Assembly: GCF_030269925.1 (NCBI RefSeq) | Contig: NC_085121.1 | Span: 15,455,501-15,519,500 of the forward strand | DNA: 64,000 nt | Reading direction: 5' to 3' | From: Bombyx mori | Lineage: Eukaryota; Arthropoda; Insecta; Lepidoptera; Bombycidae | Part shown: positions 1-64,000 of the stretch, piece after piece | Layout: each line of letters begins with the position of its first letter | Numbering within the stretch: position 1 is the stretch's first letter | Position numbers and translations under genes: made by a program | The notes under the pieces: model-generated | Seen by the model: the letters and a program-made list of their open reading frames with translations, nothing else | What the model was told of the DNA's origin: nothing | Databases searched by the model: none

Positions 1-665
1 ATACTCAACAATATTAAAAACTAGCTGACCCGGCAGACTTCGTAGTGCCTCAATCGATAAATAAAAGACCTAAACTTTTATATAGAATAAACTTAAAACA
101 AACAAAAGGAATCCGTCCGACGGGGGACACGTCAAAGGGAAAACAAAATTGTTATTTTTATTTAATTCCGAGAATTTTCATATTTTTATACCTTTTAAAC
201 CTTTCTCTGGACTTCCACAAATAATTCAAGACCAAAATTAGCCAAATCGGTCAAGCCGTTTTCATGTTATGTCGTGACAACGGAAAACGGGTTTCATTTT
301 TATATATATAGATAAAATGAGCCAAGAACGTTTATCGATAAAACCTGATAACATTGAAATCTTTTGTACAGTACTAAAACCGCCATGTTTTGTGGTCAGA
401 TGACGTCACAGTGGCACGAATTTTTTGTTGACGCTTCGATCAACAATGTTGACGTTTCATTTCCATAGGTTTCCTACTTCAGTGGGTTTTTCACTGAAAT
501 ATGAAACCTATGGAAATGAAACGTCAACAAAAATTCGTGCCACTGTGACGTCATCTGGCCGCTGAACATGGTGGTTTTAGTGCTGCCCAGAAGATTTTAA
601 TATTACATTTTAGGTTTTATCGATAAACGTTCTTGTCTCATATTATTTTAAATATTGTTGAGTAT
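1..665. mobile_element. Fold-back (long inverted repeat) element, interrupted
   Basis: The first bases (atactcaacaatatt) reappear inverted at about 650-665. The inverted match continues inward: 318-480 pairs with about 500-636, including the tttatcgataaa, tgacgtcacagtggcacgaa and cataggtttc blocks. The loop is near 485-495. The left arm is broken by an insert at about 20-311. This is the architecture of a fold-back or MITE-like DNA element. It may begin exactly at the window edge or extend beyond it. No coding sequence was seen. Confidence 0.7.
20..311 (+). mobile_element. Non-autonomous retroelement nested in the fold-back element
   Basis: This block starts ctagctgacccggcag and ends in a ttttatatatatagat tail. 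It contains ccaaatcggtcaagccgtt, the kind of tail I associate with short retroelement copies in moth genomes. It separates two pieces of the left inverted arm that are contiguous in the right arm, so it inserted later. A possible short A-rich target duplication (attaaaa / ataaaa) flanks it. Confidence 0.55.
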
Positions 666-903
666 TAATTTTTTGTAGAATTTACACTTTAATAGGAAGT
701 ATGTATTATATATATATTGTTATTTGCAAAGATGACGTGATTTAGATGTGTGAAATCTAAGACAATTTCGTGCTTCAATTTGCCAAGTAAACAATATGAC
801 GATTTTTAAAAGTTGCTACACTGATTTTATAAACTTGTCGTTTGACAACTCAGTGACGGCAAATCATAAACATATGGCGTAGTACAGTGCCATCTGCCAA
901 TTT

Positions 904-1015
904 CTAGCATGCTAAATGTTATCATCGTTTCGTATGTTGCCATCTCGCTCGCACTTGCGTATATGCCGGAAAGGTATAAAAGCTTTATGTCGGCGATAAA
1001 ACGTTAGCATGCTAG
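904..1015. repeat. Short inverted-repeat element
   Basis: The block ctagcatgctaa at 904-915 recurs inverted at 1004-1015, and the similarity extends inward about 24 bp with a few mismatches. The interior holds a TATAAAAG string at 975-982. It is probably a small MITE remnant. The TATA-like string is about 1.1 kb from the nearest coding start and is not assigned to a gene. Confidence 0.45.
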
Positions 1016-1131
1016 CTATGCTGTTTTGTGTAACCTGTTACCTCTCAATTACAACCTATTTTAATTGTGTTGCTGACTCTAAAGTCCGTAACACAGTACC
1101 GCAACATACCTCAAGGTAGGTGCGCTGCACC

Positions 1132-1165
1132 ATTTGAATCACTCTCACTTGAGAGTGATTCAAAT
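1132..1165. repeat. Perfect 16-bp palindrome
   Basis: Bases 1132-1147 are the exact reverse complement of 1150-1165, with a 2-base loop. It could extrude as a hairpin or be the remaining end of an inverted-repeat element. No function is assigned. Confidence 0.6.
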
Positions 1166-2099
1166 TTAAAACGACCCTCCTTGTGACTTCCTCTCTAAAA
1201 ACACTTATTTATTACAAATTTACCGAATTTACAATAGTTGTTTACTCGCTACGGAATAAAACAATTTTACTTAAATAGTTCCGAAGAGAGATTTTGTCAG
1301 TAACCTTTTTCCCGAAATATCTAAACAGAATGTCTAAATATGTTTTGATGACACATTTTATTAAGAGGTATTTATGATTTGTGTCATGAACAATAGATTC
1401 CGACCGAAAAATGGTGTCAGAGTTTTCGGAGTAGTGCTCCATAATGAATTTAAATATATATAGATAATACTTTTGGGGCATCGACTTTCTTGGGATCCTA
1501 TAAAATATTTTTTAATTATTATTTTTGTATGTTTTAAGCGGGGTAGCATGATAAAATAAGAAATTTTATATAAGCAATCATATTAAATCGATATCAAAGT
1601 TAATAAATAATGTACAACCCAAGACAGACGGCTGAGCTGACTTACAGTGACATTTGGTGCGCTAAGCATGTCGGATTTTCGGCCTCATTAGATTTTTACG
1701 TATATTCATATTTCATTCTATGTACGCACTGAAATACTGTTATATTGTTTTACTGCGAGTTACAGTGCTGAGTAAGAACGAGATAGATATAATATGTTTA
1801 GGTGTGTGCCATCAAAATGGGTGCTACTTATTTAAGCAATTGTGCGTATAGAGGAAAACAATATGTCGCGTCTCTATTATATAGGTCTATGGGTTTTTTA
1901 CTTCAGTGGTTTTTAGGGCCATTTGACAGTTCATAAATTATGTTAATGTCAAAATTGACAAAAATGTGACATTGAAGTTGTTCACATACTGCTACATTTT
2001 GTACATGAAAAATACACCGAATTTAATTTTATTGTATTTGCTGTATAATACCTATAAAGAAATTAACAAAATAAAAACCGGTGGTTCCATAAACCAAAA
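1166..2099. other. Upstream region of DDX23; no gene seen
   Basis: AT-rich sequence with no convincing coding potential. A piece at about 1886-1917 (tatgggttttttacttcagtgg) resembles the loop region of the fold-back element at 470-495, so part of this flank may be repeat-derived. The promoter and 5' UTR of the helicase gene should lie here, but no clear TATA box near the start was recognised. Confidence 0.4.
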
Positions 2100-4538
2100 A
2101 TGGCCCGAGACAGAAGTCCTGAACGGCGGAGGTCAAGATCACGAGATAGAAGAGATCGGGATCGTTACGATGAACGCGAATCGTATCGTGAAAAAGTAAA
2201 GCGCAGGGACAGGTCTAAAAGCCCTAAAAAAGATGCGGATAAAGCTCGAAGCCCTTCTAGAAAAGATCGCGATCGTTCTAGGAGTCCACTACGTAAAGAA
2301 CGCGGTCGTTCGCGCAGCCCTAAGAAACGTGACGGCAAAGACAAAGATCGACGTTACGAAGACAAGGAAAAGAGTAGATCAAAAAAAGAAGATGAAATGG
2401 AGGAAGACACTGCAGACATGAAGAAAGAGGATGAATCCATAGATAAAAAACCAATTAAAAAAGAGCCTTTGTCCTTAGAAGAACTACTTGCTAAGAAAAA
2501 GGCTGAGGAAGAAGCCCGCAGTAAGCCAGTATTTCTTACCAAAGAGCAACGAGCACAGATAGCTTTGGAGAAACGGCGTCAAGAAGTAGAAGCTATAAGA
2601 GCTAATACTGATAAGCCTCAAGTCACTATTGATTTAACAGGTCCGTCAAGACGGGAAGAAGATAAAAGGCACAGAGAAGAACGTGAAAAAGATAGAGAAA
2701 AGGAACGTCGAGAGGAACGGGAAAGGAAATATGAAGAGAGGAAAGCCTATTCAGATCGTCGAGAACCAAAAAAAGATAATGAAGAGACATCTAAAACAAA
2801 AGATAAAGAAAGAGAAGAAGAGGCTATTAAAGCTCGTTACTTAGGTATAGTAAAGAAAAAGCGTAGAGTAAGACGGCTGAATGACAGGAAATTTGTTTTT
2901 GACTGGGATGCGTCAGAAGATACATCAAATGATTATAATGTTTTGTACAAAGAAAGACATCAAGTACAATTCTTTGGTCGTGGACACATTGCTGGTATAG
3001 ATATCAAGTCTCAAAAGAAAGACCATAGCAAATTCTATGGGAATCTTTTAGAAAAGCGCAGAACTGAGTTAGAGAAAGAACAAGAAAAACTACGCTTGAA
3101 GAAAGTGAAGAAGAAGGAAGACAAGCAAAAGTGGGATGATAGACACTGGTCTGAGAAAGATGTGGATGAGATGACAGAGCGTGATTGGAGGATATTCAGG
3201 GAAGACTACAATATTACCTTAAAAGGAGGTAAAATTCCTAACCCTATACGTTCTTGGAAGGAAGCTCCCTTGCATACTGACATTATGGACATAATCAACA
3301 AAGTTGGATATAAGAGCCCAACTCCTATTCAAAGGCAGGCTATTCCAATTGGATTACAGAACCGTGACATTATTGGTGTTGCTGAAACTGGTTCCGGTAA
3401 AACATTGGCATTCCTTATACCATTACTTACATGGATTCAATCTCTGCCAAAGAGTGAACGTATGGAAGATGCTGACCAAGGACCTTATGCTATAATTTTA
3501 GCTCCAACACGTGAATTGGCTCAACAAATCGAAGAAGAAACTAATAAATTTGGTATTCCTCTTGGTATCACATCAGTAGTGGTTGTTGGAGGTTTATCTC
3601 GTGAAGAACAAGGTTTTAAGCTGAGGTTAGGCTGTGAGATTGTCATTGCCACTCCCGGTCGTCTTATTGATGTCTTAGACAACAGATATTTAGTACTAAA
3701 CCGTTGTACCTATGTTGTTCTTGATGAAGCTGATCGGATGATTGATATGGGTTTTGAACCGGATGTTCAAAAAATCCTGGAATACATGCCTGTATCGAAC
3801 ATAAAACCTGATAGTGATGCAGCTGAAGATGCTTCAGTATTGCTTGCCAATTATAACACAAAAAAGAAATACCGACAAACTGTGATGTTTACGGCAACAA
3901 TGCCTCCGGCTGTAGAGCGGCTGGCTAGAAGTTATCTCAGAAGACCGGCTATTGTATATATTGGATCTGTAGGAAAACCAGTAGACAGAACTGAACAAAT
4001 AGTCTACATGATAGGCGAGAATGAAAAACGTAGAAAACTTACAGAGATTTTGCAGCGTGGTGTCGAACCACCCATTATTATTTTTGTTAACCAGAAAAAA
4101 GGTGCAGATGTTCTTGCAAAGGGACTTGAAAAACTTGGTTTCAATGCCTGTACGCTGCATGGTGGTAAAGGCCAAGAACAACGTGACTTTGCACTTGCCA
4201 GTCTCAAAGGGGGCGCTAAAGATATCCTCGTGGCGACAGACGTGGCAGGTCGTGGTATTGACATTAAAGATGTCAGTATGGTCATTAATTACGATATGGC
4301 GAAGACTATTGAAGACTACACTCATCGTATCGGCCGTACCGGTCGTGCAGGAAAAACTGGTAAAGCTATGTCCTTTGTTACAAAAGAAGACTCCGCATTG
4401 TTCTATGATCTGAAGCAGGTTTTGTTGGCAAGTTCCGTATCTACGTGTCCACCGGAACTTATGAACCACCCTGAGGCTCAACATAAGCCAGGGACAGTCG
4501 TAACAAAGAAGAGACGTGAAGAGATGATATTCGCTTGA
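2100..4538 (+). CDS. DDX23: DEAD-box pre-mRNA splicing helicase DDX23 / Prp28
   Basis: An ATP-dependent RNA helicase of 812 aa. In the known family it acts in the U5 snRNP and displaces U1 from the 5' splice site during spliceosome activation. Residues 1 to about 170 are rich in Arg, Ser, Lys and Glu (RS-like), followed by a charged helical stretch. The helicase core has the Q motif ([11 protein letters not shown]), motif I AETGSGKT (428-435), [17 protein letters not shown] (542-545), TATMPP (from 598), a motif IV region (IIFVNQ), ATDVAGRG and [10 protein letters not shown] (from 742). An insert between DEAD and TAT is usual for Prp28 proteins. The length matches animal orthologues (about 820 aa). 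The start is the first ATG of the open frame, in context caaaaATGG. The gene has no introns, unlike its neighbours. The C-terminus ([10 protein letters not shown]) is intact. Confidence 0.97.
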
Positions 4539-4701
4539 CAATCCTAGTTATAGTCTAAAATAATAAGCAATAGGTAAATTACCATCATGGTCACCAGCAA
4601 GTTATAAAGTCTATAGTTACTTTAGTTCTAACACATTTTAAACATCCACTTTTAGAATCAAAAGAATGTAATTTTAACTAAAATTCGTATATATTTCGAG
4701 A

Positions 4702-4707
4702 AATAAA
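4702..4707 (+). promoter_or_regulatory. Candidate poly(A) signal of DDX23
   Basis: AATAAA lies 164 bases after the helicase stop codon and is followed by T-rich sequence, a suitable distance for 3' end formation. Confidence 0.5.
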
Positions 4708-4880
4708 AACAATAATCAAATATTTCATTTATTTATTTTAATGTCCGTTTATTATCACTGTAATATTTTAGCCATATTGGCTAAATGAATTTATTGCCAT
4801 AAATATTTTCACTAACAAGATGTCCCATCTTGTGATGATAGCTTAAGACACTGAAACAAGAACATCATATTTGTGTAATG

Positions 4881-4886
4881 TTTATT
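4881..4886 (-). promoter_or_regulatory. Candidate poly(A) signal of the MICOS gene
   Basis: TTTATT on the plus strand reads AATAAA on the minus strand, 225 bases past the stop codon at 5111. With the DDX23 signal this leaves under 200 bp between the 3' ends of the two convergent genes. Confidence 0.4.
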
Positions 4887-5110
4887 AAAGTACTGCATTT
4901 CAGAACCAAGACCCAAGCTGTTTTAAGCAACAGTAGGAGTATTTTGCACAGAAAATAGCTATTAATATTTTTTAAACAAACAAAATGGGGTGAAAATATG
5001 AAGTGTGCTCATATGCTCATGCTCAAATGTACATGGAAAAGACCATGCAAAGACCCAAGCAACGAAACAGGCTACATGCAAATCCCAATAAAAATCAGCA
5101 TCCATTCTAC

Positions 5111-8100
5111 CTATTCAGCTTTCTCTGATGATTTAGAAACTTCAGGAACCTCCTTGGGTGGTGGCATTACAGCCTGTTTGAAGGATGAAGCTAATGAAAC
5201 TGTCATCTCGACAAATTCCGAGAAATCTTTAGGTAAAGACAACTCTGGGAATTTCACTTCTAGCTGTGGATCACCTGGTTTCACTGATGACAAAATATGT
5301 AACTCGTCAAACATAAGAATATGCGTTGTGTACTCTATATAAAAATGCACTAGGAGTTTGAAAAAACCTTGAGAACTGGACTTGTAATTAATGTTTCAGC
5401 TATTAATCACAAGTTACATATGACTAGTCTCCTTGAACTATTGCTTTAATAACAACGCCATCAGTCTGTAGAGAGCATTCTACTAGAATGCTCACCATAC
5501 TTTCCTACTTCACTTCTACTCCTCCATTTAACTCCTATCGAGATTCAACAAAATTCTGTTCAATATTTATTGAGAGGCAACCAAGGGTTCAGGTTAGAAA
5601 GGTGAGCTAGCTATTTTTCCAACAGAACTGAGACTTCAATCCAACTTCCCACCTTGAGACATGAAGTCTAACTATCCCGGTCTTTAATCCAATGCCAGGG
5701 CGGTGGTACCTGGCTTATAATAAACCGGTGTTGGGGCATATAGGTATAATCAAAGCTTCAACAAATGTATATTACCTCCATATAAGAAATTATATGCAAT
5801 ATTGATGTACTGCTTAGCTAGGACAGAATTGTTCTTGTAAATTTCTTTAGTATCTTCAGGGAAGCAAACTAGTCCCATTGCTGTGGTACCCGCACCAGCA
5901 TATATTATTCTCTGAAAATTTTATTGTTGTTTCATTTTCCACTCTTATATTTTGTAAGTGAGTAAATTTGAAAAAATGATTGATATTTCTTGTTTTCTTT
6001 GTTTTGAAGTTATTATGATTAGTGCTAATTACAATTATTCCAGTTGAGAGTTCTACAACTACCATAAAATCAAATAATATTAAAAAAATTTTTTGTGCAA
6101 TGAACTTGAATCAATTGTATACATTTTACATACTGAAATTATTCATTACATTAATTCATAATATAAGTGTTTCGCAACTAACCCTAATAAATCCACCCCT
6201 GAGTCCAAATATGAAGCCTGTGAGACCACCCATTGCAACAGCTCCATATCTTACTTCTTTATTTTCTTCCTCGCGCAAATACTTAAAGATCCCTGAAATA
6301 GAATCAAAATAATTATGTAGAAACATGTAACTATACTAATTATTAAATTACGAGTATATAATATGGAGGCTAACTTTGATATTATTATTATAAGGAGATT
6401 TTGAAATCCTTTAATGCTAAAGATAGAGTGATTGATGTTAATTAGACTATAATCTTCTTTCACTCCACCTTATTCCACCAGGTGGGGTCGGCACAGCTAA
6501 TTTTTCTCTTCGATTCTCTTCTATCAGCCGTCATCTCAACACTCACTCCTCTCTCTCTCTCACTCATATCGTCATTCACACGCTCCATCCATATAATATA
6601 TACGGTTAGGAATTAATTTTATTTTAAAACAATAATATTGTTTTCTATCATTGATTGTTTTAATGTTTTTGATACATGGCACAATAAACATAATATGTAT
6701 TAGGTCTTTATCTACTAAATTTTCGTTCAGTTTACAGAAAGTTGGTAATATATCATTTATTTCTATGAAACATAGCATCAATGCATCTGCCAATGACGTC
6801 GTTTAAGTGTTCCATTTCTTTCTTAAAGAAGTCAGGTGTATGGGAGCCAACAAACTCTTTATCTTCTCAGTTATTGAATTTTTTCCTTAGTAAGAAGTTA
6901 TAAAAAAATTAGAGAAATAGAAGTCTGTCAGCGCACATTCTAGTGAGTAGAATGGACGATGAAAACTTCGAATTCTAGCTCTTGTAGCTCAGACTGTTGT
7001 GCCATGAGGTCGAATTTTGTCGTATAGCAGCAGCTTGGAAACGAGTGAATAACCAAGTCTGGCTGGACATTGGTGAGCTTCTCTGTTAAAATTCTTTTCC
7101 TTGAAGCATACATACACAGAAATGTTGTCACTGTTTGACAAGGAGCTGTGATGAAATATATCAGCAGTATACCATCAAACAGTGACTATGACGTTTTAGT
7201 GTATATTTTCATTTGCGACATTATCTAGGTGTTAAATCTACCAATATGACAGCTTATGCTACTATGACTATGACACGATTTTGCTAAAGTTGAGCTGCTC
7301 CTAAGTCATGGGTAGACAGAGTATTGTCAGCTTCCACAATTGCCTTTAATTCGTCATTGTTGACACTAGCTTTCAGGTGACCACTAGGTCCATTTTTTAG
7401 ATCAACATGTCCATGTCTTCAGAGTTCAAACCAATAGCAAGTTGTGCTTTTGTTTGTAACGTTCACTCAATACACATCATTAATATTGTGCTGCATTCCT
7501 ACAGCAACGGAACTCGTATTCGATATTATTTAGTATTCTTATCATATCCATGTAGATGAAAAAAATACAAATGTAGTGAAAACAACACACAAATCAATAA
7601 AAAAATTACTGAAAATTTAAACATTTGAAAATAGAATTAATATATCGTCTTGTTGCATTAAAACTGTATAATCTCAAAACTTACTAATTTTACAGGGGAG
7701 TGTTTTAAAGGTTTAACATATTGTGATATTTTTAATATTAATCCTCTTTGCAACATTTATTTGTTATTTTTTACCAGTTACATTATCTATCTTTTAGAGT
7801 AGGATAAAATTATGTATTAATTTTGTGAATAGTAGTCAAAAGGTAGATAAACTAAAAAAAATATGTAAACTTTGCTCTTTTGACAGTATTTATGAGAAAA
7901 ATAATGGTGATACTAAATTATTCTACATATTAACTCAATTTCAAATATTTTTGGAAATAGTACACTTTTAATGCGAAGAGACAACATAATAAATACAATT
8001 GAATTTCAAATTTATTGCCAGCTAAAGATAAATTACTTTTCACGTGGCCAGTATTGGTAAAAAGCTACATTAGAGGCAAACAGCCCTTACATTCTGACTT

Positions 8101-8908
8101 ATCTTGGAATTCGTGGTAGTTATCCTGAATGGAGTGTTTGATGAAATCTGTCTGATCTACAAATGTTTGCACTTGTTCTCTTAGAGCACGTACTGGAGGT
8201 AATAATGCTGATTTAAGGTAACTTGTCTTCTGCTCATGGGCTTTGGCTTCAAGATACCTTAAAAGAAAGAAAAAAACCTTTGTTAAATTTGATAAAGCTG
8301 TTTTCTAATTATTCTTTTTAAAACTAAACTTTACATTTCAAAATTAAACTTTACATTAATTACAATTTTAAGCAAAAAAAATGTGTAGTGAAAACACAAT
8401 TTTTCAAATAATATTTACAAAAACACTAAATATGTACATTTTGTATTTAGAAACTTGAGTTTGAATATATCTAAAAAAATATTTTAATACTATTTCTATT
8501 TGAATTTGTCACAATTACCAATCAAATTCTAATGAAAGGAAATGGATTTGCCGGCCAGCTAATTAATGCCTTAGTGCCATTATATACAGATTGAGTTTTA
8601 TGTAATTAGCGATATTCAAAATTTCACTAATGTGTACCCATCTACACAAGCTGATGGCCCAGATTGAGACATGACGTCGAAGTCTCTAATATATGGTGCA
8701 ACGGCTTTTTCACCCCTCGTACTATTAGTATGTATTTTACTCACTCAGCATAATCGGCATGTGGAGTTTCATATAATGGTAGTTCCGATACCCGCATGGG
8801 TGGAGGCTTCGCGGGACCATTTGATTCCTCGTTGATAGGGGCGGCCGCTTTGATAACCGGAACCAAAGCAATAGCCCCCATAGAACTCATCACCACTTTT
8901 CTAAGCAT
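5111..8908 (-). CDS. APOO: MICOS complex subunit, apolipoprotein O family (Mic26/Mic27)
   Basis: Five exons on the minus strand: 8908-8745, 8257-8091, 6292-6183, 5911-5776 and 5283-5111. All have GT/AG borders and matching phases, giving 750 nt and 249 aa. The family sits in the mitochondrial inner membrane and helps organise crista junctions. The N-terminus (MLRKVVMSSMGAIALVPVI) is hydrophobic and basic, followed by SELPLYETP, the conserved entry motif. A helical part then runs to KSEW (111), and GGLTGFIFGLRGG (132-144) is the diagnostic Gly-rich membrane segment. A second hydrophobic stretch follows (IIYAGAGTTAMGLVCF), then PEDTKEIYKNN and a hydrophilic tail. The start ATG at 8908 is the only one in frame ahead of the motif. 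It converges on DDX23. The family is certain; which paralogue (Mic26 or Mic27) is not. Exon borders are manual predictions. Confidence 0.93.
6461..6592 (+). repeat. Dispersed repeat, copy 1
   Basis: The segment with ccaccaggtggggtcgg, tatcagccgtc and atcgtcattcacac recurs in the same order at 35867-36030. It is a repeat family inside the second intron of the MICOS gene, probably a LINE-derived fragment. Confidence 0.6.
7641..7988. mobile_element. TIR element (MITE), copy 1
   Basis: The left end tatatcgtcttgttgcatt and the right end (reverse complement tatgttgtctcttcgcatt) form imperfect terminal inverted repeats of about 23 bp. A related copy is at 34662-34972, sharing the internal blocks attttacaggggagtgttttaaagg (with one change) and ttttgacagtatttatgag. 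There is no ORF. It sits in the second intron of the MICOS gene. Confidence 0.7.
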
Positions 8909-9204
8909 CTGTTTGCGAAATATACGAAATTAATCACAATAAAAAACACAAATTGATTTATTAATACAACCCATAATATTTGTTTATTTTTAGGATTTAT
9001 TACCTTACCATTAAACCCAAAAGTATTAATCCATAATACTCGTATAATTATATAAACACTTTAACCAATGTTTTTGACAGATATAATGTCATTAAATATT
9101 AATGCCTCACTTAGATACTCGGCGAATACAGACGAATAGTCATGAGATTATCAGCATGAATTTGCATTCGCCACGATATTCGCCTGTTCACTTTTTTTTT
9201 CTTA
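8909..9204. other. Region upstream of the MICOS gene; no gene seen
   Basis: AT-rich sequence between the MICOS start codon and the repeat cluster at 9205. It should contain the minus-strand promoter and 5' UTR, but no motif was assigned. Confidence 0.35.
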
Positions 9205-9470
9205 CCTAAGCTGATAACCTTGAGAGGCTATTTCAGCGTAACCTTAACTAGTAGGTGAATTCATGGGGCTTAAACCTGACGACGTTGCTAACACGAACCC
9301 TAGCAAGAGCTGTGCTTCGCAGAATCTACCACCGGATCGGAACCGCGACCCACTGAGAAGATCCGGCGAAAAACTCAGTGGGTTGTCTCTGTGGGTTATT
9401 TTACTCGCCGAGCACTTCGTCGCAAGCGCCGGGTTCGACGAGAACGATAACCGGTGTTTGAGGTACCTAT
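9205..9470 (+). repeat. Older dispersed repeat, left part
   Basis: This contains agaatctaccaccggatcgg, gatccggcgaaaaactcagt and ggttcgacgagaacgataac, a family also seen at 13920-14330, 17690-17890 (reverse), 45657-45740 (reverse), 48105-48180 and 59405-59610. It is interrupted at 9471 by a DNA transposon and resumes at 10345. Confidence 0.75.
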
Positions 9471-10336
9471 CAGTGTTGCCGCTGGGCAAACATTGGGTTG
9501 CCGTACTGGAGAAAAAAATCTACCGTATTTAAAAAAAAATTGCCGTACAAAGTAATTCAAAATTTCAAATTTCAATTAAAAGTATTTTATTATTTATTTT
9601 AGACTAGAAATTAAAACAGTATATATTTTTCACTCCTCTCTTTCCATCAAATCTGTATTATTGCCTAAAGTAAGTTCAGTTTCAATAATTTCATTTTTTT
9701 CGTAATTTGATGGTTTTTTCATTTTATTGATCATTTCGGGGGTTGGCTTATAGTTCGCACAGTTTGGTTGATTTCTGACAATGCACTCTTTTGGTAATAA
9801 TGTTCCATTTATGGTATATGTTAAGAGGCGGTTTCTTTGTTTTGTTTTGATTAGGTTTACGCATTGAAGATTCTTTTTTATACACATTTTATACACTATC
9901 TCACGTATCGCTACACTGCACTTTTTCAAAAGATAAAATTGCTAGCTAGCTACGCTTGCTAGTACTAACAATGAAACAAGAGCGAGGCGGCGAGGTGACT
10001 TGAGGAGAGGACTTAAAGAGCAGGCGTTGTAGATTATAGGGAATTCCTCGTACCAAACATGAAACATTGTCTATTATAAGAGCTGGATGTGTTCATGTTT
10101 ACGCAAAAAGTATCCACGTCCTGTAATTTCTTTGGATACATTAATTGTTTTTTAACTTTATGCTCTTGTTAGACTTAACCTAATAGGTATATGGCACTAA
10201 AAAAGAATAAAAGAAATGCTCTTGTTGCCGTATTTTAGAATACGGCAATGACCACTCTGCCGTATGCCGTACAATTTGTCTTTTAGAAGCGTGATTGCCG
10301 TACGAAACGGCAATTGCCGTACATTTGGCAACGCTG
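9471..10336. mobile_element. hAT-type DNA transposon, non-autonomous copy
   Basis: This 866-bp element has termini cagtgttgcc and ggcaacgctg (inverted, one mismatch). An exact 8-bp duplication, GTACCTAT, lies at 9463-9470 and 10337-10344. An 8-bp duplication is the rule for hAT elements. Both ends carry repeated ttgccgtac motifs: about 9498 and 9540 on the left, and about 10225, 10241 (inverted), 10265, 10294, 10306 (inverted) and 10313 on the right. These look like subterminal transposase-binding repeats. The repeat it interrupted matches across the junction. The only coding trace is a short minus-strand frame at 9630-9929. Confidence 0.88.
9630..9929 (-). pseudogene. Possible remnant of hAT transposase C-terminus
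   Basis: A 99-codon frame inside the hAT-type element. It contains LLTYTINGTLLPKECIV and NYKPTPEMINKMKK, which resemble the end of the hAT dimerisation region, where a conserved Leu-rich stretch precedes a Cys-containing tail. No catalytic or BED-finger part remains. The assignment rests on resemblance and on location, so it is weak. Confidence 0.35.
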
Positions 10337-10344
10337 GTACCTAT

Positions 10345-10520
10345 AAGCACCGTTAGTGGATTGGGAGGATCCGAAATGACGTGTTTTGGGCGACGTCAAC
10401 TGCTTTCCATTCTGTCCGCAGGATCGGGAATGCCCGTTCACCGCGCGCTGTCTTAAACTGTTAGTACTGGTAAAATTCCAAAGGTTGGTTCTTATTGGTA
10501 TCGGTTTATATTCGTGTGTT
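10345..10520 (+). repeat. Older dispersed repeat, right part
   Basis: This is the continuation of the 9205-9470 repeat after the transposon. The segment aggatccgaaatgacgtgttt corresponds to aggatccgacaagacatgttt at 14303-14323 in the uninterrupted copy, which confirms the insertion model. Confidence 0.65.
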
Positions 10521-11635
10521 TTGTACACAAGTTCGTTGTTGTTTAATTATTTCGTGAACTTGGTCGCAAGCGGTTTGTAATTTATGATGAATTCGATGAA
10601 CGAATTTTACTCTACCATATTCCATTAAGCGTTAATATATATTTTGGAAAGTGGAGGTGTTTGTGGCAAATACCAAGTAGGTACCTAGCGGGTGATTTTC
10701 AAACATATATTCGTGTCTATTAAGTTGCACTCGGCGAGTATCGTACCTATTGTAAACAGTTTTAGTGGAAGTAATATCACTAATCTGTACATGGTTCAGG
10801 CTAAGCGACAAAAAAGACTTGGGCGGGAACGCGAGGAGTGAAATTGTGTGATTGGTTTTATTTTGTCTATTTAGTGTTTCTTCAGGTTTAAATGTGTAAT
10901 ACTATGGGTTATTAACTGTTCAATATCTGTGAAAGTGTACAAATGTGGGAAAATGAAACAAAGCCGCTGGACGTAACTTCTCGGGATCCTCCGAAAAGTC
11001 CACTGAAAAATCTCAGGAAATGACCACCATTTTACTCAGATTATATTTCATCCCATCTCATCTCGTTTCATAACATCTAATCTCATTTCATTTAATTTCA
11101 TCCCAGTTGATTAATGTCTCCAATTAATCATCTTCATTTCATTTCAATTCATTTCACTCCATATTATCATTCTTCATAAAAATAAGCATATAAATTAAAA
11201 TAAGATTTGACTTAAAGGTCTTAACTGCCAGGTCATAAAAGCCCTTATAAAAGATAATGTCAAAATAAATCAACGGTCAAACAGTCAAATAAGGTGACAG
11301 TATTGACGTTTATGAAAATCATTTTTATCTTCCTTCCAGTCAAGTTAATGAATTTCCAGTTTCTATTGTGTTATGTACGTTGCTGTGATTTCCGTGCACG
11401 CTCTTGTAGATAAAACAGAAGTTCGTTAGGATAAAAAATAACTATTTTTATTGTGATTTCGAGATTGATCCGCTCTTTAACTTATGCCTTAAATCTAGTG
11501 CAATTTTTTTAAGAACTGTCGTGTAATAAATGAAGAAATAAAATTGTGCATGTAAGATTGTGAGTACTGTTTAAAAAAATTGTATCAATAAAAACGTCGT
11601 AACACGTAGTATTTGCATTAAGGAATTATTGTAAA
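10521..11635 (+). other. Upstream region of the PKI gene
   Basis: No coding sequence was recognised. A CAT/CATTT-rich run (about 11033-11170, repeats of catctcatctc and catttcattt) is low-complexity. The PKI promoter and 5' UTR should be near 11200-11635. No TATA element was assigned. Confidence 0.35.
11033..11170. repeat. CATTTC-type low-complexity tract
   Basis: Degenerate tandem units of 5-6 bases (catct, catttc, aatttc) fill this stretch, about 500 bp upstream of the first PKI exon. Confidence 0.6.
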
Positions 11636-14600
11636 ATGTCTGGAGTACTTGCCGGTCATGTGTCTAAACGCAAAAGAGGTCAACATGTAAAAAGTCGTGC
11701 AGGTAGGCTGGAATGATTGCGTTGCGCTTGCCAGGTTGCCCACTGCTTGGAGTTCTTAGATTTATATTTGCTTCTTCACGAAACATTCCAATAATCTTTC
11801 TTACAATGTGGGAACGAGGTTTCATTATTACTTCTATCTTAGGATTATCTTAGGATCATTTTTTTGTGGGAAAACTATGTTAAAAGTGTGGATTTACATT
11901 AAAATATACACCACCCGCATCATTTTCACAGTGAATTTTTTTTGTTTACTCAAATAAAATTCCACAGACTAACAAATATTTTTAAAACATAAGTTTTTTA
12001 AATCCAAGAATTATCATTTTAAATTGTCAAAAATAATAGATGACAATTTTTTCTTTAAATAAGAAAACTACTTGACTAAAGTTAAATATAACAAACAAAT
12101 TCTATAATGTAATTAGTTTTGGTGATTTCAAGGATACTTTGAAGCACAAGATTCTTTTCTTCAAAATCAGTGACTTTTGGAAAAAAAAAAACATCCTAAT
12201 TAACTAATTTAGTTTTTGTGGAGGTCTAACATTAGTGAACTGATACTAACCCAGTTGTGTTGATTCAGGACAATGAAGAGCATGATAAGTTTAGAGTGGC
12301 ATACATAAGCTTACTAGCAACGAGTCAAGCTATCTGCGTAAGAAGACTGCCATTGGGATGAAATGGTATTTCACTTCTATATTCTTCCCCTTAGCTATGA
12401 GAATTTTCAAGAAATATAATTACAATACTACAGGTTCACCGTTCAGAAAGAAAGAGTGTGATCTAAAACATTTTATGATTCATATTTGGAAATGCTTTCA
12501 CTTAAAATGGCATTGAACCTATAGGTATAAAAGAAGAAGGCAGGAAACCCTTCTATCAGTGTTTCCTGCCTTCCTGTGCTTAAATATGATATAATGCTGA
12601 TGCGAAAGCTGTGAGTTGGGATGCAGCTTTGGGGCTCTAGTCTTGGCATTCAAGTAGTATTGGTGAAAATTGATGAAACACAAAAAAAACTGCTAATGAA
12701 ACTTCCTTAATTTCAAAATACACAGTCACAAAATGTAATTAGTTATTTCTTGAAAATTTTCATTCATAAATACTACTAAAGCTTCTGGATACATGATGTA
12801 AATAATCATTCGTCAAAATACATATTATATATTTAATAATCAAGCTTAGGTATAGGAAATGAATACTCAGTCCAGAACCTTTGGTATATTTATAAAGCAA
12901 AATAAACTGGATAACTTGAAATCGGTCGCATGTTTTTGGGTTTTAATTATTATTCATAAGGTATAGAAACATTCATGCATGGTAGTTTTAGTTACAAAAC
13001 TAAATAAATAAAAATATAGAATAGTTTTTAAGATGTTTCCAGTATCTGATTATGTGAGCAGAAATTATACGTTTTACACTTTTAGCCCTGAAGCGTTAGA
13101 ACAGAAATGCTATCTATACAGATGGTTTCTTTCTGCTATGTACAATAGTTTTGTCGTAGTAAAAAAAATCCATTTATGTTATATTCAGTAAGTAACTTGT
13201 TTAATAGCAAGCATTGTTACAACTCTGCATTGAATTAGTCGATAATATCCATGCCGCTTATTTTGTGTTATACATCTTGTTCATACATGTACCCAAGAGC
13301 TTATGTTAGAATGGTGCTAGGCATTAAGTCACACTCACTCTAACCGGCGCCATCTAGGCGAACTACGGATAGCCTGCCGACCGAGAGGGCTGGTGGTCGT
13401 GAGGCCGACGACCGCCGGTTCGGCGTCCCGAACGGGAGGGTGATGGGAGAGATGTGCTTCGCACTAAATGATTCACTTTCCCCCTTTGCCTTTTCATGAG
13501 TTCTGTCTCATGCGAGGCTTGGACGTGGGTTGTTGAGCGACAGGAGGTTTTAGTCGGTTCGACTCCAACATGCTCCGGCCGTCATCCCCACTGGAGGGCG
13601 GAAGTCCGGCGATTTCCTCCTGACAATAAAAAAGGCATATCATAACTCATATCTTCTCCAATGTTCGAAATATCTAGTGCTGACCAAAGAAAAATAAGTT
13701 ATACCATCCTTCAAATCTGAATATAAGACGGCTTCTCAATAGATATAGGATAGCAGTACCTTTTTTGCTACGAAGAAATCTACAGACTCCCACCTGCGGA
13801 CCATGGGCGGTAAGATAGGTAGGCATGTAGGATTTTAACCAACTAAAATTTCATCAGATGCAGACCGGGTGCAAGGTGGCGCATTTCGTTCGGCGCGCAT
13901 AGAAATACTTAGCTGTGTAGACTTATGTTCTACCTATACGTTGGTAACCCAAGGGGCTATTTTAGCTACTCACGCACTGGTAGATGAGCTCACGGGCCCA
14001 ACCTGAGACAGTTTTTTAAAACTGACCCTAGCAAGAACAGTGATTCGCAGAATCTATCACCGTATCGAAATCGCAATCCACTTAGATGATCGAACGAGAA
14101 ACTCAGTGGGTTGTATCCATGAGCTTATTCGCACGTTGAACTATTCAAAATGGACGAGTTCGACGAGGACGGTGGCTGGTATTTCTTCTTCTTCTTCTTA
14201 GTCGCATACTTCATTTCTGAAGGTCGTGTCCCTGAAAGCCCTTCGTAGCTCTTTGTACCATCAGGTATTTAAAGAACCCAAAAGTATCGAGAGCGGATCT
14301 GGAGGATCCGACAAGACATGTTTTGAGCGATGGCGGCATTACGTTGCCCCGTGGAGCGTCGATTAACAATACGAGCCACCACTTCTATTTTGCAAATATT
14401 TACAACTAGCAAAACCCGATCGCGCTCCGATGTGACTAATTGTATAAAAAACATTTTCTTGAAAGGATCCCGTGCGCTACTTATCGCACGTTGATCGCAA
14501 TATATTATAACTTATTTGTTTTTCTAATAAGCTATAACATTATGGAGTTTCATCATTAGGCAGCGGCTTGGCTTAGGCAGCGGCTTGGCTCTGCCCCTGG

Positions 14601-17600
14601 CATTGCTGAAGTCCATGGGCGACGGTAACCACTGACCATCAGGTGGGCCGTATGCTCGTCTGCCTGCAAGGGCAATAAAAAAAAATTAGTCCAATAGTTG
14701 TTGCGTGAAAACCCAACAAATATTTATCCGCCCATTACAAACTTTCGCGATTAAAATATTAATAGAATGCTGTCAGCTAGAACGAGTTCGTATAGTTTTT
14801 AGCCAATTTTTGTCACAATACCGTCGCACGATCTCAATTTCGAACCCTAATTTTTTTTTAAGTTATCCCTTAACAATATTTGTCCAAAAGGATCCATAAT
14901 TATAATTATTTTTTAAGTAATAATATCGAATGCCACAACACCCCAACGCATATGTACTTTCAAATCGAAGTCATCGTGTCCTATTGATAACGAGGATAGC
15001 CCTAAGAAGACTATGAGGTAGTGTCAAACTGAGTACTCAAACAAACCTAAGCGCGGTCAGTCCTGACGTGACAACGTCTCCGATATCTATTGGAGATGAA
15101 ATTAAGGGGAAGCTGTCGTATTCTATACGTTGGTCCAACCAGATTCGCATCGCTCTTGATTCCACAGTTTATAACGCTCTCCATACCACCAGAGACAGAA
15201 ACAGATGGAGAAAGATCGTGCGTGAGAAAGTGATACAGAAGTATGGTCACAACCCTCAGCTTAAGCCTTTGCCTTTGAGGAATACGAAGCAAGGCGGAGG
15301 TCGCATTCTTTCATGGCTACTGAGAAGCCGTTACGAATCAATGATCAGCTATGATGAGGTTATATGTTTTATCGATACAATTGAAACAGCGGCATCGACA
15401 ATCAAAGGTAGTTGGCATCCATTTTGTGGTTTCCGTGTAAGGAATGCACTTTCGGACGAAATTGCCACATCAAAGTCCGGAACTATCTTTATATCGCTCA
15501 GAACAAACAAGCCATAATCCCACCGTCGCACAAACCAGTTTACGTTGATACATGGCAAATAGTCTGCGAATGTGAGTACTCGTGAACGCCCTTCATTTTT
15601 AGTAAAACTGAATATATTGCGGCAAGGGCACGGATTCGTGCCTCTTACCTTTTGATTAATAGTTAAACCGTTGGTTTAGGTAGAGCTGCGGCCTGTACCC
15701 AATAAATATTTTTACAATTCAATAACACATTTGAATGTTGTACTCGCTAGTGACTTCGTTCTCGTAGGTACTTGACAAACGTAACGAGTCGTACTCAAAG
15801 GACGATCTTTGTAGTTCAATTCGCAATTAACATAACAAAGACGCGGTAATTGTGTCCACCGTTACATTATAACGTTGTTGACGTAGCGCAACGTGAATAC
15901 ATGAATTTTATTTTACATAATATTAGATTATTTAGATGTTTATGTAATTGTAAATTTTCACAACGTGCAAGAATCCCTTACTCTTGTGTTTTGCCAACAA
16001 TTATTTAATTTAGTTAGTAGTAGGGCGCATATTAAGCCTTCATGGGTAGTTATCAGCATCCTGTCTGTTTCAAAATCTTTGTGCGTTCCGTTCCCGGTAA
16101 AAGGGAAGAACAACTGTTAAATAAACTATTGTTGACCTTTGGATTTGATCTCAAGGTGTATGAAGGCTTTGAGTGCTTTGACGTTGTTGTCACACACCAC
16201 AGTAAAAAAAATCATATTACCCGGTACAGATTAATTTCGAGTATAATTTGTATAAATGACCGTTGGTTCGGGAAGTTTATCTATGGTCGTGCAATAATTC
16301 ATCAATATCATGATCATTAATAAAAAATCGAATAAAATCACCGACGATTCTAGATTCTGATAAAAAAAATATCTGTTATAACATTTTTTGTTTTGGCTTA
16401 CATTATTAAAGTAGTATTTAACTGTTCTATTTATTTTGTAGAAAAATAAGCGACTGGTTGAAGTTTGTTTTATTGGTAACACTAAAGATAGTTAATAACT
16501 AGTGAACAAGAAAACAATGCTACTTAACTTTCTGTCTTTGCCTTTTCATGTATATGCATGTAGGTAGCATATAAGTATGATAGTTATAGAAGACCTTGAT
16601 CCTTGTTAAACTTAGTTAAGACAATTTTGTTCTACGCGATTTTAATGACGTTTTAATTTTTATTTTAACGAACGTAATGTGATCTCTGGAATAATTAAAA
16701 CCGAACATTTTTAGTGAAATAAAATAGTGAATTCTAAAAGTTATATTCAAGAGGTTGAGCCTTGTAACCTTGCTCTGTAAATAATCTATTAACCGATTTT
16801 AAAGAAATGCTGGCAACTTTGTCGATGTCAATTTTTTTCTTTTATAGAAAACTAGATGAAGACCGAGCTTTGCTCGTTTTTTTTTTATATCGCCATCTTG
16901 TTGTTTTTTTAAAGCGGTTAGTTGCTCTCAATTAAGAAAAATAGTATTATTATTCGCCAATAGATGTCGGGAAGAGTTGATTATTGAAAACACGAATAAA
17001 ACAACATTTTCTGAAAATAAATCATAGCTAGATCGATTTATCGCCCCCGAAATCCCCTGTATACTAAATTTTATGAAAATCGTTGGAGCCGTTTCCGAGA
17101 TTCAGATTACATATATATATACCTACAAGAATTGCTCGTTTAAAGGTATAAGATAGAGTTTTCGAAATTGATTTAAAGTACATTATTGAGTATCCCATTA
17201 AGGTATTTAAATATATGTATTTTGCCTGCTTGAAAGCCTTTAAATAAAATAGTTCTTAACTGCACGTGCAAATATAATACGACGCATCGCATAATATTGA
17301 TTAGTTATGAGTTGCTTCGTTTGTGGGAAAACCCGGGATATAGTCTGTTCCTTCTTTTTTTTTCTTTTCGGAAACATCGACAAACGCTTCCTTCAATTTA
17401 CAAGTTAAATTTGTTCTTCAAGTTAAATTTGTTTCTGTGCGATTCTTTCCAAAGTATGAAACTACGATGTGTTTGATGTTTTTCTTTTCGGAGTGCTCGA
17501 AACTTTTGCTAGCAATACATTTACGTACGTCCCAAATCTCGGTTACCTTGGTCAACTGCAAAGTCAATGGCCATCTTGTTATTGGAAGGCTTTGTGTGAA

Positions 17601-20600
17601 ACTATTGTCGTTTTTAGTCTTTAAGAGTCTTTAGTTGAGTCAGAATTGTGTAGCGAGAGAATAAATTATTTTTCATTGAAATGCGCGCACGAATTCAAGG
17701 TCGAAGCAATTGCCGGAACCCATAGTTGTGGCAGCGTAAATCCCATCGTCCCGATGAGTTATCGTGACATGAAAATAACGATGTTATCCTCTTCCCGCTG
17801 AGTTTCTCGCCGGATCTTCTCAACGGGTCGCGATTCCAATCCGGTAGTAGATTCATTCTCGAAGCAGCTGCTCTAGGTCTCATTCGGAGGCGTTCGGGTA
17901 GCTGTTAGCAAATCCCATCCCTCCTGGCTGAGCCTGTACTCGCCCACCTGTCCTGGTGAAAACGGACCACCAGTAATCATTCCTTCATAAAAAACACATG
18001 ATTATTGCGGCAAAAATAGATAGGATTATGGTAACAACAGGTATTTGTTTATCTCCGTCTCATTGATCTACGTTTACGATTATTTTCGGATGTCGATAAC
18101 AAAACATGGAGATCACGTTCTTGCGTCATTTTTCTAATACGTTGATATTAATTTGCGATAACTTTTATCAGTTTTAATCACGTTGTTCAGCAGTCGATAT
18201 CCTTGATTCGTCTGTCTCGTTACGTCACACTCTGTACTTCTCAAACACTTTTGATAAGTTAACGTAAACAATGGCGGCCCGAAATGAAGCTTCCGTTTTA
18301 CCCGAACTCGGACGCGTGCGCCGCCTATTCCCAACGCATATACGGAGTTTGGGTGGTTTTATCGTAACCAATCAATAATTGTAAATAAAGATGCTTAAAC
18401 AAAAACCGACTTCAAATAGAAAAAAAAGGTATTCCAAAACAAATTAATATACACTAAAAATAATAACCATCGAAATCGGTTGGCGTGACATTGAGTTATT
18501 CATTTATTTGTCGCGCACGTACTTAAGGCTTTAAGGCTTATATGGTTTTCTCATGTATACCATTATCAGAGCTGAACTAAATTGAAATGGGACCACACGG
18601 AAAGCGTCAGCTTTCTAATAAAAAAAGAATCATCAAAATCCATTCACCCAGTCAATAGTTATGAGGCAACAAACATAAAAAAAACATACGGTCGAATTGA
18701 GAACCTCCTCCTTTTTTGAAGTCGGTTAAAAATTCTTGAACAGGCCCCTGTGCTTTGATACGCAAATTTTGTCGTGAAAAATAAATACAGCCAATAAAAT
18801 TAACTACTAAAATATACAGTACGTAATCGTACGCGAAAATGAAGACGGCATCAAGGGGCGTATTTAATTAGGAAAAATTGGTACTTGCCCGCGAGATTCG
18901 AACACCGGCACTGTTACATCGCTCGCTACAAATGCATCGGGCTTTTTAATTTTTAGGCCACGACGACTTGAAAATTTTTCTAAATTCAACTTCATTTTTT
19001 TAAACTGCCACGTTTCTGTAGCGCCTCGGGGATGTTTGCAGACGCCGGTGTTGACGGCTTTGCTGCAATACTTAGGAAACGAGCAGCATTCCTGATGCGG
19101 TGGCGACTCCAACGGTTACCTGCAACTCATTGCGAACAGAATAGAGATGGATTGTCCATTCTTCTTAACATGGAATCGCCTACATGTGGCGGGATAAATA
19201 TATGTATATCCAAATTATATTTTCATATATGGGCAAAGATATGGTCTGAAATAAATTATTATTATTATTATTGAGGCTTTTTGACTACACGGATTGTAAT
19301 AGAGCGTACAAAATAAAATATCGAGTGAAAAACAACAACTTCGATTGTATTACAAAATTTTACTCATAGCAAATAGGCTCTCGCATGGATATATGTATGT
19401 GTAGCAGATCGATATAAAGTAATGTGTTTTCATTGTAACTCGAATAGGGTCAAGGTGAGCGCTAATTGCATACGAAATACAGATAAGGCGAAACCCATAG
19501 CTTACAAATTGCTTTCAAATAAAATTGGGTAGGCTATAAAATAAAATAAAATTGAGCAGAAAACTTTTTGAATAATTCTGAATTTAATTAAGTTTAAAAT
19601 TAGTTGAAGACCTATATTCCTATTCGTGTAGGTAATAAATACCTTTTTCTATTTCCAATGATGTGAATACGGACTGTTTTCAATGTTCGTCGATTCATTA
19701 TTATTTTAATCACTTAGGAGTTTTTTCAAAAAAGATGTTAATAGAGATTCAAATTTTTTGAAAAAAAGATACATTACATAAGATATGCCTTATAGTTCAG
19801 CCTTCGGTCGAGTTGAAACGGAAAGTTAGAACTCCCAACTCTTTGCCCAACAGGGCCCTTTCTTCGTCCAGTCTCACGAGCTAATCTTTCGATACTTTGG
19901 CCGAGCTTAAGGGGCATTAGTACTATACATTACGCTAATTCCTACTACTGAATTACATTCCCAACTACGATTGAACGCCACGATTACGTATTACTAAACG
20001 AACGGTAGGCAGCGGCTTGGCTCTGCCCCTGGCATTGCTGACGTCCACGAGCGACGGTAACCACTCACCATCAGGTGGGCCGTATGCTCGTCTGCCTATT
20101 GGACTATAAAAAAAAACTAACAATAATGAATACATTGCAAATTCACAGTGCTGAGAATGATGGCAATAATGCAGGACAGGAATAGAGAAGAAGTGCCCAA
20201 GGAGTTCTTGGAGACGGGACGCACGGGACGGAGGAATGCCATGCCGGACATCCTGCATCCACAAGGCGCGGAGGTTACGACCGCGGATCTGCCGTCCAGG
20301 CTGCAACAGCTCGTCACCACTGGTAAGACTTCAATGCGATTTGTGTGTGTGTGTGTTTTTTTTTATGATTGGAGGATTACTGCTGGCCCGGAGGCCTTTC
20401 CAGTTTCAACAGGACAGGTGGGCGAGCAAAGACTCAGCCAGAAGGGGGTGTGATTATATGTAGATATAATATAGATGACTAGCTTTTGCCCGCGACTTCG
20501 TCCGCGTGGAATAGTTACTTTGGCATAACGCTAAATTTTACCCGCCTCTTCATTTACGTAGAAAGTGAAATAAATATAGAAAAATCCCAAACAGCTAAAA

Positions 20601-23600
20601 CTATAGTCAATTAATTGGATTGGATATTGACGTGACCGTCGGTAATACAGTGCAACGGTATTACAGTACTCAGAATTGGAACTTCATTACTGAACCGGTA
20701 GATGGCGTTGAAGAAGCTAGATTTTGAGATTTTTTGACAAACAATTTTTTAATTTTTCGTTAAAATATATATTTTTTCTTAATAAAAAGTTGATGATGAT
20801 CGGTTAAGTAGTTTTCGCGTGAAAGCGTAACAAACAAACTTACATTCACATTTATATATTAGTAGGGATAAGTATGTGACAGTGATTCTGTTCTTTAATA
20901 AGTATCAAGCGGTAAAAGCAACCATCAGCTTAATGTACATATTACCAGCCGGCCAACACAGAGTGATAGAATATTAATACATAATTTAATTACTTTGAGT
21001 ACACACACTACAAATTTAATGAAATCGATTTAACATTCGCCACGTGAAGTTACCAGGGAATACTTTTTAAAATTTTACAATATTATGTCGGCTACTTATA
21101 AACTAATTAATTAATGTTTTTAAAGTCGACAATATAAATTCCAATTCACCTTGAGACATGGGGTCAAAATTTCAGTTTATATTGTACTGTGATTACCTTT
21201 CGTGGAAATAGGAATGATATTAGTAGATAATTACAGAAATTGTAAATATGGCGGCTTTCGTCTTATATATTATTATCATGATATTCGTTTACCGTGTTTG
21301 TTTATTTGTGAACTTATGTCTGCAGATACTTACCTGCAGATGTTTAACCTAGCCGCGTTTCGATATGCGATTCATGGAAACTTTAAAATTTGTAAAAAAA
21401 ATATCCGCCCATCTATATATTAATACGTGAAGCAAAAACTTTGTATCCCCTTTTTACGAAAATTGCGCGGACGGAGGAGTATGAAATTTTCCACACTTAT
21501 AGAGAATATAGAAAAGAAGTGCACAATGCTAATATTTTTTTAAAATAATGCATAAAAGATACATTAAATCAGTAAAGAAAACATTACACACACTACATAC
21601 CATGTATTTAACGCACACACGCATGCATACTATTTATTGTCAAACTTTTGTTCTTGACGTCTGTGGTCAAATTGAGAATAGATTAAATATTGTTTGTCTT
21701 TATTAAAAAATAGCGACCCGCCCTCGCTTCGCTTCGGAAACATTAAAACACACATGAAAGCAAAAAAATAAAATAAATTTTTTTTTTAAAAAAAGTAGCC
21801 TATGTTCATCAGGGACAATGTCGGCTTCTAATGGAAAAAGAATTTTTCAAATCGGTCCAGTAGTTTCGGAGCCTATTCGAAACAAACAAACAAACAAATC
21901 TTTCCTCTTTATAATATTAGTATAGAAAAGTATAGTGTAGCCTTGCCAAATTTGTAATTATAGAAGTACATATAAAATACTATTATAATAGTGTACAAAC
22001 TTACAATTCCAATTAAAGTCGAATTTCGACTACTGTGGGACCTCTAGTAATTAAAAATACATAATCTTACGATACGCCAAATTGGCCAATATTCATTTTA
22101 ATGGTTAAGTACTCCGTTGATAGCTCTTCTGACCATTAGGTCTACTTAAGTCATCAGAGGTAATGTACGCTTTGACATCTACTACGAGAAAAATTTACGA
22201 TAATTTATGACACAAAGCCCAAAACGTGTTCTATAAATTATTATTTAAGGTTTACGTATGTTTGAGAAAAAAGATAAAATTAAAAAAAAAAAAACTACGA
22301 GTTAATTCCCTATTTCAATTAACGTGTATAATTCTAGCAATTGATAACGTATATACAAAATTTTAAAGATGTAGAGGAAATTGCCCTGATCATGTCAGCT
22401 CAGAATTCCGAGAACAATTTTTTGAAGCTTCCGAACGTTTCTAGGCTCTGAAAAAATATGAAAGATTTTCGCCTCCTTTATATTACTTTACACAGCCGTT
22501 AGCCATGCTATTAACATTCACTGCAATGTGAAATCTTCGAGCTCCCACTCCAATCTGTTACTTGATGAGCACAAAAAATGTCATGCTCATATCACATTCG
22601 TGATGACTCAGACTTCATGGCTGACAGTAGCTTGCATCACCCCATTGATTGGCACGAGATGATCATTAAACTTCTGACGTCATTTATGTTTTAAACACGA
22701 GAATTATTAACTACTCTGCGCTCTGTTTTCTCTGTAATATAATTTAGTTTTAATAAATTACATTTTCTTTTTATTGCTTATATGGGTGGCACACGAGCAC
22801 ACAGCCCAACTGGTGTTGTGTGATTACTAGAGCCCATAGACATCTACAACGTAAATGCGCCACCCACCTTGAGATAAGTTCTCAGGTCTCAGTATAGTTA
22901 CAACGGCTGCACCATCTTTCAAACCGAAACGCATTACTGCTTCACGGCAGAAATATGCGGGGTGGTGGTACCTAGTCGTGCGGACTCACAAGAGAAGAGG
23001 TCCCACCACCAGTGAAAGTGTACCATCGCAAGTGAACTAAACAAGTTTTAATTGTGTGTTTTTAGTTTGGTGTTCCTTTCGCCTTGCGTCTGCCTTTTGT
23101 TCTGCTGTATTTGTGTCTTCATTTGTAGTCAGAACTAACTAATACTATTTATAGTACACTGCGAACTGGCTACCAGTCTTGAGCACGCCTACTCTGATCG
23201 ACAGTTATACGCCAATTTAATACAGCAAAACCTTATTTCGTATTAGTCTCACATTGCCTTCCTTATCGGTTAACACCTATTTACTTTCAAACCCGAATTC
23301 TTAATCTTAATCTCGCATTGTTATATTTTCGGTGCTTAAGAATACTCCGAGTGAACAGTCTTTATCAAGAATCTCCTGTGAAACATACGAATTAGTAAAA
23401 ATTAATGTGATTATTGAAAACCAACAAGCCGTGACTGTCGTTAACATGGTCATTTTACTTAGCAACTGGATTATCTTTCGAATGCAAATGACGTACGTAC
23501 TTATCATTGTATCTTATCGTGTAATCGTTTCGTTTGTTTGTAATTGTATTCTTCATAGCTGCGTAACGCTGTAGGGCAGAATCTTCAATGTTACAATGTT

Positions 23601-26600
23601 GTTTGCAACCCTTTGCAAATAACGCCTTTTGGTGATTACATCCGCTCAGTAAATCTTTCCGTCGTCTTTATTCCCAAACAGCAAATATTCAAAAACTATC
23701 ACATTTATAGTATACAAATATGCTCAAACTTATCTCATTCTTAAATATCTTTAGTACTGGATTTTTTCAATGTTGGGTTGGTAGAACATGCTGTGATCTC
23801 TTACTATTTGATACCAACTTTCGAGAAATTTCCGCCTTGGGGCAATTATGCATCTCAGTTTGAATGTTGAAGTTGTGATATCTATAGGCTCTGGTAAACC
23901 GTCTTTTGGGTGATTTTCCATAACAGGAATTGAGTACAGACGCTCTTTTACAAAGTGTTGACATAGATGTTGGCATATCACCACTGCTCATTAGTGACAT
24001 TGCTATGTTGGTTTTGAACCGTTTCGTAAGCCAGTAAAAACATGAGCGTGATATCTGTTTTTTTTGCAAATGTATTTATTTATGGGATCATAAAAGTATC
24101 TTGAGCTGATTTATTACAGTAATGCAACGGATAATTTAAAATTAAACGCAACTACGAATTGCATCAGTGCTTGGATACTTCCCAAATAGTTTGCTCTAGC
24201 TAATACAATATTTGAGAGTATATTCATTTACATTTGTATGTATGTAGATCTTAATTGCATTATATTCGCATATCGTATCAATTACGTATTCATCGTGGAT
24301 GACGTGTTCGTCTATTAGGCACTTATTAAAAATAATTTCGTATACAAATAATATATGTGACTTAGTAAATTATTAACCACTCTAATTTATGATTTATAGG
24401 TTGACGCCATGTCCCTTTCAGCATTAATTTGCTCACTTTTTAGAGTTTCGAGCGAAATGATAAAGAAAACGACACTTTTAATATCGTTATGTAGGTACAT
24501 CAAGAGTATGTCCATAATGGTCGGCAATTGTTATATCTCTCGCGTTTTGTGACGATGTAGTCATATGGAATTTATATCTCCTCCTTGCGTTAATATTCCC
24601 CAATGCCGGGAATCGTGGCCTCTCTGAATCACTTTCTCATGGACTATATTGCACCAGTTCAGTCTTATCCTCATGGATGCTGTGTGGATGGCATCGTGGA
24701 TTAATTAATATATCATGGCACACAAACCAATATTTTTTTCTTTATTCTCACCGCAAAATTTTAAAGGTGTCTCATATTTATATATTATTTATATTAATTA
24801 AAAAATGGTAGTAGCCGTAAAGTCGTAAAATTTTATCAAGTCTAAGCTGGAGCTCATATACATCTACAACGTAAATGCACCGCCCACCTTGAGATATGTG
24901 TTCTAAGGTCTCAGTATAGTTACAACGGTTGCCCGGCCCTTCAAACCGAAACGCATTACTGCTTCACGGCAAAAATATGCATCATAGAAAGCCTTTGACA
25001 ATAGAACCTTATTAATGTTCAAACTTATAATTTAAATTAATAATTATGGTCCAATTTCGACTTCTAGGCGACCACTAGTACGAATAAAAATAGAATTAGC
25101 TACTGGGATGAAACATTTCATCAGCCTCGTTTTATCGTTATCAGTCATTGTTTTGTACGAGAGTCATTCGTATCGCAATCCGCCTGTCACATGTGATAAT
25201 CGAAAGCCCGCGATGACGTTGTCGAGTCGACCGATTAATATCCTGATAATGCGGGGTAGTTCGTACAGCAAGATACTTTCATAACGTTCTATTGCGTGGG
25301 TACTGTTGACAGAATAAACACTTTATTAATATTAGTTGTAGTTGATGATCTGTGAATTCCCATTTGCCTTTTAAATTAAATATGTTTATTGACGCGGCGA
25401 TATTCATTAGTTATTGATATTATTGATTACATAAAAACAAATTCAAATCACAGAGAACCACTTTGATTTATTTATTAGTCTCTATGTATTGTTATGTATG
25501 TATATATATATATTTATTCAGTTTGGCAACCTATGTAATCTGCTAAATGGTGTAGAATAAGAAAGTGTTAAGCTCGGTCTTAAGATCAACCATTCGAAGA
25601 CCAAAATAATGGTAATAGATAGAGCGCAATTTCTTCCACGCTCTGATGCACTCAGCGGCTACAAGAAAGTAGCGGATTTCATATATCTTGGGTCGCAAAT
25701 AATATCCGAGGATAGCGGCACGGGAGAAATACTCCGACGATCCGGTATGGCTAAAAGTGCGATGGCCTCGAGAAGATTTGGAAAAACCGTAGCATTCGCT
25801 TTAAAACCAAAGTCCGCTTGGTGCGGGCATTGGTCTTTTCCATATTCCTCTACGTAGCAGAGACATGGTTCATGAAAAGCCGCTATTGCAAATATATCGA
25901 TGCCTTTGAAATGTGGGTGTGGCGGAGGATGTTCCGAATACCATGGATTGCCATGAGAACTAACGAGTTGATTTTAATAGATCTAAACTGCAAACAAAGC
26001 TCTCTGCCATCTGCCAAGAACGTAATAAGAGCTTGTTTGGATACATCATGCGGTCTCCCAGACATGAATTAGAGAAGCTCATAATTTTGGCTCGCATAGA
26101 AGGCAAGTGGGCAGAACACCAGCCAGATGGTCGGATTTGGTTAAAAAAGTGGATGGTGGTAATCTATACCATGCCACCCATGACCGAAGACTATCGAGGA
26201 AAGTAACATGTGGTCGCGATCCTCAGCAGAGAGGGAACTATGTAGAAAAAATATATCGTTTTATATAGTTATATACTCATCGAGAGCGTGGACTTCGCAT
26301 TTCATTTTAGTAGAGTATGTAGCGTGCAATTCAATGTGCATTAATGAAATCGATTTAATCCATTACGATTCTTTTAGTTTTATCTACTCGGTAAAGTGCA
26401 TTAAAGTCTTTAGTTGAATTTGAGTTTCCTTACACCCGTAAAATAGCACATACAGGTTGTAATTCTTTTTAATAACTTTTGTTTTGTTTACCGTACGCCG
26501 ATAACGTAAAGGCCTACCTTTTGATGACTGTAGTCGATTTCACGCGATTTCGACACGTGCTCGCTTAATTTGTTTTGGTATATAAAATGTAAACAATTTT

Positions 26601-29600
26601 ATTCTTAGATTTCTGTAACACAATACTATCGTATTGTTTAACTACGATCGCGATGGCCTTTTGCTTTGACATTTGAAGGGTATGTACATATTTTCAAGTA
26701 GCGTTGTTTGGCAAACTTTGAGCTAGTTAAATTGGTGGTTTAATTTTGAAAAATGTTATTAAGTAATAAACGATGTATGGATAGGATCATGGTCGTTTTG
26801 AAAAATGTTCAGCATATTCATATTCTTAAAGTCGTCATGGCCCAAAGGATAAGACGTCTGGTGCATTCGTATCTATGCAATTTATCGGTGTTCGAATCCC
26901 GCAGAGGTGTACCAATTTTTCTAATGAAATACGTACTTAGCAAATGTTCACGATTGATTTCCACGGTGAAGGAATAACATCGTGTAATAAAAATCAAACC
27001 CGAAAAATTCTAATTTGCGTAATTACTGGTGGTGGTAGGACATCTTGTGAGTCTGCACGGGTAGGTACCACCGCCCCGCCTATTTTTGCCGTGAAAGTAG
27101 TAATGCGTTTCGGTTTGAAGGATGGGGCAGCCGTTGTAACTATACTGAGACCTTAGAACTTATCTCAAAGTGGGTGGCGCATTTACGTTGTAGATGTCTA
27201 TGGGTTCCAGTAACCTGGTGGGTGGGCTTGAGCTCGTCCACCCATCTAAGCAATAAATAAATAAATAAAAAGATGGAAAGGTGGAAAACAACGACTATCT
27301 CGAATGTAGCACAATGTTAAATCATATCACTCCTTTTCTCGTTCAAATATTATCTCTTGATTTTATTTACCAAAAATGCTGTTAAACTTGAACATTTCAG
27401 CACACCTCGTTAAATAAGGTTTTTATAAGCGTAAAGATATTACAAAACTTCAACTTCAAGGTTGTGCGGTTTTGTTCATTTTTTGGAACGTGAATCGTAT
27501 TCGTAGGTAATGTATTACGAATTAATGCAATTCTATTGCAAAAATAACTTAATTAAACGAGAGCACGCTGTATGCCTTATTGCCAATTTGTTGTATATTT
27601 CGAGGGGTGAAAGGCTATTTGGTTTAAGCGACATCTAGGGTGATATTGAGTTATATACATATACGGAATCAGCGAATTTTTCTCCGTCGAATGATGCCGG
27701 ATTTATTAAAATCAGAGCACTTTTTTGGCGTTTGAAACAATACTATTTTTGGGTTGTTTCCAAAGTGGCAGTGTATTATCCAACGTTGATTTTGAATATT
27801 TTTTTTAGTAATGTACTTAAACCATACAATGATATTAAGAGACGAGACATAAACCAGTTACCTTTTCTCAGAAAAAGAATCCAATAAGAGTTAAAGCGTG
27901 TTTCCTGTTTCAATTTTTTATTAAGCAGTAACTTAAATCATTTTGACTTCTACCAATTACATGGTGTGATGTCTCTTAAACCATTTGTCCGTCACCCAAA
28001 TACAACATGGAGTGTCGCTTAAGCTCTTTCAGCTGCATCTATTTTCCATGCAGGGTGCTACTTAAATCAAGTAGTTCTTTTGTTTCAGATATTTTGCTTA
28101 GCCGTTAAAACATTTTGGTCCTATTATTTTATTAAATGCATGTCGCTTAATACAGACAATAAAATGAAGTAATGCAATATGAAACATTTTTTCGGTATAA
28201 ATAAAAATACGGGTCGGTCTTTCAATCATTAAATTTTAATATGATACATTTCATTCATGTCGCATGATACCATATTTATTTCATCTCCCGGGAGTTAAAA
28301 ATCGTGATCTTTCAACCGGACTGCCGCGCGCAGGCGCTTCAGTCGAACTCCAGAGTGCATCGAGGAGTGACGTGAAGAAATATGAAACCGAATCCTTGCT
28401 TAGAAAAAAACTGTCCCTACAAGTGTCAAGAAATAACCTCAGAAAAAAGGAGTGCCATATTTAAACATTTTTGGGAATTATCTCCGGAAAGAAAAAAGCA
28501 GTGGATAATATCTATGTCCTCTAAGCAATCCATAAAAAGGAAGAGATCCAAAGACTCTAATTACAGGAATAACACATTCTGTTATTTCATAAATGATGGA
28601 GAGGGTCGGCGACAAGTTTGTTTAAAGTTACTCATGAATACTCTTGATGTCACTCAAAGATACATTTATTATACATTAACAACACAGGAACTTGGTATGG
28701 CGAAAGAAAATGGAAGAGGAAAATGCATTCCCCCCAACAAAACATCTAACGCAATCAAAGAATCAGTAAAATCTTTTATCAAAAGGTTACCTGCAATACC
28801 ATTGCACTACTGCCGAAAGGATAGCACAAAACTATATCTGCCTGTTGAATTTAAAAATATAAAAAATTTATACCGCTGTTATAAAGAAGACCTCATTAGT
28901 AAAGGAGTCGATGTTGTAAGTGAAAAAGTAATCCGTCAAATATTCACTACTGATTTTAACATTGGGTTTCATGTGTCTAAGAAGGATAAATGCATAAAAT
29001 GCCTACGTTTTGAAGGACAGAAGCCAGAGGATTGTGCCGAATTTCAAGATCATTTAGAGGAAAAGAAGGCATCAAAGAAGCGGTTAGAATGTCATCGACA
29101 GTTAGGTAAAGAAAATCCTTCCATTCTGTGCACATCTTTTGACCTCCAGAAAGTTCTCAATACGCCTCATGGCAATAACATGTTACTATTTTATTCTAGA
29201 AAGTATGCTGTTTATAATTTATGTTTTTATGAAAGCATCACAAGGAACGGTTTTTGTTTTATCTGGGGAGAATCTGAAGCAAAGAGGGGCGCAAATGAAA
29301 TTGCTACTATTATACAGAAATACATAGAGAATGTGGATTCTCGAGGTATCATTACATCTTTGATCTTGTATTCAGATTCTTGCCCTGGACAAAACAAAAA
29401 TAAAATAGTCCTTGCAACAATACATAATGCTTTGTTGCAATCGAACAATTTACAAGCAATTCAAATGAATTACCTTCTCCCTGGCCACACGGAAATGTCG
29501 GTAGACAGCATACACTCTACAATCGAACAATCCGTAAGAAATATTACAGTATGGGCCCCTTCGCAATGGGCTACAATAAGCCAGCTAGCAAGAAAAGAAC

Positions 29601-32100
29601 CAGCACCTTATAATGTTGAAAATCTGACACACGAGGATTTCTTAAATTTTGATGATATGTCAGAAAAATATTTTAAGGGTAACCTTGTAGGTAAAATTAG
29701 TAAAATCCGTACAGCAACATTTAAAAAATCTCATCCAAATCAAATGAAAGTAAAATTTTCAATGAAAGATAATGCATCCGAAGAGATTATACAAATTATT
29801 GCGAAACCTAGAGCTATCAATCGTAGATATAATTCAAGTTTGCCGATTACCAAAGCCAAATACATGGACCTAAAGAAATTGTGTGACACTGGGGTTATAC
29901 CCAAGATATTTCATAAAGAATACATAAATCTACAACACTGCAATTCCAAAGATGTTCTACTGGATACTGATGTAGAAGATACAGTCGAAGAAAATGATTT
30001 TTAAATACGTTCTTTCTTATTGCATTATGATTATTATCAAGCATTGGCTGTATTTTATAATTACTACAAGTTTTGTTTATTGATTTGATATTTTTTATTT
30101 TGTTTTTATTAGTTTCAGTTATAATTAAACAATATTGGTTGTGATTAATTATAGTCTTAGTAAGTTTTATGACAGCCGATCTCAAGTAATATTGAATAAA
30201 TAATACCTAATTATAGTTGATTTTCCTACATTCAGACTGAATTTACTTGATTAATATCACATCAGTAAAAGTAATAATACTTTATAATGTACAAAATACT
30301 AATACGTATTAATACTTTAACTGATGTGATAATAATCAAGTAAAATCAGTCTGAATGTAGGAAAATCATGTATAATGAATTAATTATAGTTGATTTTCCT
30401 ACACTCAGATTGATTTTACTTGATTATTATACGAAATATGAATACTTTAACTGATGTTGTTAATTATTATACAAAATATTAATAGTTTAACTGATGTTGT
30501 TGATTAAGACTAAAAAATAAATAAATATAATTGATGTTCCCACATTGAGACTGTTCTACTTAATTATTTTTCTAAATAAATACTTTAACTGTTGTTGTGT
30601 TTTGTGTATTTCTTTATTTATTCAATAATATAAGCACCTGAGATTTTCAGTGATTGCGATATATTTAGGTTGTTTTAACAGCCACTGATAGTATTAGACG
30701 TAAAAAAATGTAACATCAAACGGTAAATTTTCAATATTATATGTCACATAAGTAAATTCGCCTGTCAGTCATTTTAATCTAAATTGGTAGTTGAGATAAA
30801 TAGCTTGCTACTATTAATTTTGGGCTAAGTCACTTCATGCTTTTTGGCTTACTCTGAAAATATATTGCAGCGTCGCTTATTTTTTTTCCCTGTAGCCAAT
30901 TGTGGTTATGAAGTCACTTAAATCTTTATTCCATACTCTGAAAAATAAGGGCTTAAGGCAATTTGTATTAAGCGACGTTTATCTTTGTAATTAAAGGTCC
31001 GTTTTATTCGGTATTAGCATCAACAACTTGATGTTTTTAATTGAATTTCAATTAAGTTTACTCCATTCAAATTGCTGAAGAAGTTTTTTTGTTATGATTT
31101 TTTTTCCAAAATTTTAAACTTTAAATGGCTCTCCTGTAAAGTTGCAAAAATGTCGCTTAAACCAAATAGCCTTTCACCCCTCGATTTAATGTTTAATCTA
31201 ACATTTACGGCTAATGCAGTTTTTTTTAAAAGTTTAAATCAGAAAACGAAGTTACGTGTATGTTGATTAAATTTCACAGAGAGACCATCGCGCTTGTTAA
31301 TTACTCAGTTTATTTAATTATTACGTGCGTAACGTGCAGAGCGTTATCGAGTTTATAACTGCAGTATTAATGGCCTATGCACTCGTAAACATCAAGGTGA
31401 ACACCTTACACAAGAGAACTACGAACAGAAATAGACACGAAGATTGTATTCAGAGTGTACTTCTATCATGAGTTGGTGTCATCAGATTGTTGTAGCGAAT
31501 TTAATAAGAATGCAGTCACAAGAAGGCCTTTTTTTTATTGCTTAGTTGGGTGGACGTAATCACAGTCCACATGGTGTTAAATGGTTACTGGAGCCCATAG
31601 ACATCTACAATGTTAATGCGCCACCCACCTTGAGATATAAGTTTTAAGGTCTCAAGTATAGTTAGTTATAAAGGCTACCCCACCCTTCAAACCGAAACGC
31701 ATTACTACTTCACGGCTGAAAATAGGCGGGGTGGTGGTACCTACCCGCGCGGACTCACAAGAGGACCTACCACCAGTAATTACGCAAATTATGATTTTGC
31801 GGGTCTGATTTTTATTACACGATGTTATTCCTTCACTGTAGAAGTCAATCGTATTTGTCAAGTACGTATTTCATTAGAAAAATTGGTACCCGCCTAGGCG
31901 CCTGCGGGATTCGAACATCGCTCAAGACAAATGCACCGGACGTCTTATCCTTTAGGCCACGAGACGACCTAAAATGATAAACTCCATAAATTTAAATTGT
32001 AATTTCAGATCCCGACAATCCACAGGCGGGCGCATCGACGACGGATCTGGACGTTAAGAAAGCAGACGAACAGACCGCTAAAAAGGACAGCTGCAGTTGA
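11636..32100 (+). CDS. cAMP-dependent protein kinase inhibitor (PKI)
   Basis: Three coding exons, 11636-11702, 20149-20322 and 32009-32100. All are joined in phase 1 with GT/AG borders, giving 333 nt and 110 aa. PKI proteins bind the PKA catalytic subunit as a pseudosubstrate and export it from the nucleus. Exon 2 carries EFLETGRTGRRNAMPDIL (41-58): Phe42, the Arg cluster 47/50/51 and Ala53 in place of a phosphorylatable Ser match the known inhibitor motif. LPSRLQQLV (70-78) has the spacing of a leucine-type nuclear export signal, in the position seen in vertebrate PKI. Exon 3 gives a hydrophilic tail ending KKDSCS. Exon 1 encodes a basic N-terminus (SKRKRGQHVKSR). Its phase fits, but translation could instead start at the ATGs near 20157 in exon 2. 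Vertebrate PKIs are about 76 aa. The introns are 8.4 and 11.7 kb and full of transposons. Confidence 0.85.
12537..12572. repeat. 12-bp perfect hairpin in PKI intron 1
   Basis: Bases 12537-12548 (aaggcaggaaac) are the exact reverse complement of 12561-12572, with a 12-base loop. The stem is too short for a standard microRNA precursor. Confidence 0.5.
13335..13632 (+). repeat. LINE 3'-end-like repeat with A-rich tail
   Basis: A GC-rich block in AT-rich surroundings, running from gccatctaggcgaac to ggcggaagtccggcgatttc and ending cctgacaataaaaaa. The composition and A-rich tail suggest the 3' end of a 5'-truncated LINE. No ORF was found. Confidence 0.5.
13920..14335 (+). repeat. Dispersed repeat, uninterrupted diverged copy
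   Basis: Same family as 9205-9470 plus 10345-10520: ccctagcaagaacagtgatt, gagaaactcagtgggttgta and then ggaggatccgacaagacatg. It has more mutations than the left copy and no transposon insert. Confidence 0.7.
14560..14692 (+). repeat. Short LINE/SINE tail family, copy A
   Basis: The unit ggcagcggcttggctctgcc, then gacggtaaccactgaccatc and ggtgggccgtatgctcgtct, ending in an A-rich tail. The first 17-18 bases are tandemly duplicated here. Other copies are at 20006, 47463 and 60310. Confidence 0.7.
15060..15270 (+). pseudogene. LINE ORF2 fragment
   Basis: The open stretch from 15068 contains TTRDRNRWRKIVREK followed by YGHNPQ, the kind of Asp-Arg-x-x-Trp-Arg motif found near the C-terminus of non-LTR retrotransposon reverse transcriptases. 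The rest of the element is not recognisable, and downstream translation to about 15517 shows no known domain. It is in PKI intron 1. Confidence 0.5.
15550..16850. other. PKI intron 1, unassigned stretch
   Basis: AT-rich sequence. Short open frames such as 16042-16320 show no family resemblance. No repeat or RNA gene was recognised. Confidence 0.3.
16855..17153 (+). repeat. Dispersed non-autonomous repeat
   Basis: It begins near gaccgagctttgctcg and ends near gctcgtttaaaggtataaga. The interior has ttttatgaaaatcgttggag and gagattcagattacatata, a pattern I associate with short RTE-like or similar non-autonomous repeats in moths. Confidence 0.5.
17690..17995 (-). repeat. Dispersed repeat, reverse copy
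   Basis: The reverse complement reads ggtccgttttcaccaggaca, ggcgagtacaggctcagcc, then ggatgggatttgctaacagc, cgaacgcctccgaatgagac and gatccggcgagaaactcagc. It gives the uninterrupted order of blocks that are split by an insertion at 59046. Confidence 0.7.
18401..18732. mobile_element. TIR element with AACCGACTTCAAA ends
   Basis: The left end aaaaaccgacttcaaa and the right end tttgaagtcggttaaaaa are inverted copies about 330 bp apart. There is no ORF. It is a non-autonomous DNA element in PKI intron 1. Confidence 0.65.
18868..18972 (-). repeat. Bm1-type SINE, head only, diverged
   Basis: The reverse strand contains the tRNA-like head (gtcgtcgtggcctaaa) and the gttcgaatc box-B-like string, followed by ccaatttttcctaat. 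The body is missing. Confidence 0.6.
19255..20005. other. PKI intron 1, distal part
   Basis: AT-rich sequence with no recognisable gene or RNA. A short ATT run occurs at 19255-19273. Confidence 0.3.
20006..20118 (+). repeat. Short LINE/SINE tail family, copy B
   Basis: The unit ggtaggcagcggcttggctc to gtatgctcgtctgccta ends in an A-run at 20107-20116. It lies only about 30 bp upstream of the PKI exon 2 acceptor. Confidence 0.75.
20365..20452 (+). repeat. Dispersed repeat fragment
   Basis: Shares gcccggaggcctttccagtttcaac-like and acaggtgggcgagcaaa blocks with 58965-59045 and, in reverse, 17920-17990. It starts 43 bp after PKI exon 2. A TG microsatellite (20341-20356) separates them. Confidence 0.6.
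20478..20870 (+). repeat. Non-autonomous retroelement-like repeat
   Basis: The head actagcttttgcccgcgact and the tail ttatatattagtagggat match a widespread insect repeat type with a cccgcgacttcgtccgcg head and a tatatattagta tail. No ORF. Confidence 0.6.
21707..21926 (+). repeat. Non-autonomous retroelement-like repeat
   Basis: From tagcgacccgccctcgcttc to tataatattagtatagaa, with aatcggtccagtagtttcgg in the tail and a short caaa run. Same general type as 20478-20870. Confidence 0.6.
21927..22774. other. PKI intron 2, unassigned stretch
   Basis: AT-rich sequence; no gene, RNA or repeat was recognised. Confidence 0.3.
22775..23027 (-). mobile_element. Bm1-type SINE, 5'-truncated
   Basis: Reverse orientation: the A-rich 3' end is at the left (tttttattgctta), followed by agcccatagacatctacaac, gtctcagtatagttacaacg, aaaccgaaacgcattactgc and the caccaccagt junction. 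The tRNA-like head is absent. Confidence 0.85.
23028..24845. other. PKI intron 2, unassigned stretch
   Basis: No recognisable gene. Two overlapping minus-strand open frames (about 23751-24069) could be a decayed transposon fragment, but no domain was identified. Confidence 0.3.
24846..24983 (-). mobile_element. Bm1-type SINE, short fragment
   Basis: Contains acatctacaacgtaaatgca, ggtctcagtatagttacaac and accgaaacgcattactgctt. Both ends are truncated. Confidence 0.8.
25555..26215 (+). pseudogene. LINE reverse transcriptase C-terminus, frameshifted
   Basis: One frame (from 25609) reads KVADFIYLGSQIISEDSG and GMAKSAMASRR. The frame then shifts near 25800-25850 to one reading MVRALVFSIFLYVAETW and DAFEMWVWRRMFRIPW. 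A further shift gives traces like PARWSDLVKKVDGGN near 26120. These are the usual end-of-reverse-transcriptase motifs of insect non-LTR elements. At least two frameshifts and missing N-terminal domains make it a dead, 5'-truncated copy in PKI intron 2. Confidence 0.8.
26216..26830. other. PKI intron 2, unassigned stretch
   Basis: AT-rich sequence without recognisable features. Confidence 0.3.
26831..27272 (+). mobile_element. Bm1-type SINE, full length
   Basis: The tRNA-like head gtcgtcatggcccaaaggat has A-box-like and gttcgaatccc B-box-like strings. It is followed by the body (attgatttccacggtgaagg, accaccgccccgcctatttt, ctgagaccttagaacttatc) and a tail caataaataaataaat. The length of about 440 bp is typical of the full-length copies here. 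Confidence 0.9.
28382..30004 (+). CDS. Transposase-like protein (DUF7869-type) of the 34-bp TIR element
   Basis: 540 aa, uninterrupted. The N-terminal Cys cluster (C6, C11, C15) precedes KRSAIFKHFW and FKLL-type helices (VCLKLLMNTLDV, 79-90). A second Cys/His group, KCIKCLRF (203-210) with C218, H224 and C237/H238, may bind zinc. The catalytic-like region has FDLQKVLNTP (253-262, Asp254), FYSRKYAVYNL (270-280), IWGESEAKRGANEI (294-307), YSDSCPGQNKN (330-340, Asp332) and GHTEMSVDSIHSTIE (368-382, Asp375, Glu382). The pattern is known from arthropod proteins with the DUF7869 domain, thought to be RNase-H-like. Taking Asp254, Asp332 and Asp375 or Glu382 as the catalytic set is inference. The ATG at 28382 follows an in-frame stop 6-8 bases upstream, so an additional spliced N-terminal exon cannot be excluded. 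It is not part of PKI. Confidence 0.85.
   Translation: MKPNPCLEKNCPYKCQEITSEKRSAIFKHFWELSPERKKQWIISMSSKQSIKRKRSKDSNYRNNTFCYFINDGEGRRQVCLKLLMNTLDVTQRYIYYTLTTQELGMAKENGRGKCIPPNKTSNAIKESVKSFIKRLPAIPLHYCRKDSTKLYLPVEFKNIKNLYRCYKEDLISKGVDVVSEKVIRQIFTTDFNIGFHVSKKDKCIKCLRFEGQKPEDCAEFQDHLEEKKASKKRLECHRQLGKENPSILCTSFDLQKVLNTPHGNNMLLFYSRKYAVYNLCFYESITRNGFCFIWGESEAKRGANEIATIIQKYIENVDSRGIITSLILYSDSCPGQNKNKIVLATIHNALLQSNNLQAIQMNYLLPGHTEMSVDSIHSTIEQSVRNITVWAPSQWATISQLARKEPAPYNVENLTHEDFLNFDDMSEKYFKGNLVGKISKIRTATFKKSHPNQMKVKFSMKDNASEEIIQIIAKPRAINRRYNSSLPITKAKYMDLKKLCDTGVIPKIFHKEYINLQHCNSKDVLLDTDVEDTVEENDF
30217..30368. repeat. Long palindrome inside the transposon
   Basis: The left arm gattttcctacattcagact at about 30218 is matched by its reverse complement ending at 30368 (agtctgaatgtaggaaaatc). 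Pairing continues inward through acttgatta and atcacatcagt. The loop is near 30285-30300. Degenerate direct copies of the left arm follow at 30391-30500. Confidence 0.75.
31529..31969 (-). mobile_element. Bm1-type SINE, full length
   Basis: Reverse orientation, from the A-rich end (ttttttattgcttag) to the head (the reverse of gtctcgtggcctaaaggata). It lies about 40 bp upstream of the PKI exon 3 acceptor. Confidence 0.9.
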
Positions 32101-34661
32101 GCTGTCGGTCTCACTCAAGGTCGAAAGACCGAACTGGACTAGCCCAAAGCTAAAGTAATCTCAACCAGGTATAGTATTACGTAGTCACACTTCCGCAGGG
32201 GCGCGGTCGTACAAATGTAGTTTAGGCGTTTTTAGTTTGACAAATGAAGTTTGACATAACATTGACGTTTGACGTCATCTGTAATGGTATCTATGAAATG
32301 ATTTATTAATTTACTGTGCACCAATAATATTATCCCAAACGATCGTTTTCAATAAGGTCCGCAAAGGCTTCGTGGGTATATATCGACTTGGCTTTGACAC
32401 TGTCGTGAATAAATCTATGTGCGGCGGTAAAACCAACTCGATCGAAAACCCAAACTGCTTTCATTGGCTAATGTTAAAAACGTCAAAAAGTTTCTTGAAG
32501 AGCAATGAAATCAGATAATATTTATATGAATCATTGTTTGCCTAGTAACTGATAATATCATTTTATGAATACAAAAATCGTTCGGTTGTTTTATGTTTTT
32601 GTACGAATAAAATTATTGACACAGTGACGATGTAGTATGGCAGCTTTTTTACATGATAAATGTCACAATGAGTCGTTTTGTTCCTTTCAACATTATAACA
32701 AATTTAATTCTAAACTATATTTTCAAATGTAATTCTTATATTTATACGATTGTTATAATCTGTAATTAAAATATTTTTTTCATGCAGCTTGTCTATGGGT
32801 TCTGTTGAGACATTTTCCACAACTGTTACATTACAGACTGATCAGACGATATTTTTACACACGCTTAATAGGGATATTTGCTAAATTGAATTGTGTACAT
32901 TGGCTTAAAAGCAAATGCCACCAATAAGAAAACTTGCGAAAACAGCATCGAAATTAGTTAAGTGTAATGAGTAAGTGATGTGTGAATGAGTAGTAAGGAA
33001 ATATTTCCCAACTCCCTCGCACCCCTACAAGCGACGCCTTAAACAGTTGTGAATACTCTTATTTTTACTTCACTACTAATCCCACTACAAAAGCTTAAAA
33101 GCTTTCTGACTTCGTTCATTTATAAACCGATTTATTCTTGCAAATAAATATATTTTAAGTGACAACACTATTTAAACAAAAAGCACACACGTATTCGAAT
33201 TTTGTGTATAAATTGATTTTATATTACATAACATTGCTTATTCGTTAATCTTAAAGAAAGATATGTAAAAACAAGTGAAAGTAATTAGACAATACAATTT
33301 ATTCTAGAATAGTGAAATAGAAAAGTGATTAAGAATGTGCGTGTTTGTAGTTGAATTTTTACTGTAGATTTTGCTATTATATTGAAAAACCTATATTCGG
33401 CTTTTTCTGTACAAAAGTATATTTGTGAGTAAATTGTATCGATTAAATATTGTGCGTAATTGATGTGGCAAAAGGACATAGTGTTGACTGTGGGGTTGCC
33501 AGATAAAATGAATTAACTCGTAAAATATATTAATGGCGCCACATGATGACACCTTAATATCTAAATAAAAAATGTCAATTTTGTTTAAAAGACTAATAAT
33601 CCTTAATATTGGATTTGTATTGATATATTTGGCAAGCGATTAGAATATTATTAAAATTTATGGTTCATGTTTTGCATGTATGTGAGTAATGTGTAATGTT
33701 CGGTCTTGCTGCCTGTGGTTGAATAATGAAGAAAATGTAAGTACATTTTTACATTTTCTAAATTATTTGTGTATTTTATCAATCATTACATCTAACAATA
33801 TTGGTAGAAGTGGCCCCATGATGTTTTGACCAACAGAAAGCTAGCACCAGACTAGAATTGGATATAGTGAGAAATTAAACATATCAAATGAGTTGATTAG
33901 TCTCAGATAAACGAATCTGCCTTTTTAAAATATATTTTAGCAAACAGAAAATCCAATAAAGATTGTTTTTTACAAAACATTTCTTCAATTTTCTTTAACA
34001 CAGCTGTTATGTTGATTAATTTATCGCCACGTGCAAATGCAAGTAAAGAAAGTGGACTTTAATCTATTGCTACGTCTATTTGGTAGGAAATTCGTTCTTA
34101 ATTCTACACAGAAATTAATTTTATAACTTCATATGTTATCATCATTGCTATTTTATTGACATTCTACATCAATTCGAACTACTATTCAAACAGGAAATAA
34201 TTAACTTTAAAAGAAGTCCTCTTTCTTTACATGCATATTGAAATGTTTTTGTTTTGTTCAGATTGTTCTAAAATTTTTTTCTAGTGAGGTCGAATATAAA
34301 TTTGAACTCAAATAAGCGCGCCGTCTTCGAGCTCACAAAGTATAACACAGACGTACTATCAATTTTTCTCAATTTATTCGAAAAATCTGTCAATAAAAAT
34401 AAAGTTGGACATAGTACATAGCGGGGTACTATATAGCAGCCCTCTGTCGCGTCACATTTGTTACGATCAAGAAATACAGTTATTTCTAAATTTGTATGTA
34501 ATCGATTTTTATGGGTTGACGAACAGATTTCTCTTCATCGGACCGACATTGTATGTGAAGAATTCGTGAAAGATTTGTAAGTGGACTTCTATACAATTAA
34601 AAATTTTCAATCGATCAAACGAACGGCCCACGATATTATCCATTAGCCTGACTAATTTTAT
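32101..34661 (+). other. Probable PKI 3' UTR and downstream sequence
   Basis: AT-rich with no ORF of note. It holds no SINE copies, in contrast to the introns, which would suit a long 3' UTR. The end of the transcript cannot be fixed from sequence. Confidence 0.35.
32606..32611 (+). promoter_or_regulatory. Candidate poly(A) signal of PKI
   Basis: This AATAAA is 506 bases after the PKI stop. Later candidates exist (for example near 38349), so the choice is tentative. Confidence 0.3.
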
Positions 34662-34972
34662 TATATCGTCTACTTGCATTAAAATTGTATAATCTCAAAC
34701 TTCCTAATTTTACAGGAGAGTGTTTTAAAGGGTTGCAACACTTTATTTTTTATCAGTTACATTATCTGTCTTTTAAAGTAAGATATAATGATGTATCAAT
34801 TTGGTAATAGTAGTCAAAACATAGGTAAACTAAAAAAGAAAACTAAAACTAGACTATGATCTTTTGACAGTATTTATGAGAAAAATACTGGTGATACCAA
34901 ATGATTCCGCATATTAACTCAATTTCGAATATTTTTGGAAATTGTACACTTTTAATGCGAAAAGACGATATA
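34662..34972. mobile_element. TIR element (MITE), copy 2
   Basis: The ends tatatcgtctacttgcatt and aatgcgaaaagacgatata form better inverted repeats than copy 1 (7641-7988). Shared interior: aattttacaggagagtgttt and gaatatttttggaaattgta. No ORF. Confidence 0.75.
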
Positions 34973-35866
34973 TGTACCTACTATTTATAGATAGCTGTTA
35001 AACTAGGAATCACAGAAAGTCTGTTGGACCGAACAGTTTTATTTAAAAAGGAAAGTATGATGTGTAAAAAAAAGTTCGTGTATTATAATATTTTATGTTA
35101 AAATTTCGTAACTTCCTAATTATATTTAATGTATACGCTTAGTTATTTATTTTTAGTATTCATTAGGATTTTATTTATTGATTTCTGTTTACGTGCTGTC
35201 GGTACTGGATTAGAAATAAAGAAATCATTTTAGTTTTTCAGCTAGACGTTTAACGTTTGTATTTTGTGTCTTGTCTATATGACGTCAAATGAATAATTTC
35301 TTAATATTTAATTAAACGCACAAAATATATGTACGTATGTACAATGGAATTAAAGTTACACAATATCTTATGATTTTTGAAATGCAGAACTTTGTTTGCT
35401 GTTAAGGTCTGAAAAAATAATACAGATATAATATAGATATATTTTTAAACTAAACTTGTTGAAGAAAGCTCAACATGTAATAGACAAAATGAACCAAGAA
35501 CAAAGAATCTCACAACGCAATTTCCACGTAATAATGTCATGTACTATAATGCCTGTATACATTTAAACAATGGGAAATATGAAGCGACCCTTAAGATTAA
35601 GATTTTCACACGTTGCGCTTTTGTTTTTCATGCAACAGGACTTATAGATTTATCAAACCGTTTGCCGTCCCTAGAGTTCATGAAGTCGCGAATTAATATC
35701 ACAGTTTGACTAATATGAATGATCTGGAAAATCACACCTTACGTAATATCCACATTGAATAAAAATTAAATGAGAAATGTTGGTAGCTAAATTTTGTATC
35801 GTTAAGTACACTTTTTCTATTGGATGAGTGATTGTTCCAAAATATTCGTGAAGGTTCTTAAATTCG
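34973..35866. other. Unassigned stretch
   Basis: AT-rich sequence. No gene, RNA or repeat was recognised. Confidence 0.3.
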
Positions 35867-36030
35867 TCTTCTTCTTTGTCTCCGCCTTATCCCACTAGAT
35901 GGGGTCGGGAGAGCGAAAATTTCTATTCCATTGTCTGCTATCAGCCGTCGTCTCAAAACTCAGTCCTTTCTCTCTCGTATCGTCATTCACACACTCTATA
36001 TATGTCTTCTGCGGTCGACATCTTCCCCCT
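35867..36030 (+). repeat. Dispersed repeat, copy 2
   Basis: Matches 6461-6592 (gatggggtcgg, ctatcagccgtcgtctca, tatcgtcattcacac) and extends further through tcttctgcggtcgacatctt. Confidence 0.6.
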
Positions 36031-38561
36031 CTACTGTGAAGGATCTTGACGTGTGGTTCGATTTTATAGGGGTACTGTGTTTTAATTATCAATTTTGACT
36101 ATGCGGTCCATTTTTGCTCTACAAATGAAAAATAAAGATACACATTTTAAATGGCATATAGCGTTACCATTGACCATTCAGTAAATATAAAACAATATAG
36201 CGAATTTGTTCTACATTGTGAAACTGTGATTGAAATTGCCTAACGAAAAAAATGTTTTTTTTTTCATACCATATTTAAATGTCAAAAATTTGATGATACA
36301 TTTATTTATACTCCGTGGTTTCATTGTATCTTTTTTTTTCAATCCGTTTTAAATGTAAAAAATTTTTGATTCATATAGTAATTAAACTCCGTGATTTAAT
36401 TGTATTATTTAATTGACGTACATACTGGCGTTTCATAGCAATCTACACGTTCTGCCATGTAGAGACGTGCTAAGTCATTAATGTTCACAATTTGGATGTG
36501 GTACATGAAACCAAACATAAAATAAACTGAATATCCAAGCTATTCGGTGCTGCTTTAAAGAAAGCATTTTTTTTAAAGCGCTTTTTAATTTGTTTATTAC
36601 TTTAAATTCATGTTTGTGAGGCTCGGTTAATTGTTTAAATTACATCTTAATGTACTACTTAACTGTTAAGATGACGTGTTCACGTTTATTTACGAATGTC
36701 GATTTACTACATTCTTCTAGATCTCCATTTTATATTTAGTAGCTTTTATTTGTACTGGTATCATTAGAATTAGGATAGCTGTAGTTCGGGCTGTGTACAT
36801 GTATTTATTTATATTTGTTAGTCCTGTATATTTATTTTTAAATACATCGTGATTTACAGCTCCAAAATGTCGTACAAAAGTAATTATAATGTTATTAACT
36901 GATTCTTACTGAAGTACGATGTTGACAAATTCGTGAATATAATGCATATGAGCCGCGTTTTATCACTGAATTCTGCTATTTTAATATTATTTAAAGAAAG
37001 GTTTTTGTGGCAACTTTTTCGCTTTTGATTTAGGTCATAACGTCGCTGCAGATACACAGTAAATACAGAATCCATAGTTCAAAAATTTGTGTTATGTAAA
37101 CAACGAATATTAGTGCAGGCTAGATATTTTTCTTTGAAATTGTTTACATGCCATAAATTTTAAATAAATGTATAGTTGTATACGTTAGAAACGTGGTTAA
37201 TGAACGACAACCCAAAATTGAATCCATAGAATGTATTCCTTCTATACAAATACATCGAAAATAACGTAGAAAAAAAAAATTTAAACTAAAGCAGGTTTCA
37301 ATTTTCTTTACTGAAATTAGTTCCGTTACAATAACTAAAAGAATAATTAATATTTAAAAAAAAAACTATTCATAGTTGTCAACACGAATCAACGCGAATA
37401 ATGATTAAAACGGATGCATGAAATAGAAATCCAGGTTTTTTTTTTTTTTTATTGCTTAGATGGATGGACGAGTTAAGTTTAATGTCAAAGATTTATTATC
37501 AACCTACTGGTGCTTTAAGCAATTTTCGCTAATTTAAAAGCTTCGAAGCGGCACATTTTGTTAGTTGTGATATAAATAGAACAGCCAATCTAGTTCTATA
37601 ATATTTAGAGGTCAGTGGATTTATAGTTTAGCTAATGCACCTGAAGTTACATAGCTGTTATGTAAACAGTTTGAAGTGTCCATACATACTTTTTCTCATA
37701 CAGCCCATTATAGCAAGTGCTCTGAAGACTGCTATGATGAACAAAAGACACCGTGTTAAATTAGGATTAAACACAATATCCACATTAAATACAGTCTTTT
37801 AAATTAATGGGCGTCTGAATACTATGACACAATGTTTGGTACGGTTGCAATAGTTGTCTTCTCACATTGTCATTTAGGTCATAAAATAGACTACTGTTTT
37901 ACAATAAACTTCACCTTACACTTTTAATAAATAATGTAATTAAAAATACATATATACACAATGACGGAATAGTTTTGTTTGGCACAAAAGTAAAACTATG
38001 TAATAGCTACTGAAGCCCCAAAATTATATAAAAAGATAAATAATCAAGTAGTATTGATGACATTATTATTATTGGATACACAGTAGATATAGATATGCGA
38101 GCGTTTTAAGTCATCTTTTGTACTTATGCCTTTTTAAAATTTATTTAAAATAATGTATCTTATGCAATAATTCTGTTGTCGTTATGTGATTATGTTAGAT
38201 TAGTGAAATCATAACGAAGTAACTGTGGATGTGCAGTGGTGCAATTGTATTAAAAAACAATGTTGTTTTTGTAATCTAGCATAATGTTAGAATTAACGAT
38301 TTTGTATCGTTTTGTATCTGAGTAGCCGTGAGGCCGTATGAAACACGAATAAAAATTGAAAAAATTATTGTAATTGTGTTATTTATTTGAACATATTATA
38401 CTGTATGGGAGTGATAATTGGTCTGTATGTGCTTATAGTATAGGATCCGTAGTGGTATAGTTCTTCACTTATCTGCTTACCAGCCGAATAATATACTTTA
38501 TCAGTTATTAAACATAAATGAAAATATATGCCAAGATCGCATTGCCAATGACAACACTAAA
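36031..38561. other. Unassigned AT-rich stretch
   Basis: Only poly-T/A runs and short frames without family resemblance. It may include the far end of the PKI transcript. Confidence 0.3.
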
Positions 38562-38990
38562 GTCGTCGTCGCCTAAAGGATAAGACGTCCGGTGTATTCG
38601 TATCTAGCGATGCAACGGTGTTCGAATTCCGTGCGGGTGCCAATTTTCCTAATGAAATACGTATTTAACAAATGTTCACGATTGACTTCCATGGTGAAGG
38701 AATAACATCGTGTAATAAAAATCAAACTCGCAAAATTATAATTTGCGTAATCACTGGTGGTGGACCCCTTGTGAGTCCGCACGGGTAGGTACCACCACCC
38801 TGCCTATTTATGCCGTGAATCAGTAATGCGGTTTGAAGGGTGGGGCAGCCGTTGTGACTATACTGAGACCTTAGAACTAATCTAAAGGTGGGTGGCGTAT
38901 TTACGTTGTAGATTTCTATGGGCTCCAGTAACCACTTCACACCAGGTGGGCTGTGAGCTCGTCTTCCCATCTAAGCAATAAATAAAAAAT
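38562..38990 (+). mobile_element. Bm1-type SINE, full length
   Basis: The head gtcgtcgtcgcctaaaggat, B-box-like gttcgaatt, the body with gattgacttccatggtgaag, ctgagaccttagaactaatc and ccaggtgggctgtgagctcg, and an A-rich tail. Confidence 0.9.
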
Positions 38991-39428
38991 ATATAGAAAA
39001 TTGTGTTGTCAATGCGAGTTTTCTCTCCTTGAAAACCGTTCACGAATTAGTATTGCCACGCTTTGAAATTCATCAATCGATCCAACCAAAAATGCGTGAC
39101 ATAGGCAGTTCAGTGTCCCTACAAAGGTCTTGCGACAAGATTTATTATTAGCAGACCCGGCCACACGTTGCTGTGACTAAGGTTTTTGTTTCTAAATAAC
39201 ACGTGGCCGGCTATGCTAATACAAAAAATTAACAAAGTACGCACAATTGGATTTCACTATTAAAAAAAACAGTTTTAGTTTTACAATTAGTTTTCATGAA
39301 AAAAAAAAAAAAAAATGCAATAAAACATTATTAAATTTTTATTTTATTAATACATACTTTTTAACTTGCGAAAAAATTTATTGTCTACATCGTTAGCTTT
39401 CAAATGACACCTCTTTCGTCTTCCTAAT

Positions 39429-39928
39429 TATGGAGGGTAGAGGTAAGGAGAACCGTCTCATATGGAAGAAGCTTGAAAAAGTGTCGCACTTTCAGCAATA
39501 ACTAACAGTTCAAAAATCCTCCAGAATGGCGCTAGCATAGGCACAGGGTATGATATGAATTGAGCAGTTTTTAACTGATTGAAGTATGCTGAGTTAGGAA
39601 ATTTAATATATTTGTAGTTAGTGACAGTGTAATACACAAGTTTACGTAGTCCAAACTAATTTCGTCAATATAACCTAAAATTATTGCTGTGGTAAAAGGT
39701 GGAGACATCGATTGCATTTTCTTATCAGCTTTAAATAATATACTTTTTGTGATTTTGTAGTGCTTACAGGTCTTTCGTCCTTTTTTATTTCTCTATCTTA
39801 TTCTAATAACTTTCAGGGCCTTTTTTAAAATTTACCCGGTTGCTACTGTAGCGCCACCCTTATTTAGTCAGTTTTAACGGACACTTTTTCACACACAGAG
39901 ACGGTTCTCCTTACCTCTACCCTCCATA
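39429..39928. mobile_element. 500-bp TIR element with 8-bp target duplication
   Basis: The first 31 bases (tatggagggtagaggtaagg...) are exactly inverted at 39898-39928. TTCCTAAT flanks both sides (39421-39428 and 39929-39936). An 8-bp duplication points to the hAT superfamily. There is no ORF, so it is non-autonomous. Confidence 0.88.
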
Positions 39929-40036
39929 TTCCTAATATGTCTATATCGATCATAGATAGTACACATAAATTCATAGACCTATATAGTAATAAATTATGTA
40001 GATGTTGCAATGATTAAATCATTGTAGGCGCCTGAG

Positions 40037-40067
40037 TTGCGAAGTAGAGGTGCCTCTACCCTCCATA
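40037..40067. mobile_element. Possible collapsed relic of the same TIR family
   Basis: A short segment, tagaggtgcctctaccctcc with ata, matches the extreme right end of the 39429-39928 element fused to a few left-end bases. It is flanked by tgcgaagta direct repeats. It may be a near-complete internal deletion or an excision by-product. Confidence 0.45.
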
Positions 40068-40706
40068 CTGCGAAGTAAAAAAAAAACAAAATGGCTGTCA
40101 TTCTAGTATAGAGGTGCCAAGAGAAAATTGGGATAGTGATTTATCGCTAAAAATTCCCATATTTTACCCCACATAAGTTTCACTGGTGTATTGACACATT
40201 GTAATAATAGGTAGTACATAAAAATGAAATTGATTTACCTCCTAATCTACTGTGATGAAATGGATTGAAACGAGACGTGTTCAAAGGAATAAGTTCCAGA
40301 AAAATGCTCGGAAGTTATTAATACTTCAGTGAACTTCTTAGAAAACTTTGAATAGCCACAGTACTTTCTTAATTTTCTATAATTAGGTACTTTCACAGAT
40401 GCTAAGCGGTTATTAGCATTGTTACCATTGGTGCATTAGCACCGTTATTAAATATTAGGTGTCACTAGAAAAAAATATTGACATTTCCTTGACCAAGTCA
40501 CCGATGCCGCAGATATCGGCTAATAAATTTTATATGCACGAACCGGTTTTTAACCCTGAGTTATGGAGGAAAGAAATAAGTAAAATCAGGGGTGTAGAGA
40601 CAGATGTCACTAAGGAATTTTTTGTTCGTGTACATAGTAGGTAAATAAAAACAAATTTGCGAATGCTTGGCAACTCGACACGTAGCATATAGTCTGTGAG
40701 CACCAT

Positions 40707-40779
40707 AGATTATACACTTAATATATTCGAGAGCACAATAAAATCCATAGACTATACACTTAAGTGTATAATCTATGCT
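40707..40779. repeat. Inverted repeat upstream of WASp
   Basis: catagattatacactta at about 40707 is repeated inverted (taagtgtataatctatg) at about 40763-40779, with a partial third copy between. It lies about 300 bp upstream of the WASp start codon. Confidence 0.55.
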
Positions 40780-41063
40780 ATACACTATACACATTGAATC
40801 AGATCAAACAGCACAGTAAGTTAATACGCTCACAGAGGGAGAAAGTGAAGATTTGCAAAATCAGAACGGTTTCCTAAGAACTTTTAGTTTTCGAGATGAA
40901 TGTTTCCATTTTATGAGAAATGTTTACATGGGCCCAGTAAAAACAGCGGCTAGATAAAACGAACAAAACAACATTAAAATGCAGAAGAGTTTTTGTAGCT
41001 GACACATCAGTTTTCATGTGTTTATAGTGATTTTATGTGTGATATCTACGTTAGGCAAGCAAG

Positions 41064-44000
41064 ATGCCGAGGGGAGAGCACAGAACGACAAATCTCCTGT
41101 CACGCGAGGAGAACGAACAGGTGTTCAGCCTAATAGGACCAAAATGTCAGGTGAGTTAATCATCCTTTTTAGATCCTTCATGAAAGTAGCTCGCGTTGAA
41201 TCAGTCCACCTTGATTACGTATCTATAGCCCTATCAATGTATTATCTTATGCTATCTAAACGATAGAGTTGTTTGCGTCCTATTCTATCGCCTGGATGAT
41301 TGATTAAGATATTATCTTGTTCCTTGTAACGTTAAATGTCTTGTTTTAAATCTAATGAAAATTACAAATCTTTTTAATTTTTTAATAGTATAAAAGGCTT
41401 TTGATAAACCCTCGGAACTTAACCGACCGACTACAATGCTTGACATTTCAGGCCCAAGCAATGTTTAGGAATTAAATTACTGTCAATACAAATTTCAACA
41501 ATGAATTTTTATATTTTTTTTATATTTTCTGTGTACAACAAACTATATATTCAACTAACGTAAATTCTAAATGATTATTAACTCACATATTGGGTTTCAA
41601 AACCCACAGATAGGGAATTTTTTGAAATTAAACTATTCTCACACAATCATGAAAGACACTGAAATAAATAAAAGTAATAGAATCTAAACGAAATTCAAAT
41701 AATATAAAAAGTATATTTACTATTTGTGAACCTCTGAACAGTGGAAACTGTCCCTGTCTATTTCTAATGTGAAAAATTTGGGGCAAAACAATTATGGTTG
41801 ATATTGAGAGTTCTATAAACTGATAATTCCACATCATGTGTGCTCTTAGCTGCCCAGTTTAAATTATAAAAAAAAAACACTAATCAAAAAAGAGTTAAAA
41901 GTACATCTTAACAAGTCAGAAAAAGTGTAATTGCATTTCGACCAGTCATGTCGTGAAAGTGTTCAAAGCCTGCATATGATAGAAATTTCACCCCATAAAG
42001 ACATACAGTGAAAGTCTGTTACTATATCAGATCTCAGTAAAGTATTTATTACGACAACTGGTTTTGCATGTCTTGTCTATTATACAATATATTCATAATA
42101 TACATACACATGTTACTGTAGTGGATTATAGTTTAGAAATTTAATAAATCCAATATAAAAAAGATTGTTTGTTGGGAGTGTCTGTATAAATATTATCTAT
42201 ACAATTTCAAGTATTAAATCATCAGTCAACAAATTTCAAAGCGCAACTTATCTCTTATTAAACAATGGTCAAGTACAACCATGAATATAATAATCTTGTA
42301 CCATATTGTACAAGAAAACCACTACGATTTCAAATTATTGAAATATATGAAAAATCATTAAACATAAAAAATTCACAAATCATTTGGACCCCTCCATATT
42401 ATCATCTGTTCTATGGGTCTTCATATACTACTTGTATCAATAATATACGGGGTCAGCTCTGTTGTTAGCCACTATCAATAAAAATATATTTCCCACCTCA
42501 TTACTAGTATCTGATTTGCATATTTTTATGTGATTCAATATAATTATGACTCACTGACTCAATGATTCAGAAAAGAATTGTGTTATTCAATATATTATCT
42601 AAAGTCTATATATTATCTATATATTATCTTTTTAGATTTTTCTAATCATTATATTATCTAAAAATTGTGTTATTCAATATAAAATCTATTATCTATTATT
42701 ATCTAAATGTGGTACGATACATAGTTCTTGGAGCAACATATATACCATAATCTTGTTTCTGTTACCTTTAAAAACAAAATTGAAGCCTCAGCGGCATTGG
42801 ATTTTATCTGCGACTGAAATAAAGATTTTTATTCTTAAAAATATCTTAGAATACCCATTTACATATATGCCTAGATACTATAGTGACAATAATCTGTCAT
42901 TTGGTGAAATCAGATACCCTTTGGGAGCTTTAGGCAGATTTAGGATTTGCATTTGTAATGAAAATTTGAATCACATCATCAATTTTTTATTTATTGCTTA
43001 GATGGGTAGACGAGCTCACAGCCCACCTGGTGTTAAGTGGTTACTGGAGCCCATAGACATCCACAACGTAAATGCGCCACCCACCTTGAGATATAAGTTC
43101 TAAGGTCTCAGTATAGTTACAGTGGCTGCCCCACCCTTCAAACCGAAACGCATTACTGCTTCACGGCAGAAATAGGCAGGGCGGTGGCACCCACCCGCGC
43201 GGACTCACAAGAGGTCCTACCACCAGTAAGCCTACATACTTTCCGAGAATTGCCCAAAAAATATACCTATATTTTGACAAAGAATTGTAGTATCCAAAAA
43301 ATAGTATTTATATTCAAAACTATTTTCTGATTTAGACATATGTTGCGGGCCGCTGTCTGGAAAATAAACTTGCCTGATGAAAGACCCTCTCTTTCATAGT
43401 CATCACAAGCAACACATAATTTAAAAATTTAAAATGTTTTCAGAGTCTAGCAACTACAGTTGTTCAACTCTTCACAACTGAAGGTCCAGCACATTCTGAA
43501 TGGAAGAAGAGAGATACTGGTGTACTGTGCCTTATAAAGGACAATGGCAAGCGCTCATACTTCTTCAGGATTTACTGTTTGTACCGAAAAGCAATGATAT
43601 GGGAGCACGAAGTTTATATGCAGATAGAATATAAGAACCCAAGGCCTTATTTACACACTTTCGAAGCTGAGGTAAGCTTAAAACTATGTTGAAAGTAAAT
43701 AATGTAATATTGTATTTATAGTACATATAATAATAATAATGAAGTTGTCTTGGCCTAAAGCAACATCTGGTGTACTCATATCTCATGATATGCCTATAAC
43801 CATATTATTTGCTTGGACCAACTTTGTGTTGGTTTTCATTGACATAGATGCTTGATTGCTGAAGATATCTGCAAACCTGATTGATCACTGTTGGTTACCG
43901 TCGTTCGTATGCATACAGTATAATTCAGTCTAATGGTAAAAAAACCTATTGAAATGTATTTTCTCAGTGATAATTAAAAATACCTTTACAGTTTAATCAT

Positions 44001-47000
44001 GAGTTTTTCTTGTCATTTCATTATTTCTGACGTTTTGAGAATACTTTAGTTTTCATGGTCATGGACGACTAAGGTGTTATTGTGCTAACTACCGTCTACT
44101 TTTCAAAAAATAATATTTCTTGACTTTTTACGTTTCAGTCCACACAGAATGAACTAATAGTATATTGAGGTATAGTAGTTTGTTCAATATTCTCTATTAA
44201 AATAATGTTCATATATTATGGGATTACATTTTTTCTTTCGATTTTTTCAAATCTTTTAAAATAGTTGACACTACTGCACTTAACTCTAACCGTTATGTGT
44301 AGGGTTGCCAGACGTCCCGTATTTCCCGGGACGTCCCGTATTTTAGGCTTAGTTTAAAATCCCGGCGAGACTGACTCTGTCCCGTATTCGAACCGTACGA
44401 TTATAATTGTATTGATTTTTATAAATGTGTTAAAACCGATAAAAATATATTAAAACTGACTTGCTCCTTGGATTTTAATTTTCATTTGTCCCGGGTAAAA
44501 AACTAAATTCCCGTATTTTTTTGCCTATTTAAGCATTTGCCCCTTATAGGCTGAAAAAATCTGGCAACCCTAGTTATGAGTCTCTTAATTCCTTCTATGA
44601 ATGAGTGATGATTTGATTAACATCGCATTGCGTAAGAAATTTAGTGAAATCACTCTGATTTCAAAAAAACTTGTTAGGTTCGCGGTTCTGTCATTTCAAA
44701 AGCGTCACGGCACCTGCGGGAACCTGCGAAGATATTATTATTTACAAACCGTCAATACACTTCCTTAATACTAGTATTACAATTCAGGGAATCACTTTAC
44801 GTAAATAATCGTTTGTCTGGGATATCATTTAGGTTTATAAACAACAACTGAATTATTGTTTCCTTATGGGAACGTGTTAATGGGAAAATCGGTACATGTG
44901 TTTTTTCGTCCATTCATTGTGTTTGTGAACAATAAGCGTCCGTGACCTAATAGATAAGAAACCCTACGACACGACTATGACGTTTCGTTTTTTTAAAATA
45001 TACCTATAATAAAGGTAAACCGTCAGAATTAGGTTGTGTGTGTGTGTTGAATACCTGCGTTTTTGCGACTAAGCATTGACGCGCTTTGACTTCAAGGGTA
45101 GGAGATTTGTTACAATAGAATGAGAGTTCGAACTAATGTTTTAAGATAGGCGGCACCGTTCGTTGTGTGTCGCGTGTCTATTTAGCACAACGACCGCGTG
45201 TCCCCTGTAACCGTTTGCTTGTCCATATACCTACAGCAAGAAAAAAAAACAAAAAAAATATAATATTTTGGAACACGCACGTGACTTCCTGTTTTTAGAA
45301 GCAAATATATATATATTTTTTAAATTTCAAACCATTCATCTGATCGTAAAAAATCGTCATAGTACCTTGCGTCATTGCTTGCAGGGCCATTTTCATTACC
45401 ATTGCCTTGCCTTGTCATACTACGTTGCCTTAAAATTGAATTTTAAAGAACTCTAGATGCGCAGAGTAAGGTCTCAAAATCATGACGTCGTTAAGGAGGA
45501 AATAGGTACATTTGTTGTCGCTAGCCCCGCACAGTCGTAATTAATGTTTAACTAAGGAAATTATATTCGAAGTCAAGCAACGTGATACCAATTACAAAGC
45601 AATCTATAACAAAAATTGCTTGTTTGTTTGTGTTGCAGATTATTATAGCGAAATAACACATAGACACAGCCCGCTGAGTTTTTCGCCGGATCTTGTCAGT
45701 ATGATGCGATTCCGACCCGGTGGTAAATTCAGCGAAGCACTGCTCTTGCTCTTTTTATTGCTTTGATGGGTGGACGAGCTCACAGCCCACCTGGTGTTAA
45801 ATGGTTACTGGAGCCCATAGACATCTACAACGTAAATGCGCCACCCTTCTTGAGATATAAGTTCTAAGGTCTCGGGTATAGTTACAACGGCTGCCCCCGC
45901 TGCCCTCCAAACCGAAACGTAATATGCATTGTGCCCGCCATCATAACGTATGACGTCATATGTAGCTAATCTTTCCCTATTAATACTGTAGTCTACTGTT
46001 AGCCCGACATTTAGTTTGACCACGAATGACGCCATAAGTAATGAGGTTGTATTGAGATTTGTGAGCAAGTTTTCGCAGCAAACTCATAATCAATTGACTG
46101 TCCGGTTTCCTGTTGCCTAAATTAATTATCAATTAAGGTGCACACCACTGTTTTAGGAATACATGACAGCATTCAACTTTGCCAATGAAGAAGAAGCTCA
46201 GATCCTAAAGAAGATTCTAATCGAGAAGATTGAATTAAGGAAGACGAGAAGAGAAGGTAAATTTCACTACTTACAGTATTTACCCTAAATATTGTTTCAT
46301 TAACATTCAGCGACCCTTTTTCTTGTTCTCATTATTAGGCCTCATCAAATTAAAGTCGAGCGATTTCGCATTATCTTTTGAGTCAAAATTAAATTACGAT
46401 AAATAAAATATGTATGTATTACTTTGTTTCAAAAAATGAAATCGCAAGCATAATCGTCAAAGCCAAATGCATGTCTTAGGAAATTACGAATTCTGATCTG
46501 TGGCACTGCCTTGGCCACATAATGCTTTACTATATGTTTGTTGCTATTCACTCGACGATTACTTATAATAAAATCTATATAGCTTCATTTAACTTTTACA
46601 ATACAATTAAATTGTTGTTTTTTACTGTCTTATCTGACTTGATTTAACTTACAGCCCATCGAGTGTAAAGTTTGATGTCTAACTGTCAATGGTATTTCAT
46701 GACTACTGTCGTACTCTCCAAAACACGATGCACAACTGACATGAATGATTTGCTTCATTACGGTTTAGTTTCTTTTAGTCTTGCCTTAAAGACAATCTAA
46801 TAAAAAAGATGTGTGGTGTCGTGGGACACTGGATAGGAACGAAGTTCCTTATTAATATAAAAATATTAATTTAAAGTTCTATTTGAGGTATAAAGAAAAT
46901 AAAAAATAAAACTGGAGGTTTCGCAACAACCCACGGTCATTCGGTAACGTGCGAACTTATTGTGGTACACTTCATTCACGGTTGTTTGCATAAGAGTATT

Positions 47001-50000
47001 GCGCAAATGAACGCTCAGAGATCGTGGTCAATGAATGATAAAAAATGTTATTTTTGTACGTTATTACAAAGTTAAGTCGTACACTGTGTGGATTACTAAT
47101 AAAAATCTTACGTTACGGACGTTTTTTCCCGGTTAGGGTACTCCTCCGCATCGTCCCATAAGGAACTTCGTTCCAAAAAACTTATTGTCTCAGGTCTTCG
47201 TTTAGTGTGGTCACACTGCACGTGACGTCACAAGACGAGCGCATTTACCGATATCACGTTTGTCATTGTTGTGCGTGCATTGTTTATTAAAAGACTCCTC
47301 ATTGTACTTGTCGGATTTAAGTACGTCTATATTTATTTGTAAATACACCGTTCGTAATATTTGTATCATGTCATACATTGTCTCACAATACAGGTGATAT
47401 GTTATAACACAATTTAAAGTAAAAATATTATACTATAATTGAATCAAATGGTCGAGGCTTCGGTAGGCAGCGGTTTGGCTCTACCGTCCGTGAGCGACGG
47501 TAACCACTCACCACCAGGCGGGCCGTATGCTCGTCCGCCGCCTACAAGGGCAAATAAAAATAAAAGTGAATTATTAAATAACAAATTTGATATAGGAGAG
47601 ATGGACTCTACCCCGCTTTGAACTTGGCGTTGCTAGTTTTACAATGAATACGTACCTTCCGAAGTTGTTTACGGAGAAGTAGTAGAAGAGAGAAAAGTAT
47701 TTATTTCCGACCGAGGAATTGTTTGAGATGATGTCGTCATCTCTTTTATAATTGCATCATCTGACACCGAAATAAGAGTTCATACCGTCCACTTGGAATT
47801 GCTGCGTTCATCGACAGTGCGTTTTGCGATGTAGCAACGGGTTTTTTTTGTGAAGGAAGGTATACTGGTGGCCTGGAGGCTTTTCCGTTTTTGTTTAATA
47901 TTTATTTTATTGCTTAGATGGGTGGACGAGCTCACAGCCTACCTGGTGTTAAGTGGTTACTGGAGCCCATAGACATCTACAACGGCTGCCCTACCCTTCA
48001 GACCGAAACGCATTACTGCTTCACGGCAGAAACAGGCAGGGCGGTGGTACCTACCCGCGCGGACTCATAAGAGGTCCTACAACCAGTAAAAAACTTTCTA
48101 ACACTCCGCCCGAGCGCCTCCGGAGGAGACCTAACAACTCAAGAGCAGCTTTACAAATGAAACCATGTAGTTCTGGAATGAACGCTCGGCTCTTATAACT
48201 GAGCGCTATGATATGTCTTTCTCTAAACCAAGCTCGAAAATAGTCTTCAGTCGTAGGTAGCGACTTGGCTGTATAATGCTAATGTCCATCAGAGACGATA
48301 AAATGATAAGAGAAGATAGCTCGCCTGTATATGAAGGCCATAAAACACACACACAATACAAATAAATAAGGTTTTCTTATATTTTATTTATCTTTGACTT
48401 TGACAGATCTGACGAACTTTGTTCCGTCTTAGAGGCAATAAATGAGCAGACTTGATTTTATCAGGTCAATTTTTTATTTGGATAATTAGTGTAAATTAAA
48501 AAAGCAAGTATTTTAATGATTCTTTATTGTTAATGTATTTTAGTTATTATTGTTATATTTTTATTTCTTGTTTCTTCTTTAGTCGCTTCACTCGCAATGT
48601 TTCGAATACTAGTTGCATTACGGCTTCGTCGGGAAAGATTTGATCGTGTTGGTCGCGGTATGGCTTTCTTAATGATTACTTGTCTCAGCACAATAAGCTA
48701 ATAGAAACTGGAAACGAACACATCGACCGGTCAACTTCAAAATTCTACTATAATTAACCATAGACTACATTACGTTTAGCTGTCAGTTGCGTTTTGTTAT
48801 TCCATATCAGTTGCGTTTTGTTATACCACGTTTTACGTCACGTACCACGGAAACGTGATAAAAGGTATCCTTGTCCTGGTTGTAAGCTACCTCCCCACCA
48901 ATTTTCAGCCAAATCAGTTCAGCCGTTCTTTAGTTATAAATAGTGTAACTAACACGACTTTCTTTTATATATATAGATTTTGAGTAATCTTCGGAATAGC
49001 GACTAGAAATAACATTTTAGTGTTTTAGAAGCTTGAAAAAGTAAAAATTCAGAGATGTGAAGGAAATAGTTTCCACTTAGTACCCGTGATTGTTCTCGTG
49101 TGTTGTTGGTTGTTTGCTTTCGTAAGCCAGGATGTAAATAACGTATAAAAAACCATTCGTATTTTTCAGAAAGGAGGCAACGTGCCTTAACGGCGGCACG
49201 GGCCAGTAGCGTGGTGGAGCCGAGACAAAATGGCGTCCTACCCCCGCTCCCGGCACCGGAACCGGAACCTGCACCCGTACTCCCACCGAAAACGAATTTA
49301 GCAGGTGAAAACTACTTATAATATTATATTCCTATATTCATGATCATCTGATGTAAAGTAATGCCGACTTTTTAGCGAGGCGGGGGGAGGCGATCTTCAC
49401 GCATTTCGCGTCCAAGGGGCGCGCGGGGTATGTGGGTCTTGACGGTACGCAGATTTCGGGAACAGATCGCGAGCCTACGATGTTTTTAAAGTCCTACCCA
49501 CCAAACTACTCCCTTTGCACCCTCTCACGGCATGTCCGATCTTTACTCGAGCTCAGAACCCGGGCAGAGTGGTTCCCGTGGTCAACACTACAACTAGACT
49601 CGCTGCGCCACTACTAGGACGCCCGACGGACGACGGCCCGTCCCGTCGCCCGGGCGCCCGGGCGGTACCTCTGGTGCTCCGGGATACCGCACTGAAGATC
49701 CCAAGACTAAGACCCCAAGAAAAGGGCGACCTAAGTAAAGGGATTTTTTCGCTGCTATGTTGTGTGTTGTGTTAGATCAATGGCATTCTATGACATTCTA
49801 AGAAAGAAAGAAAGAAATCATTTATTCGCTAAGCATAGTGGTGGTTTTATACTTGTGATAGGACCTCTTGTGAGTCCGCACGGGTAGTTACCAACACCCT
49901 GCCTATTTCTGCCGTGAAGCAGTAATGCGTGTCGGTGTAAGGGGGGGGCAGCCGTTGTAACTATAACTGAGACCTTAGAACTTATATCTCAAGGTGGGTG

Positions 50001-53000
50001 GCGCATTTACGATGTAGATGTCTATGGGCTCCGGTAACCACTCAACGCCAGGTGGGCTGGGTCCACCATCTAAGCAATAAAAAAATAATGAGTTATTACA
50101 TAAGTTAAAAGCAGCGTGTATGCTTTGTCATTATTTGACATGCGAATTTTAGTGCAACATCTACAATATGTATCAGAGAGTATGTGTAATAACTTGTAAT
50201 GATCGCCCAGGTACGTACACACTGAAGAGCTCCGGAAAACGGAAAACGACAAGGAAATTGACTAAAGCCGACATCGGGATGCCTCACAACTTCACGCACG
50301 TTTCTCACATCGGATGGGATAAAGATAAAGGTGCGTGGATCTTTTCTTTTTCTCCTTTTTTTTTTAGGTATGGCAATTGGCTTCTTGCGACGCCATTGTT
50401 GCCAGTGTCGAGTTCATAAAAATCTTCAATTGTAAAATACATACTAATATTCTGTTATATGAAGTAAAATAGGATGAAGTTAATTGATTTGACTATTTAA
50501 TCGATTGGGATAAAATTAAATGAAACAAAATTTTATTGTGTGCTTAGTGCGAGTTTTTTAACGCTCTCGATAGCATAAAAGTTAACTTTTTGTATGCAGT
50601 TATAACAGCGCCCCTAGCGGCAAACGTAGGCAAACGTTCTGTTATGGGAATTTACTCTGAGGTCGTTTTAAAAAAAGGAAACTTTTAAGATTCGAACTAT
50701 TTTATTTTATTTATACAATATGGATGATATACGTAATTCTCAGAGTAACCGCGAGAGCCGCACCCGTACTCTAAGACAGTTCACTCTCTACTGACTGTTC
50801 TCCGGTCTCCTTTAAAGTCTCTACCTCGAACCGTCTAGTCAGCGGTTTGAGGGTATCAGCATTTTAGGGTTCAGTACTCTGTACATATAATATAACAGTT
50901 CCAACTGCATACTAATTGGAGTTAACTATCAGGCCATCGAGAACGTTAAAAAACTCGCACTAAGCACATTGAACATTATTTTTATAAATGACTAGCTGTA
51001 ACGGTCCGCTTCGCTGGGCATTTAAAATTAACATTATTATTTCTCACCCCCACAAAGATTCTCATCATTAACACCCCCGTAACTGGTGTAGGGAGTTCAA
51101 CACTCATATAAATATTAGCCTATCCATTAAGTACATGCATATTCTACATGGATACCAAGTTTCAAGTCAATCGGATGCATGGTTCAGTAGTTATAACGGA
51201 ACATCCGTAAAATAAAAACCACTGTAGATTTATATATTAGTATAGATAACCGATAGTCGCACAACGTCGCCTCTTCATTTGTAGCCATGAAGTCCAAGTC
51301 TCAGTTATGTTACAATAGCAGTGGTCACAGCGATACACAGGATCCCTTCGCGACTGATTCGCACCAGGACCTGGTGATGTCCACCCGTGCAGACACCCTC
51401 ATCACAATGATTCCACTTTCGAGATTTGGATAGGATAGATTTGGATTTGAACTGGTGGTAGGACCTCTTATTACTGGTGGTAGGACCTCTTGTGAGTCCG
51501 CGCGGGTAGGTACCACCGCCCTGCCTATTTCTACCGTGAAGCAGTAATGCGTTTCGGTTTCAAGGGCGGGGCAGCCGTTGTAACTATACTGAGATCTTAG
51601 AACTTATATCTCAAGGTGGGTGGCGCATTTACGTTGTAGATGTCTATGGGCCACAGTAACCACTTAGCACCAGGTCGGCTGTGAGCTCGTTCACCTATCG
51701 AATTAATAAATATATTAACGTTTTCAGGGTTCGACGTGGAGACCACACAGGACGAGAAGCTCCTGTCGTTTCTGAAGGAGGCAGGAGTTTCGGAGGTCCA
51801 CCTTCGCGACCAGGAGACGAGGAAATTCATATATAGCTTCATAGAGACGAACGGTGGCATTAACGCTGTCATGGAGGATCTGCACACAAACAATGAGAAG
51901 CCAATCAAAGGTATCATCAATCATCAATTTTGAAAATCGTCGTCGTGGCCTAAAGGATAAGACGTCCGATGCACTCGTGTTGAGCGATGCACCGGTGTTC
52001 GAATCCCGCAGGCGGGTAACAATTTTTCTAATGAAATACGTACTCAACAAATGTTCACGATTGACTTCCACGGTGAAGGAATAACATCGTGTAATAAAAA
52101 TGAAACCCGCAAAATTATAATTTGCGTAATTACTGGTGGTAGGATCTATTGAGTCCGCGCGGGTAGGTACCACCGCCCTGTAAGCGGTTACTGGAGCCCA
52201 TAGACATCTACAACGTAAATGCGCCATCCAAATTGAGAGATATGTTCTAAGGACACAAGTATAGTTACAACGGCTGCCCCGCCCTTCAAACCGAAACGCA
52301 TTACTGCTTCATGGCAGAAATAGGCGGGGTGGTGGTACCCACCCGCGCGGACTCACAAGAGGTCCTACCACCAGTAATATTTTAGTTTTCCACTCTATCC
52401 TTACGCTGACCGTACGTATCGATGTTCCGCAGAGCGCAGCGCGCCGTCCCGCGCGCCCGCTCCCCCCGTCCCGCAGCGCAGCCCCGCCCTGCCGCACCCC
52501 CCCGCGCCACGTACGTACAGCACGCCGCGACACGTGCAAACGTTCACATGACATTTTTAATATGTACACTTTTAATTACCTAATTGATATAATGGTCATT
52601 TAACAAAATCAAACAAATCAACTTATTCATGCCTTGAACCGATTGATATTAACAAATTACAAATATTTAGTGTGAAGAAAACAATTCGATTATTTCACTT
52701 CACAAGTATGTATATAATGTTACTGGCGGTCCTCACTGGCCCAACGTAAGGCAAGTCATAATACTAAACACTATCGCTGGTACAATTAGTAACTATGTAG
52801 AGATAGGGTTTCGCAGATGTTTAATATCGAATGTGTCTGTTGCCGACGTATAGCGTCGCGAGCGCCGCCCCCCCCGCCCGGGCGCGCCGTGCCGCCTCCC
52901 CCTCCGCCGCCCGCCTCCGTCGCCCGCAACCCGCCGCCGCCCAGACCCGCGCCCCGTGAGTGCACACATACTATACACCAATATATCTTGTGATCATTGT

Positions 53001-55140
53001 TTCTCTCAGCGTCAGCTGAAGAGTAATTCTTACGGTTACTATGCACTTATTTGTATATGAGTCGACTATTATCAAAGCCGGCAATCTGACTTTTGGACAA
53101 TGATTGGTAAATCAGAAAAACGGATTATTGACTTTGTATTCCATTGGCAGTCACAAAACTCTTCGGAACGACATCTTAGATAAATAACAGGTTAACTATT
53201 AACCTTTATTTAATGCAGGTTTTGAACCGTATTCTTTGAAGGAGACGATTATATTCAAATAAATCTATTGACATATCAATAAATTTTTTTTGTCCCAATG
53301 CACAGATTGCCACCTTTGATAATAGACGACTCATATATGAACATAAAAAAAAACTTATATAAAAAAAAAAAACATGCCCGCTGAGTTTCTTGCCAGTTCT
53401 CAGGACGGAGGCTAGTTTTTGTGAATTGGCGGTAGTTTGACGTTCAACAAGTATGTACTTTTATTTATGTTCTATACAATCTGAAGTAAATGTTTTCATT
53501 GTAAATGAATAATAATAATTTTAATATTAAGGTATACAGCAAAAATCGTAACACGTTTTATTCTTTATCCAGCACCATCGTCAGCGCCGCCATCAGTGCC
53601 TCCTCCGCCGCCGCCGGGCGTGGCCCCTCCGCCGCCGCCGCCCCCTCCGCCCCCGCCGCCGCCCGCGCCCGTGGCTCCGTCCCCGCCCCCGGACGCCCCC
53701 CCGATGCCGAAGGACGCAGCCGTCGCCGTGGACGCGCGCGCCGCACTCATGGAGAGCATACGTAGTGGAGCCAGCACTTTGAAGGTCCATATCTTTATTC
53801 TGTAAAATTTTTTTTCTATACCTCGAAATTTCCAGTTCGGCCTCGTCTTTTATTTATTTTTTATTGCTTAGATGGGTGGACGAGCTCACAGCCCACCTGG
53901 TGTTAAGTGGTTATTGGAGCCCATGGACATCTATGACGTAAATGCGCCACCCACTTTAATAAGTTCTAAGATCTCAGTATAACTACAACAGCTACTCCAC
54001 TTTACAGAAAATTTATTAAATACATTACAGGAATTTACAGAAAAAAAAATTTGAATATCCCAGATGCGCTATAAGGGTCTTTAATAATTCAAACCTGAAT
54101 TCGAATTGATAAAGTTCCGGGATACGTTTAATATTTCTTGTATTATTAAGCGTGCTTTTAGTTTTAATGAGCAAGCAATGTTAAGCAAACAATATTAGGG
54201 GTCAATGTCCGCCTTCAAGGCGTGTGAAAACGATCGAGTATCAAACCGTACTACTGACATTGTATTGAACAACATCAATATTGCCGAATAATAATAAATT
54301 TTATTATTTACTTAATTTACAGAGAGTCGAACCTGTTGCCAAAGCGCCACCTGTCGAGGACAACCGGAGCAACCTGCTGAGCGAGATACGACAGGGCGTC
54401 GAACTTAGATCCGTGAGTACACCCTTCAGATCTGCTTATGTAAAAATCAGTAAAAGAATATCCTTTTTTTTTTTATTGCTTAGATGGGTGGACGAGCTCA
54501 CAGCCCACCTGATGTTAAGTGGTTACTGGAAGCCATAGACATCTACAACGTAAATGCGCCACCCACCTTGAGATATAAGTTCTAAGATCTCAGTAAAGTC
54601 ACAATGGCTGCCCCACCCTTCAAACCGAAACGCATTACTGCTTCACGACAGAAATAGGTAGGGCGGTGGTACCCACCCGCGCGGACTCACAAGAGGTCCT
54701 ACCACCAGTAATTACGAAAATTATAATTTTGCGAGTTTGATTTTTATTACACGATGCTATTCCTTCACCGTGGAAGTCAGTCGTGAACACTTGTTGAGTA
54801 CGTATTTCATTAGAAAAATTGGTACCCGCCTGAGATTCGAACACCGGTGCATCGCTCAACACGAATGCACCGGACGTCTTAACCTTTAGGCCACGACGAC
54901 ATCTTTCTGTGTTTAAAATAAATGAAAAGATTTATGAAGTACTTTTTGCTCCGGCAGGTGGCGCCGGAGAGGCGCGGTGTAGGGGTGGGGGCGGCGGCGG
55001 CGGGGGCGGGCGTGGGGTGCGGGCTGGCGGGCGCCCTCGCGCGGGCCCTGCACGAGCGGAGCCGCGCCCTGCACTCCGACTCCGACGACGACTCCGACCT
55101 CAGCGACAACACCACCAGCGACGGGGAGTGGGACGACTGA
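41064..55140 (+). CDS. WASp: Wiskott-Aldrich syndrome protein homologue (WASp / N-WASP), complete gene
   Basis: Eleven exons: 41064-41150, 43444-43671, 46157-46256, 49170-49304, 50211-50330, 51728-51910, 52433-52510, 52854-52955, 53573-53784, 54323-54412 and 54958-55140. All phases agree: 1518 nt, 505 aa. It activates Arp2/3 actin nucleation downstream of Cdc42. Domains: WH1 (about 10-140, from LLSREENEQVFSLIGPKC); basic patch KSSGKRKTTRKLTK (189-202); CRIB IGMPHNFTHVSHIGWDKDKG (205-224); GTPase-binding/autoinhibitory region (to 284); polyproline (285 to about 390); two WH2 motifs (ALMESIRSGASTLKRV, about 402-417, and LLSEIRQGVELRSV, 433-446); central helix GLAGALARALHERSRALH (467-484); acidic tail ending SDGEWDD with Trp503. 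The length equals vertebrate N-WASP. Exon 9 uses a weak donor (AAG|gtccat). Most middle introns are phase 1. An untranslated first exon may exist. Confidence 0.95.
42985..43233 (-). mobile_element. Bm1-type SINE, 5'-truncated (WASp intron 1)
   Basis: From tttttatttattgcttag to gaggtcctaccaccagta. The reverse-strand body is intact and the tRNA-like head is absent. Confidence 0.9.
43741..43795 (+). repeat. Bm1-type SINE head remnant (WASp intron 2)
   Basis: gaagttgtcttggcctaaag followed by acatctggtgtactcatatc resembles the tRNA-like head of the SINE. Nothing of the body follows. Confidence 0.5.
44300..44572. mobile_element. 273-bp hAT-like MITE (WASp intron 2)
   Basis: The ends tagggttgccaga and tctggcaacccta are exact inverted repeats (13 bp). 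The flanking 8-mers are GTTATGTG (44292-44299) and GTTATGAG (44573-44580), one mismatch, consistent with an aged 8-bp duplication. Internal gtcccgtatt repeats occur at the left. Confidence 0.8.
45657..45925 (-). mobile_element. Repeat fragment followed by truncated Bm1-type SINE (WASp intron 2)
   Basis: 45657-45740 is the reverse of the gatccggcgaaaaactcagc family. From about 45748 the SINE body follows in reverse (tttttattgctttgatggg, cccatagacatctacaacgt), breaking off near 45925 within the ccaaaccgaaacg block. Confidence 0.75.
46842..47175. repeat. Possible TIR element (WASp intron 3)
   Basis: ggaacgaagttccttat near 46842 is repeated inverted (ataaggaacttcgttcc) near 47159-47175. The motif is itself partly palindromic. 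No clear target duplication. Confidence 0.45.
47463..47565 (+). repeat. Short LINE/SINE tail family, copy C (WASp intron 3)
   Basis: ggtaggcagcggtttggctc, gacggtaaccactcaccacc and gggccgtatgctcgtccgcc, ending in an A-rich tail. It has an internal deletion relative to copies A and D. Confidence 0.65.
47905..48092 (-). mobile_element. Bm1-type SINE with internal deletion (WASp intron 3)
   Basis: Reverse orientation: ttattgcttagatgggtgg, then cccatagacatctacaacg joined directly to gctgccctacccttcagacc. The segment normally between (about 55 bp) is missing. Confidence 0.8.
48105..48180 (+). repeat. Dispersed repeat fragment (WASp intron 3)
   Basis: cccgagcgcctccggaggag and acctaacaactcaagagcag belong to the family seen at 59415-59470 and 17690-17890. 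Confidence 0.6.
48830..48976 (+). repeat. Non-autonomous retroelement-like tail (WASp intron 3)
   Basis: Contains agccaaatcagttcagccgt and a ttttatatatatagatt end, the same class of tail as the insert at 20-311. Confidence 0.5.
49850..50088 (+). mobile_element. Bm1-type SINE, 5'-truncated (WASp intron 4)
   Basis: It starts within the body (gataggacctcttgtgagtc), continues through tgagaccttagaacttatat and gtctatgggctccggtaacc, and ends with caataaaaaaata. Confidence 0.85.
50539..50968. mobile_element. 430-bp TIR element (WASp intron 5)
   Basis: The left end tgtgcttagtgcgagttttt is exactly inverted at the right end. Pairing extends about 34 bp with a few mismatches through acgctctcgat / atcgagaacgt. 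TTG abuts both ends (50536-50538 and 50969-50971), possibly a 3-bp duplication. No ORF. Confidence 0.8.
50992..51247 (+). repeat. Non-autonomous retroelement-like repeat (WASp intron 5)
   Basis: Head actagctgtaacggtccgct, tail tttatatattagtatagat. Same type as 20478-20870 and 21707-21926. It lies about 25 bp beyond the TIR element. Confidence 0.6.
51455..51710 (+). mobile_element. Bm1-type SINE, 5'-truncated (WASp intron 5)
   Basis: The body from ggtaggacctcttgtgagtc to agctcgttcacctatcg. The actggtggtaggacctctt segment is partly duplicated at the 5' end. It ends about 20 bp before the exon 6 acceptor. Confidence 0.85.
51938..52178 (+). mobile_element. Bm1-type SINE, 3'-truncated (WASp intron 6)
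   Basis: The head gtcgtcgtggcctaaaggat begins 28 bp after exon 6. The body stops after gtaggtaccaccgccctg, where an opposite-strand copy begins. Confidence 0.85.
52179..52377 (-). mobile_element. Bm1-type SINE, opposite strand (WASp intron 6)
   Basis: From taagcggttactggagccca to ggtcctaccaccagtaat in reverse. With the preceding copy it forms an inverted SINE pair joined at ccgccctg/taagcgg, filling most of the 522-bp intron. Confidence 0.85.
53380..53450 (-). repeat. Dispersed repeat fragment (WASp intron 8)
   Basis: cccgctgagtttcttgccag and ctcaggacggaggctagttt resemble a common moth LINE-derived block on the reverse strand. Confidence 0.5.
53852..53998 (-). mobile_element. Bm1-type SINE fragment (WASp intron 9)
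   Basis: ttttattgcttagatgggtg to gatctcagtataactacaac, reverse orientation, truncated at its 5' side. It begins about 68 bp after exon 9. Confidence 0.85.
54463..54901 (-). mobile_element. Bm1-type SINE, full length (WASp intron 10)
   Basis: Reverse orientation with A-rich end, body and tRNA-like head (reverse of gtcgtcgtggcctaaagg). Its head ends only 56 bp upstream of exon 11, so it borders the branch-point region of the last intron. Confidence 0.9.
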
Positions 55141-56110
55141 GCCCACAGCCGACCTCCCACCAGGACACCAATAGAAGATCACAACGCAGATTCTTTTAAA
55201 AAGAGGGTAGTTTGTAAAAAACCATAATAGAAAGTGGGCCTGAACTGTAAACACGCAGTGTACAACACAGCACTCGACTATAAAAGTGACAATAGGATTT
55301 ATGAAACACAAATGAAAACGTACACCTAATTAAAAACCTACTCCTTATTTTAAATTTAAAATCAAGCTCAAATAAGAATTGGCAACACCAGCACCAGGGG
55401 AAAAACCGAACTGAGCCGCATACATTGTACCGCAGTTCCGCTCGATAGCAATCAACGTAATTCATTATAATGCGGTACATTTTGATTTAAATATTGTCAA
55501 TTTATTTCCCTAATTGTCATGCTTACAATGGTTGTTTCAAAGAGATTGTCTTTAGTGAAATGTTTGTTCACGATATCAGTGTGTGATATGGATTGGAGAA
55601 TTTGAATGTAACCTTATCTAATTTTATGTTGAGGACGACTGTAGTTTAGCAAAAAGGACTCTTTGACAGTAACAGAAATATTCCGTCTGGATGTTCTGTG
55701 TACAGGCAGATACTCCCTATTGTAGTTCAGTACGATGGTCGGCCATTGAACACGATGCCTTAACCTGGCTAACGATGTTTTTAGGATATACCCAAAGATA
55801 TATACAAGTTTCGAACAATAAGATTTGCACCGTGGGTGTACCGAACAATGTCATCCGCTCTATAGCAAGCATTTCCGCTGTCGTTACTCCAAAAAAAAAA
55901 AAGCAATGTTGCCAGCGTCGAGTTCAAAAAATACAATTTTTTTTTTGTTAATTTTGTGTAAGAAAGCTTTTTTTTTCTTTTTTTTTTTTCTTTGTTTTAT
56001 TGCTGTCGTCTCGGACAATATTGTGAATCGAGTCCTTTCTAATAAACTACGTTCAAATTTTTGTTTACCATTGCACGATCACAGTGAATGTTGCTTTAAA
56101 CAAATAAACA
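55141..56110 (+). other. Probable WASp 3' UTR
   Basis: Follows the WASp stop codon. No coding potential. It includes poly-A and poly-T runs (about 55890-55900 and 55970-55990). Confidence 0.45.
56041..56046 (+). promoter_or_regulatory. Candidate poly(A) signal of WASp
   Basis: AATAAA about 900 bases after the stop codon. A second AATAAA lies at 56103-56108. Confidence 0.35.
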
Positions 56111-57888
56111 TATGAAAATCCGCCCTTATTTCTCCGCGTGTGCGGCGACGAAACTAGAATGACGGGAGTCAGTGTGTGCGAGTCCGGATGACATGTCCGA
56201 GAGCTCACTATATTTTTTTAATCGAACGACTTTGAAGGTAACGTCTAGAACGTTCTAGTCAAAACTCATCGGGATAAGTAAAAAAAAAGTATTTTTGCAT
56301 TCGTATTTATAATAAATGGCATCGAGGTTTGTGACACGTATTGAAATTGTGGTAAATCCTTCGATTTAAGTTTGCAAATTTTCCAAATACGATTCTAATT
56401 TTCTGAACACGAAAGTCTATTTTTGTTTATTCGATAAATTTTAAAATTAATCAAATAGAAAAGTCTACGGGTCAGTTCTGAAAAATATTTTTGTTTATTA
56501 TTATTTCAAATAACATTTAGTACTAACTTTGAGGTTTAAATTTTACTTGTAACTCGTTCACTTAACGCATTCGCATATCACATTAGAAGCAATGGCTGAG
56601 TTACCGACAAAATTAAAATGAACATGGCATTTTATTTATTTATAAAAACTGATAACAAAACACTTTCTAAGTTTCTGTATAAGGAAATCTTTAAAGTTAA
56701 AACCGCGTAATACACGTGATCTATTTGTACCTCAACCATTGCGCTTTAACTTATGCTGATATTTCGTTTTTAAATGGTCGCATTCATATTGAGTGCATTA
56801 TAAGCCCAATATAAGAAGACCGTATAAATATAATTTTCAATTTAACAAGACCTTGTGCTTTATGAGAGTGGCGCAAGTTCACAGTAACATCATTGAAAAG
56901 CTGTTTTTTGTATGGTGACGTCACGGGGCGTTGACCTCTCGCTTTCGCTAGTATTACATTGCGCGCTGTAACTACACAAGTCGAACATTGTTTTTTATGT
57001 TTACATGTCGGAAATAATTCCCTCTCACTCGGTCTGTGTGTATTACAGTATAATATTCAATTATATTTAAATTGAAAAGAAAGCGACATTGAAAAGTGTC
57101 ATTATTTATTGATTACAATGAATATTTTAGTGTCTTGTATATTTGTAATTTCTTTAACCAATTTGATGTACCTTATTAATACAATTATGATGAATATTAT
57201 AGGAGACAAATTTGTGTTAAAAACACTAGATTTTTTTAACACAAAATTGTTTCCGAAGATTTGGGTTTTTTTTTGTTTCGTTAGGGTTATTATTTTAATT
57301 CTATTGAATTCGACAGTAACGCGAGGCGACTGTCTTAATGTTTTAATTAAAATACATTGGCTGTAAAGAACTGCGTTTATTAATGTATATGTTTAGTATT
57401 ATGGTGTAACCATCAAAAAGTTAATACTTATATCTTTCGTGAGTTAACAATATCAACAAGGCAAGCTGATCGATTTTTTTTTTGCTGCATTATAAACGTA
57501 ATACAGGTAACTGTCCTATAACGCGGTATTTTACAACACGGTTTCACTCTAACGGGGAAAGAAAAATTCCCAAAAACCCTCTTATAACACGGTACAAATT
57601 AACAGCCCCCCTCCAAATTGTTTATGACGTTAATTTTTTTTTTTTTTAAATGTCAACTCTTTACAGCTTATGTATGAAACACACAATTTAAATTAAATAA
57701 TGTAAATAATTGTTTTCGATATAATTATCATAAATAAATGACTGAGGACAAACAATGTTGATTATAAGGCAAATGTGTAACAAATTTTAATTAATATTAG
57801 TAATTAGTGAATTTGTATTGGTTTTGTCATTGTTCTGGGAGTTTTGAAAAGGAAAATGTTGCAAAGTCGAGGCAGGTACCTAAACATA
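56111..57888. other. Intergenic, mostly unassigned
   Basis: AT-rich. A block at about 57503-57630 (tcctataacgcggtatttta, acaacacggtttcactctaa) looks like the end of a decayed DNA transposon. The AT-rich frame at 57109-57366 is hydrophobic by composition and not supported as a gene. Confidence 0.3.
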
Positions 57889-57965
57889 GGCAGGCACTGG
57901 GTAGCGGCTTAGCCGCGCTCCAATCATCACTGACGCATGATTGTCCCACAGTGGCAATAAAAAAA
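57889..57965 (+). repeat. Diverged copy of the short tail family
   Basis: aggcaggcactgggtagcgg and a final gtggcaataaaaaaat resemble the aggcagcggcttggctc family with an A-rich end. Confidence 0.4.
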
Positions 57966-58957
57966 TACATTAAAATACGAAAGGTTTTTCGTTAACAAAA
58001 TTAAGAATTCGAAATTTTATTCAGTTCGTTATTGAATTTTTTATATAGAACTATATTTGCTGTCAAAATTTTTCTCAGAAAGCTTTAATATCCAAGTACC
58101 ATTTTTAATACAAAGTGCAAAGCCAGGTAGACATTTCCGTGCGTGTACCGTGTTTCCGAGTGCGCGCCGCACACTGACGCGCATACTTTCCCACGCTCTT
58201 TTTATAAACGGCAGTGAAAGTAATATATAGTCTGGGAACGCGAGCATGGCTCTAATCAATATCACAAGATAATAACCATCTCAAAGATATAAAGATATAA
58301 GACTTTAAAGTAAAATCAACAAATTCTTGTCTAGGGAGGTTTAATAACGTAACATCAAATAGTAACATGTTTTATTGAATAAAAATATTGAACAGATTTT
58401 CCCGAAACTAGAGGAGAAACTACTTAGGTGGAGAATTTATTTAGAAGCGCTCACTAGGAATCTACGTACAAAATGGTTTGCCCAGAAATTCCCTTGTCTA
58501 TATCCGATATACATTATCCATTGAAAGCTTTTAGAACAATCGACTTGATTTATAATAATTTTAGAATATAACCGTTAATATTATTTTTGACAATGGTTAA
58601 ACGTTGACTGTATCTTTATGTAATCTTGTTTCATTGAATAAAACGAACCTTAAAAATGTTTTGTTTTCTTTTATTTCAAAACAAAGAGAAACTAATGTTG
58701 TTGTAATTATAATTTGTATTAACGTTTGGGCAATACCTAATTATATTACCCACATAAGTAGATTAGACATCGGTAGTTCTCCAGATCTTCAAGCAACAAA
58801 AAAAGTGTTTGAACTCTTATAAAACGTAGGTTTGTTTATTGCTTACACATTATCTTCGAAAAAAATGATTTCGATTTTTAATATATACCCCTACATCATT
58901 TAGCATATAAAGATAATCAGACTTACACAATTTTTCGTTATTATCGTAACCTTTTTT
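57966..58957. other. Intergenic, unassigned
   Basis: No gene. A GC-richer patch at 58120-58200 (gtgcgtgtaccgtgtttccg, gcgccgcacactgacgcgca) stands out and may be repeat-derived. Confidence 0.3.
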
Positions 58958-59045
58958 TATGATTGAAGGATTTCTGGTGGCCCGAAGGCCTTTCCGGTTT
59001 CACCAGGACAGGTGGGCGAGCAAATGTTCAGCCAGGAGGGGTGGG
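58958..59045 (+). repeat. Dispersed repeat, left part
   Basis: ctggtggcccgaaggccttt and accaggacaggtgggcgagc. It ends at a gaggggtggg string where a younger insert begins, and the family order resumes at 59404. Confidence 0.65.
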
Positions 59046-59403
59046 TTTTTTTTTTGATTGAGACGACGTCCTGCGGGATTTTCCCGGGGATGGAGTGCCG
59101 TCCTATTAACAGGATGGGTACCGGCGACGGCGAGCCTTCGGCGCGCACTGTGCGGTACCGTGGGTTTCGTGGAGTCGGAGTGGTGGGGCTCGATGGGGTT
59201 TAGTCGGTAGTCGTTCTGCGGGGCAAGTGCTTCGCGCGCCTTTTTCAAGGCGTAGTCTCCTGTGAGAAATTGGGGGAGGTGAATGACCTCGGCTCTTCTC
59301 TTCTCCCCTTCTTCCTCTCAGGAGGCGCCGGAGTCAGACATCCGTTACCCCCCTCGACCGGGTATCCGTAAATGGATACCCCAGCGTTAAAAAAAAAAAA
59401 AAA
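59046..59403 (+). mobile_element. Poly(A)-tailed retroelement insert with 10-bp target duplication
   Basis: 358 bp flanked by gaggggtggg at 59036-59045 and 59404-59413. It ends in an A-run (59389-59403) after gggtatccgtaaatggatac. The copy at 17690-17995 lacks it at the same point. It is probably a 5'-truncated LINE 3' end. Confidence 0.8.
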
Positions 59404-59612
59404 GAGGGGTGGGATTTGCTAACAAGTGCCCGAACGCCTCCGAAGGAGACCTAACAACTCGAGAGCAGCTGCTTCGCGAATGAATCTACTACCGGATCGG
59501 AATCGCGACCCGCTAAGATCCGGCGAGAAACTCGGGCTGATGCATGGGTTAGGTTGCACGTTGACCTCTTTGTCGAGTTCGACGAGTGCGGTTACCAGCG
59601 TCCCTTAGCCTG
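59404..59612 (+). repeat. Dispersed repeat, right part
   Basis: cgaacgcctccgaaggagac, ctaccggatcggaatcgcga and gatccggcgagaaactcggg. It completes the repeat interrupted at 59046. Confidence 0.7.
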
Positions 59613-60309
59613 CTCCTAGTGTTACAGCTGAAGGCATCTCGTTGTAACATGTCGCATGTTTATGGTAGTAAGTATTCTACCACTACTGTTTCCATAGGAA
59701 AATATTAAGATGTTTTGGCAGCCACTGAGAGGACTTGCAGCGATAATACAATTAGCTTAATTGCTTTATGCTAGTATCTGTCGACAGTATACCATGAATA
59801 CATGGAGAAAGAAAGACAAATTAACTGAAACATTTATTCTCGTTTTCTTCAATACTCATTAAATTACCGCATCCTCCACAATTTGACACAATACTAAATT
59901 CCACAACAGGAATTACCTATTACATCCAACAAAATGAATTCTACTTACAATAATAATAACTATAACTATCTCCTAGAAAAAACTAGAATACGATAATAAT
60001 ATACAAGTGGATATTCATTTGATACATAATTATTAAAAATGAAATTATTTCTCTTATTACTATTTAATATGACAGACCATTTTACATAGAAATACTAAAA
60101 TAATAATAATTAAATTCGAAATTACTTATTATTTTAATATTTAATAAAAGAAATCCTAGTAATTAAAAATGCAGATTTTAGCGGCTCGTTCACATATGGG
60201 AGCTTCGGTCAGTACGCACACACGCACACGCGCCGCGTGAAGAATGTGTACAAAAATTAAGCTACCGTCTTCGTATCTTCCTACCTTCATAAGTTAAGGT
60301 ATTAAGTAT
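59613..60309. other. Intergenic, unassigned
   Basis: AT-rich; a CA/CG-rich patch occurs near 60210-60240 (cacacacgcacacgcgccgc). No gene was recognised. Confidence 0.3.
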
Positions 60310-60424
60310 CGGTAGGCAGCGGCTTGGCTCTGCCCCTGGCATTGCTGAAGTCCATGGGCGACGGCAACCACTCCCCATCAGGTGGGCCGTATGCTCGTTT
60401 GCCTACAACGGCAATAAAAAAAAA
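60310..60424 (+). repeat. Short LINE/SINE tail family, copy D
   Basis: ggtaggcagcggcttggctc to gtatgctcgtttgcctacaa, ending ggcaataaaaaaaa. Best preserved of the copies in the window. Confidence 0.75.
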
Positions 60425-63188
60425 TGACTTAATAGTTAAACTGATAATATCAGAGAACACACTACAAAGCGAGTAAGAGATAACTTTGAAGTCTGTTGCA
60501 TTGGGTACAACAGCTATTCCCCTGTGCTTAAAGAATACTACACAATCAAACAATAAGACGGCGGAAACACAAGATCGTTTGAACAGATTGTAAAAATCTC
60601 TTTTACAGAAGAGTTTTAGTTATTACTCCGAGAACTAATTAGAAAAGAGAAACTTAATCTAAAATAACAGTGTCATAGACAACGGGATCTTAAGACCTGT
60701 CTCTAAAGTCGCGATGTTAAAAATAACATAATTATGTTGTATGTAAAATAATATATATTATGTTGAGACAAATTCAAACCCTTCACTTCATACTGACAAA
60801 TAAATACAGGTTTTCAAAACTTCTTAAACACGTTAATCTTGAGAAAGTTCTAGATTAAATTTTCTTTTCTTTTAATACAATCTTAATAGGTATTCCTTTT
60901 TTTAGCAAACAATGTTTATTTTAATGTTACCTTAATCAACCAGAAGAAGGTTTTAATTGAAAGAATATAAATTTTCTATATTTCCAACTTAATTTAACAT
61001 TAAGCACGTATCTCTTAAATTTTAAACTAGTATAAAATATATACAATCCAATTTTTTTTTATATTTTTATAAATTATAATTTTTATATACATTTCATTTT
61101 TATAATTTGAGACTCTTTATAACTAAAGTAGGCAATGGTGATTCACGCTTTTGTAAAATACAATAATTAAGACTAATAACTAACAACTGCTCACACCATA
61201 ATGTGAAATAGTTTTCAACAAAGTGGTGCTGATAAGTCTTCATGTCTCTGTGGTTTTTTTTCTCCGCTATTAATAAAATAACTTGAGCACGACTTCCCAA
61301 TACAGTACCAGGTTAAGTGTTGTTGCTTCGTGCCAGTTCGTGCATTTTAAATACACCATTTCTGCTAGTTTCGACTAGAATTTTAGGTTGCAAAAGTGAA
61401 ATGGCCGCTATATCTTTAAAACTTTTACTTCATATCTCAATGTATGAGGTGGCATTTTGTATTGGGTTCCGTTTACCATATACTATAATACTAGGTGGGC
61501 CGTGAAATCAATGTGAAATTAAGTTTCTCATAATAAAAAATATAGATAATATTTTTACTATACTCCAAACTCAATTTACAAGGCGGTATAAAATATTTTA
61601 AACATACAAAATGTAAGTACTTACCTACCTTAAAACTTGTATTTCTCGCTCGGTTTTTATACCTTCATTTAAGAATTTTACAGCGAGATTTGGCGGGTAA
61701 TAAAAAAAGTTACTTTAGTTTGACAGTTGACAGTCAATTAGATTTGACAGTTTACAATTAATTGATAATTTAAATAAGTTGCAGTAGAGATAGTTGCCTT
61801 ACCATTGAATATCAATATAAAATGACTAACATCAAAAAACTTCCACAAACATTCCCCTCATACTGAATGCGTTCTGGCAACATGTATCTTTTCAATCTTC
61901 ATACAACACAGTCAACATTAATCAATCTATCATTTATGGATATTCATATTACTATTAAGTACTTACTTTTAGTATTAATATACACATAATATTCATAATA
62001 AAACGCAAGATTTCAATTGTAATTGTACATTAATTATGTATTCCTATTACAAACAAAAAGCAATACATCAGATTAAGGAACCTTCCATTTTTATAAGTCG
62101 GTCAAATAATGCCCATCCCATTCATACTTAAACAATAGAGTTTTGATGAATGAGATAATTAATATTAAACGACATTAGAAATGGCACACAATCTTTAAAG
62201 CAATTAATCGTTGATGTAATGAAAGAGTAATTACATATAATATGTAGAACGGTGCATTTACAGAGAGTAAAGAGATTCAAAAACATTAGATTTTTAAAAA
62301 TTCAATACGTAAAATAATAATTGGCCAAGTGGCCCATGATAAAGATGGCCCCTGATAAGTTTATAAGCCATTGATAACATAAAAATAGTTTCAAAATGGA
62401 TTTGCCAAGCCAAGTCGCATTTTCCGCATATTGTTACATGCACAACCCGTCAGTTACTTGAAAGAAATCTAAACTAAACTGCGTAGATACAGGGTGTGAC
62501 ATTTAACGAAAAATAGTATCATTTTCTCGTAACACGGCCATCATCTAATTCTTAATTGTACTACATTGCTTGCTAAAAGCGCCACCTGTTTTATCTTTTT
62601 CGGGAAACCTTATCCAAATTTTATCATTTACATTTTAACGGACTAGGCTTGCGGCAACATGCTGTATAATATGTTGAATACAGTCATCGAAGTTCCGATC
62701 GTATCGACACAACGGCTATACTAAATATTCGTGCCGAAACCACTAACCTACGCCTGTTAGTGGAGCGCTGACACTAACAATGACTTAACGAAGAAATTGC
62801 TTAATTTTGCACTATTTTTTTATTATTTGAAAAATGTCTATTCTTTTATGCCTTCATCCTCACATTGAAATGTAAAGTAAGCTTATACTTAACCTTTTGC
62901 TATTAACTATGTTAATAAATTGCGATAAAAGGCCGTGGAGTATTTTATTCGGTTTTCGTTTTAACTACGTCCAGACCAGACTGAATAATACTAGCATTAT
63001 TAGCCATTTAGTTCTCGGATCCCTTGGCGTTACTGTGTTTACTGAAGACATCACAGCGTTGTCCGTCTTGACCTGAGATTGAAATCTCAAATACTTCACA
63101 ATACTGCTTGTTCTAACCTTCAAGTGGAAATTCACGCGTTTCGCGGCAGTAAGAATATAAAAACTAGAAATAATATTTTCACGGTTCA
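60425..63188 (-). other. Probable 3' UTR and downstream of the zinc-finger gene
   Basis: AT-rich with short unconvincing frames. The minus-strand transcript of the zinc-finger gene must end here, and several TTTATT strings (AATAAA on the minus strand) are possible signals, so the end is not determined. Confidence 0.35.
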
Positions 63189-64000
63189 CTAATCATCGTC
63201 TAATACAATTATAGGAACTTGGTCCTCGATCTCTATTAGTTCATCATCAATAAGATTTACTACATTGTCGTCAAGCTGGTCGCCCCCCTCTTGGCTTTTT
63301 ACCTCCTCTCCTGGACTGTCCACACTTTCACTCTTCACTTCCTCCGTCTGACTGTCCTCGTCATACTTCGCTTCGTTCGGCCGGAAGAGAGAGAGCACGT
63401 CGGAAATGACCGGCGACTGATTTGCAGTTTGGTCCTCCGTCTCATTCTCCTCCTCGCTGTCCGTATACCCGTAGTACTTCTCGTCGTCCCTCTCTTCCTT
63501 GGGCACGTACGTTCTGATCAAGAAATCCAAATTAGCGTCACTCGTGAACACTTTGCTGGGATCGGAATCTTCTTTGTCGCATTCGTGGGCCGAGAACAGT
63601 TTGAATGACGTAAAGTACTTCTTGCAGAGCTGACACCGGTTGAGGAGATGAGCGCGGTAGTGATTGTGGAGGTTCGGGAAGTGGTCTCCGCACACCACGC
63701 ACTCCTCCGGTTGTACCGTGGCTCTGTAGTGAACCTTCTTCGTGGACTTATGTACGTTCCTCATGTGCTTAATGAAGGGCCCGTATTTGACGAACTTCTC
63801 GCCGCACTTGCGACACTTGATCGGTTTCGCGTTGTACTTCCGGCTGCGGTGCGAGAACGCGTGCACTCTGAACGAGTCCATCGTTTTGAATTTGAACGTG
63901 CAGAAGCGACAGGATATCGCGCCGGACGTCTTGTGGATGCCGTCGTGTAATCTCTTCGTATTCTTCCTAGTGATGGGCTTGAAGCAGAAGCGGCACTCTT
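63189..64000 (-). CDS. C2H2 zinc-finger protein, 3' part (5' end outside the window)
   Basis: The minus-strand frame is open from the window edge to a TAG at 63189, so 269 codons of the C-terminal part are visible. Fingers in order: CRFCFKPITRKNTKRLHDGIH, CRFCTFKFKTMDSFRVHAFSH, CRKCGEKFVKYGPFIKHMRNVH (each split here as CxxC and HxxxH-type pairs), then CVVCGDHFPNLHNHYRAH and CQLCKKYFTSFKLFSAHEC, whose final ligands are atypical. The last ~130 residues are acidic and low in complexity, ending IVLDDD. The ATG at 63881 is internal, since two Cys pairs precede it in frame. Such proteins are usually nuclear DNA-binding regulators. The specific orthologue is not recognised. Confidence 0.85.
   Translation of the reverse strand, partial: ECRFCFKPITRKNTKRLHDGIHKTSGAISCRFCTFKFKTMDSFRVHAFSHRSRKYNAKPIKCRKCGEKFVKYGPFIKHMRNVHKSTKKVHYRATVQPEECVVCGDHFPNLHNHYRAHLLNRCQLCKKYFTSFKLFSAHECDKEDSDPSKVFTSDANLDFLIRTYVPKEERDDEKYYGYTDSEEENETEDQTANQSPVISDVLSLFRPNEAKYDEDSQTEEVKSESVDSPGEEVKSQEGGDQLDDNVVNLIDDELIEIEDQVPIIVLDDD

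Follow-up and report, generated by a model that had tools for sequence, protein, structure and literature searches.

The window (the whole 64,000-nt stretch of Bombyx mori DNA analysed here) contains a 3583-bp element that is almost certainly a DNA transposon, the representative in this stretch of a family that we denote A. Its parts are the following.

27597..27600, no strand: left target-site duplication ATTT, adjoining the left end; a 4-bp duplication is present in 16/16 copies
27601..31183, + strand: whole transposon copy of family A, 3583 bp, delimited by an inverted-repeat pair, with the same ends in 15 other two-ended copies
27601..27634, + strand: 5' terminal inverted repeat (TIR) CGAGGGGTGAAAGGCTATTTGGTTTAAGCGACAT, perfect complement of the 3' TIR
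28382..30004, + strand: 540-aa ORF of a putative, N-terminally truncated DUF7869 transposase
30195..30600, no strand: repeat-rich, length-variable stretch with local direct and inverted repeats, 3' of the ORF
31150..31183, - strand: 3' TIR, perfect complement of the 5' TIR
31184..31187, no strand: right target-site duplication ATTT, on the same basis as the left one

The perfect 34-bp TIRs reported in the first-pass annotation are exact, with 34/34 bp complementary (35 nt when the outer T/A is counted). The duplication is ATTT rather than TCGA, because CG...CG stays with the element ends, whereas the outer four bases vary among copies and match within each. The ORF at 28382-30004, previously described as single and uninterrupted, is indeed the only one longer than 100 aa in the element. 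The arrangement of the 30195-30600 stretch differs from copy to copy.

A high-copy interspersed repeat flanks the transposon in opposite orientations (26835-27261 and 31530-31962), and further pieces of it occur throughout the window. This repeat contains the sequence TTCGAATCCCGC, which we take to resemble a tRNA-type B box, and might therefore be a SINE.

Copies of the element and their insertion sites

A search of the genome (461.7 Mb, 30 contigs) with the first 600 bases of the element produced 45 matches from the best 40 of 268 candidates, and at least 16 copies, spread over 13 contigs, match all 600 bases at 97-100%. The 16 two-ended family A copies (the window copy, L009-L017, L018+L059 and L019-L023) range from 2892 to 5452 bp, and five further regions (L024-L028), in which the second end or an exact duplication is missing, were left out of the count. 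All 16 end alike, so the differing termini that had been named as grounds for refutation were not found, and are bordered by exact 4-bp duplications (ATAT in 11, ATTT in three and ACAT in two), although the length of the duplication is ambiguous for L013, which is inserted within an AT repeat. Since these 16 copies on 13 contigs share both ends and exact duplications, the structure of the element is beyond chance.

Comparison of the joined flanks of the 16 copies with the collected loci revealed one match across the junction, that of L023, in which 379/380 bases match L070, which belongs to a different transposon family and lies on another contig, with a single ATAT. For L020, the joined flanks match across the junction at 97-98% in all 40 best-scored places (of 183 candidates), 39 of which span all 180 bases; the three of these matches that were read contain one ATAT each. 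The paralogous empty sites of L023 and L020 support both the 4-bp duplication and the placement of the element ends at CG...CG. Thus, empty sites consistent with insertion, which had been named as a check on the initial description, are available for two other copies of the family.

These observations also bear on the notion that a host or domesticated DUF7869 gene happens to lie between inverted repeats. The uninterrupted ORF is compatible with such a gene, but 16 copies at separate sites with duplications, the empty sites of two copies and a frame that falls short of 540 codons in 12 of 15 examined copies make this explanation scarcely conceivable.

Divergence from the consensus, compared in 15 copies (L018 was left out, and the variable stretch was excluded), is 0.29-0.83% in 13 of them, so family A is young. 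The other two values are 1.39% for L023 and 9.41% for L022, the latter inflated because sequence of the long form was forced into alignment with the ORF. Family A looks like a recently active cut-and-paste transposon. The first 22 bp of the terminus, allowing up to two mismatches, match the genome 1347 times (682 forward and 665 reverse), a count of single ends irrespective of pairing, compared with 0 matches for the reversed control. Three short non-autonomous copies that were read are 248, 258 and 254 bp long; two have exact ATAT duplications and the third is flanked by ATAT/ATAC.

The DUF7869 protein and the internal deletion

The 540-aa protein matches the Pfam family PF25273 (DUF7869) above the gathering cut-off, in agreement with the first-pass annotation, and its conserved acids fall within a predicted fold.

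29252..29761, + strand: PF25273 DUF7869 match, residues 291-460, 46.5 bits (gathering cut-off 26)
29141..29143, + strand: Asp254 codon, putative first catalytic residue, in model strand 248-255; D in 16/17 rows
29375..29377, + strand: Asp332 codon, putative second catalytic residue, at the end of model strand 326-332; D in 17/17 rows
29504..29506, + strand: Asp375 codon, putative third catalytic residue, in model helix 373-384; D in 17/17 rows

Asp254 lies in FDLQ, Asp332 in SDSCPGQNKN, and both Asp375 and Glu382 in GHTEMSVDSIHSTIE. The 17th row at Asp254 is a fragment with a gap, and all 16 rows that reach this position have D. Among the motif acids singled out initially, the three aspartates are conserved, but Glu382 does not hold as the third catalytic residue: in all 10 bacterial rows, this position is K or R and position 375 is D. 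We infer the triad D254-D332-D375. As had been proposed, the structural model contains an RNase-H-like core, which the DUF7869 protein is thus predicted to possess. There was no transposase among the PDB sequence matches, and no named family besides PF25273 scored above cut-off in the profile libraries searched; PHROGs, a library without cut-offs, gave only matches with E of 0.2 and 0.28. No Sola2 sequence or named Sola2 profile appeared among the matches in these libraries. The ORF shares its domain with the PF25273 proteins, scoring above the curated cut-off. The Pfam description gives no function for this family; in the genome analysed here, the domain is linked with TIRs and target duplications as well as with an RNase-H-like model. 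Taken together, the data suggest that the DUF7869 protein is the transposase.

The element was initially described as apparently intact. Its ORF is uninterrupted, but comparison with a 5452-bp copy (L018+L059), which has family A ends and an ATAT duplication, shows that it is truncated at the N-terminus by a 1747-bp internal deletion.

28338..28345, + strand: putative initiator-like promoter element TTCAGTCG, by position and resemblance
28375..28376, + strand: internal-deletion junction, where 1747 bp of L018+L059 are missing, by comparison with the long copy

The additional 1747 bp of the long copy lie between window bases 28375 and 28376. Its last ORF, of 698 codons, runs in frame into the protein of the window, so the first Met of the window protein is internal. 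The sequence upstream of this Met contains a K...G..Y motif, which the long copy shares with four further DUF7869 proteins encoded in this genome (five sequences) and which was not seen in L053 or in the bacterial proteins. The deletion junction is shared by 12 of the 15 copies compared, including the window copy (in L019 it differs by 5 nt), and is absent from L017, L022 and L023. Pieces of the additional region persist in L022 (508 bases at 97.7%), in L023 (30 bases) and in the diverged relic L025 (several pieces at 74-87%); L017 retains none of it. Because L022, L023 and L025, which are older or carry other deletions, still contain parts of the region, it is ancestral and was subsequently lost. 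Judged by its sequence, the long copy would open with a leader exon at the 5' end, followed by a first coding exon that begins METERQ and then by a further exon of at most 698 codons.

The window copy is, therefore, very probably a truncated derivative whose transposase lost its N-terminus through internal deletion. The reverse polarity, with a complete autonomous element in the window and an insertion in L018, would agree with the position of the 540-aa ORF's ATG shortly downstream of a plausible start site, with the window-like form of 12/15 copies and with the lack of K...G..Y in L053 and the bacterial proteins. However, the 1747 bp extend the ORF in frame, the extension can be aligned with four further DUF7869 proteins from this genome, with K...G..Y in common, and pieces of the extra region survive in L022 (508 bases), L023 (30 bases) and L025 (several, 74-87%), so we consider an insertion in L018 very improbable. 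The truncated derivative might still be expressed, given that the next ATG 3' of the initiator-like TTCAGTCG, and the only ATG in this stretch, opens the 540-aa ORF; the TCAGT in this sequence resembles an arthropod initiator.

DUF7869 elements elsewhere and the affinities of the family

PF25273 is found above cut-off at 113 places in the genome, family A included, and at none in 14 control genomes. Two further families with defined ends were identified. The ends of family B are CGACGGCAAAAAGCAAACC (nine copies were read at the 3' end, three at both ends); all three two-ended copies have exact duplications (ATAC, ATAT and ATAT), one of them inside an AT repeat. In family C, the ends start with CTAGGGTC and measure about 35 nt, the open frame comprises 667 codons, and 12 of 13 two-ended copies carry exact duplications (AATT in eight, ATTT in two, AAAT in one and ATAT in one, the last also readable as TATA one base out). 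Two family C copies on two contigs, L073 (C5) and L074 (C11), are identical over 2881/2881 bases, and accordingly the latest movement of family C looks more recent than that of family A. Three DUF7869 loci on contig C29 (L034, L035 and L036) are at least 99.97% identical over their whole 3471 bases, including the parts outside the ORF, which may reflect segmental duplication.

A search profile built from seven proteins of this genome detected 10 bacterial DUF7869 loci (in Desulfocicer, Thiomargarita, Legionellales and others), and the domain was found in all seven bacterial proteins scanned, with the DNC.GQNKN and GHT....D motifs conserved. TIRs of 39-61 nt (87-100%) surround the DUF7869 ORF in 7/10 loci; as for the others, L068 has a weak pair of 20 nt at 80%, L060 begins at a contig end, and no TIRs were seen around the ORF of L067. 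An exact 4-bp duplication is present in three of the seven loci with clear TIRs (AAAT in L061, AATT in L063 and ATTT in L066), and the remaining four have ANNT flanks with one or two mismatched positions; alternatively, L065 has an exact 5-bp TATGA if its end is moved 4 bp outward. The end of this Thiomargarita locus (L065:1538-1579), GGGGGCGTGAAAGGCAAAAGGGGGTTTAAGG, resembles the window end GGGGTGAAAGGC...GGTTTAAG, either by chance or through conserved recognition. Each of the six bacterial genomes searched contains one copy, so that multi-copy mobility is unsupported there. A tree of 17 proteins (eight from this genome and nine bacterial, with L053 on a long branch) separates the two groups along one branch with support of 100/99, and thus shows no hint of recent transfer. 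The bacterial loci thus resemble the insect elements in the domain, the conserved motifs, the TIRs and the ANNT-type flanks, but differ in the single copy per genome, the exact duplication in only 3/7 and the K or R at the position of Glu382.

The best overall explanation, to which we assign a probability of about 0.75, is a cut-and-paste family, most likely of the Sola2 group, with a DDD transposase of the RNase-H fold, from which the window copy derives by internal deletion. It builds on the observed ends, duplications, two paralogous empty sites, copy number, low divergence, deletion and conserved acids; together with the predicted fold, these lead us to infer catalysis, staggered cutting, DNA binding, the exon structure, movement in trans or by the element itself, and the Sola2 placement. 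Under this scheme, the transposase would bind the 34-bp TIRs, the element would be excised at the terminal C/G and inserted at an AT-rich target (ATAT, ATTT or ACAT) cut with a 4-bp stagger, and repair of the cut would yield the 4-bp duplication. The deletion would have brought the 5' leader directly next to mid-coding sequence, eliminating the N-terminal extension together with the putative first coding exon and leaving a 540-aa ORF that retains the whole predicted catalytic core. The deleted form (12/15 copies) could have spread in trans, moved by a long copy, or by means of its own shorter protein.

A domain of unknown function thus probably serves as a DDD transposase, whose elements have defined ends and duplications, a role that was checked in three families within a single genome and is supported in part by the bacterial relatives. 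According to the first-pass annotation, DUF7869 proteins are common in arthropods and, if this role is correct, the others would be products of transposon genes rather than host genes. The identical pair of family C copies (2881 bp, on two contigs) is a practical starting point for the question of present-day activity.

Several known groups differ in their target duplications. In Tc1/mariner elements (Mos1, SETMAR), the duplication is a 2-bp TA, compared with 4 bp of AT-rich sequence here; the 4-bp duplications in 16/16 copies and the one ATAT in each of two empty sites exclude this group. The duplication of piggyBac and Sola3 is TTAA. TTAA is absent from the 16 family A, three family B and 12 exact family C duplications, which eliminates these two groups as well as Kolobok, for which TTAA is given in the literature consulted.

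The DUF7869 transposons could also constitute a superfamily apart from Sola2, present in bacteria and animals, that shares the 4-bp AT-rich duplication by coincidence. Consistent with such a separation, PF25273 is the only family matched above cut-off (PHROGs, E 0.2 and 0.28), the TIR-bearing bacterial relatives sit opposite the rows of this genome across one branch, and no DUF7869 paper was found in the literature searched. We nevertheless regard it as unlikely, considering the DDD core and the bacterial presence reportedly characteristic of Sola. The AWWT 4-bp duplications printed for Sola2-type elements in PMC3627910 also argue against it. Quite improbable, in our estimate, is the compound possibility that DUF7869 elements are a superfamily of their own with bacterial insertion-sequence relatives and that, in addition, the promoter-fused 540-aa form acts as a short transposase, either working or regulatory, and out-spreads its parent.

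Sola is said to have DDD transposases and to occur in bacteria, and the window family resembles Sola2 in its 4-bp AT-rich duplications, its TIRs and its triad, which matches the one reported for Sola. By these three features, rather than by protein similarity, the family is filed in the Sola2 group of the Sola superfamily, where it probably belongs; of the two placements suggested originally, Sola fits and a new group is not needed. In PMC3627910, Sola2-type elements have AWWT 4-bp duplications in Dictyostelium fasciculatum and ATAT, AAAT and ATTT duplications in Polysphondylium pallidum, and a 4-bp duplication is stated to be consistent with Sola2. The amoebozoan elements described there have TIRs of 12-21 bp, compared with 34 bp here, and no captured Fanzor1 gene is apparent in the window element, with its one ORF longer than 100 aa. 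Some of the duplications in this genome, ACAT or ATAC, depart from those printed for Sola2-type elements, but AWWT accounts for 14/16 duplications of family A (the other two being ACAT), for 12/12 exact ones of family C and, among the 3/3 exact ones of family B, for all except one ATAC.
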